From contig CASEVT010000115.1 in assembly GCA_949291445.1 (NCBI GenBank), positions 1-46,718 on the forward strand: a stretch of DNA of 46,718 bases, read 5' to 3'. Below, in pieces: positions 1-46,718 of this stretch. Under the pieces are notes generated by a model. It was given only the letters and a program-made list of their open reading frames with translations. It did no database searches and was not told the DNA's origin. The stretch comes from an uncultured bacterium (GTDB taxonomy: Bacteria > Cyanobacteriota > Vampirovibrionia > Gastranaerophilales > Gastranaerophilaceae). Position numbers and translations under genes: made by a program. The first letter of the stretch is position 1. Every line of letters begins with the position of its first letter.

Positions 1-344
1 ACGTAGTTGGCAATATCATCATCTTCCGGAAACGGATCCGGCAGTGATGGGACTACAAGTCTGTTATATTGGTCTCTGACTCGCATGTCCAGCCCGCCTT
101 CTGAGTATGTGCCGGTTACAATCTGATATGACAATCTCGGCATATCTTCGGTAACGCTGCCTGTTCCGTCGGCGGAATAATAAAGATGCTGCGTATTCAT
201 TCCGTTGCTCCATAACAGTGCGTTTGCATCTTGTTGTTGTGCCAGCAACATTTTTGCTTGTGTTGTTTGTTGAATTTCGAACTCTAAATTGTTTTTTCTT
301 GCCGTCAGTGTTAAAAATCTGGCTTGTGAAGCTGTCATGCCCAT
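1..344 (-). CDS. Unknown protein, 5' part only (runs off the window)
   Basis: An open frame reads leftward from an ATG at 342-344 to the window edge without a stop, about 114 codons. It is preceded on the minus strand by AAGGAG (354-359) nine bases upstream, so the start is well supported; a second in-frame ATG lies two codons later (336-338). The N-terminus begins MGMTASQARFLTLTARKN and continues as a Gln/Ala-rich, probably helical stretch (EIQQTTQAKMLLAQQQ), then an acidic, proline-containing part near the edge. There is no signal peptide or membrane segment. I do not recognise a characterised family. The gene is divergent from gatA. That it is coding is fairly sure; its function is unknown. 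Confidence 0.7.
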   Translation of the reverse strand, partial: MGMTASQARFLTLTARKNNLEFEIQQTTQAKMLLAQQQDANALLWSNGMNTQHLYYSADGTGSVTEDMPRLSYQIVTGTYSEGGLDMRVRDQYNRLVVPSLPDPFPEDDDIANY

Positions 345-602
345 AGTTTAATACTCCTTTGTATTATGTATATCGACATTTTTGAGCAAAACTTTAGGAT
401 TTTTTTGTAAATCTTAACAATTATTTACAATAGTTACTCATTTTATTACTTCTTTGATTTGGGTTATAATAAAATTGGGTTGTGAAAAGATTTTATATTG
501 AATCAGTAACTAACTTCTGATAAGTATTTAATGATAATTCTAAAATAAACAACTATCCCGAGCGGAGCGAGCAAGATAATTTGCAAAGATGAGAGAGGTA
601 AA
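345..602. promoter_or_regulatory. Divergent intergenic region upstream of gatA
   Basis: This 258-base AT-rich gap separates the minus-strand partial gene from gatA. A perfect -10 box TATAAT lies at 465-470 on the plus strand, but no good -35 box is seen at 16-18 bases from it. A GAGAGG ribosome binding site precedes the gatA ATG. No other structure was found apart from a GC-rich GAGCGGAGCGAGC run near 557-570. Confidence 0.35.
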
Positions 603-2084
603 ATGAGTATAAGTGAAATAATAAAAAAAACAGCATCAGAACAAAGAAAAACGCTTTTAAACAGGGAGGTATCCGCTGTAGAATTGGTAAATGAGACGTA
701 TAACCGTATTGAAAAAACGGATGGTACGCTTGGTGCTTTTAACTCATTATGTAAAGAACAAGCTTTGCAAACGGCTCAAGAGGTTGATAAAAAGCTTGCG
801 GCAGGTGAGTCCTTGCCGGCGCTTGCCGGTATTCCGCTGGCTTTGAAGGATAACATGAATTACAAAGGAAGCAAGACCACGGCTTCCAGTAAAATTTTAA
901 AGGACTTTGTTTCTCCTTATGATGCAACAGTTGTTAAAAAATTGAAGGAGAATTATATTCCGATAATAGGGAAGACAAATCTTGATGAATTTGCAATGGG
1001 ATCTTCCAATGAAAATTCGGCATTTAAAATAGTAAGAAACCCGTGGGATTTGAACAAGGTTCCGGGTGGTAGTTCCGGCGGTTCAGCTGCAGCTGTTGCC
1101 GGTTATGAGTCAACAATTGCGCTGGGTTCTGACACTGGCGGAAGTATTCGTTTGCCTGCCAGTTTTTGCGGTATTGTTGGTTTAAAACCTACTTATGGCA
1201 GAGTTTCAAGATACGGGCTTATTGCTTTTGCTTCTTCATTGGATCAAATAGGTCCTTTTGCTCGTTCTGTTGAAGATGCCGCATTGTTGTTAGAGGCAAT
1301 TAGCGGTTATGATTCCAATGATTCTACCTCTTTAAATATTCCTGTGCCTAAATATTCAGATTCCCTGAAGATGAATATAAAAGGTATGAAAGTCGGTGTG
1401 ATAAAAGAATTGTTTGCTGACGGGATTGCTGATGATGTTCGAAAAGCTTTATCTGAGGCGATCAATGTCTATAAAGGTCTTGGAGCGCAGATTGTTGAAG
1501 TATCATTGCCGCTTTTGAAGTATTCAATCGGGGTTTATTACATAGTAGCTACGGCTGAGGCTAGTTCTAATCTTGCTCGCTATGACGGTGTTAGATACGG
1601 TTATAGAACTGCTGAGTCTAAAAACCTTCTTGAAATGTATACTAAAACCAGAGCTGAAGGGTTTGGGGATGAAGTTAAAAGAAGAATTATGCTGGGGACT
1701 TATGCTTTGAGTTCCGGATATTATGATGCTTATTACAAAAAAGCTCAACAAGTCAGACATTTGATTAAAAATGATTTTGATAAAGTGTTTGAATCTGTTG
1801 ATGTGTTATTGTCGCCGACTTGTCCTAATACAGCATTTGATATAGGTTCAAAAGTTGAGGATCCGCTGAGTATGTATTTGACGGATATCGGGACAATAAG
1901 CGCTAATCTTGCCGGTATTCCGGGGATTAGTTTACCTTGCGGCTTCGATTCGTCCGGTATGCCTATAGGTATGCAGCTTTTGGCTCCGGCTTTGCAAGAG
2001 GAGAGATTGTTGTCCGTTGCGTATAATTTCGAGCAATCTACCGAGTTTCATAAGTGTGAACCGGCGGCAGTTTTAGTTAAGTAA
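603..2084 (+). CDS. gatA: Aspartyl/glutamyl-tRNA(Asn/Gln) amidotransferase subunit A
   Basis: GatA releases ammonia from glutamine in the GatCAB complex, which converts Glu-tRNA(Gln) (and Asp-tRNA(Asn)) to the amidated form in the cytoplasm. At 493 residues it has normal family length. The amidase signature Ser-Ser-Lys triad is visible: K82 in ALKDN, the cis-Ser S157 in GGSSGGSAAAVA and the nucleophile S181 in GSDTGGS, with the same spacing as in characterised GatA enzymes. The C-terminal PTCPNTAF and GIPGISLPCG segments are also typical. The ATG follows a GAGAGG site. gatB and gatC are not adjacent, so the complex must be completed by genes elsewhere. The TPR/NHL gene follows after 15 bases. 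Confidence 0.95.
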   Translation: MSISEIIKKTASEQRKTLLNREVSAVELVNETYNRIEKTDGTLGAFNSLCKEQALQTAQEVDKKLAAGESLPALAGIPLALKDNMNYKGSKTTASSKILKDFVSPYDATVVKKLKENYIPIIGKTNLDEFAMGSSNENSAFKIVRNPWDLNKVPGGSSGGSAAAVAGYESTIALGSDTGGSIRLPASFCGIVGLKPTYGRVSRYGLIAFASSLDQIGPFARSVEDAALLLEAISGYDSNDSTSLNIPVPKYSDSLKMNIKGMKVGVIKELFADGIADDVRKALSEAINVYKGLGAQIVEVSLPLLKYSIGVYYIVATAEASSNLARYDGVRYGYRTAESKNLLEMYTKTRAEGFGDEVKRRIMLGTYALSSGYYDAYYKKAQQVRHLIKNDFDKVFESVDVLLSPTCPNTAFDIGSKVEDPLSMYLTDIGTISANLAGIPGISLPCGFDSSGMPIGMQLLAPALQEERLLSVAYNFEQSTEFHKCEPAAVLVK

Positions 2085-2099
2085 TAGTAGGGGTGTAGT

Positions 2100-2936
2100 G
2101 TGAAAAAAATTCTGATTTTATTGGGTTTTGTATTCTTTTTGTGTTCCGGCGCTGCTTATTCTTATTCGACTGAAAGCGCTATGTATTACAATGAAGGATT
2201 GGATTATTACCAAAATGGTGAGTATGCAAAAGCACTTGAAAGTTTCAAGTCCGCTGTTGCTAAAGAACCCAATTTTGCCGATGCGTATTACAATATGGGC
2301 GCAATATATGAGTATTTAAAAAGCTATCAGTCTGCTATTGCTTGTTTCTCAAAAATCAATCAGCTTGAACCGAACGATGCCGAAACGATTTTAAAATTGT
2401 CGGAATTGTACAATAAAGTCGGAAATTATGAAAAAGCACTTTTCTTTGTAAATAAAATTACTCCGGAAAGCCAATTTTATGCCAAGGCAAATGCTCTGAA
2501 GCAACAGTATAATCTTGAGTCTCAAAAAGCTAAGGTTAAACAAACTCTATCAACTGTTAATAAGGCAAATGAATTGAATAAAAGTGTAGTTAATAAATTT
2601 TCAGGTCCTACCGGTGTGGCAATAAATTCTCATGGCGTTTTGTTTGTAGCAAGTTATACCGATAATAGTATTTATCGTGTAATGCCAAACGGTCAGAGCT
2701 ATTTATTTTCTAAAAGCCCTCTTTTAGGCGGTCCGATTGGATTGGCTTTCGATGCCAGTGATAATCTCTATGTCGCAAATTATGACAAAAATAATATTCT
2801 TAAAATAAATAAGAGCGGACAGGTTTTTATATTTATGGATAAAATTTCTAATCCATACTACCTCTTGATTAAGGATAATAACATGTATATTACTGAGCAG
2901 GGTAACAATACTGTTATACGTTATAAGTTATACTAA
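2100..2936 (+). CDS. Secreted TPR and NHL-repeat protein
   Basis: The 278-residue product starts at GTG 2100 and has a clear signal peptide (basic KK, hydrophobic ILLGFVFFLCSGAAYS), so it is probably exported to the periplasm or cell surface. Residues about 28-125 form two to three tetratricopeptide repeats (YYNEGLDYYQNGEYAKALESF is typical). A short helical linker is followed by about three NHL-like beta-propeller blades from about residue 165, with the repeated pattern GPTGVAIN..G.LFVASY.DNSIYR. Three blades are too few for a closed six-bladed propeller, so the protein may oligomerise or form an open sheet. It follows gatA closely and may be co-transcribed. A role as a protein-binding scaffold is inferred; no specific function is recognised. 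Confidence 0.75.
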   Translation: MKKILILLGFVFFLCSGAAYSYSTESAMYYNEGLDYYQNGEYAKALESFKSAVAKEPNFADAYYNMGAIYEYLKSYQSAIACFSKINQLEPNDAETILKLSELYNKVGNYEKALFFVNKITPESQFYAKANALKQQYNLESQKAKVKQTLSTVNKANELNKSVVNKFSGPTGVAINSHGVLFVASYTDNSIYRVMPNGQSYLFSKSPLLGGPIGLAFDASDNLYVANYDKNNILKINKSGQVFIFMDKISNPYYLLIKDNNMYITEQGNNTVIRYKLY

Positions 2937-3074
2937 TTTAACTTTTTTTGACTTTATATTTTAAAGTTATGCTTTGTTGGCATTTATGTGTTTTTTATGC
3001 GAAATTTTTGTTCTGTTTTATATAATTTGGTTGGGAATTTTTGTTTGTTTGGGTTTGGATTTTGCAAGAATAAT

Positions 3075-3102
3075 TTGAAATAAAGAAAGATTTTTATATA
3101 AT
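3075..3102 (+). promoter_or_regulatory. Promoter of the CHASE2-cyclase-like gene
   Basis: TTGAAA (3075-3080) and a perfect TATAAT (3097-3102) are separated by 16 bases. Transcription would start near 3109, about 34 bases before the ATG at 3143. Confidence 0.6.
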
Positions 3103-3142
3103 ATATCTTAAGCGCAAATTAACCAATTTTAGGACGTCACTT

Positions 3143-5191
3143 ATGGATTTTAATATAAAAAAAATAAACAGGTTAAAAACCCTGATAACTATATTTTTAG
3201 TTTTTCTTGCAGGTCTGTGCCTGTACGTATTTGAAGATGTTTTTGAGGGAATGGAAGAAAAACTTGTTAATTTAAGGAGCTCTTTGAGCACTGATGGTGG
3301 GTTGTATTCCGGAAAGTTCGCTCATCATGACGACAGGATTGTTATTATTTCAATAAATGATTTAACGCAATATGAGGCGGCAAAATCACGTGAATTGAAC
3401 CTTTCTCGCTGGCCGTGGTCAAGAAAAATTTGGGCTCAGGTTGTGGAGTATCTTGAGCGGCAGAATCCTGAGTTAATCGTTCTGGATCTTAATTTTTCTA
3501 ACTATGAAGATATCACACTGAATTATTCTTCTGCGGATGTTGTTTTAGCTGGTACACTTTCAAAATATGATAATGTAATTCTTTCTACGGGATTAAGGAC
3601 TTCTTATGAGGATACAAACACGATTAACAGTGCGAAAATATTGGATAATTTTGATAACCCGTTTTTGCCTGCTGCAAACCAGTTGGATATTGAAATTACC
3701 AATCCGGAAATAGACAACAATATTTCTTTCTATTCGCATACTCCAATTCCTGATATATATACGAAAAATACATATATGGCGGTGACCAATTTGCCGGTTG
3801 AAAAACGAGAAGATATGGTTAGTCGCTCACAGCCTGTTTACAAGTTATTGAAAGGCAACAGAACATATTATTTGCCTTCAATTCCGTTGGCAGTTTTATT
3901 AAAACATTCCGGAGCAAAAGAAGTTCGGTTTTTGAACGATTCAATTCTTGCCGGCAATTATAAAATACCACTGGATAAGAACGGTCAAGTATTGATCAAC
4001 TGGCATGGTCGGGTGCCTGTGTATACTGATATACCTATTACTTCTATATTATTGAGTATGGTTCGGGGGGTTGATTATTTTGAGTATGATAACAGACAGA
4101 TGCCGTTGGAATTTTTTAAGGACAAGATTATAATCATAGCTCAGACTCAGCTGAACACGGAGACTCATGATACTCCTGTTGCACAAGAATTTCCCGATGC
4201 AGAGATCAAGGCAAATATAATAGATAATTATATTAATGATGCAGATATTACGAATACTCATAAAAGACAATTTGCAAAGAAGCTGCCTTTGTATAAAGCT
4301 GTCTTAATTACCGTGGCTTTTTGTTCTGCGATATTGTTTGTAATATTGATTGCAACAAATATGCTGCTCGCATTTATGAATGGTTTTTTGATCATACTAA
4401 TATATTGTTGGTTATCATTTTTGATATTTTGTCATCCGCGTTTTCATTTACTGTTAGACATGTCTGCACCTTTGTATTGTATGGCGGTAACTTTATTTTT
4501 AACTTTCCTTTTAAAGGCTCACCATGAGTATAAGAAACGGAAAAAAATAGAACGAATCTTTGGTAATCTGGTTTCGGAGAATGTTTTAAAACAATTGATA
4601 AACAAACCTCACAAACTTAATTTGAAGGCGGGGTTGCAAAAAGTTACCGTGATGTCTTGCAATATTTATAACAATATTGAAATAAATGATGTTTTGTCGC
4701 CGGAACATTATATTGAAATGATTAATAAATCGTTTGAAACTATTGAAAATATTATATTCAAGTATAACGGAACGATAAACAGGTTTGTCGGAAATTCGGT
4801 GTTGGTGTATTGGGGATACCCGATACACAGCCGTAAGGATACTGAAAATGCGATAAAAGCTGCGCTTGAGATCGAGGCAGAGATTGATAAATTTAACAAA
4901 GAATATTTTACCGACGGTTCAGGAGTGCTTGTGAGAATAGCGATTAATCACGGTGCTGCACTTATTGGTCAGGTCGGCTCAAAAAATGTCTCCGATTTCA
5001 CGCTTTTGGGGGATACAGTTGATATTATTGAGAAAATTGAAAATGTTTGCGTGGAATTTGACAAAAAAATTATAGTTACCGAGCAAACAGTTGCAAATCT
5101 TGATAAGCAGCCAGAGTTGCTTTTTGCAGGCAAAATCAGATTGAAAAATTCCGATAAAAAGATAACTTTATATGAGGTTAAGAGTCTATAA
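3143..5191 (+). CDS. CHASE2-type membrane protein with degenerate class III cyclase domain
   Basis: The 682-residue protein has one N-terminal membrane segment (about 13-32), an extracytoplasmic CHASE2-like sensor domain (about 35-375), a cluster of hydrophobic segments (about 385-460) and a C-terminal class III nucleotide cyclase domain (about 495-660). This is the usual CHASE2-cyclase architecture. The catalytic positions are altered: both metal-binding Asp are Asn (N507 in SCNIYN, N551 in VGNSVLVYWG, 44 residues apart as in active cyclases), and the transition-state Asn/Arg pair reads Asp627/Lys631 in GDTVDIIEKIE. The domain is therefore probably a non-catalytic nucleotide-sensing or dimerisation module. 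Its stop overlaps the ATG of the next gene by one base, which suggests co-translation. Confidence 0.8.
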   Translation: MDFNIKKINRLKTLITIFLVFLAGLCLYVFEDVFEGMEEKLVNLRSSLSTDGGLYSGKFAHHDDRIVIISINDLTQYEAAKSRELNLSRWPWSRKIWAQVVEYLERQNPELIVLDLNFSNYEDITLNYSSADVVLAGTLSKYDNVILSTGLRTSYEDTNTINSAKILDNFDNPFLPAANQLDIEITNPEIDNNISFYSHTPIPDIYTKNTYMAVTNLPVEKREDMVSRSQPVYKLLKGNRTYYLPSIPLAVLLKHSGAKEVRFLNDSILAGNYKIPLDKNGQVLINWHGRVPVYTDIPITSILLSMVRGVDYFEYDNRQMPLEFFKDKIIIIAQTQLNTETHDTPVAQEFPDAEIKANIIDNYINDADITNTHKRQFAKKLPLYKAVLITVAFCSAILFVILIATNMLLAFMNGFLIILIYCWLSFLIFCHPRFHLLLDMSAPLYCMAVTLFLTFLLKAHHEYKKRKKIERIFGNLVSENVLKQLINKPHKLNLKAGLQKVTVMSCNIYNNIEINDVLSPEHYIEMINKSFETIENIIFKYNGTINRFVGNSVLVYWGYPIHSRKDTENAIKAALEIEAEIDKFNKEYFTDGSGVLVRIAINHGAALIGQVGSKNVSDFTLLGDTVDIIEKIENVCVEFDKKIIVTEQTVANLDKQPELLFAGKIRLKNSDKKITLYEVKSL

Positions 5192-6867
5192 TGATTAATA
5201 TAGATTCATTGATATTAGAAGATTTTTGCAAGGAGAACGAGGATTTTTTTGTCGGTGCTAAGGTTCAAAGAATACAGCAGCCTACCAGAAAAGAATTAAT
5301 CTTGCATTTACGCAATAATTTTGAGTCCAGAAAATTATACATAAATATAAACCCAACGTTGTATCATATAGCGTTTATGAGTAAAGAGAATGAGAGAAGG
5401 CGGCATATTTCTATTCCCAAGCAGCCGCCAATGTTTTGTATGCTTTTGCGCAAACATATGGAAGGTGCAAAAATTACAAAAATTATGCAGCCAAAATATG
5501 AGCGTATTTTGGAATTGTATTTTGAAAATTATAATGAAATCGGCGACAAAATAGAAGAGTGTTTGAGCATTGAACTTATGGGTAAACACAGCAATGTCGT
5601 TTTGTATAATACAGACAGCAATATTATAATAGGTTGTGCTCATAATATTGGCGCACAGAAAAGTAAAGAAAGAGAATTGGCAGGCGGGCTTCCTTTTGTT
5701 TATCCGCCAAAGTTGAACAAGAAGAATCTGTTGACTACCAGAAGTGCGACGTTTGTAAAAATCATTAAGGAGTCAGACTTGCCCTTGAAAAAACTTCTTA
5801 GTGAGAAATATTTCGGATTTACTCAGATAACGCTGGAGGAATTACTCACAAAGCTTGAAATTCAACCTGATATTTCTGCTAGGTGCCTTCGTGATGAACA
5901 AATTCAGATTTTATTCATTGCCTTGTATGAATATATTTCTTCTGAAAAAAGAAATTATTCTGTGGATAGCGACTATATCAAGTATTCATCTGTGCTGAAG
6001 CTGCCTATTCATTATTGCAGTGTGAATGATTTATTGGATGATTATTTTGCATTTTATACCGAAAAATTTTTTATTGAGAATTTGAAAGCTTCTTTAAGAG
6101 TCCGTTTGGAAAAAGATTTGAAAAAACTAAAAGAGGGATTGAAGTATAGGCAAAAACAGTTTGAGAATCTTGATAGGTCGGTGTTATATAAGCTCAAAGC
6201 CGACTTGATTATGGCTAATTTATATTCTTTAGAGTCAGGTTTAAAAAAAACTTTTTTGAGGGATTTTGACGGTACAAATACTATAGAAATAGATTTGGAT
6301 GAAAATTTGTCCCTGATTGATAATGCTAATAAATATTATACGAAATATAACAAAGCAAAAAAAGCCTACAATGTTGCTGTTGAGTTTGCTCAAGAAGCGC
6401 AAAGAGAAATATCTTATCTCGAAGAACTTTTATTTTCGGTAGATATTGCGAATTCCGTTGAATCCTTACAGGAGATTGCTGCTGAAATTGATAAGGAACA
6501 TTCACCCAAAAAACTCCCTGAATCAATAATTGATAAAAGAGAAATTCGCGGATTTGTTGTCTATATCGGAAAAAATAATCGTCAGAATGATTTAATATAT
6601 TCAAAAATATCTTCGCCAAACGACCTGTGGTTTCATGTTTTGAATGCTCCCGGTGCACACATTCTTGTTAAACCTCAAAACAGTTCACAAGAACCGGATA
6701 ATGAATTGCTGCTTTATGCTGCAAATCTGGCAAAAGAGTATTCGACCCAGAAAAATTCCGGCAAAGTATCGGTAATTTATACAAAACGAAAATACCTAAA
6801 AAAGCCTCCGAATCAAAAGGGAGGAATGGTTACTTACAAAAATGAAACGGAGATTGTCGTCCCGTAG
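5191..6867 (+). CDS. rqcH: RqcH/NFACT family ribosome quality control protein
   Basis: The N-terminal NFACT-N domain (MINIDSLILEDFCKEN, then QPPMFCMLLRKHMEGAKI and IELMGKHSNVVLY), a middle coiled-coil region (about 300-420) and a C-terminal NFACT-R domain with NDLWFHVLNAPGAH are all present in 558 residues. Bacterial RqcH binds stalled 50S subunits and recruits tRNA-Ala for C-terminal Ala tailing; Gram-positive homologues were earlier described as fibronectin-binding proteins. The Asp-Arg pair needed for tailing in Bacillus RqcH aligns with Glu104-Arg105 here, a conservative change. The ATG overlaps the upstream stop (TAATG), so expression is coupled to the cyclase-like gene. It ends eight bases from the convergent queA. 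Confidence 0.85.
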   Translation: MINIDSLILEDFCKENEDFFVGAKVQRIQQPTRKELILHLRNNFESRKLYININPTLYHIAFMSKENERRRHISIPKQPPMFCMLLRKHMEGAKITKIMQPKYERILELYFENYNEIGDKIEECLSIELMGKHSNVVLYNTDSNIIIGCAHNIGAQKSKERELAGGLPFVYPPKLNKKNLLTTRSATFVKIIKESDLPLKKLLSEKYFGFTQITLEELLTKLEIQPDISARCLRDEQIQILFIALYEYISSEKRNYSVDSDYIKYSSVLKLPIHYCSVNDLLDDYFAFYTEKFFIENLKASLRVRLEKDLKKLKEGLKYRQKQFENLDRSVLYKLKADLIMANLYSLESGLKKTFLRDFDGTNTIEIDLDENLSLIDNANKYYTKYNKAKKAYNVAVEFAQEAQREISYLEELLFSVDIANSVESLQEIAAEIDKEHSPKKLPESIIDKREIRGFVVYIGKNNRQNDLIYSKISSPNDLWFHVLNAPGAHILVKPQNSSQEPDNELLLYAANLAKEYSTQKNSGKVSVIYTKRKYLKKPPNQKGGMVTYKNETEIVVP

Positions 6868-6875
6868 CTTAACTT

Positions 6876-7943
6876 TTATTTTATGAGCATACAGTCGCCG
6901 TAGCTGTAAAATCTGTATTTTAAATCAATAGCCTCTTTATATGCCCTGAAGATAAAATCCTTACCCGCAAAGGCACTTACTAGCATAATTAATGTTGATT
7001 TTGGAAGGTGAAAATTTGTTATCAATCTGTCAACAACCCTAAATTTAAATCCCGGATAAATAAAAAGCGTAGAGTCATCTATAACCTGTAGAATTTCATC
7101 GTATTTTTGCATACAAGTTTCAAGCGTTCTAACGGTTGTAGTTCCGACCGCCGTAATTCTTTTTCCCTCTTTTTTTGCGTTCATAATAATATTTGCGGTT
7201 TCAGAAGATATTTCATACTCTTCTGATTCCATTTTGTGTTCTAAAACATTGTCAACTTTAACCGGTTTAAAAGTCCCCATCCCGACATTAAGAGTTACAT
7301 AACAGATCTGTACCCCTTTATTTTTAAGTTTTTCAAGGATTTGCGGTGTGAAGTGCAGTCCTGCAGTCGGCGCGGCAACCGAACCTTCGTTTTTTGCATA
7401 AACAGTCTGATATCTTTCATAGTCAAGATTTTTTAAATCAGAATCTGTCATGTTTCTTTCTATGTAGGGTGGTAAAGGGATATTACCGATTTTGTGCAGT
7501 ATATCAAAGAAGTTTCCTTCATAGAGCATTTCGACAAGCCATTTGCCGTTGTCTTCACGTGTCAATACTTTTGCACTAAGCTCGTCTGATATTTTTATGA
7601 TCATTTCTTCTTTGACTCTTTTTGACGGGTTCAAAAGCACTTGCCAGGTTTTGCCGCTAATCAGTTTAAGAAGAAAAACTTCAATGTTTGCGCCGGTCTC
7701 CTTTTTTCCGAATAATCTTGCCGGAATAACTTTTGTATTGTTTAGCACCAGTACATCATTGGAATCAAAATAGTCTGTAATATCGTAAAAATGCTTATGT
7801 TCAATCGATTCTGAATTTTTATCCAAAACCATCATGCGTGAATTTTCGCGTTTTTCGGAAGGTGTTTGAGCGATAAGCTCTTTAGGCAGGTTGTAGTCAA
7901 AATCGCTGACCAAAAGTACGTCTTCATTTTTTGTTTTTGCCAT
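6876..7943 (-). CDS. queA: S-adenosylmethionine:tRNA ribosyltransferase-isomerase
   Basis: QueA transfers the ribosyl part of SAM to 7-aminomethyl-7-deazaguanine in tRNA, giving epoxyqueuosine. The family markers are present: DFDYNLPKELIAQTP near the N-terminus, SRMMVLD, GSVAAPTAGLHFT, LNVGMGTFKPV and RLITNFHLPKSTL. I chose the ATG at 7941-7943 (355 residues) because AAGGA lies just upstream and it gives the usual family length. The frame extends upstream to a TTG at 7982, but those residues match nothing expected. A TATAAT on the minus strand (8000-8005) may be the -10 box. The gene converges with rqcH, and no terminator is visible in the eight-base gap. Confidence 0.93.
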   Translation of the reverse strand: MAKTKNEDVLLVSDFDYNLPKELIAQTPSEKRENSRMMVLDKNSESIEHKHFYDITDYFDSNDVLVLNNTKVIPARLFGKKETGANIEVFLLKLISGKTWQVLLNPSKRVKEEMIIKISDELSAKVLTREDNGKWLVEMLYEGNFFDILHKIGNIPLPPYIERNMTDSDLKNLDYERYQTVYAKNEGSVAAPTAGLHFTPQILEKLKNKGVQICYVTLNVGMGTFKPVKVDNVLEHKMESEEYEISSETANIIMNAKKEGKRITAVGTTTVRTLETCMQKYDEILQVIDDSTLFIYPGFKFRVVDRLITNFHLPKSTLIMLVSAFAGKDFIFRAYKEAIDLKYRFYSYGDCMLIK

Positions 7944-8028
7944 ATATCCTTCTTTCAAATTGCACAAACCGACTTTAAACAAATTGCAAACAGATTAATA
8001 TTATAAAAAGCTTGTGGAATTTTGAGGT

Positions 8029-9045
8029 CTAAAACAGTTGCATTTCTATGATTTTTTCAGCAAGCCTTACAGTATTTAAAGCTGCGCCGATTCTAATGTT
8101 GTCGGCAACGCACCACAGATCAATTGCGTTATCAAAAGCAATATTTTTTCTGATTCTACCTACATACACCGGATTTTTGCCCGCCGCATCAATAGGTGTA
8201 GGGTAAACATAGTTGTCAACATCATCCATAACCTCTACACCCCAAGCTGACTCTAATATGTTGCGAGCTTTTTGAGGGGTGATCGGGTTTTCAAATTCAA
8301 TGGTTACAGCTTCAGAGTGTCCGTGGAATACCGGAACTCTTACCGCAGTACAGGATATGGGTGTTTTTTCATCCAGATGAAGAATTTTTTTAGTCTCATT
8401 TGAAACTTTCATTTCTTCTTTTGTATACCCGTTTTCGCAAAATACGTCAATTTGCGGTATTACATTGTAAGCGATTGGTTTTTTAAATTTTTCATTAACA
8501 AAATCTTTGCCTTCATTTTGGGCAATGGTGTTTTCTCTCAACTCATTAATAGCAGCCAGACCTGCTCCTGATACTGCCTGATAGGTACTGACTATCATTC
8601 TTTTTATTTTTGCATAATCGTGCAGCGGTTTTAGAACCAGCATTAATTGTGAGGTGGAACAATTGGGGTTTGCGACTATGCCGTTGTGTTTTTTTAAGTC
8701 TTCATCGTTAACACCGGCAATAACAAGCGGTACATCTTTTTCCATACGATAAGCACTTGAGTTATCAATATAAACAGCCCCTCTTTTTACGGCTTCAGGA
8801 GCAAGTTTCAAAGAAGTTGAACCGCCGGCTGATGCCAGTACGATGTTTACTCCTTCAAATGACTCGGGGGTTGCTTCTTGTATCGTGTGTTCTTGATTCT
8901 TAAATTCAATTTTTTTGCCGGCACTTTTTGCGCTTGCTAAAAATTTAATGTTTTCATAGGGGACATTATCTTCTACAAGAATCTTCAAAATTTCTCTTCC
9001 AACAACTCCTGTTGCACCGAGTACTGCAATATTAGGTTTTCTCAT
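8029..9045 (-). CDS. asd: Aspartate-semialdehyde dehydrogenase
   Basis: Asd reduces aspartyl phosphate to aspartate semialdehyde with NADPH, the branch point to lysine/diaminopimelate, methionine and threonine. From the ATG at 9043-9045 the protein has 338 residues, with the nucleotide-binding GATGVVG at 10-16, the catalytic Cys129 in NPNCSTSQ and the RVPVFHGHS segment. The open frame extends upstream to a GTG at 9078, but that lies above the start site predicted from the promoter at 9080-9108, so the ATG is preferred. dapB lies upstream on the same strand and feeds the same diaminopimelate pathway, but a terminator separates the two. Confidence 0.93.
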   Translation of the reverse strand: MRKPNIAVLGATGVVGREILKILVEDNVPYENIKFLASAKSAGKKIEFKNQEHTIQEATPESFEGVNIVLASAGGSTSLKLAPEAVKRGAVYIDNSSAYRMEKDVPLVIAGVNDEDLKKHNGIVANPNCSTSQLMLVLKPLHDYAKIKRMIVSTYQAVSGAGLAAINELRENTIAQNEGKDFVNEKFKKPIAYNVIPQIDVFCENGYTKEEMKVSNETKKILHLDEKTPISCTAVRVPVFHGHSEAVTIEFENPITPQKARNILESAWGVEVMDDVDNYVYPTPIDAAGKNPVYVGRIRKNIAFDNAIDLWCVADNIRIGAALNTVRLAEKIIEMQLF

Positions 9046-9079
9046 TGTGTTAATTCCAATCTTTCTGTTACCGTTCACA

Positions 9080-9108
9080 ATTATATTATGAAATTAATTT
9101 AGTTACAA
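9080..9108 (-). promoter_or_regulatory. asd: asd promoter
   Basis: Read on the minus strand, TTGTAA (9103-9108) and a perfect TATAAT (9080-9085) are 17 bases apart. Transcription would start near 9073, giving a leader of about 28 bases before the ATG at 9045. Confidence 0.65.
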
Positions 9109-9132
9109 TCAATTTAACGTTTCTAATCAGCT

Positions 9133-9159
9133 AAAAACCCCACCCAAAAGAGTGAGGTT
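9133..9159 (-). terminator. Rho-independent terminator after dapB
   Basis: On the minus strand AACCTCAC (9152-9159) pairs with GTGGGGTT (9136-9143), with one G-U pair and an eight-base loop, and is followed by a run of five T (9133-9137). It would end the dapB transcript before the asd promoter. Confidence 0.7.
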
Positions 9160-9199
9160 GTAATATTTAAAGATTTAATTTGTGCAATTCAAGAGGAGT

Positions 9200-9979
9200 T
9201 TAATCCATAATGTGCTCAAGCCCGTAGACAAATTCATTGTGTTGTGCGATATACTTAATAGCGAGCAAAACTCCGGTCATATAGCATTGTCTGTCCATAG
9301 AATCGTGTCTTATTTTGAGTATTTGACCCGATGCGCCGAAGATGACCTCTTGAGAAGCTATGTAGCCGGGCATTCTCACCGAATGAATCCTGATATCCGA
9401 ATAGGATTTTGCCCCTCTTGCGCAATCTATTGTTTCGATTTCTTCGCAGTTACCTGTTTGAAAACTGCCATTTCTTGCTTCAGACATCATTAATGCAGTT
9501 TTTACGGCGGTTCCCGAGGGTGCATCTTTTTTCTGGTTGTGGTGCAATTCTATTATTTCTGCATTTTCAAAGTATTTTGATGCCATTTGTGCAAATTTCA
9601 TCATTAATACTGCACCTGTTGAAAAATTAGGAGCAATAAGGCAGCCAAGATTTTTGTCTTTCGTTAGTTTTTTTAACGTCTCAATCTGTTCATCACTTAA
9701 TCCTGTTGTCCCAATAACCGGTTTTACTCCGTTTTCAAGACAAGTAATTGCATTTTCAAAAACAAATTTTGGTTGCGTAAAGTCTACCATAATGTCTGGT
9801 TTATACAGTTCTATTGCGGATTTGAGGTCTCCGTTTATTCTTACGTCGGGACATACCATTGTATCAAGCATATTTTTGTCAATTGCACAAACAAGTTCTA
9901 AATCTTGTGCATTGCAAACTGCTTTTACAACTTCTTTGCCCATTTTTCCCAATGCGCCGCATACTCCTACTTTTACCAT
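9200..9979 (-). CDS. dapB: 4-hydroxy-tetrahydrodipicolinate reductase
   Basis: DapB reduces 4-hydroxy-tetrahydrodipicolinate with NAD(P)H in the diaminopimelate/lysine pathway. The 259-residue product has the Rossmann motif GALGKMG at 8-14, VDFTQP and GTTGLS, and the catalytic signature ELHHNQKKDAPSGTA with its His pair and Lys. A GGAG site precedes the ATG (9977-9979) with seven bases between. The gene is divergent from the STAND ATPase gene at 10072; a minus-strand extended -10 (TGAGATAAT, 10014-10022) is a possible promoter. Confidence 0.95.
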   Translation of the reverse strand: MVKVGVCGALGKMGKEVVKAVCNAQDLELVCAIDKNMLDTMVCPDVRINGDLKSAIELYKPDIMVDFTQPKFVFENAITCLENGVKPVIGTTGLSDEQIETLKKLTKDKNLGCLIAPNFSTGAVLMMKFAQMASKYFENAEIIELHHNQKKDAPSGTAVKTALMMSEARNGSFQTGNCEEIETIDCARGAKSYSDIRIHSVRMPGYIASQEVIFGASGQILKIRHDSMDRQCYMTGVLLAIKYIAQHNEFVYGLEHIMD

Positions 9980-10013
9980 TTTTTTCTCCTTTTATTTTAG
10001 GTTAGTTTACTTT

Positions 10014-10022
10014 ATTATCTCA
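10014..10022 (-). promoter_or_regulatory. dapB: Possible extended -10 box for dapB
   Basis: The minus strand reads TGAGATAAT, an extended -10 element with one mismatch to TATAAT, about 35 bases before the dapB ATG. No clear -35 box was found. Confidence 0.3.
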
Positions 10023-10056
10023 TATAAATGGTAGTTTTAAACAACCCTAAAGTGTA

Positions 10057-10065
10057 TGTTACAAT
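10057..10065 (+). promoter_or_regulatory. Extended -10 box placed for leaderless transcription
   Basis: TGTTACAAT is an extended -10 element (TG, one base, TACAAT at 10060-10065). Six bases follow before the ATG at 10072, so the usual start site seven bases downstream falls on the A of the start codon. No Shine-Dalgarno sequence is present. Confidence 0.5.
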
Positions 10066-10071
10066 AGAAAA

Positions 10072-12516
10072 ATGGATAATAGTTTTTTGAAACAATTTAA
10101 TTCTGATGATATAGAAAATTATTTGAAGGATAGTTCTGATAATAGTTTTTTCAAAAATATTTCCGAATTAAAGGATTTGTTAAATTTTTACAAATCTTCA
10201 ACGGACTCGTTATGTTTGATAAACGGTCCGTTCGGAACATTCAAAACCGAGTTGCTAAATATGTCATTGAAATTTTTGTCGGAGGATGTTCTTGTATTCA
10301 AGTATGAGTGCTTTGAGGCAACTTGTATTGACGATATATTTTTGGCTGTATTTAACGATTTAAAGGAGTTTTTGCAAAATAAAAAAATAAAACCCTCAAA
10401 AATTGAAACCGATTCACTTTCAAAGAAGATCAATTTTTATCTTTCTCACATAGAAAAACCGGCTGTTTTTATACTGGATTCTTTCGAAAATCTTGATAAA
10501 AATCAGAATAAACCCGAGATTCTAAGTTTTATAGAACATATTTCCGCGTTTAGCAATTTTAAGGTCGTGGTACTTTCTCGTAATCAGGAACGTTTGGATA
10601 ATAAAAATTTTTATTCTATTTTTCTCAAACCATTTGAAAAAGAAGAAGTGAAGAAATTTTTTGAATCCGTGTTAATCAACACCGAGCCTGAGTTTTTGGA
10701 TAAACTTTATGATTACACTCAGGGTAATACAAGTTATATAGTTTTAACAGCAAAGATTATTTCATCGCTAAGGATGCCGTTGAAGACTTTGTTGGCTGAT
10801 TTTGATAAGAAAAAGTTTAGTTATGAAGAGTTTATCCTTCAAAAGTTACTTGCATTTGCGTCTGAAAATGATAGAAAATCGCTTTCTGTTCTTGCTCTGT
10901 CTAAAATGGGTTTTAGTAAAGAATTTTTGTGCAATCAATGTTTGTTCACCAAAGAGAAGTTGAATTATCTTTTAGATAAGGGGGTTTTGAGTTATGAAGG
11001 CGGCTATGTATTTTTAAAAAGTTATTTAAAGGAATATTTAACGCCTTATATTTCTCATTTTGAAAAAATTAATATACATCAGTATTTGAAAAATTTTTAC
11101 GAGTCGCAATTGCCCTTGAAACCTTCGCAGCGTGCAATACCTATTTCAAGAAATACAATGCGGGCTCAGTCTGCTTATCATAATACATTTTTGCCGGAAA
11201 ATTTCAACAGACCGTCACTTGATACGGCATATTTGGGGTATATGAACAGCAATACACGTGACTGGGATATTCCTGAACCCGTGCAAAAACCACAGAAAAA
11301 ACAAGAAAAACCCCAACGGCACAATCCCATGGAAAAATACGCATTGACGCAAGAAGAATTGGCGCTTTTAGGTTTGCCGATTGACTTGTCTAAGTCACCT
11401 GCATTGAGCCAACCTGTCGCAAACCAGTTACCGGTAAAACAAGAACAATACAGCTTATCTGATTTAATTGAGCAGGCTGAAGAGCTGTTGAAAAATCATG
11501 AGTATAATTCTGCTTTGGATATTTTATCAAAGGCAATGCAGAGAAAGGATGAGTTGGGATTTAAAGAAAATTTACCCTATATACTAAAGAATAGTGCACT
11601 TTGTTCAAAAAAAATGAACAATATTGATGAGTCCGTAAGTTTCTTGTACAAGCTTTATGATTTCTATTTTGAGAATAATCTTCTTGACAGAGGTAATGAT
11701 GTTCTTTTGGAGATAGCACAAACTTACAAGGATTCCTACCGTTTCATTAAGGCGAAAGAAATTTATGATCGATTTTTAAATTCAAAATTGCCTGTATCAG
11801 ACAGGATACTTGCTTATTCATACATTGGCAGGGCTGAAATAGAGGAGGATTCTTCTGATATACAAAATGCCATGCAAGATTACGGAAAAGCGTTTCAGTA
11901 TGCAAAAAGTATAAATGATAAGGCATTTTTATCAGAGGCATATTTTAAGTATGCATTGATACTTGATGATAACAATCAGATAGATAATGCTTTGAATTAT
12001 TATGAGAAATGTACAGAACTGAATGATCCGGCAAATACTTTTATCTCCTCGGCATATACCAATATTGCAGAGATATACAAGGAACGCAGGGATTTGAGCG
12101 CCGCATTCAAGAATTATCGGCTTGCATTAAAATATGACACTGAAGCATCAAATTATGAAGGAATATATTATTTGTGTACGAAATTGGCTGCTGTATGTGC
12201 TAAAGTTCGTCCCGATTTACGATTGAACTTTTTACTCAAGGCGCTTTCTGCTGCAAAGCGGATTCAGGATAAGTTTTATATTATCAATTCTTATATTGAG
12301 GTCGGTGATTATTATTACAAGGTTAAAAATGATGAGAAGGCACTGAAAGCATATTTGCTTGCAAGAAATATATTGACTGCTCAAGAGGAGTTTAGACCGG
12401 ATGATCTGAAAACAATTGACGTTCGAATAATGGATTTGAAGATCAGGATGGATAGAGAACTGTTTAAAAAATTGTCGGATGAAATATCAGAAAGGACTGT
12501 TGATGATGCAGTTTGA
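10072..12516 (+). CDS. STAND-type ATPase with C-terminal TPR array
   Basis: This 814-residue cytoplasmic protein has a P-loop GPFGTFKTE (52-60), a Walker B strand AVFILD ending at D136 and a following VVVLSRN segment with R170. The order and spacing are those of AAA_16/STAND signalling ATPases of the MalT type. A helical region follows (about 200-350), then a Pro/Gln/Lys-rich linker (about 360-445) and a series of tetratricopeptide repeats (about 455-790). STAND proteins typically use such repeats to sense a ligand and oligomerise. No effector domain such as a DNA-binding HTH or nuclease is visible. The start appears leaderless. rsmG overlaps its 3' end. The regulatory role is inferred from architecture only. 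Confidence 0.75.
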   Translation: MDNSFLKQFNSDDIENYLKDSSDNSFFKNISELKDLLNFYKSSTDSLCLINGPFGTFKTELLNMSLKFLSEDVLVFKYECFEATCIDDIFLAVFNDLKEFLQNKKIKPSKIETDSLSKKINFYLSHIEKPAVFILDSFENLDKNQNKPEILSFIEHISAFSNFKVVVLSRNQERLDNKNFYSIFLKPFEKEEVKKFFESVLINTEPEFLDKLYDYTQGNTSYIVLTAKIISSLRMPLKTLLADFDKKKFSYEEFILQKLLAFASENDRKSLSVLALSKMGFSKEFLCNQCLFTKEKLNYLLDKGVLSYEGGYVFLKSYLKEYLTPYISHFEKINIHQYLKNFYESQLPLKPSQRAIPISRNTMRAQSAYHNTFLPENFNRPSLDTAYLGYMNSNTRDWDIPEPVQKPQKKQEKPQRHNPMEKYALTQEELALLGLPIDLSKSPALSQPVANQLPVKQEQYSLSDLIEQAEELLKNHEYNSALDILSKAMQRKDELGFKENLPYILKNSALCSKKMNNIDESVSFLYKLYDFYFENNLLDRGNDVLLEIAQTYKDSYRFIKAKEIYDRFLNSKLPVSDRILAYSYIGRAEIEEDSSDIQNAMQDYGKAFQYAKSINDKAFLSEAYFKYALILDDNNQIDNALNYYEKCTELNDPANTFISSAYTNIAEIYKERRDLSAAFKNYRLALKYDTEASNYEGIYYLCTKLAAVCAKVRPDLRLNFLLKALSAAKRIQDKFYIINSYIEVGDYYYKVKNDEKALKAYLLARNILTAQEEFRPDDLKTIDVRIMDLKIRMDRELFKKLSDEISERTVDDAV

Positions 12517-13210
12517 GTTGTTAAGTCAGTTGGGTTTGGGTTTGACGAGAAGCGCACAGACCAGACTTGAGAATTTTGTAAAGGTTTTTAATATATATAA
12601 TTCTCATACGAATTTGGTAAGTAAAAAAGATGAAGAACATTTTTTTGTGAAGCATATATACGATTCGCTTTCGATAAATTTGTTCTTACAAAAATACGGT
12701 TTTGAAAAGTTTAAAATGCTTGATATCGGTACCGGCGGGGGATTTCCGGCTATACCTATCTCAATATTCTATGATGAGTGTGACATACTTGCTATAGATT
12801 CGATTGCAAAAAAGATTGGATTTGTGGAGCTGGCAAAAAAAGAATTGATGTTAGAACATCTTGTTCCCGCTTGTCGAAGAGCTGAGGAGTTAAAATATAC
12901 TGATAAGGGAAGTTTTGATATAGCAGTTTCAAGAGCAGTAGCGCCTTTGCGGGTTCTTTTGGAGTATTCTGTTCCTTATCTGAAAATAGGCGGTTATTTT
13001 GTTGCATACAAGTCATTGAGTGCAGACAGAGAGTTAGAGGAAGCTCAAAATGCACTGGCAACATTAAGAGCGGAATTTGTTGAAAAGATTGATTATAAGC
13101 TTCCTGGGTTGGAGGGATATAGCCGACAGCTGGTTATTATTAAAAAAAATGACAAAACTCCGTCAATTTTTCCAAGAAAATCCGGTGCACCTAAAAAACT
13201 ACCGTTGTAA
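12503..13210 (+). CDS. rsmG: 16S rRNA (guanine-N7) methyltransferase RsmG
   Basis: RsmG (GidB) methylates N7 of G527 in the 16S rRNA 530 loop. The SAM-binding motif MLDIGTGGGFPAIPIS (72-87) and the downstream SRAVAPLRVLLEY and IGGYFVAYKS segments are diagnostic. AAGGA (12492-12496) sits six bases before the ATG at 12503, which also lies inside the last codons of the ATPase gene, so the two are translationally coupled. The frame runs further upstream to 12479, but that start has no binding site. The product from 12503 has 235 residues, normal for the family. Confidence 0.92.
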   Translation: MMQFELLSQLGLGLTRSAQTRLENFVKVFNIYNSHTNLVSKKDEEHFFVKHIYDSLSINLFLQKYGFEKFKMLDIGTGGGFPAIPISIFYDECDILAIDSIAKKIGFVELAKKELMLEHLVPACRRAEELKYTDKGSFDIAVSRAVAPLRVLLEYSVPYLKIGGYFVAYKSLSADRELEEAQNALATLRAEFVEKIDYKLPGLEGYSRQLVIIKKNDKTPSIFPRKSGAPKKLPL

Positions 13211-13217
13211 AAGTTTG

Positions 13218-13226
13218 TGATATTTT
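13218..13226 (+). promoter_or_regulatory. Extended -10 box before the PadR-like gene
   Basis: TGATATTTT (TG, A, TATTTT at 13221-13226) is followed by six bases and then the ATG at 13233. This is the same geometry as at 10057-10074, and again there is no Shine-Dalgarno sequence. Confidence 0.4.
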
Positions 13227-13232
13227 ATTATT

Positions 13233-13736
13233 ATGATAGAGCTATTGATAATTTACAGTCTTAATAAACGTGAAAGAACTTTATATTCGCTAAGGTCGGA
13301 TATAATTGAAAAATTCGGATATTTTACCCGCCCCAGTATAGGTACGTTGCATCCTGCGTTGAAAAAGATGCTCGGCTTGAATGTTCTGACTGTGAGAAAT
13401 GATTTTTCTCAAGGCGGTAAAAAATCTACTTTTTATGGGCTTGCTTCCGGTGCTATGAAATATTTTAAGCAGGTTTTTGATTCGCCTTTGAGTGAAAATC
13501 CTACATTGTTCTTTACTGAATTACAATCTAAAATCGCTGTTTTGTCTTTACTTTCTGAGCAGGACAAATTGGAATTTTTTAAAGATGTTTCATTGAAATT
13601 GGAATCATATCGGCTTGATTTGAGAAATGTGCTTGAAGATGAATATATTAAGCTTGATATTTATCAAGAGTGCTTATTGAAAAAAAATATTGAAAATGTT
13701 GAAAAGTATATAGAACTTGTGGAAAAGATTAAATAA
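13233..13736 (+). CDS. PadR-like winged-helix regulator
   Basis: The 167-residue product has an N-terminal PadR-type winged helix: IIYSLNKRERTLYSLRSDI, then RPSIGTLHPALKKMLGLNVL and a wing with GGKKSTFYGLA. A C-terminal, mostly helical and charged region follows (about 85-167) and is likely the dimerisation part. PadR proteins usually repress transcription by binding operators near their own or neighbouring genes; no operator palindrome is obvious here. The gene lies 22 bases after rsmG with no ribosome binding site, and its stop overlaps the next ATG (TAATG). The family call is good; the target is unknown. Confidence 0.75.
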   Translation: MIELLIIYSLNKRERTLYSLRSDIIEKFGYFTRPSIGTLHPALKKMLGLNVLTVRNDFSQGGKKSTFYGLASGAMKYFKQVFDSPLSENPTLFFTELQSKIAVLSLLSEQDKLEFFKDVSLKLESYRLDLRNVLEDEYIKLDIYQECLLKKNIENVEKYIELVEKIK

Positions 13737-15022
13737 TGCCTGCAATAATAAGTGAAGTTGAACTTGAATCAATCGCGGATGAGCTCGGTTTTGAGCGGGG
13801 TGATCTCATATTGTCGATAAATAATCAGAAATTGCGAGATTTGATTGATTATAAATTTGCAATCAATTCTGAGTATCTGGAAATAGAATTGCAGCGCGCA
13901 AACGGTGAGATTGAAGAGTTTGAAATTGAAAAAGAGTATGATGATGATTTGGGGATAATATTCGAGTCTGCTGTTTTTGACAGGATTAAGCCGTGTACTA
14001 ACCATTGTATATTTTGTTTTGTTGACCAGCAGCCTGCGGGATTAAGAAAATCACTTTATATAAAGGATGATGACTATAGACTTTCGTATTTACAAGGTAC
14101 GTATATTACACTAACAAATATGAAAGAGTCTGACTGGCAAAGGATCGAGAAGCTTGGACTCGGACCGTTGTATGTATCAGTGCATACAACAAACCCGAAA
14201 CTTAGAACATCAATGTTAAATAACCCCCGTGCGGCAAGTATTTTAGAGGACTTAAACCGACTTAAAAAAGCTCATATTCCTTTGCATCTTCAAATAGTCA
14301 TGTGCCCTGGAATAAATGACGGTGACGAATTGGTTAGAACATTGAATGATCTTTCATTGTACAAGTCGGTTGTAAAGTCTATTGCGGTTGTGCCGGTTGG
14401 TTTAACGGAGTTTCACAAAAATAAGCTGCGGGTACTGACTAAAGAAAATGCAATAAAAACTATTAATATCATAGATGAGTACAACAAATCCCAAAGGCGT
14501 AATATTGCACAGGCAAGCGATGAAATATTCTTAAGAGCTCAAGTTCCGATACCTCCAAGAAAATATTACGGTAATTTTTCGCAATTGGAGGATGGTGTGG
14601 GCGCTATACGCCTTTTGATTGATGATTTTAATAAACACAAAAAGAAACTTCCGTCTTCTGTTCCGAATGAAAAGCGGTTTACTTTTGCAACTTCAACTGC
14701 TGCTGCTTTGCCAGTTATGCAAATTGTGGAGGAATTAAATAAGGTTAAAAATTTGGATTGTGAATTTGTAGAGTTAAAAAATAATTATTTTGGAAAAAAT
14801 GTCACAGTTGCGGGACTTATAACAGGCAAGGATTTAATTTCGCAATTACAAGATAAAAAAATTTCTAATCTTATTATTCCATCGATAATGTTGCGTCGGT
14901 ATGTGGGCGATTTTTTGGACGGTGTAACCGTTTTGGATGTAGAGAAAGCGCTTAGGTGTAAGGTTTTTGTTATAAAGGATATTTATTCTTGCGCGGAAAT
15001 TCTTGAGATTATTTTAGCGTAG
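13736..15022 (+). CDS. PDZ/radical SAM/DUF512 Fe-S protein
   Basis: The 428-residue protein starts with a PDZ-like segment (about 1-70, LGFERGDLILSINNQKLRDLIDY). A radical SAM core follows with the cysteine triplet C87-x3-C91-x2-C94 (CTNHCIFCFVDQQPAG), and then the C-terminal DUF512 domain. This matches the family annotated as putative Fe-S oxidoreductases in Cyanobacteria and Clostridia; its reaction is not established. The ATG overlaps the stop of the PadR-like gene, so the two are co-expressed. It converges on trkH with only 38 bases between them and no clear terminator. Confidence 0.88.
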   Translation: MPAIISEVELESIADELGFERGDLILSINNQKLRDLIDYKFAINSEYLEIELQRANGEIEEFEIEKEYDDDLGIIFESAVFDRIKPCTNHCIFCFVDQQPAGLRKSLYIKDDDYRLSYLQGTYITLTNMKESDWQRIEKLGLGPLYVSVHTTNPKLRTSMLNNPRAASILEDLNRLKKAHIPLHLQIVMCPGINDGDELVRTLNDLSLYKSVVKSIAVVPVGLTEFHKNKLRVLTKENAIKTINIIDEYNKSQRRNIAQASDEIFLRAQVPIPPRKYYGNFSQLEDGVGAIRLLIDDFNKHKKKLPSSVPNEKRFTFATSTAAALPVMQIVEELNKVKNLDCEFVELKNNYFGKNVTVAGLITGKDLISQLQDKKISNLIIPSIMLRRYVGDFLDGVTVLDVEKALRCKVFVIKDIYSCAEILEIILA

Positions 15023-15060
15023 ATGGTTGTTTGATGGTGCTTATGGATTTTGGTGGTATT

Positions 15061-16521
15061 TTATTCGTTTTTTATGTTCCAAAAGTCCGGATGAAGCATT
15101 GCTAAAAACGGTATTAATTCTAACCTGCCGATTAGCATGTTAATGATGCAAATAATTTTTGTGGCAGGTTGCAGAGTTGCAAATGAGCCCATCGGTCCGA
15201 TAATAGCACCGAATCCGGGACCGACATTGCCCAAAGTGGTAATACTGCCGCTCAATCCGACAACTGTATTGTTTTCAATAATGGATATTAGCAAGGCAGA
15301 AATAGCAAAAATAAAGTAATAAAATACAATAAAAGCCATCATTTGCTGTCCTACTTCTGGGCTGATTATTGTCTTGTTGAGCTTAATTGGGTAAACAGCA
15401 TTGGGGTGCATGATTTTAGCAATCTCCCTTCTTATATATTTAAAGATGAAAGCAACCCGAACAACTTTTAGTCCGCCCGCTGCAGAACCGGCACAGCCAC
15501 CTACAAACATTAGCAAAAATAAAAGTAACTTTGCGTCCAAAGACCATTTAGCAAAATCAACGGAAGCAAAGCCAGCAGTTATTATTATGCTTATAGTCTG
15601 AAATACTGAATCAGTTATTGCCTTAAATGGTGCATAATTGTTGTGCAGTATTAAAGAAATTGTAATAAGGACAGAGAATACTAAAATAATAGAAACGTAA
15701 AGTACAAATTCATCATTCTTAAGTAACAAAGATGGCTTTCTTTGTGCAAAAACATTGTAAAGAAGGGCGAAGTTAGTACCTGCAATTGCGCCGAAAAATG
15801 CAATAATCCAAATTATAATAGTAGAATTGTAACCCATAATACTCAATGGATTGGGCGAAAATCCGCCACCGGCAAGGGTCGAGAAAGAGTTGCAAAATGC
15901 GTCAAACCAAGGCATGCCAACAAATTTCAAAATAATAATTTCTAAAATTGTAAAAATAACATACAATCCCCACAAAGCAGTGGCAGTATGTCTTATTCTG
16001 GGGGTAATTTTGTCTTCTGTAGGACCCGGTGCTTCAGCAAAAAACATTTGTCTTCCCGCGACGGCGAATTGAGGTAAAACTGCTATAAATAAAACGATTA
16101 TTCCCATACCGCCAAGCCATTGGCTCAATGACCGCCAAAAGAACATCGTTTTTGGGTAGGTGTATGTTGTGAGTATTGTTGCACCGGTTGTTGTAATTCC
16201 TGATACTGATTCAAACAACGAATCCAAAAACGGCAGCCCGTAAAAGAGATAAGGGATTGCGGAGATAAGAGCAAAAAGCACCCAGGAAAAAGCAACAACA
16301 CATAATGCCTCAGATTTTTTTATGTCATTCAGACCTTCAAACGTATCGGATTTTTTTCTTATAAACAGGCTTAAAACCAGCGCAGTTGCAGAAGCTGTTA
16401 CGAACGGAACTACTGAAGAATAATCGTGATAGTAAAATGCAATTAGAACAGGTGCGAGGATTACCAGTGCGATGCACTGCAATATCATGCCAATTGCGTT
16501 AAAAACATAAGTTAGTCTCAT
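15061..16521 (-). CDS. trkH: Trk-type potassium uptake channel subunit
   Basis: TrkH is the inner-membrane K+ translocating subunit. The 486-residue protein is strongly hydrophobic and shows four pore-loop filter segments: GITTTGATILTT, STLAGGGFSPNP, ISIIITAGFASVDF and TTLGNVGPGFG. Each carries the expected filter Gly, with a basic residue in a late membrane helix region (GLKVVR). Its ATG overlaps the trkA stop by four bases (ATGA), so the pair is translated together. Length and order agree with bacterial TrkH/KtrB. Confidence 0.93.
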   Translation of the reverse strand: MRLTYVFNAIGMILQCIALVILAPVLIAFYYHDYSSVVPFVTASATALVLSLFIRKKSDTFEGLNDIKKSEALCVVAFSWVLFALISAIPYLFYGLPFLDSLFESVSGITTTGATILTTYTYPKTMFFWRSLSQWLGGMGIIVLFIAVLPQFAVAGRQMFFAEAPGPTEDKITPRIRHTATALWGLYVIFTILEIIILKFVGMPWFDAFCNSFSTLAGGGFSPNPLSIMGYNSTIIIWIIAFFGAIAGTNFALLYNVFAQRKPSLLLKNDEFVLYVSIILVFSVLITISLILHNNYAPFKAITDSVFQTISIIITAGFASVDFAKWSLDAKLLLFLLMFVGGCAGSAAGGLKVVRVAFIFKYIRREIAKIMHPNAVYPIKLNKTIISPEVGQQMMAFIVFYYFIFAISALLISIIENNTVVGLSGSITTLGNVGPGFGAIIGPMGSFATLQPATKIICIINMLIGRLELIPFLAMLHPDFWNIKNE

Positions 16522-17849
16522 TGCTTAGTAAAAAATTCCTTAACTCTAAAACAATCTTCTGCACTCGTAAAAATAACAAGTGAATCAAAAGGTTCAAGAA
16601 CAGTGTTTCCTTTAGGTATAATAACCTTTGCACCTCTTTGAATAATAGCGATAATAGCTTTAAATGGTATTTTTAAGTCCATTATTTTTTTTGGAGAAAA
16701 ATCCCCCGCTAAGCTGGTTTCAATAATTCTGCCCTTACCGCTTTCAACGGTAGCGAGTATTTCCACACCCGTTTCAATTAAATCATTTTTAATTTCATTA
16801 ATGGAAGCTTCCTTAGGCGAAAGAGCTACATCGATACCTACTTTTTCAAAAAGCGGTATATTGGTGGATTTAGAAACTCGAGTGATAACTCTTTTTGCAC
16901 CGAGTTGTTTAACAAGTAGTGAGCAAAGCAAATTCTTTTCATCGTTGTTAGTAACACTTATAACAACGTCAGAATCGGCAATATCTTCGGATTGAAGTAA
17001 ATCCAGATTAGTTCCATCACCGTACAAGACAAGAGTTTTCTTTAAAACTTCGGTTAAGTCTTCGCAGCGTTTGTAATCTTTTTCGATAATCTTTGTTTTT
17101 ATCCCGACTTTTTCAAGGTATTGAGCGAGCATAAGTCCTACATTACCACCGCCAATAATAGCTGCGGTTTTAACTTTTGCATTATTTTCAAAAAGTTTGT
17201 TGGCAAGAATATCTAACGAGGTTGAAGAACCCATAAAAATAACTTTATCATTTAGTTCGAAAACAGTTTCGCCATCGGGTATTGATAGTATAGAATCTCT
17301 TGTAATACCGACGATTAATGTGTCATCAGGGAACTGATAATCTTTAATTTTAACACCCAAAAGCTCAGAATTTTCCTTAATCCGATATTCCAGAAGTCTT
17401 GCTTTACCGGATGCAAAGTTTTCGACATCTACAGCTTCCGGAACGGTAATGATCCTAAAAATTTCTTGAGTTAACAGTTCTTCCGGCCAAATGATGTAGT
17501 CAATCATTTTATATTTAGTATTTTTTAACAGAGTCATAGACTCAATATATTCGGGCTTGCTGACGAAGCAAACAGTTTTAGCCTGGCTCATCCTGCTAAC
17601 GGTAAGGCAGGACACAATATTAGCTTCATCAAAACCAGTACAAGCAATAAACACATCGGCATCTTCAATGTTGGCTGCCTTCAAAACATTCATGTTTGAG
17701 CCGTTGCCTTCAACAAATCTGATATCAAGCCTGTTAAGAGCGACAGTTTTATTCTCTTCCTTATCAATAATCGTGATGTCATGATCTTCAAAAAACTCTG
17801 TAGCAATAAGGCATCCGATTTCGCTTGCACCAAAAACAACTATCTTCAT
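16518..17849 (-). CDS. trkA: Trk potassium uptake regulatory subunit
   Basis: TrkA gates the TrkH channel in response to nucleotide. The 443-residue protein carries two RCK units, each a Rossmann NAD-binding half plus a TrkA_C half: the first with GASEIG near residue 8, the second with GGGNVG near residue 235 and YGDGTNLDLL. The first glycine motif lacks its middle Gly (GAS instead of GAG/GxG), so nucleotide binding may differ between the two units. Promoter boxes lie at 17877-17905. The upstream neighbour, yidC, is divergent. Confidence 0.93.
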   Translation of the reverse strand: MKIVVFGASEIGCLIATEFFEDHDITIIDKEENKTVALNRLDIRFVEGNGSNMNVLKAANIEDADVFIACTGFDEANIVSCLTVSRMSQAKTVCFVSKPEYIESMTLLKNTKYKMIDYIIWPEELLTQEIFRIITVPEAVDVENFASGKARLLEYRIKENSELLGVKIKDYQFPDDTLIVGITRDSILSIPDGETVFELNDKVIFMGSSTSLDILANKLFENNAKVKTAAIIGGGNVGLMLAQYLEKVGIKTKIIEKDYKRCEDLTEVLKKTLVLYGDGTNLDLLQSEDIADSDVVISVTNNDEKNLLCSLLVKQLGAKRVITRVSKSTNIPLFEKVGIDVALSPKEASINEIKNDLIETGVEILATVESGKGRIIETSLAGDFSPKKIMDLKIPFKAIIAIIQRGAKVIIPKGNTVLEPFDSLVIFTSAEDCFRVKEFFTKQ

Positions 17850-17876
17850 AATTTTCTGTCCTACGTGTTTGTAATA

Positions 17877-17905
17877 TTTATATTCTAAATAAAGATAATT
17901 TACAA
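17877..17905 (-). promoter_or_regulatory. trkA: trkA-trkH promoter
   Basis: On the minus strand TTGTAA (17900-17905) and TATAAA (17877-17882) are 17 bases apart, leaving a leader of about 20 bases with AGGAC before the trkA ATG. Confidence 0.5.
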
Positions 17906-17973
17906 CAAGTTACATTTTTTTTATTTTTTTTGTTTTACAATATCAATTAATAAGACTATCAGAGGAGAATGTT

Positions 17974-19101
17974 GTGGATTTTACTACATTAACAATAGAT
18001 TTTTTAAGGGCATTAAGCAATATATTCGGCAGTTATGGCATGGGAATAATAGCCCTGACGGTAATAATAAGGTTAGCAATGTGGCCGCTGAACGTTTCTC
18101 AGCAACGTTCGATGAAGACAATGCAATTGTTGCAGCCGAAAATGAAGGCGATTCAAGACCGTTATAAAAACGACCCGACAACGATGCAACGTAAGATGAT
18201 GGAGTTTTATAAAGAACACAACTTTAATCCCATGGCCGGTTGTTTGCCGTTGTTAATACAAATGCCGATATTCATACTTTTATATTCATCGTTGATGAGT
18301 CCGCAATTTATTTCAATGGCAGGTCATTCCAATTTCTTGTTTATAGACAGATTGGACGCAACATTGAAAGGCAATGCAGGAGTGTCAAACGATGGTACAT
18401 TTTCTGTAGCGGCGAATGATAAATTTACGGTTGGTAAAAAGATTAAATTTTTTGCCGGCGACGAAGAACTCGGTGACATAAAACTTAAAAGAAATGATGT
18501 CGATGTTATGGGTAAGATTGTACCCGGTGAGCCGATTGATTTGAGAATAAGCCGAGATAATATAAATGGTGATTACAGTAAAGTAAAAAGAATAACTTCG
18601 GTAAAAGCTGTTATAACTGATAACAATACACGTGAAGTTGAAAATGTCACTTTCAAATCTGACAGTGATGACATGTTGATAGCTCATGTGCCGACGATTG
18701 CGGCGAAGACGTCATTCCATTATGATGTTTTTTGGTTGATTGTAATATTTGGTGTTTCAATGTATTTGACACAAAAAATAATGATGGCAACCAATAAAAC
18801 GACCCAATCAGATCCTGCACAAGAAGCAATGCAGAAAACTTTGGGTACAATGATGCCGGTGATGTTAACAGCGACATTCTTGTTCATTCCGATTCCTGCC
18901 GGAGTTCTATTGTATCTGATTGCAAGTAACGTAATACAAGTCGGACAAACGCTTATTATTAATAAACAAATAGATCTGGAAAATGAGAAGAAAAAAGCTT
19001 CCAAAATACAATCCGTTGATAATACAGAACTTGCAAATTCCAAGAAGGTTAAAGCGAAAGAAATAAAGACATCGGAGCCTGAAGAAAAAACGGTTGAATA
19101 A
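17974..19101 (+). CDS. yidC: Membrane protein insertase YidC, cyanobacterial type
   Basis: YidC/Oxa1/Alb3 proteins insert and fold inner-membrane proteins with or without SecYEG. The start is GTG 17974, with AGGAG six bases upstream. The first membrane segment (about 20-40) contains the groove Arg33; a basic cytoplasmic loop follows (MKTMQLLQPKMKAIQDRYK), then TM2 (about 90-109). Residues about 111-248 form an extracytoplasmic insertion rich in beta-strand-like sequence. TM3 starts near 249, and the last hairpin contains FLFIPIPAGVLLYLIASN. The Lys/Glu-rich tail (about 336-375) could bind ribosomes. The insertion between TM2 and TM3 resembles that of cyanobacterial YidC and is absent from the short Gram-positive form. 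Confidence 0.93.
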   Translation: MDFTTLTIDFLRALSNIFGSYGMGIIALTVIIRLAMWPLNVSQQRSMKTMQLLQPKMKAIQDRYKNDPTTMQRKMMEFYKEHNFNPMAGCLPLLIQMPIFILLYSSLMSPQFISMAGHSNFLFIDRLDATLKGNAGVSNDGTFSVAANDKFTVGKKIKFFAGDEELGDIKLKRNDVDVMGKIVPGEPIDLRISRDNINGDYSKVKRITSVKAVITDNNTREVENVTFKSDSDDMLIAHVPTIAAKTSFHYDVFWLIVIFGVSMYLTQKIMMATNKTTQSDPAQEAMQKTLGTMMPVMLTATFLFIPIPAGVLLYLIASNVIQVGQTLIINKQIDLENEKKKASKIQSVDNTELANSKKVKAKEIKTSEPEEKTVE

Positions 19102-19155
19102 AATTTAACAATCCGTTTGAGTAAGTTGTAATTTAAATTATCGGTATTAAGTTAA

Positions 19156-19728
19156 ATGAATGAAAAAGCACAGAAAGTATTAGAGCTGTTAATTGAAGGT
19201 AATAATAGGTTTGCGCAGGGCTGTCCTAAATCTCAGAATAGAGATGTTGAGTCATTGAAGAAACTTCAAAATTCACAGTCCCCGATGGCTTGTGTAGTGA
19301 CATGTTCCGATTCAAGAGTTATTCCGGAGTTTGTATTTGATGTAGGTTTTGGTGAGTTATTCACAGTAAGAGGGGCTGGTGCTGTTATCGGACCAAATAT
19401 ATTAGAGAGTGTTGAGTATGCCGTAGATCATTTAAAGGTTCCTCTCATTATTGTAATGAGTCATGAATGTTGCGGCGTTATGAAAACTGCTGTCACAAAA
19501 TATCCGGAAGAACCGCAGAAATTTAAAGTGCTAATAAAATCCGTGTATGAAATAATAGACAGGAATAACAAAACTTATGACGAGATAGCAGAGGACTATA
19601 CGTTAGTAAAAAAAAGAAAGTTGCTGAAACGTTCGGAGATTTTGCGAAACGCTTATGCAGCGGGCGAGTTGGAAATTGTAAGAGCATATTTAAACTTTTC
19701 TACCGGCAGAGTAACTGTTATTGAATAA
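19156..19728 (+). CDS. Beta-class carbonic anhydrase
   Basis: The enzyme interconverts CO2 and bicarbonate using zinc. All beta-class ligands are visible in 190 residues: C50 and D52 in CSDSR, with the Asp-Arg dyad D52/R54, and H103 and C106 in HECC. The segment TVRGAGAVIG is also diagnostic. The protein lacks a signal peptide and should be cytoplasmic, supplying bicarbonate for carboxylations. No Shine-Dalgarno site precedes the ATG. It follows yidC by 54 bases and may be expressed with it. The family is certain; the physiological role is inferred. Confidence 0.92.
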   Translation: MNEKAQKVLELLIEGNNRFAQGCPKSQNRDVESLKKLQNSQSPMACVVTCSDSRVIPEFVFDVGFGELFTVRGAGAVIGPNILESVEYAVDHLKVPLIIVMSHECCGVMKTAVTKYPEEPQKFKVLIKSVYEIIDRNNKTYDEIAEDYTLVKKRKLLKRSEILRNAYAAGELEIVRAYLNFSTGRVTVIE

Positions 19729-19825
19729 TTTATGCAATTGTATTAGCTGTTAAGTCCGAAAATATGGGAATTACACAGTATTGTTTCAAATATTACAAAT
19801 TTTAAACAAACATGAAAATATACTG

Positions 19826-19854
19826 TTGACGTAGGAATATGTTTAATATACATT
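19826..19854 (+). promoter_or_regulatory. Candidate promoter of the ribosomal protein operon
   Basis: TTGACG (19826-19831) is followed after 17 bases by TACATT (19849-19854); an overlapping TATACA at 19847 would give 15 bases. Transcription would begin near 19861, just before the hairpin at 19867-19880, leaving a leader of about 216 bases ahead of rpsJ. Confidence 0.5.
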
Positions 19855-19860
19855 AATTTA

Positions 19861-20060
19861 TACCGAGCACACCCGTGTGCGTTTTTAGTGCAAAACAGGG
19901 CTAAAATACTAAAGCGGGCCGGAACAATCGAAGTATGTCCCAACGGATGTATTGCATTAGAACAAATAGAACGAATTATTTTAGAGTATGATTGAGATTC
20001 CGGAAAGTGTGTATGTAATAAAAAGTCTGGCATAACGAAGTAGATATTGCCATTGTAGAA
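19861..20060 (+). promoter_or_regulatory. Structured leader of the rpsJ operon with terminator-like hairpin
   Basis: The 348-base gap between the carbonic anhydrase gene and rpsJ holds the promoter above and this leader. GCACAC-CC-GTGTGC (19867-19880) followed by five T (19882-19886) looks like a short terminator or attenuator. UUAGUGCAA (19885-19893) can pair over nine positions, two of them G-U, with UUGCAUUAG (19952-19960), and inside that loop AUACU pairs with AGUAU. The T run and the first strand of the long helix overlap, so the two structures may exclude each other. A 35-codon GTG-started frame (19888-19995) lies in the same stretch. A regulatory role is inference. Confidence 0.45.
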
Positions 20061-20076
20061 GCAAAGGAAGACAAAA

Positions 20077-20400
20077 ATGAGTAACGCTCAAGGTCAAAGA
20101 CAAAGAATCAGGGTATGCTTGAAGGCATATGATCATAAACTCATTGATGTTTCAGCAGAGAAGATTGTAGAAACAGCAAAAAGAACTGACGCAAAGGTGG
20201 CTGGTCCCATTCCATTGCCGACGAAGAGAAGATTATATTGCGTATTAAGATCCCCTCACGTAGACAAAAAATCGAGAGAGCATTTTGAAATGCGCACTCA
20301 CAAGAGAATCATAGACATCTATGATCCGACGCAGCAAACAACAGAAGAACTCAGCAGATTAGATTTGCCTGCAGGAGTGGATATAGAAGTAAAATTATAG
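20077..20400 (+). CDS. rpsJ: 30S ribosomal protein S10
   Basis: S10 is a head protein of the 30S subunit and, as NusE, a transcription antitermination factor. The 107 residues contain [24 protein letters not shown] and [20 protein letters not shown], all diagnostic. GGAAG sits before the ATG. It is the first gene of the operon; tuf and rpsG are not upstream here, unlike in many bacteria. A 167-base hairpin-rich gap follows before rplC. Confidence 0.97.
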
Positions 20401-20403
20401 GAT

Positions 20404-20526
20404 GTGTGAACCGTTCGGGTCCTATTCGGTGAGACCGAAGAAATCACACGAGCACATACAATTGAATAGAGATTGAATGTGATCTACGAAGGTTCAAGAG
20501 AGAACCTTAGGGGTTGAAGACAACCC
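20404..20526 (+). ncRNA. Multi-hairpin structured RNA between rpsJ and rplC
   Basis: Four consecutive stem units fill this untranslated stretch. (1) GTGTGA (20404-20409) closes with TCACAC (20444-20449) around two inner hairpins, ACC/GGT (20410-20420) and TTCGGT-GAG-ACCGAA (20425-20439). (2) CACAT-a-CAAT (20453-20462) pairs with ATTG-a-ATGTG (20472-20481). (3) AAGGTTC-AAGAGA-GAACCTT occupies 20489-20508. (4) GGGTTG-AAGA-CAACCC occupies 20511-20526. Every main stem is a perfect complement. No T run follows, so it is not a terminator. Position inside the operon suggests a cis-acting control element for rplC and downstream genes, possibly bound by a ribosomal protein. I know of no named family that it matches. 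Confidence 0.6.
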
Positions 20527-20567
20527 GAGAGTACAGAAGGTAGCGCTCACAAGGAGAAAGGCAAGAA

Positions 20568-21230
20568 ATGACAACAAAGGAAAAAACTGCCAATATCAGA
20601 TTGGGAGTAGTAGGAAAAAAACTCGGAATGACTCAGGTCTTTGATGAAAAAGGGCTTGCGATTCCTGTTACCGTTATCAAGGTTGATCCATTGACTGTTA
20701 CACAAGTTAAGACAGTAGAATCAGACGGATACAATGCGATTCAAGTAGGGTTTGAACCGGCGAAGGAAAAACATCTTACAAAAGCGCAAATCGGTCATTT
20801 TAAAAAGAACGGACTTGATAACTTTAGACATTTACAGGAGTTCAGAATAGACAATTCCGCAGAATATAAAGTAGGCGACACGATTAACGTATCAATTTTA
20901 TCTGAGATAGCAAAGGTTGACGTAACCGGACAATCTGTAGGTAAAGGATTCCAAGGTACAGTTAAGAGATGGAATTTTGGAAGAGGTCCGATGGGTCACG
21001 GTTCAAAAAACCATAGAGAACCGGGTTCAATCGGAGCAGGTACCACTCCTGGTCGTGTAATCAAGGGTAAACGTATGGCCGGAAACATGGGTAATGAAAG
21101 AGTGACAATAAAGAAATTATCCGTAGTTAAGGTTGATAGCGAGAACAATTTGCTTTTGGTTAAGGGTTCAGTCCCCGGTTCTGAAGGCAAAATGGTTACA
21201 ATCGTTCCGTCCAGAACGAAATGGAATTAA
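20568..21230 (+). CDS. rplC: 50S ribosomal protein L3
   Basis: L3 initiates 50S assembly and reaches the peptidyl transferase centre with its loop. The 220-residue product shows GVVGKKLGMTQVFDEKG near the N-terminus and the signature GTVKRWNFGRGPMGHGSKNHREPGS in two parts around residues 127-151, with the Gln of GKGFQG that is methylated in some bacteria. AAGGAG lies about ten bases before the ATG. The N-terminus carries a few extra residues (MTTKEKTAN) before the conserved start. Confidence 0.97.
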   Translation: MTTKEKTANIRLGVVGKKLGMTQVFDEKGLAIPVTVIKVDPLTVTQVKTVESDGYNAIQVGFEPAKEKHLTKAQIGHFKKNGLDNFRHLQEFRIDNSAEYKVGDTINVSILSEIAKVDVTGQSVGKGFQGTVKRWNFGRGPMGHGSKNHREPGSIGAGTTPGRVIKGKRMAGNMGNERVTIKKLSVVKVDSENNLLLVKGSVPGSEGKMVTIVPSRTKWN

Positions 21231-21269
21231 TCAAGAGAACTCATAGAAATATAACTGAGGTTAAAAAAA

Positions 21270-21905
21270 ATGACAAAAGAAGTTTCAATATTAAATACAA
21301 AAGGCAGTACGGTCGGACAGATGTCTTTAGATGAAAAGGTATTTGGAGTTGAACCTAACCTGCATGTAATGCACTTGGCTCTCAGACGTCAATTAAACAA
21401 CGGAAGAGCCGGTACGGCAAATACAAAAACGAGAGCTGAGGTATCAGGTGGCGGAAGAAAGCCTTGGAAGCAAAAAGGTACAGGCAGAGCCAGAGCCGGT
21501 TCAATCAGATCGCCATTGTTTGCCGGTGGTGGTGTAATATTTGGACCCAAAAACAGAGATTACAGTTTTTCAATTCCGCAAAAAGCAAGAAGATTAGCAT
21601 TAAGATCCGCATTATCCGCAAGAATCGAAAACACTGTATTAGTGAAAGACTTTTCAGAGATTAACGAACCAAAAACAAAATTGATGGTTGAAACTCTGAA
21701 GGCGTTAAAAGTAGAAGGAAAGATATTGATAATAGCGGATGTTAAAGCAGCAGAAAATGCTTATCTTGAATTATCAGCAAGAAATTTACCGAATGTGAAG
21801 ATTATTCTTCCTTCAAACTTGAATGTAAAAGACTTACTTGAAGCAGACAATGTGATAATAACAGAAGCTGCAATAAATGATATAACTGAGAGGTTATCGA
21901 AATAA
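21270..21905 (+). CDS. rplD: 50S ribosomal protein L4
   Basis: L4 lines the exit tunnel and, in enterobacteria, autoregulates the S10 operon at its leader. The 211 residues contain the extended loop signature TKTRAEVSGGGRKPWKQKGTG followed by RARAGSIRSPLFAGGG, and an ordinary C-terminal globular part. GAGG precedes the ATG. Its stop codon overlaps the rplW ATG by one base. Its presence makes L4-mediated feedback on the rpsJ leader conceivable, but no E. coli-like L4 leader was recognised. Confidence 0.96.
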   Translation: MTKEVSILNTKGSTVGQMSLDEKVFGVEPNLHVMHLALRRQLNNGRAGTANTKTRAEVSGGGRKPWKQKGTGRARAGSIRSPLFAGGGVIFGPKNRDYSFSIPQKARRLALRSALSARIENTVLVKDFSEINEPKTKLMVETLKALKVEGKILIIADVKAAENAYLELSARNLPNVKIILPSNLNVKDLLEADNVIITEAAINDITERLSK

Positions 21906-22213
21906 TGAGCAAGATGAAGAACAATACCGAAAGATTATACGACATTATCAAAAGACCTATAATCACGGAAAAATCAATGGAAGCAACGACATTGCAGCAA
22001 TACACTTTTGAAGTATTAAAAGATGCGACGAAAGTAGAGATTGCACAGGCAGTAGAACTTGCATTTCCCGGACGTAAAGTCAAAAAAGTCAGAACGGTGT
22101 ATATGCCGTCTCATACAAAGAGAGTCGGTTACACAATGGGCAGAACGCAATCGGGCAAGAAAGCCGTAGTAACGATTGAGGGTGATCCCATAGAAGAATT
22201 GATAGGAGCATAA
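21905..22213 (+). CDS. rplW: 50S ribosomal protein L23
   Basis: L23 sits at the tunnel exit and docks SRP and trigger factor. The 102 residues include [33 protein letters not shown] and [12 protein letters not shown]. The ATG overlaps the rplD stop (TAATG), so translation is coupled. The length is normal. Confidence 0.95.
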
Positions 22214-22217
22214 TACA

Positions 22218-23051
22218 ATGGGTATTAAGACAATAAATCCTACTTCACCCGGACAAAGAGGAATGACGAAGATGGACTTTTCGGAAGTCACGACGAGTAC
22301 TCCTCACAAACCGTTGTTGAAGTCAAAGAAAATAACAGCAGGAAGAAACAATACAGGAAGAATCACCTGTCGTCATAAAGGTGGCGGTGTAAAGCGTGCT
22401 TATCGTGTAATTGATTTCAAACGTGAGAAGTTTGGAGTACCTGCAACAGTTAAAACAATAGAGTACGATCCTAACAGAAATGTGAGAATTTCATTAGTAT
22501 TTTACGCAGATGGCGAGAAGAGATACGTGCTGACCCCGCAAAACTTGAGCGTTGGTGATGTGATAGTATCTGGACCGGAAGCAGAGATAAAAGTAGGGAA
22601 TGCACTTCCTTTGGAAGTAATTCCTTTGGGTACAATGGTACACAACGTAGAAATGATCCCCGGACGTGGAGCAAAGTTAGTCAGAACAGCAGGTGCCGGT
22701 GCACAGTTGATGGCTAAAGAAGGAAACTACGTAACGATCAAGTTGCCGAGTTCAGAAATGAGAATGATAAGAAAAGAGTGTTTGGCGACGATTGGTGTAT
22801 TGGGCAATGCAGAATTTAAGAACATGAAGATAGGTAAAGCTGGCCGTACACGTTATATGGGAATCAGACCGACAGTAAGAGGTGTGACAATGAACCCGTG
22901 TGATCACCCACACGGTGGTGGTGAAGGAAAAACAGGTCCCGGCGGACATCCGAAGACACCTTGGGGTAAACCCGCACTCGGATTCAAAACTAGAAAAACT
23001 AATAAGCATTCTGATAAATACATAGTCAGAGGCAGAAAACGTAATAAGTAA
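22218..23051 (+). CDS. rplB: 50S ribosomal protein L2
   Basis: L2 is needed for subunit association and peptidyl transferase activity. The 277-residue product has the N-terminal NPTSPGQRG, the central ITCRHKGGG and the C-terminal [15 protein letters not shown] with its essential His. GGAG (starting at 22205, within the end of rplW) precedes the ATG by about ten bases. Confidence 0.97.
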
Positions 23052-23062
23052 GGAGATAATGA

Positions 23063-23344
23063 ATGGCTCGTTCGCTAAAAAAAGGTCCATTTGTACAAGA
23101 ATCACTTCAGAAGAAAATCACTAAGATGAACGAAGCTGGAGAGAAAAAAGTAATAAAAACTTGGTCAAGAGCATCAATGATTGTACCAGATATGCTGGGA
23201 CACACAATTGCTGTTCACAATGGCAAAAGCCATGTTCCGGTTTATGTTACAGAACAAATGGTTGGTCATAAATTAGGTGAATTTGCACCTACAAGGTTAT
23301 TTAGAGGCCATGCAGGCCAGGATAAAACGGCAAAAAGGAAGTAA
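23063..23344 (+). CDS. rpsS: 30S ribosomal protein S19
   Basis: S19 lies in the 30S head, contacting S13 and the A-site finger. The 93 residues include [35 protein letters not shown] and [17 protein letters not shown] (23051-23055) precedes the ATG at 23063; an ATG four bases upstream is out of frame. Confidence 0.97.
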
Positions 23345-23347
23345 ATT

Positions 23348-23689
23348 ATGCAAGAATCAATGGCAAAACAAACAGATATCAAGATGCCTGCACGTAAATT
23401 ACGCCGAGTAATTAACGAAGTAAGAGGCAAATCTGTCACTGACGCAATAAAAATATTAAAATTTATGCCGTATTTCGCAGCAAGAGTAGTTGAGAAAAAC
23501 TTGAAAGATGCAATTGCCAATGCAAATGAAAAATTTGGAGGCAAACCCGAATCTTTAAAAGTAGCAGAAATTTTTGCTGATGAAAGCGCAACATATAAGA
23601 GAGGTAAACCGAGAGCACAAGGCAGAATATACAGAAGACTCAAACGTACTTCTCATTTGACAGTAAAATTAGCAAGTAAAGAGAATTAG
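23348..23689 (+). CDS. rplV: 50S ribosomal protein L22
   Basis: L22 spans the 23S rRNA domains and forms the tunnel constriction with L4. The 113 residues show [18 protein letters not shown] and the beta-hairpin segment [21 protein letters not shown] in two parts. AGGAAG lies a few bases before the ATG; a second ATG four codons later is possible but has a worse site. Confidence 0.95.
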
Positions 23690-23699
23690 GAGGCTGACC

Positions 23700-24431
23700 T
23701 TGGGACAAAAGACACATCCAAAAGGATTCAGAGTAGGTATAATTCAACCTTGGGAAAGCACTTGGTTTGCTAAGAAGGATGATTATGCAGAATTTGTAGC
23801 AGAAGATGCTAAACTCAGAAAATATATAAAGAAAAGATTATATGCAGCTGGGATATCCAGAATAAACATAGCAAGAAAAGCTCAGAATGTTATTATAACG
23901 GTAGTTACAGCCAAACCCGGTATAGTAGTGGGCAGAGGCGGTCAAGGTATCGAAGAGCTTCGTGCTGATGTTGCAAAGTTAATCAAGAAGAATGTGACGA
24001 TTGATGTAGTTGAAGTTGCAAGAATTGATGCAGATGCACAGCTAGTGTCAGAGTCAATTGCATTACAGTTGGAAAAACGTATTGCGTTCAGACGCGCAAT
24101 GAAGCAAGCCGTTCAAAGGACAATGAGATCTGGCGTTCAAGGTATAAAAATCATGGTATCAGGACGTTTGGGCGGTGCAGAAATTGCTAGAAGTGAGTGG
24201 GTGAAGGAAGGACGTATACCGCTTCAGACACTTAGAGCAGACGTAGATTATGGATTTGCAGAAGCAGATACAATAATGGGTAAGATCGGTGTCAAGGTGT
24301 GGATATTCAAGGGTAATTTGATGCCCGGAGAAAAAGCAGATCAAAACATCAAGATGAAGAAAGTCACAGGCACTGAAGAGAAGCCAATAGGCGGAAGAAG
24401 AAGAAAAAGAGCCGCTGAAACAGAAGAATAA
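23700..24431 (+). CDS. rpsC: 30S ribosomal protein S3
   Basis: S3 contributes to mRNA entry and helicase activity. The start is a TTG (23700) with a strong AGGAGG site six bases upstream, giving the expected [14 protein letters not shown]. The type-2 KH domain has [13 protein letters not shown]; the C-terminal domain contains [13 protein letters not shown] and ends in a basic Arg/Lys-rich tail. At 243 residues it is of normal length. The binding site partly overlaps the rplV stop. The weak start codon with a strong site may tune expression. Confidence 0.96.
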
Positions 24432-24470
24432 GTTAATATAAATAGAAAATAAATTAGGAGCGACATAAAA

Positions 24471-24893
24471 ATGTTAATGCCCAAAAAAACAAAATATCGT
24501 AAGAAAATGAAAGGTAATCGTAAGGGTCATGAAACGCGTGGAACAAAACTAGAATTTGGTTCATTCGGATTAATAGCTCTGGAACCTGCATGGATTACAT
24601 CAAGACAGATAGAAGCCGCAAGACGTGCGATGACTCGTAACATCAAAAGGGGCGGTAATGTTTGGATAAAAATATTCCCTGATAAGCCGATAACAGCAAA
24701 ACCAGCTGAGACACGTATGGGTAAGGGAAAAGGAGCACCTGAATATTGGGTTGCTGTAGTAAAACCAAACAGAGTTCTTTTTGAGATGGAATTTCCGGTT
24801 AAAGAGGTCGCGATAAAAGCACTTCAATCTGCCGCACAGAAACTTCCGATTAAAGTAAAAATAATTGAAAAAGAAGCCCAGGCTGAGGCATAG
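24471..24893 (+). CDS. rplP: 50S ribosomal protein L16
   Basis: L16 lies next to the A site and helps tRNA accommodation. The 140 residues contain [32 protein letters not shown] and [21 protein letters not shown] precedes the ATG by ten bases. A 61-base gap with a C-rich hairpin follows before rpmC. Confidence 0.96.
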
Positions 24894-24913
24894 TTGAAAG
24901 ACTAGGTACTCAT

Positions 24914-24930
24914 CCTCCCTCCTTGTGAGG
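24914..24930 (+). promoter_or_regulatory. Hairpin exposing an anti-Shine-Dalgarno-like sequence before rpmC
   Basis: CCTC (24914-24917) pairs with GAGG (24927-24930), placing CCTCCTT (24918-24924) in the loop. That heptamer equals the 3' end of 16S rRNA and is complementary to the rpmC binding site AAGGA (24942-24946), so it could pair with it and hold back translation. The arrangement is seen in the sequence; the effect is inferred. Confidence 0.3.
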
Positions 24931-24954
24931 TGTAAAGGAAAAAGGACGAATAAA

Positions 24955-25149
24955 ATGAAGTTACAAGAAATAAGAGAAAAAACAATAGATGAGCTAAACG
25001 AGTTGATAAAAGATTCGAAAAAGCAGCTTTTGGATTTGAGAATGCAAAAAGCATTACAAAAACTTGAGAATACTGCTCAAATCGGTAAGTTAAGAACCGT
25101 TATAGCTCAAGCTAAGACAGTTATTAAAGAAAAGTCAGAGGTAAAGTAA
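24955..25149 (+). CDS. rpmC: 50S ribosomal protein L29
   Basis: L29 is a small two-helix protein near the tunnel exit. The 64 residues from the ATG at 24955 read [17 protein letters not shown] and contain the [16 protein letters not shown] segment. AAGGA eight bases upstream supports this start over a GTG thirty bases earlier in the same frame. Confidence 0.95.
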
Positions 25150-25150
25150 G

Positions 25151-25396
25151 ATGCCTAAGAAAGAAAAACAAGGCGTTGTAGTCAGTAACAAAATGGATAA
25201 AACAGCAGTAGTAAAAGTTGCTGAATATAACAAACACCCCAAATATCACAAAATCATAGAAACACACAAAAACTATAAAGCGCATGATGCTCAAAATGAG
25301 TGTGGAGAAGGTGATGTTGTAAGAATAGTTGAAACAAGACCGATGTCAGGAGACAAGCGTTGGTCTGTAGTAGAAATTGTAGAAAAAGCTAACTAG
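25151..25396 (+). CDS. rpsQ: 30S ribosomal protein S17
   Basis: S17 is an OB-fold primary binder of 16S rRNA. The 81 residues include [23 protein letters not shown] and [16 protein letters not shown]. It starts one base after the rpmC stop; the binding site lies weakly inside the end of rpmC. Confidence 0.96.
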
Positions 25397-25447
25397 TTTT
25401 GACTATTTTGTATAAAGTTCATAATTAATGAATAAGGATAAATAGCA

Positions 25448-25816
25448 ATGATACAACAGGAAACAAGATTAGTCGTAGCTGACAATACCGGAGCGAAGGA
25501 AATTCTTTGTATAAGGGTAATGGGCAGTTCAAACAAAAAATTTGCGCATGTTGGCGACGTAATTGTAGCAACAGTAAAAGATGCTACACCTAATATGGCT
25601 GTTAAGAAATCTGAAGTAGTAAAAGCTGTTGTTGTTAGAACAAAAGCGGACATAAAAAGAGCTGACGGCTCAGTAATCAGATTCGATGAAAATGCAGCAG
25701 TAATTATTAACAAAGACGGTAACCCTCGCGGTACTCGTGTATTTGGACCGGTAGCAAGAGAGTTAAGAGATAAGAACTTTATGAAGATTATCTCGTTGGC
25801 TCCGGAAGTTATCTAG
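25448..25816 (+). CDS. rplN: 50S ribosomal protein L14
   Basis: L14 forms an intersubunit bridge. The 122 residues are diagnostic: [46 protein letters not shown] and [15 protein letters not shown] precedes the ATG with about eight bases between. Confidence 0.97.
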
Positions 25817-25842
25817 TCCAAGGGAAACCAGGAGAATAACAA

Positions 25843-26193
25843 ATGAGAATGAAGAAACAAACAGTGGAAAAACACGATTTGCACGTAAAAACCGGTGATA
25901 GAGTTATCATTACTGCAGGTAAGGATAAAGGTAAGATCGGTAACGTAAAATCCGTAATAGCATCAGAGAACAAAGTTGTAGTGGAAGGTGCTAATATGAT
26001 AACGAAAGCAGTAAAGCCTAATCCGATGGCAGGAGTCCAAGGTGGATTGACAAAAATGGAAGCGGCTATGGATTCATCAAAGGTTATGCTATACTGTTCA
26101 AGTTGTGAGAAGGCTACGAGAGTAAAGCATGAAGTAGTCGATAACAAAAAAGTTCGAGTTTGCAAGAAGTGCGGCGAACAATTAGATGTATAG
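25843..26193 (+). CDS. rplX: 50S ribosomal protein L24, cysteine-containing form
   Basis: L24 is an assembly-initiator protein. The 116 residues have the KOW motif (TGDRVIITAGKDKGKIGNV) and a C-terminal zinc-ribbon-like part with C-S-S-C near residue 87 and C-K-K-C near residue 109, the so-called C+ form. AGGAG lies upstream of the ATG. A stable hairpin separates it from rplE. Confidence 0.94.
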   Translation: MRMKKQTVEKHDLHVKTGDRVIITAGKDKGKIGNVKSVIASENKVVVEGANMITKAVKPNPMAGVQGGLTKMEAAMDSSKVMLYCSSCEKATRVKHEVVDNKKVRVCKKCGEQLDV

Positions 26194-26199
26194 GTATGG

Positions 26200-26226
26200 G
26201 CAGCTTGTTTGAGAAAATGAAGCTGC
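26200..26226 (+). promoter_or_regulatory. Seven-base-pair hairpin between rplX and rplE
   Basis: GCAGCTT (26200-26206) is a perfect complement of AAGCTGC (26220-26226), with a 13-base loop. It ends about ten bases before the AAAAGGAAAG site of rplE and has no T run, so control of mRNA stability or of rplE translation is more likely than termination. Confidence 0.4.
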
Positions 26227-26248
26227 ATTCTACGAAAAGGAAAGAAAA

Positions 26249-26809
26249 ATGACTTTAACTAAGAATTTAAAATCAAGATACGAAGAAGATGTAAAAGAAG
26301 CATTAAAATCCCAATTTGGTTATGATAATGTTCATCAAATCCCGAAATTGAATAAGATAGTAATCAACATGGGTGTTGGTGAAGCTTGTCACAATTCAAA
26401 GCTTGCGGAATCAATTGTAAATCAATTGACAAAGATCGCAGGTCAACGTGCAGTTATCACAAAAGCAAAGAAGTCGATTGCATCATTTAAGTTGAGAGAA
26501 GGAATGCCTGTTGGGGCAATGGTTACGCTCAGAGGCGAAAGAATGTATGATTTTCTTCAAAAACTTATTTGTGTAGTATTGCCAAGAATTCGTGACTTTA
26601 GAGGTGTAAGTGCAAAAAGTTTTGACGGTCGTGGCAATTATACACTGGGTTTAAAAGAACAAGCTTTGTTCCCTGAAATTGCATACGATGAAGTTGATGT
26701 TGTAAAGGGTATGAATATCTCCATTATAACAACAGCGAAAACAGATGAAGAGGCAAAAGCACTCTTGGCAGAGTTGGGTATGCCTTTCAAGAAAAAATCT
26801 AATAACTAA
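26249..26809 (+). CDS. rplE: 50S ribosomal protein L5
   Basis: L5 binds 5S rRNA and contacts the P-site tRNA. The 186 residues show [45 protein letters not shown] and [11 protein letters not shown] strong AAGGAAAG site precedes the ATG. Confidence 0.97.
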
Positions 26810-26844
26810 TATCCGTAGTAACGGTATAAAAAAGGAGAAATAAA

Positions 26845-27051
26845 GTGGCTAAAAAGTCAATGATAGCTAAAGAACAAAGAAGAGAAAAACTGGTTGCGGC
26901 AGGAAAGATGTCAAAAGTCAAACTGCACAACAGGTGTTCAATATGCGGAAGACCGCACGGTTTTCACAGAGACTTCGGCCTTTGCAGAATCCATTTAAGA
27001 GAAATGGCTCACAAAGGTTTGTTGCCCGGTGTAGTTAAAGCAAGCTGGTAA
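26845..27051 (+). CDS. rpsN: 30S ribosomal protein S14, short zinc type with CCCH ligands
   Basis: S14 sits in the 30S head. The start is GTG 26845 with AGGAG seven bases upstream; the 68 residues match the short zinc-binding (type Z) form, [16 protein letters not shown] to PGVVKASW. The metal site reads C31-S-I-C34 and C47-R-I-H50, so the fourth ligand is His instead of the usual Cys. A CCCH site can still hold zinc. It sits between rplE and rpsH, the standard position. Confidence 0.94.
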
Positions 27052-27065
27052 TCCGAAAACGAGGC

Positions 27066-27133
27066 TTTCTTTCAACTATACTGCCGGACGAGGTTCCAGT
27101 AAGTAGTTTAACGACAGTTTTGTCAGAAAGAAA
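27066..27133 (+). ncRNA. Three-way-junction RNA element ahead of rpsH
   Basis: The rpsN-rpsH gap folds into a compact junction. TTTCTTTC (27066-27073) pairs with GAAAGAAA (27126-27133). AACTATACTG (27074-27083) pairs with CAGTA and TAGTT (27097-27108), leaving a two-base AG bulge. GACA-GTTT-TGTC (27113-27124) forms the third stem. The 3' strand of the closing stem abuts the rpsH site AAAGG (27132-27136), so folding would hinder initiation. S8 autoregulates the spc operon in E. coli by binding mRNA, so an S8-responsive element is a reasonable but unproven guess. Confidence 0.5.
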
Positions 27134-27144
27134 AGGAAACATAT

Positions 27145-27540
27145 ATGTACACAGATCCTATAGCAGATATGCTAACGAGAATTAGAAATGCTAATATTGT
27201 ATCTCACGCTGAAGTTGAGATGCCGAGTTCTAAGTTGAAACTTGAGTTAGCAAAAGTATTGAAAGAAGAAGGTTATATTGCTGACTATTACCAAAAAGAA
27301 GCCGGCAAGTTCAAGGTTCTAGTAATAGTTTTGAAATATGATGAAAGAAATAAACCTGTAATTTCGAACTTGAAGAGAATTTCAAAAACCGGTTTGAGAG
27401 TATATTGCAAGTCAAAGAATTTGCCTCAGGTATTTGGCGGATTAGGTATCGCAATAATTTCAACCAGCAAAGGTTTAATGACAGACAGAAAAGCAAGAAA
27501 AGAAAATATCGGCGGCGAGATAATTTGTTACGTTTGGTAG
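27145..27540 (+). CDS. rpsH: 30S ribosomal protein S8
   Basis: S8 is a primary 16S rRNA binder and a known translational repressor in enterobacteria. The 131 residues include [28 protein letters not shown] and the C-terminal [20 protein letters not shown] and [14 protein letters not shown] precedes the ATG by eight bases and lies next to the folded element described at 27066-27133. Confidence 0.97.
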
Positions 27541-27599
27541 TATTCTTGGTTGCATAAGATAAATAACACAAATAACAATTGAAATTGGAGAAAAAAATA

Positions 27600-28139
27600 A
27601 TGTCACGTATAGGTAAGAAGCCTGTTGAAATACCCGACGGCGTTGAAGTAAAAATCGAAGGACAGAAGTTAATAGCAAAAGGTCCTTTGGGTACTGAAGA
27701 AGTGGAAGTTCGTCCTGAGATTTCATTGAAATTGGACGGAAAGACAGTAATAGTTTCAATACACAATGATGACAGAAAGTCCAGAGCATTGTGGGGGTTG
27801 AGCAGAACTTTGGTTGATAATGCTGTACAGGGTGTAAAGACAGGATTTGTTAAGAAATTAGAAATACAAGGTGTTGGTTATCGTGCCAATATGGAGGGCA
27901 GCCTGCTCAATCTTCAGTTAGGTTATTCTCACCCAATAAAAATAGAACCTCCAAAGGGTATAAAGATCGAAGTTGAAGCTAACACAAAGATTACCGTATC
28001 AGGTTCTAATAAACAGTTGGTTGGTGATATTGCTTCTGAAATCAGAAGTAAGAGACCGCCAGAAGTTTACAAAGGAAAAGGAATCAGATACGAGGGTGAA
28101 TATATCAGACGTAAAGCTGGTAAAACAGGTAAAAAATAG
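27600..28139 (+). CDS. rplF: 50S ribosomal protein L6
   Basis: L6 has two repeated domains near the sarcin-ricin loop and factor-binding site. From the ATG at 27600 the protein has 179 residues, MSRIGKKPVEIPDGVEV to IRRKAGKTGKK, with GVGYRANMEG and the signature RPPEVYKGKGIRYEGEYIR. GGAG nine bases upstream supports this ATG; a TTG seven codons earlier in the frame is rejected. Confidence 0.97.
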   Translation: MSRIGKKPVEIPDGVEVKIEGQKLIAKGPLGTEEVEVRPEISLKLDGKTVIVSIHNDDRKSRALWGLSRTLVDNAVQGVKTGFVKKLEIQGVGYRANMEGSLLNLQLGYSHPIKIEPPKGIKIEVEANTKITVSGSNKQLVGDIASEIRSKRPPEVYKGKGIRYEGEYIRRKAGKTGKK

Positions 28140-28226
28140 TTAGAAAGAAAGCCGGCATAAACCCTTTTAGAGTGATTGAATAAGATCAAGACTTGCAAAA
28201 AGAAGGTTTCGGTGAAAGGAAAGAAA

Positions 28227-28595
28227 ATGATAAGTGTAAAGAACAGAAAAGAACAAGTAAGAAAAAGACATCAACGTGTAAGAATGAAAATCTCAGGTGA
28301 TGCAAGTTGTCCGAGATTGGCGGTATACAGAAGTACTAAGCACATATATGCTCAAATGATAGATGATGTTAAGGGTGTAACATTGTGTTCAGCTTCTTCT
28401 GTGGATAAAGACTTGAAGGAAAAGTTGTCTCACGGTGGAAACATTGATGCGGCAAAGGTGGTTGGTGAAGCGATTGCCAAGAAAGCATTAAAGGCCGGTA
28501 TCAATGAATGCGTTTTCGACAGAGGCGGCTTTTTGTATCATGGTAGAGTCTCTGCTCTCGCTGATGCTGCTCGCGAAGCAGGTTTGAATTTCTAG
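28227..28595 (+). CDS. rplR: 50S ribosomal protein L18
   Basis: L18 binds 5S rRNA with L5. From the ATG at 28227 (AAAGGAAAG just upstream) the product has 122 residues with [27 protein letters not shown] and [23 protein letters not shown]. The frame extends upstream to a TTG at 28176, but this adds a basic segment not found in the family. It is the last gene of the operon: a strong terminator follows after 21 bases, so rpsE, rpmD, rplO and secY must be elsewhere. Confidence 0.96.
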
Positions 28596-28616
28596 TTTTA
28601 TAACTTTAATTATTAT

Positions 28617-28645
28617 AAAAAGGCTTACTTCGGTAAGCCTTTTTT
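28617..28645 (+). terminator. UUCG-tetraloop terminator ending the ribosomal operon
   Basis: AAAAAGGCTTAC (28617-28628) pairs with GTAAGCCTTTTT (28633-28644) around a TTCG tetraloop, and the 3' strand ends in a run of six T. This is a textbook intrinsic terminator. Confidence 0.92.
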
Positions 28646-28660
28646 GTTACTTGTAGTTTG

Positions 28661-28669
28661 TGATAAAAT
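28661..28669 (+). promoter_or_regulatory. Extended -10 box of the AsmA-like gene
   Basis: TGATAAAAT (TG, A, TAAAAT at 28664-28669) lies directly after the ribosomal operon terminator. Transcription would start near 28676, about 31 bases before the ATG at 28707. Confidence 0.45.
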
Positions 28670-28706
28670 ATTTGTGTCTTTAAATATGATTTGGAGTTTA
28701 ATAACG

Positions 28707-31700
28707 ATGAAAAAAGTTAAGCTTGTTGCTATAGTTTGCGCTATTGTGATTATTGCATTATACGGAATGTTTTTATTTATTTTGCCAAATGTTGTAAATT
28801 TAAACAATTATAAAAGTGAGTTACAAAAATTGGTTAAAGATAGTGCAAACCTTAATCTCGCAGTGTCGGATCTAAAATTGACAACGACTCCGGCATTGCA
28901 CGTCGGAATAAGAGTAACTGGGTTGAGCTTGACATATAACAACGGTGATGAGCTAGTTTCAGCTGATGAGGCACAAGGCGGTATTAAGTTATTTCCGTTA
29001 ATATTTAAAACTGTTGAACTGTCAGATATTAAATTATCTAATCCGAGTTTCAGTGTTCGGATGTTAAAGGGCAATAAACTTGATCTGGTCAGCTATATTG
29101 AAGGTTTTTCAAGTGACAGTACAGAAGCTAAAAATTCCCCTGAATTGCCTTTTAAGTTTTCAAAAAAACTTCCGAAAGTTGTGGTATCAGGGTATAAGCT
29201 CTCTGCTGCGGATGTTGATTTTCAAAATGAAATTATCGTTCAGGGTGAAGAGTTGTTGATTGATAAAACGGTTTTGGATGAAAAATTTCATGTGGATACT
29301 AATGGTAAAGTTTTAGTTAATAACGAGGAAAATATAGTTTATGATTTAGATATTGAGAGTTTTTTGCCTGAAGTAACGGAGAAAAAGACCCCTGAGGTTA
29401 AGTCTGATATTCCAAATATCAATTTTATAAATGAATTTGTAAAATTAAACTTGAAGGCACTGGTGGATGCACAATTAAAGATTAAATCAAACAAAGACGG
29501 ACTGGTTGTTGATGGATATGCAAATGTTGACAAAATGAGTTTGCGATTTGATGCTCACACGCTGCCTGAAAGTTTCATTCATTCCGTGTTTTCAGGCAAG
29601 GAAATAAAACTTGTTTCTGACTTATACATCAGTGATATTGAAAAGGCACAGGTTGAGGCTGATATAATTAATTCTAAAAAGTTTTTGTTGGATTTAAATG
29701 TAAAAACAGACAAGCTTAGTTTTATAAGTTTGCAGAAATTTTTGGCGGGTGTGTTTAACTCATTTAACATAAGGAATGATTTTAATCAGTTTTTGGTTTC
29801 AGGATACATGCAAGGAGATTTTAAGTTGCATACTGATTTAAAGAAATTTGAATCAGACGGCTATTTCAAGGTGAATAACGGGTCAGTGCAGCATAAGTCC
29901 TTGCCGATAAAAATAAATTCTATACTGGCGGATGTGGATTTTTCAAAGAATAATGTGACGATAAAAGAAGCCGGTGCTAATGTTAATGGCGCAAAGCTAA
30001 CTGCATCCGGAAAAATTGATTCAAAATCAGTTGCCGATATACTGATTGTATCTGATTCATTGCCATTGGAGAGTATATATGCAGTTGTTGCCCCTGCAGG
30101 ATTGAAACAAAGTTATGATTTACAAAACGGCAATCTTACATTGAATGCGCAAATAAAGGGTAAGTTATCGGAGATTGCACCGAAACTTTCGATCAATTTG
30201 ACAAATCTTAAGGTGAAAGATAAGGTAAATGGCATTATTCTGTCTAACAGGCAATCAATCTTGAATCTGGTAGCAAAGGAAAATTCGTTTGATGGTGATT
30301 TAAACATTACCTCGGCAGCTGTTCAGCTGTCTGAGCCTTTGTTCAATCTGAATGTTCCTTCGGCACAGGTTAAAATTACTCCTGAAAATATTGACATAGT
30401 TCCATTTAGTTTAATGATTGAAAATTCTCCTTTAAAAATCACAGGCGGTGTGAAAGATTATATGAAATCACCCAAGATTAACATTCTTGCGGATGGTTCG
30501 CTAAATTCTTCTGATTTATTGAAATTGATTCCTCAGGAGTCAAAAAGTTTTGTTAGTTCAAAGGGTAAACTCCCCGTAAAAATTGAGGTTACAGGTGATG
30601 ATAAGTCCATTATCGTGAACGCTCAGGTAAAATCTGACGATGCAAACCATTTTTCGCCGGTTGTTATAAAAAAGCTTGTGAATAAGTCTGGCTTGTTAAA
30701 TCTATCACTCAATATGAAGGGTAATCAGCTGGTAATAGAAGATGCCGGTTTGTATATAATGTCACGGGATTTTACAAGTGATATGAAGAAAAATTTGAAT
30801 AATGCTCAGAAGCTTGCGGAGGTATATGGAGAAATTAGTGATCTTAGTTCGGGTAAAATCAAAAAACTAGAGGTACTGATTTCAGAACCGTTGGTGCTAG
30901 GTTTGCCTACGATGCCAAAAACGACATTGAAAGCTCGTGGTCGAATAAATGCTTACGGAAATATGGTGTCACCTAAGTTGAACGGCTTTTTTGAAGTAAA
31001 AGATGCTGATATAGCCGAGTTCCTGACCAAAGTTGATCTGATTAATGTTAATTTGGACGATGAAATAATTAATGCTGATATTCAAAACTTGAATATAAAC
31101 GGCAGCTCTATAAATATAAAGGCAGATGCTCCATCAAAATTTAACAAAATTTTTGTGATTAATACGGTCGAGTTGACTTCACCGATGATAGACGCAGATA
31201 AGGTTGTGGCAGCGTTTTGCACAAATTCTGCCGCAGCAGCATCTCCTGGCGCAACGAGCGGCAACGGCAACTTATTGTTCCCTGTAAAAATACTCAAGGG
31301 ACATGGTGTGATAGACAAATTGAAGTCCGGAAATATAGAGGCTCAAAGCTTGTCAGGAAACTTTGTTATGAGTAATGATAATGTCCAAATTTCTGACATA
31401 AAAGCGACTGCATTTGACGGTACGTTTCAAGGTAAGGTAAGCTACAATCTTGCTACTACCAAAGTTGTTGCAGACGTAAGCGGAAGCTCAATGGATGCAA
31501 ATAAAGCCGTTACAGCTGTGGCGGCGTTGAAAGATCAAGTTATGGGCAGTTTGGACTTTAACGCTGATATTAATCTTAGCGGGGTTGAGTATTCGCAGCA
31601 AATGAAAACATTGAAAGGTAATGCCGAGTTTACCGTAAAAGACGGTCAGCTGGGTAGTTTGGGTAAGTTGGAAACATTCTTGCAAGCAGATAACTTGCTC

Positions 31701-32429
31701 TCCCAGTCTTTTGTTAAATCCGAAATCGGGACTTTGATATCTTCAATTGCACCGTACAATACAGGTAAGTTTTCATATCTGAAAGGAAAGATGACATTTG
31801 GAAACGGTATAGCAAATATTTCATCAATAACATCTTCCGGTCCTCATATGTCATTGTCGTTAAGCGGCCCGTATAATTTGGTTAATAATAATGCACAACT
31901 TCAAATATTAGGCTCATTATCGATGGATGTTTGTAATGCGTTGGGGCCGATTACAAATTTATCAATTGATAAAATTGCAGCATATATCCCTAAATTCGGT
32001 TCGGCAATATCTACTATGATGGGTAATTATAATTTAAAGGCTAACGAGAAATTACTTGCATCGATTCCGGAACTCACTCCGAAACAAGATACGACTAAAT
32101 CGTTTAAGGTTGTACTAAACGGTAACATGATGAATCCTGCCGCAGCGGTAAAATCTTTTCAGTGGTTGAATAATTCCGTCGAAATGGAATCATCGCAAAA
32201 ATCGATTTTTGATTTGTTGAAGCCTTCTACAACGACAAATTCAACCCAATCTTCCGAGCCATCTGAACAATCTCAATCAACCGTTTCAAAAGATGCGTTG
32301 AAAGAGGGTTTGAAAAACCAGATAGAAGCAAATCCGCAAGTGCAAAAAATAAAAGAAAATGAAGCAGTAAAAACATTCGGTGCTATTTTTAATCTCTATA
32401 AAGATAAAATTAATACACCTAATAAGTAA
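28707..32429 (+). CDS. AsmA-like envelope protein
   Basis: The 1240-residue protein begins at the ATG 28707 (MKKVKLVAIVCAIVII), with GGAG about ten bases upstream; an earlier in-frame start at 28644 lies inside the terminator and is rejected. One N-terminal membrane anchor is followed by a very long extracytoplasmic region of repeated beta-strand-type segments (KLTASGKIDSKS, NLTLNAQIKGKLSE, FQGKVSYNLATTK). The C-terminal part (about 900-1150), with LDFNADINLSG, LKGNAEFTVKDGQLGSLGKL and GNGIANISSI, resembles the AsmA C-terminal domain. AsmA/TamB-type proteins bridge the periplasm and are implicated in lipid transport to the outer membrane. The Ser/Thr/Gln-rich tail is of low complexity. It supports a two-membrane envelope. 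Confidence 0.85.
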   Translation: MKKVKLVAIVCAIVIIALYGMFLFILPNVVNLNNYKSELQKLVKDSANLNLAVSDLKLTTTPALHVGIRVTGLSLTYNNGDELVSADEAQGGIKLFPLIFKTVELSDIKLSNPSFSVRMLKGNKLDLVSYIEGFSSDSTEAKNSPELPFKFSKKLPKVVVSGYKLSAADVDFQNEIIVQGEELLIDKTVLDEKFHVDTNGKVLVNNEENIVYDLDIESFLPEVTEKKTPEVKSDIPNINFINEFVKLNLKALVDAQLKIKSNKDGLVVDGYANVDKMSLRFDAHTLPESFIHSVFSGKEIKLVSDLYISDIEKAQVEADIINSKKFLLDLNVKTDKLSFISLQKFLAGVFNSFNIRNDFNQFLVSGYMQGDFKLHTDLKKFESDGYFKVNNGSVQHKSLPIKINSILADVDFSKNNVTIKEAGANVNGAKLTASGKIDSKSVADILIVSDSLPLESIYAVVAPAGLKQSYDLQNGNLTLNAQIKGKLSEIAPKLSINLTNLKVKDKVNGIILSNRQSILNLVAKENSFDGDLNITSAAVQLSEPLFNLNVPSAQVKITPENIDIVPFSLMIENSPLKITGGVKDYMKSPKINILADGSLNSSDLLKLIPQESKSFVSSKGKLPVKIEVTGDDKSIIVNAQVKSDDANHFSPVVIKKLVNKSGLLNLSLNMKGNQLVIEDAGLYIMSRDFTSDMKKNLNNAQKLAEVYGEISDLSSGKIKKLEVLISEPLVLGLPTMPKTTLKARGRINAYGNMVSPKLNGFFEVKDADIAEFLTKVDLINVNLDDEIINADIQNLNINGSSINIKADAPSKFNKIFVINTVELTSPMIDADKVVAAFCTNSAAAASPGATSGNGNLLFPVKILKGHGVIDKLKSGNIEAQSLSGNFVMSNDNVQISDIKATAFDGTFQGKVSYNLATTKVVADVSGSSMDANKAVTAVAALKDQVMGSLDFNADINLSGVEYSQQMKTLKGNAEFTVKDGQLGSLGKLETFLQADNLLSQSFVKSEIGTLISSIAPYNTGKFSYLKGKMTFGNGIANISSITSSGPHMSLSLSGPYNLVNNNAQLQILGSLSMDVCNALGPITNLSIDKIAAYIPKFGSAISTMMGNYNLKANEKLLASIPELTPKQDTTKSFKVVLNGNMMNPAAAVKSFQWLNNSVEMESSQKSIFDLLKPSTTTNSTQSSEPSEQSQSTVSKDALKEGLKNQIEANPQVQKIKENEAVKTFGAIFNLYKDKINTPNK

Positions 32430-32570
32430 AATTATTAAGAAATGCAAACCTGTAAATCCTTGCAGGCGGCGCAAATGAGATAATTGTATATACTCATATA
32501 TATAAAAATGTCAATAAATATATATACTTTGTTTTTATTTATATGTAGAGAAAAAAAGAGAGTATATACA

Positions 32571-34457
32571 ATGGCAAATCCGTTTGAAGTAAAATTAAGT
32601 GAAACTCAAAGAGTCCAAGGCAAGACTGCGGCAGGAAGCGCCAAACCTGCAACCAGTCAATCAGAAAAAGAAAAAGAAGTTCTTTCAAAAACAGATGTAT
32701 ATACATATGCCGGTCAAAATAATCAAAATTGGGGCAACTTCGATGGATTTGAAAAGTCTACAACCGTTATGACAAACAGAGCATCAGTGTCATACGCTAT
32801 TCAAACACCGGAAGAAGAGAAAAAGGCAACAGAAGAAAAAGAAGCTCAAGCAGCTGAACAAGAAGAAGGTAAAGAAAAAGGTGAAGAAGCTTCTGCGGCA
32901 GGTGAATCAGCAGATTCAAAAATACAAGACAGCAAAAAGAGTGCAAAAGAAGCTACTACAGAACAAAAAAATTCACAACAAGCAGGTCAACAAGCGAATA
33001 AAATAAAAGTTGAAAATAATGCTCAAGCGGACACAACATCAGTATCGCCGGATGCATCAGTAGCAGGTGGCAGCGCAACTTCATCTGCCGCAGCAACTCA
33101 ATCAGCTACAGTTCAAGGCAATACTGCACAAACTATTAATACCAATGTATCAGAAGCTCAAATTCCAAATTTATCACAAGGTCAAGAATCAAACAGTTCA
33201 GAGCTTGGTAATCTTGCAACTCAAGAATCTAACCTTATAGCAAAAGATTCGCAAGCAAGAAACTCAGCAAACAATGAAATAGCCAATCAATCTGCAATGA
33301 TGTCCGGTATTACAGAAACAGCCGATACAATAAATACAGCATTGTCAGAATCCGCATCAGCACAAGCAGAAATGCAGTCAATGGCAGCGAATATTGCCTC
33401 ATCACAAGCAGAAATGAATTCATTGGTCAGTGAAATGTCATCAATCCAAAGTCTGCAAGTAGAAGCAGGAACTGCATCCGGTATGGCAAATGCCTTTAAT
33501 GCTTCAGCAGCACAGGATTCTCAAAAAGCAAAAGATTACACAAAACAAGCTGCAAAAGATTCTGCCTCAGCAGCCACATCAGCAGCCGGAGCAACTGCTG
33601 CTTTTGGACTCGGTACAACATCAAAGCTCTCCGGTGATGCAGCAGCAGCAACCTTGTTCGGTATGCCAATAGCAATTCCGGCCTGGGCAACTGCCGTAAC
33701 CAAATATGTTGGAGCCGCCGGCATGTCTGCAAAGGCAGTTCAATCTTCAGCGTCAGCAGCTAAAGGCTTCAAAAATGCAACAAAAATGAATAAATCTGCT
33801 TCCACAAAAAAATCAGAAGCGGCACAACAAGCAAGCATTGCTCAACAAAAGACAAGCGAATATAACAGTTTGAAAAATGCTCACAACAATAGCATGCTCA
33901 ATTTGAATAACAACATTCAAACATCGAATGCAACAATGACTCAAAAGTCTCAAACTGTTAATCAGGCTAATGCTGCTATTTCTACCGCATCTGCTCAACA
34001 AAACTTGTTCATTACAGGATTAAATAATTCAAATACAAAAGCTAATGCATATATTTCAGAATCCCAAGATGCAAATAAACAGTTAACAACTGTTCAAAAT
34101 AGAGCATACCAAGTTGCCGGTCAATCAGGTGCATCAAATAATAACAATACACCAACAAAATTAAATACACCGATGGTAAATGTTTCCGCTAATTCACAAT
34201 CAGCAAATGCTAATTTCTTTACCGGTTCGTCTGCATCGTTTACTTCTTCACTTGGTGGAGCTTCTTCAATGAAAAATCAAGCTGCATCAGCTAAAGATAA
34301 TAAACAAGAAAATAAAACTGAAAAAACTTCTGAAAATAAGCAAACTGAACAGCAAATAAAACAAAACCAATCTACTCAAACTAACGCCTCTATGCAGTCA
34401 CAAAATTCTACGAATCCGTTTCAAATTCAAAATTTACAAATGACTAAAATAGCTTAA
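32571..34457 (+). CDS. Low-complexity Ala/Ser/Gln/Asn-rich coiled-coil protein with glycine-zipper-like segment
   Basis: From the ATG at 32571 (MANPFEVKLSETQRVQGKT) the product has 628 residues; the frame runs upstream to 32484, but that N-terminus looks like translated AT-rich leader. No signal peptide is seen. A Glu/Lys/Gln-rich segment (about 80-160) is followed by Ala/Ser-rich predicted coiled coil (about 200-345). An Ala/Gly-rich hydrophobic stretch (about 350-415, with SAAGATAAFGLG and GMPIAIPAWATAVTKYVGAAG) could insert in membranes. A second Gln/Asn-rich helical part follows, ending NPFQIQNLQMTKIA. Codon use and composition differ from its neighbours. It is flanked by envelope genes. 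I do not recognise the family; a secreted or surface-interacting protein is a guess from composition. Confidence 0.65.
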   Translation: MANPFEVKLSETQRVQGKTAAGSAKPATSQSEKEKEVLSKTDVYTYAGQNNQNWGNFDGFEKSTTVMTNRASVSYAIQTPEEEKKATEEKEAQAAEQEEGKEKGEEASAAGESADSKIQDSKKSAKEATTEQKNSQQAGQQANKIKVENNAQADTTSVSPDASVAGGSATSSAAATQSATVQGNTAQTINTNVSEAQIPNLSQGQESNSSELGNLATQESNLIAKDSQARNSANNEIANQSAMMSGITETADTINTALSESASAQAEMQSMAANIASSQAEMNSLVSEMSSIQSLQVEAGTASGMANAFNASAAQDSQKAKDYTKQAAKDSASAATSAAGATAAFGLGTTSKLSGDAAAATLFGMPIAIPAWATAVTKYVGAAGMSAKAVQSSASAAKGFKNATKMNKSASTKKSEAAQQASIAQQKTSEYNSLKNAHNNSMLNLNNNIQTSNATMTQKSQTVNQANAAISTASAQQNLFITGLNNSNTKANAYISESQDANKQLTTVQNRAYQVAGQSGASNNNNTPTKLNTPMVNVSANSQSANANFFTGSSASFTSSLGGASSMKNQAASAKDNKQENKTEKTSENKQTEQQIKQNQSTQTNASMQSQNSTNPFQIQNLQMTKIA

Positions 34458-34508
34458 CGTATATGAGTATTAATAGAATTTTATAAGATAATGGCTCTAA
34501 TGTGAGTC

Positions 34509-34543
34509 TAAGTGTACAACAACTACACTTATTTGCAATTTTT
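34509..34543 (+). terminator. Probable terminator after the 628-residue gene
   Basis: TAAGTGTA (34509-34516) and TACACTTA (34524-34531) form a perfect eight-base stem with a seven-base loop, followed by TTTGCAATTTTT. The main T run starts a few bases late, so efficiency may be modest. Confidence 0.5.
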
Positions 34544-34590
34544 AGAATACGGATTTACATATTTGAGTAAAATAAATAATTTAAAAGTAC

Positions 34591-34618
34591 TTGCAAAAAA
34601 TTACAGGTATGATATATT
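34591..34618 (+). promoter_or_regulatory. Promoter of the secreted protein at 34827
   Basis: TTGCAA (34591-34596) is followed after 16 bases by TATATT (34613-34618), which is preceded by TG-A and so is an extended -10 box. Start near 34625 gives an untranslated leader of about 200 bases. Confidence 0.6.
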
Positions 34619-34630
34619 AAGAAATGTGAA

Positions 34631-34822
34631 CGGCGTAAGGTTGAATAAATAAAGAAAAAGCCGAGACAGCATCTGAAATATAAATATTTACTGTTTAAGA
34701 AAGAGAAGAAAAGGCTGTATAAGAGAGATTTTATACAGAGCTATGTTTTCTTTACTTAATGAATATTAAGGTTACTCTGTGAGGTAATCGATATTTCCTG
34801 ACGCATAATAGACGAAAAGGAA
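34631..34822 (+). ncRNA. Long structured 5' leader, candidate cis-regulatory RNA
   Basis: The 369-base gap between the two genes holds a terminator, a promoter and this leader. Complementary blocks nest as one long hairpin: AATATT (34683-34688)/AATATT (34762-34767), TTAAG/CTTAA (34695-34699, 34755-34759), AAGAAAA/TTTTCTT (34706-34712, 34746-34752) and CTGTATAA/TTATACAG (34715-34722, 34731-34738). CGGC/GCCG (34631-34634, 34660-34663) lies upstream. GGTTAC/GTAATC (34770-34775, 34784-34789) lies downstream and can be extended by AATAT/ATATT, which competes with the long hairpin. TTCCT (34795-34799) can pair with AGGAA (34818-34822), the ribosome site. This is consistent with a translational switch; no known riboswitch class was recognised. 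Confidence 0.5.
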
Positions 34823-34826
34823 CAAA

Positions 34827-35999
34827 ATGAAAACAACTACACTAGTAATAACATCTTTGATGTTATGTTTTTCTGCCTCTGCGGTTTTTGCATCAGAAGT
34901 TGCGCAATCGGTAAGTACGGAATTTGCGCCGGTAGAGATAGGTAATGGTTTTGCCAGACCTGTTGTGTATGAAAAGTCGACAAAAAACGAAACAGAGCAG
35001 GTTATGTTTTATATTCCTGTATATACCATGACCGTCAAAAAGAGTACGGAGCCTGCTATAATACCGGTAAAATCGAATGCGACAGGCGCCGGTGTGATGA
35101 TGCCGCTTTATAATAACATTGATGTTAAACGTTCCAAGACTTATGCCCCTTCAAATTCTACAAGTAATTCCGGTAATTATCCGTCAAATTCCGGAAGTTC
35201 AAATGGTGGAAATAATTCCTCCGGTCATATACCTGACATTGATGGAAGTTTGCCTGATGTGTCGGTACCGGATGTCGGCTTGAATCCGCCTAATTCTGTG
35301 GGTACTGACAATAACATTAGTTCCGACAAACCGGTCTCTAAAAACAATGATGTGAAGGTTGTGGCTGCTGCGCCAATTCTTGCCGGTGGTTTGGGGGCTG
35401 CAACTTTTAAAAAAGGTACGACTATAAAAGTTGTATCTTGCGATGATTTGAGTTCTGAAGACAGACTCAATAAGCGTATCTCTTTTTTGACAACGGAACC
35501 GGTCATTACTACATATTCTACAATCCCTATCGGAACAAGAATTGACGCTCATATTGTCAAAAATAAAGAACCCGGTATACTGGGTAACGGTGCCCTTATT
35601 TCTCTTAAGTCCGATAATTTGATCATTAATGATGCTAAATCGGAAATTGATGGTGTGGTTGTTAAAACTAAAGAAAAAAATATTTTTTTTAATAACATAA
35701 AAGGTGAGCGTACGTATTTAAGAAATATTGTTGCTCATTCAAAGAATGGCAAAGAATACTACAAAAAAATGGCATCAAAAAGTCAGGAATTCCTCTCATC
35801 ACCTAAAACAATTCTGTTTGCCCCGTTTCCTGTTATTGCCGGTGCAGCAGGCATGATTGGAGAGACGATAGCTTCACCCGTGAGTGCATTGAAAGATAAG
35901 GGTGAGGATATTTATATTTCAGAAGGCAGCAGTTATGAATTTAAGTTAAAGTCTGACTATTCAAGAGAATTGCGCAGTGAAAAATTGAGTGTAAAATGA
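34827..35999 (+). CDS. Secreted protein with Ser/Asn/Gly-rich linker
   Basis: The 390-residue product has a signal peptide (MKTTTLVITSLMLCFSASAVFA). After a first domain (about 25-105) comes a Ser/Asn/Gly/Pro-rich linker (about 108-170). A C-terminal domain (about 190-390) contains STIPIGTRIDAHIVKNKEP and GNGALISLKSDNLII, a hydrophobic stretch (about 325-355), and ISEGSSYEFKL. The first C-terminal motif aligns without gaps with LEKGSIIKGPVVKVTAPKRG of the small secreted protein at 45043, so the two share a domain. AAGG lies seven bases before the ATG. The long folded leader suggests regulated expression. The family is unknown; a periplasmic or outer-membrane location is likely. Confidence 0.75.
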   Translation: MKTTTLVITSLMLCFSASAVFASEVAQSVSTEFAPVEIGNGFARPVVYEKSTKNETEQVMFYIPVYTMTVKKSTEPAIIPVKSNATGAGVMMPLYNNIDVKRSKTYAPSNSTSNSGNYPSNSGSSNGGNNSSGHIPDIDGSLPDVSVPDVGLNPPNSVGTDNNISSDKPVSKNNDVKVVAAAPILAGGLGAATFKKGTTIKVVSCDDLSSEDRLNKRISFLTTEPVITTYSTIPIGTRIDAHIVKNKEPGILGNGALISLKSDNLIINDAKSEIDGVVVKTKEKNIFFNNIKGERTYLRNIVAHSKNGKEYYKKMASKSQEFLSSPKTILFAPFPVIAGAAGMIGETIASPVSALKDKGEDIYISEGSSYEFKLKSDYSRELRSEKLSVK

Positions 36000-36027
36000 C
36001 ATTGTTGTCCTGTTGATATGTTATAAT
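35998..36027 (+). promoter_or_regulatory. Promoter of the CDP-sugar cluster
   Basis: A perfect extended -10 box TGTTATAAT (36019-36027) lies 22 bases before the first ATG. TGACAT (35998-36003), overlapping the stop of the preceding gene, is a possible -35 box at 18 bases. Confidence 0.55.
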
Positions 36028-36048
36028 CTTTTTAAAACAGGAGGCATT

Positions 36049-36831
36049 ATGAAAGTTTTGATACTTGCAGGTGGATTGGGGACAAGGCTCTCTGAAGAAA
36101 CTGATTTGAAGCCTAAACCTATGGTTGAAATAGGTGGAAAGCCCATTCTATGGCATATAATGAAAATTTATTCATATTATGGATTCAACGATTTTGTTGT
36201 GCTTACCGGCTATAAGTCTCATGTTATCAAAGAGTATTTTATAAATTATTATAACCGCTATTCTGATATAACTGTTGATATGGCAAATAATACGGTCGAG
36301 GTTCACAAAACCAGAAACGAACCCTGGAAGGTGACAATGTTGTATACCGGAAAAAATGCAATGACCGGTGCTAGAATAAAAAAAGCGGCTAACTATGTCG
36401 GAAGAGAACCTTTTATGCTGACATATGGCGATGGGGTTGCAGATATAAATATAAAAAATTTAGTTAAGTATCATAATGAGAGGGGTAAAATAGTCACCTT
36501 GACAGCAGTTCAACCTTCCGGACGATTTGGAGCTTTGGATTTAAACAAAGACAATGATGTTATGCTCTTTAATGAAAAACCACAGGGTGATGGTGCATGG
36601 ATAAATGGTGGCTTTTTTGTTTGTGAACCGGAATTATTTGATTATATACCTGACGGGGATGATGTTGTATTTGAAAAAGGTCCGTTAGAAAATCTTGCTT
36701 GTTCAAATCAGTTATGTGCATATAAGCATAATGGGTATTGGAAGGCGATGGACACATTGAGGGATAAAATTGAGCTCACTCAAAAGTGGGAATCAGGTTG
36801 TGCGCCTTGGGCAAAGTGGTTGGGAGAATAA
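36049..36831 (+). CDS. rfbF: Glucose-1-phosphate cytidylyltransferase
   Basis: The enzyme makes CDP-glucose from CTP and glucose-1-phosphate, the first step to CDP-dideoxyhexoses. The nucleotidyltransferase motif LAGGLGTRLSEET is followed by KPKPMVEIGGKPILWHIM; the central GDGVADINI and the C-terminal WKAMDTLRDK are typical of RfbF/DdhA. From the ATG at 36049, with AGGAGG six bases upstream, the protein has 260 residues, the normal length; the earlier in-frame ATG at 36013 has no site and lies upstream of the predicted promoter. It opens the eight-gene cluster. Confidence 0.95.
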   Translation: MKVLILAGGLGTRLSEETDLKPKPMVEIGGKPILWHIMKIYSYYGFNDFVVLTGYKSHVIKEYFINYYNRYSDITVDMANNTVEVHKTRNEPWKVTMLYTGKNAMTGARIKKAANYVGREPFMLTYGDGVADINIKNLVKYHNERGKIVTLTAVQPSGRFGALDLNKDNDVMLFNEKPQGDGAWINGGFFVCEPELFDYIPDGDDVVFEKGPLENLACSNQLCAYKHNGYWKAMDTLRDKIELTQKWESGCAPWAKWLGE

Positions 36832-36832
36832 A

Positions 36833-37909
36833 GTGTTTCAATTATACAAAGACAAAAGGGTTTTGATTACCGGACATACCGGTTTTAAGGGCGGATGGTT
36901 AAGTTTGTGGTTGAAAACGCTCGGTGCTGATGTTTTGGGATATTCTCTACCTGTTGATACGGAACCTTCATTGTATAACGTGCTCGGATTAAGCTCACAA
37001 GTAGATGGAGTTTTGGGTAATATTCTTGATAGAAATTTGTTGGAAAAAACATTTGAAAAATTCAGACCTGAGATTGTATTTCATCTTGCAGCACAGCCAC
37101 TTGTAAGGCTTTCATATTCAGAGCCGGTATTAACCTATGAAACCAATGTTATCGGTACTTTGAATGTTCTAGAGGCAGCACGTAAATGCAAGAGTGTGAG
37201 GGTGTTTGTTAATGTCACAACTGATAAGTGTTATGAAAACAGAGAGGTTAATAGGGGATATAAAGAAGATGAGCCGATGGGTGGGTATGACATGTATTCA
37301 TCATCCAAGGGTTGTGTTGAAATAATGACATCGTCTTACCGCCGCTCATTTTTGGGTAATGGTGAATTTTTTCTTGCAACGGCAAGAGCCGGTAATGTTA
37401 TTGGTGGCGGCGATTGGGCTCAAGATCGTCTGCTCCCTGATTGCGCAAGATGTATCAGTCAGGGTCGAAAAATTGAAATAAGGAATCCTCAATCTGTAAG
37501 ACCCTGGCAGCACGTTTTGGAGCCGTTGTCAGGATATTTAACTCTTGGTGAAAAATTGTATTTATGTGGACAGGATTTTGCTCAGGGATTCAATTTTGGA
37601 CCTATGGAGGGAAGTATTGTTTCTGTTGGTGAAGTTGTCAACATGGTTGTTTCTCGATGGGGCGAGGGTGAAATTGTTCTGCGCAAGAAAGATGAGCTCC
37701 ATGAAGCAAACTTGTTGATTTTGAACATTGAAAAGGCTAAAAATGTTTTGAATTGGACTCCGACATATAATGTTCAAGAGGCAATTGCTAAAACTGTGGA
37801 TTGGTATAAGAGATTTTATTCAAAAGAAGATATGCTTGATTTTACACTTCAACAAATAGCGGAATATGAGGAGAAAATGAATGGAAAAACTGCTTCGGGA
37901 GTTTGTTAA
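36833..37909 (+). CDS. rfbG: CDP-glucose 4,6-dehydratase
   Basis: This SDR enzyme converts CDP-glucose to CDP-4-keto-6-deoxyglucose. The chosen GTG start (36833), one base after the rfbF stop and preceded by GGGAG, gives 358 residues, the usual size. The Rossmann motif GHTGFKGGWLSLWL is characteristic of the family; the catalytic Tyr-x3-Lys is in YDMYSSSKG, and TTDKCYEN and NVIGGGDWAQDRL are further markers. It overlaps the start of the next gene by 29 bases, so translation is coupled. Confidence 0.94.
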   Translation: MFQLYKDKRVLITGHTGFKGGWLSLWLKTLGADVLGYSLPVDTEPSLYNVLGLSSQVDGVLGNILDRNLLEKTFEKFRPEIVFHLAAQPLVRLSYSEPVLTYETNVIGTLNVLEAARKCKSVRVFVNVTTDKCYENREVNRGYKEDEPMGGYDMYSSSKGCVEIMTSSYRRSFLGNGEFFLATARAGNVIGGGDWAQDRLLPDCARCISQGRKIEIRNPQSVRPWQHVLEPLSGYLTLGEKLYLCGQDFAQGFNFGPMEGSIVSVGEVVNMVVSRWGEGEIVLRKKDELHEANLLILNIEKAKNVLNWTPTYNVQEAIAKTVDWYKRFYSKEDMLDFTLQQIAEYEEKMNGKTASGVC

Positions 37910-39233
37910 GTTTGCGGCAAAAATATATTACTGTTGTGTGCACGGTCAAAAGAAGGAGTATAAGTATATTCCTCCATCCGGTAAGTTGCTTGATTTTAAT
38001 GAATTGAGCGCAATGATTGATGCATCACTGGACATGTGGCTTACGGCAGGTCGTTTTAATGATGAGTTTGAAAAGAAATTTGCAAAATTTTTAGGTGTAA
38101 AATATGCTTTATCGACCAATTCCGGCTCGAGTGCAAATTTACTTGCATTGTCTGCATTAACTTCTCATAAGTTGGGTGAGCGCAGGTTGAAAAAGGGTGA
38201 TGAAGTTATTACTGTCGCTGCGGGGTTTCCTACTACTGTGAATCCGATTATGCAGTATGGGCTTATTCCTGTATTTGTTGATTGTGAGATTGGAACGTAC
38301 AATATTGATGTTTCTCAAATAGAATCTTCTATAACCGACAGAACCCGCGCAATCTTTGTTGCTCACACGTTAGGTAACATGTTCGATATGGATGAAATTT
38401 TGAAGATATGTGATAGGCATAATCTCTGGTTAATAGAGGATAGTTGTGATGCTTTGGGGGCGGAGTACAACAATAAAAAAGCAGGAACTATCGGTCATAT
38501 TGGTACATATAGTTTTTATCCGGCTCATCATATAACAATGGGTGAAGGCGGTGCTGTTGTTACTAATGATAAGGATTTGTACAGGATAATAATGTCTTAT
38601 AGAGATTGGGGCAGAGATTGCTGGTGCAAACCGGGTAAAGATGATACTTGTAAAAAAAGATTCAAGATGCAGCATGGAAATTTGCCCTTTGGATATGATC
38701 ACAAGTATACGTATTCACATGCCGGTTTTAATTTGAAAATTACTGATTGGCAGGCTGCAGTTGGTGTTTCACAATTAAAAAAGCTGCCTGATTTTTTGAA
38801 AATAAGGACACACAATGCACAGTATTTAATGAAGAAATTATCTGATTTGCAGGATTTTTTGATTTTGCCGACGGTGCATCCTTCTGTAACACCATCTTGG
38901 TTTGGATTTTTAATTTCAGTGAAGCCTGAATCTAATTTTACAAAACAGGAGCTTGTTGAGTATTTAGAGAAAAACGGAGTGGGTACAAGGCAGTTGTTTG
39001 CGGGTAATATATTGCGTCAACCGATGTTTGTGTCAAACGACTTTGAGCTGAGGATTAAGGATTCCGGTATAATAAATTCTTCGGAATTAAACGATGAGCA
39101 TTATAGATTGTTGCCCAATACCGACTTTATAATGAATAACACGTTTTGGGTCGGTACGTTTCCGGCATTGAGTGATGTTGAATTGAACAAAATATCAGAT
39201 TTGATACATAAGTTTATTGAAATGAAAAAGTAG
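37881..39233 (+). CDS. rfbH: CDP-4-keto-6-deoxy-D-glucose 3-dehydrase (E1)
   Basis: E1 removes the C3 hydroxyl of CDP-4-keto-6-deoxyglucose using pyridoxamine phosphate and a [2Fe-2S] cluster. The PLP Lys of ordinary aminotransferases is replaced by His: H216 in YPAHHITMGEGGA, equivalent to His220 of the Yersinia enzyme. The cluster ligands C189, C247, C249 and C257 reproduce the reported C-x57-C-x-C-x7-C spacing exactly. At 450 residues the length is normal. GAGGAG precedes the ATG. The reductase partner E3 (ddhD) is not in the window and must be supplied elsewhere. Confidence 0.95.
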   Translation: MEKLLREFVKFAAKIYYCCVHGQKKEYKYIPPSGKLLDFNELSAMIDASLDMWLTAGRFNDEFEKKFAKFLGVKYALSTNSGSSANLLALSALTSHKLGERRLKKGDEVITVAAGFPTTVNPIMQYGLIPVFVDCEIGTYNIDVSQIESSITDRTRAIFVAHTLGNMFDMDEILKICDRHNLWLIEDSCDALGAEYNNKKAGTIGHIGTYSFYPAHHITMGEGGAVVTNDKDLYRIIMSYRDWGRDCWCKPGKDDTCKKRFKMQHGNLPFGYDHKYTYSHAGFNLKITDWQAAVGVSQLKKLPDFLKIRTHNAQYLMKKLSDLQDFLILPTVHPSVTPSWFGFLISVKPESNFTKQELVEYLEKNGVGTRQLFAGNILRQPMFVSNDFELRIKDSGIINSSELNDEHYRLLPNTDFIMNNTFWVGTFPALSDVELNKISDLIHKFIEMKK

Positions 39234-39242
39234 TAAAAGGTA

Positions 39243-40127
39243 ATGAAAAAGAAGATTTTATTAACCGGTGCGAGTGGTTTTATCGGCAAGAATATAAAAC
39301 AGAGTTACTTGTCTGAGATTTATGAATTCTATACTCCTTCTCATCTGGAGTTGGACTTGACCGATAGAGCTGCTGTCGGTGTGTATCTGAAAAATAGTGA
39401 TTTTGATCTTGTGATTCATGCTGCGGCTAAGGCAGGTCATAGAAATTCAAAGGATTGTTCGGCTCTTTTATATAACAATATGCTTATGTTTGAAAACTTG
39501 GCGTTTTATTCTGACAGGTATCAGAAATTTATAAATATAGGCTCCGGTGCAATTTATGATACTTCTTCGGATATTGTTCGCGCAAAAGAGGTTGAACAGT
39601 ATTTGAATATTCCTTCTGATGAGTTGGGATTTTGTAAGTATTTGCAGATGAAAAGGATTGATGGGTTAGCTAATTTTGTCAATCTTAACTTATTCGGTGT
39701 GTATGGTCCTTATGAAGATTGGCAGATCCGGTTTATATCTAACGCAATTTGTAAGTCATTGATGAAGATGCCTATTACCTTACGTCAAAACAGGCGATTC
39801 AGTTATCTGTACATAGATGATTTAATGCCGATTTTAGAATATTTTATAGAAAATGAATTGAAATACAATTCGTATAATATTGTGCCGGATAAGAGTGTAG
39901 AGCTTCTTGAGTTGGCAAGGATTGTGCAGATGAAGTGTGAAAATAATAATCAAATTTTAGTCGCTCAATCAGGATTGGGGCGAGAATATACCGGTGATAA
40001 TGCTCGTTTAAAGGATGAGGTTTTGGTTAATTTTACTGATATTGAAGTTGCTGTTGAAAAGTTGATAAAATACTACAATGCAAATCTTAACCTTATTGAT
40101 AAAGAGTTACTTTTGTATGATAAATAA
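39243..40127 (+). CDS. SDR-family nucleotide-sugar protein lacking the catalytic Tyr
   Basis: The 294-residue product has a Rossmann N-terminus (LLTGASGFIGKNI), FDLVIHAAAKAGH, and a C-terminal substrate domain with RFSYLYIDDLMPIL, as in epimerase/reductase enzymes of the extended SDR type. The usual Tyr-x3-Lys pair reads Leu128-x3-Lys132 (LGFCK), and the Ser/Thr before it lies in INIGSGAIYD. Without the Tyr, normal hydride chemistry would be impaired, unless the neighbouring Tyr133 substitutes. It follows rfbH by nine bases. A reductase or epimerase role on the CDP-sugar is possible, but so is a non-catalytic role. Confidence 0.75.
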   Translation: MKKKILLTGASGFIGKNIKQSYLSEIYEFYTPSHLELDLTDRAAVGVYLKNSDFDLVIHAAAKAGHRNSKDCSALLYNNMLMFENLAFYSDRYQKFINIGSGAIYDTSSDIVRAKEVEQYLNIPSDELGFCKYLQMKRIDGLANFVNLNLFGVYGPYEDWQIRFISNAICKSLMKMPITLRQNRRFSYLYIDDLMPILEYFIENELKYNSYNIVPDKSVELLELARIVQMKCENNNQILVAQSGLGREYTGDNARLKDEVLVNFTDIEVAVEKLIKYYNANLNLIDKELLLYDK

Positions 40128-40147
40128 GTTGAGAGGTGTGAGAACTA

Positions 40148-40966
40148 ATGAATCAACTGGAAAAAAAGATGGTTAATACCTTGATTGATTTGAAAGAAAA
40201 TCATCATATATCAGGTGTGAAGGCAGAATTTGAAGCTGAAGGAACGAGAATCGAAGAGGCGTTAAGGTTAAAAGAGATAGTTACACGGGCAGGGTTAGAG
40301 TTGACGATAAAAATTGGCGGTTGTGAAGCTATCAAGGATATGTTTGAGGCAAGAACAATCGGGGTTAATACCGTTGTGGCACCAATGATTGAAACTGAGT
40401 ATGCAATGAAAAAATATGTTGGGGCTTTGCAGTTTGTTTTTCCTCAAGAAGAAAGGCAAGATATAAAATTTTTGATTAATATAGAGACGGTAACCGGTTT
40501 TCAAAATTTGGATAAAATTTTAAATTCTCCATCTTTTCAACATATAGACGGTGTGGTGCTTGGCAGAGTTGATATGTGCGGTTCTTTAGGATTGTCAAGA
40601 GATGATATTAATACTGAAAAGATTTTTGAGATTGCTGACAGTATTTCAAGCAAAGTTCAACGGCTGGATAAAGATATGGTAATCGGCGGAGGTGTGTCTG
40701 CTGATTCTATACCGTTTTTTAACAGGCTTAAGAAGAATGCGCTTACAAGATTTGAGACGCGAAAGATTATATTCGATGCACAAAAAGCACTTCTCGATCC
40801 TAATGCTGACAAAGGTATCTTAAAGGCTGTGGGGTTCGAGTTAATGTGGCTTAGAAATAAGAGAGAATTTTATAAAATGATCTTTGAAGAGGATTCTCAA
40901 AGGCTTAATTTACTTGAAGAAAGATATAAAAAACTTATAGAGGCAGCCGGTGGATCTTATGCTTAA
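40148..40966 (+). CDS. HpcH/HpaI-type aldolase/lyase
   Basis: The 272-residue protein has the TIM-barrel pattern of the HpcH/HpaI (citrate lyase beta-like) family: GVKAEFEAEGTRIEEA, IKIGGCEAIKD, VVAPMIETEYA, LINIETVTGFQN and VVLGRVDMCGSLGLS. The acidic residues in INIET and GRVDM are placed to bind the divalent metal. Family members cleave or form C-C bonds between a pyruvate-type enolate and an aldehyde or acyl group. Inside a sugar cluster it might make or recycle the donor used by the downstream thiamine-diphosphate enzyme; this is inference. The HAD gene overlaps its 3' end. Confidence 0.82.
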   Translation: MNQLEKKMVNTLIDLKENHHISGVKAEFEAEGTRIEEALRLKEIVTRAGLELTIKIGGCEAIKDMFEARTIGVNTVVAPMIETEYAMKKYVGALQFVFPQEERQDIKFLINIETVTGFQNLDKILNSPSFQHIDGVVLGRVDMCGSLGLSRDDINTEKIFEIADSISSKVQRLDKDMVIGGGVSADSIPFFNRLKKNALTRFETRKIIFDAQKALLDPNADKGILKAVGFELMWLRNKREFYKMIFEEDSQRLNLLEERYKKLIEAAGGSYA

Positions 40967-41609
40967 TTATATTTTTGATTTGGACGGTACTATAATAAAT
41001 TCTTCAAATGAGGTTTTGGTATGTTTTAAAAAAGCATTTGCGCGTGCAAAATATCCTCTGGATGAAAGGTTATTGACGTCTGATGTTATCGGGCCTCCAT
41101 TGAAAGAGATCATCAAACTTCTTGCCCCGAAATTGGATGATGATGAGATTATAAACTCTATTATGGAGCATTTTAGAGCAATCTATGATTATGATGAAGA
41201 AGATATAAGCTTTTTGTATGAGGGAGTTTATGATTTTCTTTTGAAATTGCATAAGGATAAGAAAAATCTTTTTATTGCTACGTTTAAACCTCACATACCG
41301 ACGATGCGAATTGTAAAACAATTTAAATTGGATATGTTTAGAGATGTTTATACTATTGATAAAATGGGTTATCATCAAACGAAAGATGAGATGATTTTGG
41401 ACATTTTATCAAAATATAACCTGAAAAAAGAGGAAACCGTTATGATTGGTGATGCTGCAAGTGATGTTATTGCGGCGAAAAAAGCCGGTGTTAAGTCGAT
41501 TGGAGTTTTATGGGGGTATGGTTCGGACAAGTCCGAATTAATATCTCATTCTGATTTAGTTGTTAAAAATGTGAAGGAGCTCGAGTGTTTAAGCTTTCAG
41601 ACTATATAG
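40959..41609 (+). CDS. HAD-family phosphatase
   Basis: The N-terminus YIFDLDGTI carries the HAD nucleophile and acid Asp pair; a helical cap domain follows (about 15-85), then the Thr motif region (FIATFKP), a Lys (YHQTKDEM) and the acidic motif MIGDAASDVIAAKKAG. The pattern is that of phosphoglycolate phosphatase-like hydrolases. The ATG at 40959 gives 216 residues and overlaps the aldolase stop; a GTG nine bases upstream is an alternative start. A phosphorylated intermediate of the sugar route or of its donor is the likely substrate, but the exact one cannot be told from sequence. Confidence 0.85.
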   Translation: MLNYIFDLDGTIINSSNEVLVCFKKAFARAKYPLDERLLTSDVIGPPLKEIIKLLAPKLDDDEIINSIMEHFRAIYDYDEEDISFLYEGVYDFLLKLHKDKKNLFIATFKPHIPTMRIVKQFKLDMFRDVYTIDKMGYHQTKDEMILDILSKYNLKKEETVMIGDAASDVIAAKKAGVKSIGVLWGYGSDKSELISHSDLVVKNVKELECLSFQTI

Positions 41610-43357
41610 CGAAAAGATTGAAAGAAGTTTATGGAGTAGAGCATTTTTTCATGGTTTCAGGCGGTGGGGCTATGCATTTAAATGATAGTTTGGGTCGATA
41701 CATTTCGTATACGGCTAATCACCATGAACAAGCCTGTGCAATTGCTGCAGAAGGGTATTCAAGAATTAGCGGAAAGTTGGGAGTCGTAAATGTTACGACC
41801 GGTCCTGGCGGATTGAATTGTTTGAACGGAGTTATGGGTCAGTGGACGGATTCTGTCCCTGTCTTGTATATATCCGGTCAGGTAAAATGTGCAACACTTA
41901 TGGCTTCTTATCCTGAATTACCGCTGAGACAGTTAGGTGATCAGGAAGTCGATATTGTTAGTATTGTAAAACCTATTACTAAATATGCAGTCTGTGTTAC
42001 AAAACCTGAAGAAATAAAATACCATCTGGATAGAGCAATATATGAGGCAATGAACGGACGAAAGGGGCCGGTTTGGCTTGATATACCTATCGATGTTCAG
42101 TCGGCTTTGATTGATGAGGACAATCTGGTTAGTTTTCAATCTATGGAAAAACTTCCTTCTTGTGATGTTAGAATCCTTGCAAAAAGTGCTGCACAAAAGT
42201 TTGCACAAGCAAAACGACCATTGATTGTTGCTGGTCACGGCTTGCGATTGTCCGGCATGGCAGAAGTGTTTAACAGTTTTATTGAAAAGACTATGGTTCC
42301 TGTTGTAACCACATTTAACGGTATGGATTTATTGGAATCTGATAACAAAAATTTTGCCGGTCGCATTGGCACGGTGGGGCAGCGAGCCGGTAATTTTACC
42401 ATTCAGAATGCCGATTGCATATTATTTTTGGGTACAAGAAACAATATAAGACAGATTAGCTATAATTGGAAAACTTTTGCTAAAAATGCCTATAAGATAG
42501 TTGTTGATATAGATGAAGCCGAGTTGAATAAGCCCACTTTGGTTCCGGATTTTAAAGTTAATTGTGATTTAGGCGAATTTTTACCAGAGTTTATCCGCCT
42601 GTACAAGCCGTTGGATGATTTGTCAGATTGGTTGGGATTTTGCAAAGAGCTGGTTACAAAGTATTCTTTTGAAAGAACTTTGGAGTATCAACAAAAATCA
42701 GATAATATAAATGTTTACAACTTTATTCGTAAATTAACAGAAGCCCTATCTACTGACGATGTGTTGGTTGCTGCCAATGGCTCTGCTTGTGTTTGTCTTC
42801 ATCAGTGTGGGGTCGTGAGAGGTGGACAGAGGATAATTTGGAATTCCGGTGATGCTTCTATGGGGTATGAGTTGCCTGCTGCTGTTGGTGCTGCTTATGC
42901 TGGAAAAAATATTGTTTGTCTTGCCGGAGATGGGTCTATTATGATGAATATTCAGGAGTTGCAAACAATTGTTCATAATCATTTGCCGGTTAAAATTTTT
43001 GTCATAAATAATTCCGGTTATTCTTCAATTCGTCAAACTCAGAAAAACTTTTTTAATTCGCATTTGACAGGAGCTTCAGCAGAAAGTGGGGTGAGTATGC
43101 CGGATTTTTGCAAGGTCGCTGAAAGCTTCGGTATAAAATCTATTAAAATCCAGAATCCGGAGTTAATGGATTCTCAAATTAAATCTGTTTTGAATTTAGA
43201 TGGTACGGTTTTGTGTGAGGTTATTACGGAAAAGGATTATGCGTTTTCTCCGAAGCTCTCTGCTAAGAAGTTGGATGACGGCACAATAGTTTCTCCGTCG
43301 ATTGAAGATATGTCTCCGTTTTTAGACAGAAATGAGTTTGAATCAAATTTGATTTGA
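41585..43357 (+). CDS. Thiamine-diphosphate carboligase, acetolactate synthase fold (YerE-like)
   Basis: The 590-residue product has all three domains of the acetohydroxyacid synthase fold. The activating Glu48 lies in NHHEQACAIAAEGYSR, followed by NVTTGPGGLNCLNGV; a central domain (about 195-345) contains FAGRIGTVGQRAGN; the ThDP-binding motif G448-D-G-S with N455 lies in GDGSIMMNIQEL. Placed behind the CDP-3,6-dideoxy-4-ketoglucose genes, the closest logic is YerE of Yersinia, which transfers a two-carbon unit from pyruvate to C4 of that sugar. Ordinary acetolactate synthase is less likely given the context. The start is GTG 41585 with GGAG upstream, overlapping the HAD gene. Confidence 0.85.
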   Translation: MFKLSDYIAKRLKEVYGVEHFFMVSGGGAMHLNDSLGRYISYTANHHEQACAIAAEGYSRISGKLGVVNVTTGPGGLNCLNGVMGQWTDSVPVLYISGQVKCATLMASYPELPLRQLGDQEVDIVSIVKPITKYAVCVTKPEEIKYHLDRAIYEAMNGRKGPVWLDIPIDVQSALIDEDNLVSFQSMEKLPSCDVRILAKSAAQKFAQAKRPLIVAGHGLRLSGMAEVFNSFIEKTMVPVVTTFNGMDLLESDNKNFAGRIGTVGQRAGNFTIQNADCILFLGTRNNIRQISYNWKTFAKNAYKIVVDIDEAELNKPTLVPDFKVNCDLGEFLPEFIRLYKPLDDLSDWLGFCKELVTKYSFERTLEYQQKSDNINVYNFIRKLTEALSTDDVLVAANGSACVCLHQCGVVRGGQRIIWNSGDASMGYELPAAVGAAYAGKNIVCLAGDGSIMMNIQELQTIVHNHLPVKIFVINNSGYSSIRQTQKNFFNSHLTGASAESGVSMPDFCKVAESFGIKSIKIQNPELMDSQIKSVLNLDGTVLCEVITEKDYAFSPKLSAKKLDDGTIVSPSIEDMSPFLDRNEFESNLI

Positions 43358-43426
43358 ATGGTTGTATAATTTTTAAGAAGATGTTTGTAGATATGACATT
43401 TGTTTATCAATAGGAAAGAAGAAAAT

Positions 43427-44317
43427 ATGAATTGTTCTAAAAAAATGATAATTACAGGTGCAAACGGGCTTATAGGCAGACAGACCATAGAGCCTTTGAA
43501 GGCTGCGGGGTTTGATGTTTATGCGTTGACGATTGATGAATATAATCCCGATGTCGGTGTCAATTGGATCAGGTGTAATATTTTTGACGAGACGGCTGTG
43601 CAATCTGTCTTTGAATCTGTGAAACCTCAATATTTATTAAATTTGGCGTGGTGTACTACAAATGATTATTTGACTTCAAATCTTAATTTTGACTTTTTGA
43701 CTTCCGGTATGAAAATGCTTAAATATTTTCAAGAAAATGGCGGCAAACGGGTTGTGTTTGCCGGAACTTGTTTTGAATATGAATTTAAGGATGAACCGCT
43801 GAAAGAATATGATGCTATAAATCCTCAGACCGTTTATGCTAAGTGTAAAAATTATTTGAGAGAGTTGGCGCAGTTATTTTGTGAACAAAACGGTATTGAG
43901 TTTGCTTATGGTCGGATTTTTTATGTTTTTGGTGCAAACGAACATCCTAAAAGATTGACCGCAGTTATTGTTAATAATTTAAAAAATGATATTGAGGTTG
44001 TTATAAATAATGGTGATTTAATTAAGGATTATATGTATACAAAAGATATTGCCGGTGGGTTTGTGAAATTGCTTGATTCGCAAGTCTGTGGAATTGTTAA
44101 TATATGTACGGGTAAGGGAATAACTCTTCGTGAATATGCGAATTTGTATGCACAAAAATTGGGTAAAGAGAAATATTTGAAGATAAAAAAAGAAGATACA
44201 AACCAGCCGCCAATCATTGTTGGCGATAATCATCGCTTGACTAATGAGGTAGGATACAAAATTAAATATTCTACACAGGATGCTGTATCTGAGATTTTAA
44301 AACTATCGTCCTATTAA
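43427..44317 (+). CDS. SDR-family CDP-sugar reductase/epimerase
   Basis: From the ATG at 43427 (AGGAAAG upstream) the protein has 297 residues: IITGANGLIGRQ, LLNLAWCTTN, FAGTCFEYEF, the intact catalytic pair in VYAKCK (Tyr-x3-Lys) and the C-terminal GDLIKDYMYTKDIAGGFV. Its overall pattern and length resemble abequose/tyvelose synthase-type reductases and YerF, which reduce the keto group of CDP-linked deoxysugars. As the last gene of the cluster it is a good candidate for the final reduction after the carboligase. The exact product stereochemistry cannot be deduced. It is preceded by a 69-base gap with no promoter recognised. Confidence 0.82.
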   Translation: MNCSKKMIITGANGLIGRQTIEPLKAAGFDVYALTIDEYNPDVGVNWIRCNIFDETAVQSVFESVKPQYLLNLAWCTTNDYLTSNLNFDFLTSGMKMLKYFQENGGKRVVFAGTCFEYEFKDEPLKEYDAINPQTVYAKCKNYLRELAQLFCEQNGIEFAYGRIFYVFGANEHPKRLTAVIVNNLKNDIEVVINNGDLIKDYMYTKDIAGGFVKLLDSQVCGIVNICTGKGITLREYANLYAQKLGKEKYLKIKKEDTNQPPIIVGDNHRLTNEVGYKIKYSTQDAVSEILKLSSY

Positions 44318-44368
44318 AACGGCATAAAATATACGATTGTTCGAATATTCATAATAAAGATTGCAAAA

Positions 44369-44400
44369 CTTCATCACTAAACTTTACTATTTTAGTGAAG
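44369..44400. terminator. Bidirectional terminator between the sugar cluster and the 193-residue gene
   Basis: CACTAAA (44375-44381) pairs with TTTAGTG (44391-44397), extended by CTT/AAG with a bulge. On the minus strand the stem is followed by TTTTGC; on the plus strand only a weak T tract follows. It overlaps the stop codon of the minus-strand gene. Confidence 0.5.
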
Positions 44401-44973
44401 TATTGGTTTATTGTGGTATTTGGGTAGGTTTTGAATATCAATCTTTTTATCGTATTTTTTTAGATCCTTAATTTCGACAGTTTTATATAATTCTGTATCT
44501 TTCAGATTAAGTTGTTCATTGGAATTGATTTGCAACTGTTTATGACGAAGCTGTGAGAAACATTCACTCTGCTTCTTTTTAGGCAATTTCTTGCATTGAT
44601 TAATACTCTTATCAAAGTCATTTTTTCTGTCTATCCAATACTGCTTTTCCATGTTTTCATGAACTAAAGACCTTTTTGCTTGCTTTGTATAAAAATCAGC
44701 AAAAATGCTGCAATCATCTGCAAATAACAGTGAAAAATCACGAATTTTTTTAATTTTTTCATTGTCAGAGCGGCAGCCTGGAAATTGTTTCGCTTTTAAT
44801 TCACCTTCCTTTTGTGAGAGAATTTGAATTTCTTCATCTGTTTTTAGTTTTGGATTTAAAAATTGTTTTGGACAAAATTCCGTCCACTTGGGCGCAATAT
44901 CAGAATATGCGAAACTGCCTGCATATAAAATACATAATCCGCTCAATAAGATTGTTAAATAAGTCTTTTTCAT
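44392..44973 (-). CDS. Small secreted Cys-containing protein
   Basis: The 193-residue product has a signal peptide (MKKTYLTILLSGLCILYAGSFAYS) and a charged, helical mature part with five Cys (EFCPK, PGCRS, DDCSIF, NQCKK, SECFS) that could form disulfides in the periplasm. The mature protein is rich in Lys, Gln and Asp. AGGAA precedes the ATG (44971-44973) by eight bases. It is divergent from the next secreted protein gene, from which it is separated by 69 bases. I do not recognise a family. Confidence 0.7.
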   Translation of the reverse strand: MKKTYLTILLSGLCILYAGSFAYSDIAPKWTEFCPKQFLNPKLKTDEEIQILSQKEGELKAKQFPGCRSDNEKIKKIRDFSLLFADDCSIFADFYTKQAKRSLVHENMEKQYWIDRKNDFDKSINQCKKLPKKKQSECFSQLRHKQLQINSNEQLNLKDTELYKTVEIKDLKKYDKKIDIQNLPKYHNKPILH

Positions 44974-45024
44974 ACATTGTTCCTAACTTAGGACATTATA
45001 GCATGAAATTTCTTTCTAAAAATA

Positions 45025-45033
45025 TGATATAAT
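45025..45033 (+). promoter_or_regulatory. Extended -10 box before the 204-residue secreted protein
   Basis: TGATATAAT is a perfect extended -10 element (TATAAT at 45028-45033). The expected start near 45040 leaves only about three bases before the ATG at 45043, and no Shine-Dalgarno site exists. Confidence 0.5.
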
Positions 45034-45042
45034 TCAATTATT

Positions 45043-45657
45043 ATGAGAAAGATTTTGTTGTTATTTTGCTTATTAGCCTTCTGTTCACCAGCATTTGCAG
45101 GAAGTAAGGTTATAGTCCAAAGCATGGATAATTATACAACTGTTTCACCTAAATATCAGTTGACAGTTAAGGTTGTTGAGTCACATAAGTTCCACAGTGG
45201 TTTTACATTAGAAAAGGGCTCGATAATAAAAGGACCTGTCGTAAAGGTTACGGCTCCAAAACGTGGTAAGCGCAATGCGTACATAGTTATTCGTCCCACA
45301 ACTTACACGGTTCCTTCAAAGGGAAATCAAACGTATTACCTGAAAAATGGCAGGCTTGAAGCTAAGGTTTCTAAATATCATAAACTGAATAAAAAAGCTA
45401 CAGCCGAAAAGGGTGCGGTTAGTGTGGGCGGATTGTTATTACCTGGACTTTCTCAGATATATTATTTCGGTAAAGGATATTCTAATCCCGAGAAGGGTAA
45501 AACTCGGCTTGCCTCAGGTGGCCGTTGTGCGTACGAAAATTCTCCGCTTTCTTATGTTGAAAAGGGGCAAGAATTGCAAATTAAGCGCGGCGAGTATTTA
45601 AAATTAAAATTCTATGACGCTCAAAAACCTAAATGGCAAATTTTTAAACGATTATAA
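45043..45657 (+). CDS. Small secreted protein related to the one at 34827
   Basis: The 204-residue product has a signal peptide (MRKILLLFCLLAFCSPAFA) followed by one basic beta-rich domain: KYQLTVKVVESHKFHSGF, LEKGSIIKGPVVKVTAPKRG, RNAYIVIRPTTYTV. A hydrophobic glycine-containing stretch follows (about 125-145, SVGGLLLPGLSQIYYFG), and the protein ends IKRGEYLKLKF. The second and last motifs align with the C-terminal domain of the 390-residue secreted protein at 34827. The start has no Shine-Dalgarno sequence and appears nearly leaderless. Location is probably periplasmic or outer membrane; function is unknown. Confidence 0.75.
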   Translation: MRKILLLFCLLAFCSPAFAGSKVIVQSMDNYTTVSPKYQLTVKVVESHKFHSGFTLEKGSIIKGPVVKVTAPKRGKRNAYIVIRPTTYTVPSKGNQTYYLKNGRLEAKVSKYHKLNKKATAEKGAVSVGGLLLPGLSQIYYFGKGYSNPEKGKTRLASGGRCAYENSPLSYVEKGQELQIKRGEYLKLKFYDAQKPKWQIFKRL

Positions 45658-45722
45658 TTCTATAATTTATTCTAAATATGCAATCTATATTTGTATGTAA
45701 ATTTATTGAACAGAAGAGTTAA

Positions 45723-46718
45723 TTAAGAATCTTCACCCGTTTTTGTTTCAGTACTTGCTAGTGGAGTTTTTTCTGTTTTTTCTATTAACAATTTTTTTAT
45801 TCTCCTGTTCTTGTATTCAATAACTTTGAGTTTTAATTCGTTTATTTCTATTTCGTCATTAAGTTTAGCAAGTCTACCTAATACTTTTTGCACGTATCCT
45901 GCAATAGTTTCTACTTCTTCTTCCTGAAGTTCGATGTTGAAATACTCGAAAAACTCATCAACTCTGACGAGTCCATTAACAATATATTTATTTTCATCAA
46001 CTTTTTTAATATCTTTTTCTTCGTCATCAAATTCATCCTGTACATCGCCAAAAATTTCTTCTAATAAGTCTTCAAGAGATATAATCCCTGACATTCCGCC
46101 GAATTCATCAATTACAATTGCAATTTCTGTTTTATTTTTCTTGAAATTTTCGAGCAATGCGTCCGTTGCCATTGTCTCAGGTACAAAAAGAGGATTTCTT
46201 AAAATATTTTTTATGTTTATTTCCTGATTCCTCATTTTACAAGAATACAAATCTTTAACATGGAGTATTCCGACAATGTTGTCAAAATTGTCAGCATAAA
46301 CAGGGTATCTTGTATATTGATTTTCAAGAATCAATTCTTCCAGTTTCTTAATGTCAATGTCGACAGATATAGATACTACATCGCATCTTGGTATCATAAT
46401 CTGTTTTGCGCTAAGATCGGTAAATTTCAATGTGTTTTTTAATAAAAAGTTTTCAGTTTCATTTAATACGCCGCCTTTGTAGCTTGCATCAATAATCATA
46501 TCCAATTCTTCTTCAGTATGCACGGAATGAGACGGGTGAGCCGGTGGAATATTTAAGAGTTTCAACATCCAGTTGCCAAACCCGTTGAGCATAAAAATAA
46601 ACGGAGTAAATAATTTTGCTACAAAAACCAAAGGGCGTGTTATTGTCAAAGTGGTTGCTTCGGGATATTGAAGGGCAATTGATTTTGGCATAAGCTCACC
46701 TATAACCACATGTAAAAA
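45723..46718 (-). CDS. CNNM/CBS-pair transporter-like protein (CorC/HlyC type), C-terminal part
   Basis: The frame is open through the right edge of the window (in-frame FLHVVIGELMPKSIALQ), so the start lies beyond 46718 and about 332 residues are seen. The segment GELMPKS and the following hydrophobic part are the end of a DUF21/CNNM membrane domain. Then come a CBS pair (QIMIPRCDVVSI to YTRYPVYADNFDNIVGILHVKDL, and EIAIVIDEFGGMSGIISLEDLLEEIFGDVQDE) and the C-terminal CorC_HlyC domain (YIVNGLVRVDEFFEYF to VETIAGYVQKVLGRL). Such proteins are linked to Mg2+/Co2+ transport. The tail is rich in Lys, Glu and Thr. Confidence 0.92.
   Translation of the reverse strand, partial: FLHVVIGELMPKSIALQYPEATTLTITRPLVFVAKLFTPFIFMLNGFGNWMLKLLNIPPAHPSHSVHTEEELDMIIDASYKGGVLNETENFLLKNTLKFTDLSAKQIMIPRCDVVSISVDIDIKKLEELILENQYTRYPVYADNFDNIVGILHVKDLYSCKMRNQEINIKNILRNPLFVPETMATDALLENFKKNKTEIAIVIDEFGGMSGIISLEDLLEEIFGDVQDEFDDEEKDIKKVDENKYIVNGLVRVDEFFEYFNIELQEEEVETIAGYVQKVLGRLAKLNDEIEINELKLKVIEYKNRRIKKLLIEKTEKTPLASTETKTGEDS

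Follow-up and report, generated by a model that had tools for sequence, protein, structure and literature searches.

Results

A stably folded gap lies between rpsJ and rplC

The window is a 46,718-nt stretch of DNA from an uncultured bacterium of the Gastranaerophilaceae (order Gastranaerophilales, Melainabacteria); among named records, its L3 protein is closest to those of Candidatus Gastranaerophilales assemblies. The gap between rpsJ and rplC within it is 167 nt long (Table 1). The initial annotation had read this gap as a chain of four adjacent hairpins. All of the named stems are present where it had placed them, and its distance of approximately 40 bases from the hairpin chain to the rplC start agrees with an ATG at position 20568. 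It had also argued that random AT-rich DNA is unlikely to give such stems. Consistent with this argument, the predicted fold of the gap (–46.2 kcal/mol) was more stable than those of all 200 dinucleotide shuffles (mean –32.8 kcal/mol, z = –3.5), whereas three other gaps in the window folded no better than their shuffles (z between –0.9 and +0.5). The three-way junction that had been suggested for GTGTGA/TCACAC was not recovered: this unit forms a simple stem interrupted by internal loops, and the fold of positions 20401–20452 is weak on its own (z = –1.65).

Table 1. Features of the rpsJ-rplC region, in window coordinates.
Feature	Position	Strand	Remarks
rpsJ (ribosomal protein S10)	20077–20400	+	ORF; upstream gene in the window's family; element persists without rpsJ
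First stem unit, GTGTGA/TCACAC	20404–20449	+	Arms 20404–20409 and 20444–20449; outside the conserved element
P1, A-A mismatch hairpin	20453–20481	+	CACATACAATT (20453–20463) and GATTGAATGTG (20471–20481); symmetric mismatch
P1, RNA arms	20453–20481	+	CACAUACAAUU / GAUUGAAUGUG; predicted ligand-free fold
AAUUGAAUA box, consensus AHUDAAUA	20460–20468	+	Upstream of P2; in the 5' arm and loop of P1
P2 5' strand, UGUGA-U-CUAC	20478–20487	+	Invariant core; in all 140 usable loci
P3 hairpin, AAGGUUC/GAACCUU	20489–20508	+	Arms 20489–20495 and 20502–20508; apical part of P2; lineage-specific
P4 hairpin, GGGUUG/CAACCC	20511–20526	+	Arms 20511–20516 and 20521–20526; apical part of P2; lineage-specific
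P2 3' strand, GUAG-CGC-UCACA	20540–20551	+	CGC (20544–20546) faces U20483
P2 lower helix			U20478-A20551, G20479-C20550, U20480-A20549, G20481-C20548, A20482-U20547
P2 upper helix			C20484-G20543, U20485-A20542, A20486-U20541, C20487-G20540
Shine-Dalgarno region of rplC	20551–20561	+	AAGGAG 20551–20556, AGAAAGG 20555–20561; adjoins the P2 end
rplC (ribosomal protein L3)	20568–21230	+	ORF; first gene 3' of the element
rplD (ribosomal protein L4)	21270–21905	+	ORF; second gene 3' of the element; candidate ligand

A Shine-Dalgarno site of the AGAAAGG type is kept among relatives. We noted that rplC in the window's genus begins with MTTKEKTANIRLG (positions 20568–20600), as against MT(L/I)GV in most of the family; the rplC start of the window's clade is a short N-terminal extension relative to most of the family.

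A long-range stem, P2, is conserved upstream of rplC

Regions upstream of rplC were sampled from the window's family, the order Gastranaerophilales, and the class. The usable set comprised about 140 loci with 110 distinct cores, from 50 genera and five families (family labels f1, f3, f4, f6, and f7; genera are labeled g1, g6, and so on, and loci in the manner of L003). L127 and L186, whose sequences were cut off or unmatched by the pattern, were left out of the first core table.

P2 is an RNA stem conserved throughout the sampled Gastranaerophilales. It was found before rplC in 50 of the 50 genera with usable sequence, spanning all five families, with the consensus UGUGA-W-CURY / RYAG-CNM-UYRCA. 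The helices flank a 1 × 3 internal loop, in which U20483 stands against C20544, G20545, and C20546; the three-base side reads CGC in 100 of the 110 distinct cores, CUC in eight, and CAA in two. Within the window's family, every one of the 84 distinct rpsJ-rplC regions has TGTGAWCTRC followed, after 15–214 nt, by GYAGCGCTCRCA. The apical part of P2 is free to vary (6–214 nt) and holds P3 and P4 in the window; the shortest form, at L120, is the plain hairpin GUGAUCUGCAUUUAUGCAGCGCUCGC. Upstream, an AHUDAAUA box lies within 55 nt of P2 in 95 of 109 loci, against 13.8 expected from shuffles, and the conserved part amounts to a core of ~22 nt plus this box. The hairpins of the initial annotation are thus real and correctly placed, but the most conserved stem was missed; its 3' strand lies outside the annotated interval and its 5' strand overlaps the A-A mismatch hairpin. 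The conserved layout is not a row of four adjacent hairpins; what is kept is a long-range stem, with the AAGGTTC and GGGTTG hairpins between its two strands. We therefore rejected the chain of four hairpins as the unit of conservation in favor of P2, accompanied by P1 in part of the family only.

We also noted an apical motif, AGAGTT...AACAAA, common to L155, L169, L173, L179, L180, L182, L186, L189, and L191. It is usually framed by GC/GC and occurs in genera whose internal loop has CUC instead of CGC.

Compensatory changes maintain P2

Across the 110 distinct cores, the nine base pairs of P2 are kept at 99–100%, and four of them (a3, a4, b3, and b4) show two-sided compensatory changes. Pair a3 changes from A-U to G-C in eight genera of three families and is G-U in six further genera. 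Pair a4 occurs as C-G, U-A, G-C, or U-G; pair b3 as U-A, U-G, or C-G (C-G in L187 and L192); and pair b4 as G-C, A-U, or G-U (A-U in L164, GUAA/UUAC). In an alignment of 26 short members (A1), 99.6% of cells are paired, as opposed to 11–49% when the strands are slid by 1–3 columns, and the covariation score of 0.121 was reached by none of 500 shuffles (0.075, sd 0.007); these controls correct only partly for shared descent, against which the spread of the a3 change is the best guard. Moreover, RNAalifold applied to the 22 window-type sequences alone returned exactly P2, even though these sequences are invariant within it. Covariation, which the initial annotation had proposed to look for in aligned relatives, is thus present at P2.

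The sequences around P2 differ between lineages. In the sister species L003, the 20404–20449 unit is remodeled, with only its GTGTG/CACAC ends kept around another interior, and the GTGTGA/TCACAC unit is missing from most other genera. Counterparts of P3 and P4 read GGGCTC/GAGCCC and GGAGG/CCTCC in g33 and GCGGCAGGGACATCCGC in g6; many genera have hairpins of the GGUGAAAGUCC type with AGGUAAAG behind them, and others have no apical hairpin. Absence of the stems from homologues, which the initial annotation had named as evidence against its own proposal, was therefore what we found for the GTGTGA/TCACAC, AAGGTTC, and GGGTTG hairpins individually.

P2 is predicted to compete with P1 in the window's family

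The CACAU arm at 20453–20457 pairs with the UGUG of the P2 5' strand to give P1, and the outer part of P1 and P2 are mutually exclusive since both use GUG(A). In ligand-free folding of the window, P1 pairs had probabilities of 0.94–1.0 and P2 did not form; forcing P2 was computed to cost 5.9–6.6 kcal/mol. In 80 of 109 distinct loci, the predicted pairing partner of the GUG strand lies upstream. A CACA arm at the matching position was found in g1, g6, g19, g21, g32, g33, and g41, hence the arm characterizes part of family f1 and not the element itself. In the basal families, unlike the window's family, P2 is stable by itself; computed folds showed a stable P2 alone at L119, L120, L121, L124, L126, L131, L177, L182, and L185. 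As modeled, the competition between P1 and P2 would fit the expected look of a ligand-driven switch.

The element is linked to rplC

At eight loci of f3 and f6 (L116, L120, L122, L125, L128, L129, L130, and L133), other genes replace rpsJ upstream and the element still stands before rplC; most of them have a promoter-like sequence resembling TTGACA-17-TACAAA a short way upstream of the box. Downstream, six genomes of four other families, those with long-enough contigs, share the gene order L3-L4-L23-L2-S19-L22-S3-L16-L29-S17-L14, while on the short contig of a seventh only L3-L4 is visible. In each Gastranaerophilales genome that it matched, a covariance model of the core had a single confident match, at rplC; in samples of the class and phylum, it gave no match at rplC outside the order. 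Many true members whose apical insert is long escape this model, and the window site itself scored only 11 bits, with filters off, because its apical insert exceeds the model span. The case for absence outside the order is therefore made chiefly by 20 rplC upstream regions from other orders, in which the element was found neither by direct reading nor by a filters-off model scan. Two weak matches away from rplC (G207:C254, E = 0.004; G068:C22, E = 0.005) were treated as chance.

In family f3 (L116, L120, L129, L130, and L133), we noted a promoter-like TTGACAT-NAAANTNCGGTTGTANTACAAA ~40–85 nt upstream of P2; a similar form, TTGATA...TTGTACTACA, precedes rplC in another order (L134, L135, and L141). 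At L124 and L131, rpsJ itself finishes in this promoter-like sequence (GTTGACATTGAAGTTAAGTTGTAATACAAC). At L120, where rpsJ is missing upstream, the sequence still translates to VDIKVRL-stop, as though the S10 C-terminus had been retained as a promoter.

The element differs from described ribosomal protein leaders

No Rfam 15 family matched in the window at gathering score, and membership in an Rfam family was rejected. A permissive scan of 19990–20640 gave only a chance match to a CRISPR repeat (E = 7.6), and a search of 12 related loci returned nothing under E = 1.7; the initial annotation, too, knew of no described RNA family with its layout. The element is not among the 20 new ribosomal protein leaders (r-leaders) tabulated in 2020, and none of the r-leaders listed in that survey comes from Melainabacteria (PMC7247131). 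In the open-licence literature, we found no riboswitch or leader RNA paper for Melainabacteria or Gastranaerophilales. The element family is, as far as these searches show, undescribed, although r-leaders as a kind are well known. Such leaders have arisen repeatedly and differ between phyla. Collectively, the presence in 50 of 50 genera, the compensatory changes, the linkage to rplC without rpsJ, and the lack of an Rfam match lend good support to the central proposal of the initial annotation, a new conserved cis-acting RNA element of ribosomal protein genes. Its suggestion that L3 or L4 exerts the control is plausible.

In E. coli, the S10 operon is controlled by L4 (PMC10931766). The leader of that operon resembles the present element in its gene cluster, in having L4 encoded just behind it, and in being a structured leader near a Shine-Dalgarno site. 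It lies before rpsJ, however, is long, contains a Rho-independent attenuator, and is found in part of the gamma-proteobacteria only (PMC10931766), whereas the present element lies before rplC, has a ~22-nt core, and lacks both a T run and an Rfam match. We found no E. coli-type attenuator before rplC: the sole terminator-like site in 19700–20700, at 19867–19880, lies before rpsJ. This site reads GCACACCCGTGTGC then GTTTTTAG and is situated between a carbonic anhydrase gene and rpsJ. The S10 r-leader of Firmicutes and Clostridia belongs to a homologous gene cluster; going by its name in the survey (PMC7247131), we take it to sit at rpsJ, and it gave no Rfam match here. The Archaeoglobi L4 r-leader candidate precedes rplC-rplD-rplW-rplB and has L4 as its ligand by precedent (PMC7247131), but it is archaeal and borderline according to Eckert and Weinberg 2020 (PMC7247131), and the loci studied here gave no Rfam match.

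Discussion

A probable autogenous leader of the rplC operon

We infer that the gap is probably an autogenous r-leader of the rplC-rplD-rplW-rplB... operon, through which a product of the operon would bind the RNA and repress. An operon product, most likely L4 and next L3, when in excess over 23S rRNA, would bind P2 at the internal loop, and binding would draw the RNA from P1 over to P2. In that state, P2 would keep 30S subunits away from the Shine-Dalgarno site, which begins at its foot, so that translation of rplC, and through coupling that of the genes behind it, would be lowered. The uneven conservation, with invariant flanks of the internal loop but an apical part that varies freely, fits that of a protein site, to judge from the sequences. 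The L1 and S8 r-leader sites presumably resemble the element, being short helices that carry a conserved internal loop and lie within or close to the initiation region, and presumably differ from it in sequence, operons, and expected ligands. L4 would rank first as a ligand because of the E. coli precedent (PMC10931766) and because an archaeal rplC leader was assigned to L4 (PMC7247131); L3, whose gene is the nearest to the element, would come second.

The 3' end of P2 adjoins the Shine-Dalgarno site not only in the window but also in other families. The distance from P2 to the ATG varies between 27 and 165 nt and is 80–165 nt in many genera (e.g. at L025 and L079), hence direct blocking of the Shine-Dalgarno site is not the whole story there, and repression at such spacing would need further structure or another step. 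At L025, the GCGAGC immediately before the Shine-Dalgarno site could pair with its complement GCUCGC in the 3' strand of P2, and such a pairing might be this further step. Also counting against the proposed mechanism, the competing P1 arm is restricted to part of one family, and P2 is stable by itself in the basal families.

An 8-nt match, GTGATCTA, occurs in 23S rRNA without the paired strand, and GTAGCGC-like strings occur there too. The window genome's own 23S is absent from the assembly, and the comparison used two near relatives; scanning their rRNA loci (L112 and L113) with the two-strand motif of the internal loop gave scattered matches, none common to both. Mimicry of 23S rRNA by P2 thus found no support in these two relatives under the two-strand constraint. 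Among r-leaders, resemblance to the site on rRNA that the ligand binds is frequent but not required.

A narrower version, in which the element would be a new r-leader, confined to the Gastranaerophilales as non-photosynthetic relatives of cyanobacteria, that senses L3 and, in the window's clade, acts as a two-state P1/P2 switch sharing the UGUG strand, appears unlikely to us. We know of no L3-binding leader.

Other explanations were weighed against autogenous control. P2 might be a site for a nuclease or RNA-binding protein that sets the rpsJ:rplC ratio by processing or stabilizing the mRNA, without feedback. Such a role would suit an element that most of the order has between two cistrons, at 27–165 nt from the start codon, with an apical part that varies as freely as in a processing stem; yet the element persists before rplC even with other genes upstream in place of rpsJ, and the P2 end adjoins the Shine-Dalgarno site in the window and other families. 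Moreover, most endonuclease sites probably need less sequence conservation than the internal loop and its flanks show, and we consider this role quite unlikely. The same RNA core could instead respond to another ligand, be it a trans-acting protein from outside the operon, a small molecule, or an ion. The search for a 23S mimic in two relatives came up empty, which leaves room for such a reading, but the element occurs once per genome and invariably at the rplC operon, which is the pattern of an autogenous r-leader, and ~22 conserved nt seem small for a metabolite pocket. A ligand of this kind is, in our view, decidedly unlikely.

The compensatory changes led us to reject two further candidates. 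The conserved AAUGUGA might be read as codons, that is, as a minimal AUG-UGA start-stop upstream ORF that stalls ribosomes. AUGUGA is indeed present in nearly all genera, and the GUAA variant at L164 retains a stop (AUG UAA), but L187 and L192 have AUG CGA, which lacks a stop while restoring the base pair (C-G); L164 changes both strands jointly (GUAA/UUAC), and no Shine-Dalgarno-like sequence lies upstream of the AUG. A start-stop ORF is thus very improbable. The same holds for a signal at the DNA level, either an internal promoter or a CRP-like operator: TGTGA...TCACA resembles CRP half sites, but their spacing ranges from ~17 to >220 nt and the strands change together, and we know of no operator with half-site spacing so variable and joint strand changes. 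Finally, the lack of conservation of 20401–20452 and of the apical hairpins between genera is what chance hairpins in an intergenic stretch would give; for P2, chance is refuted by the z of –3.5 for the gap, the compensatory changes, and the conservation across 50 genera, and as an account of the element it is scarcely credible.

The element occurs in all sampled genera of an order of gut and environmental bacteria, at an unusual position in the largest ribosomal protein gene cluster, before rplC and not rpsJ. Its small core (~22 nt plus the box) suits direct binding tests, and P2 stems with apical inserts of 6–214 nt form a natural series. The two contrasting states, with P2 stable alone in basal families and P1 competing in the window's family, make the putative switch testable.

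We made several further observations on the sequences around rplC. L025, L026, L031, L098, and similar loci carry an 80–165-nt insert between P2 and rplC, with a recurring GGCGGAAAGTGTCCGC hairpin and with GGGCGAGC just before the Shine-Dalgarno site; from the sequence, an alternative pairing of GCGAGC in the insert with GCUCGC of P2 is possible. In another order, the rpsJ-rplC gaps of L136, L137, L139, and L144 have CCAGTGGA in common, and some have CCACTTACT before the Shine-Dalgarno site of rplC; these gaps possibly hold a different leader at the same place. Lastly, inserts of ~100–140 nt with several strong hairpins (CCGCCGTTGTGGAGTTAAC...) lie upstream of the element at L009, L010, L013, L038, L042, L043, and L053, and in part at L007; they are missing in the sisters L008, L046, and L048, and resemble a mobile palindromic repeat.
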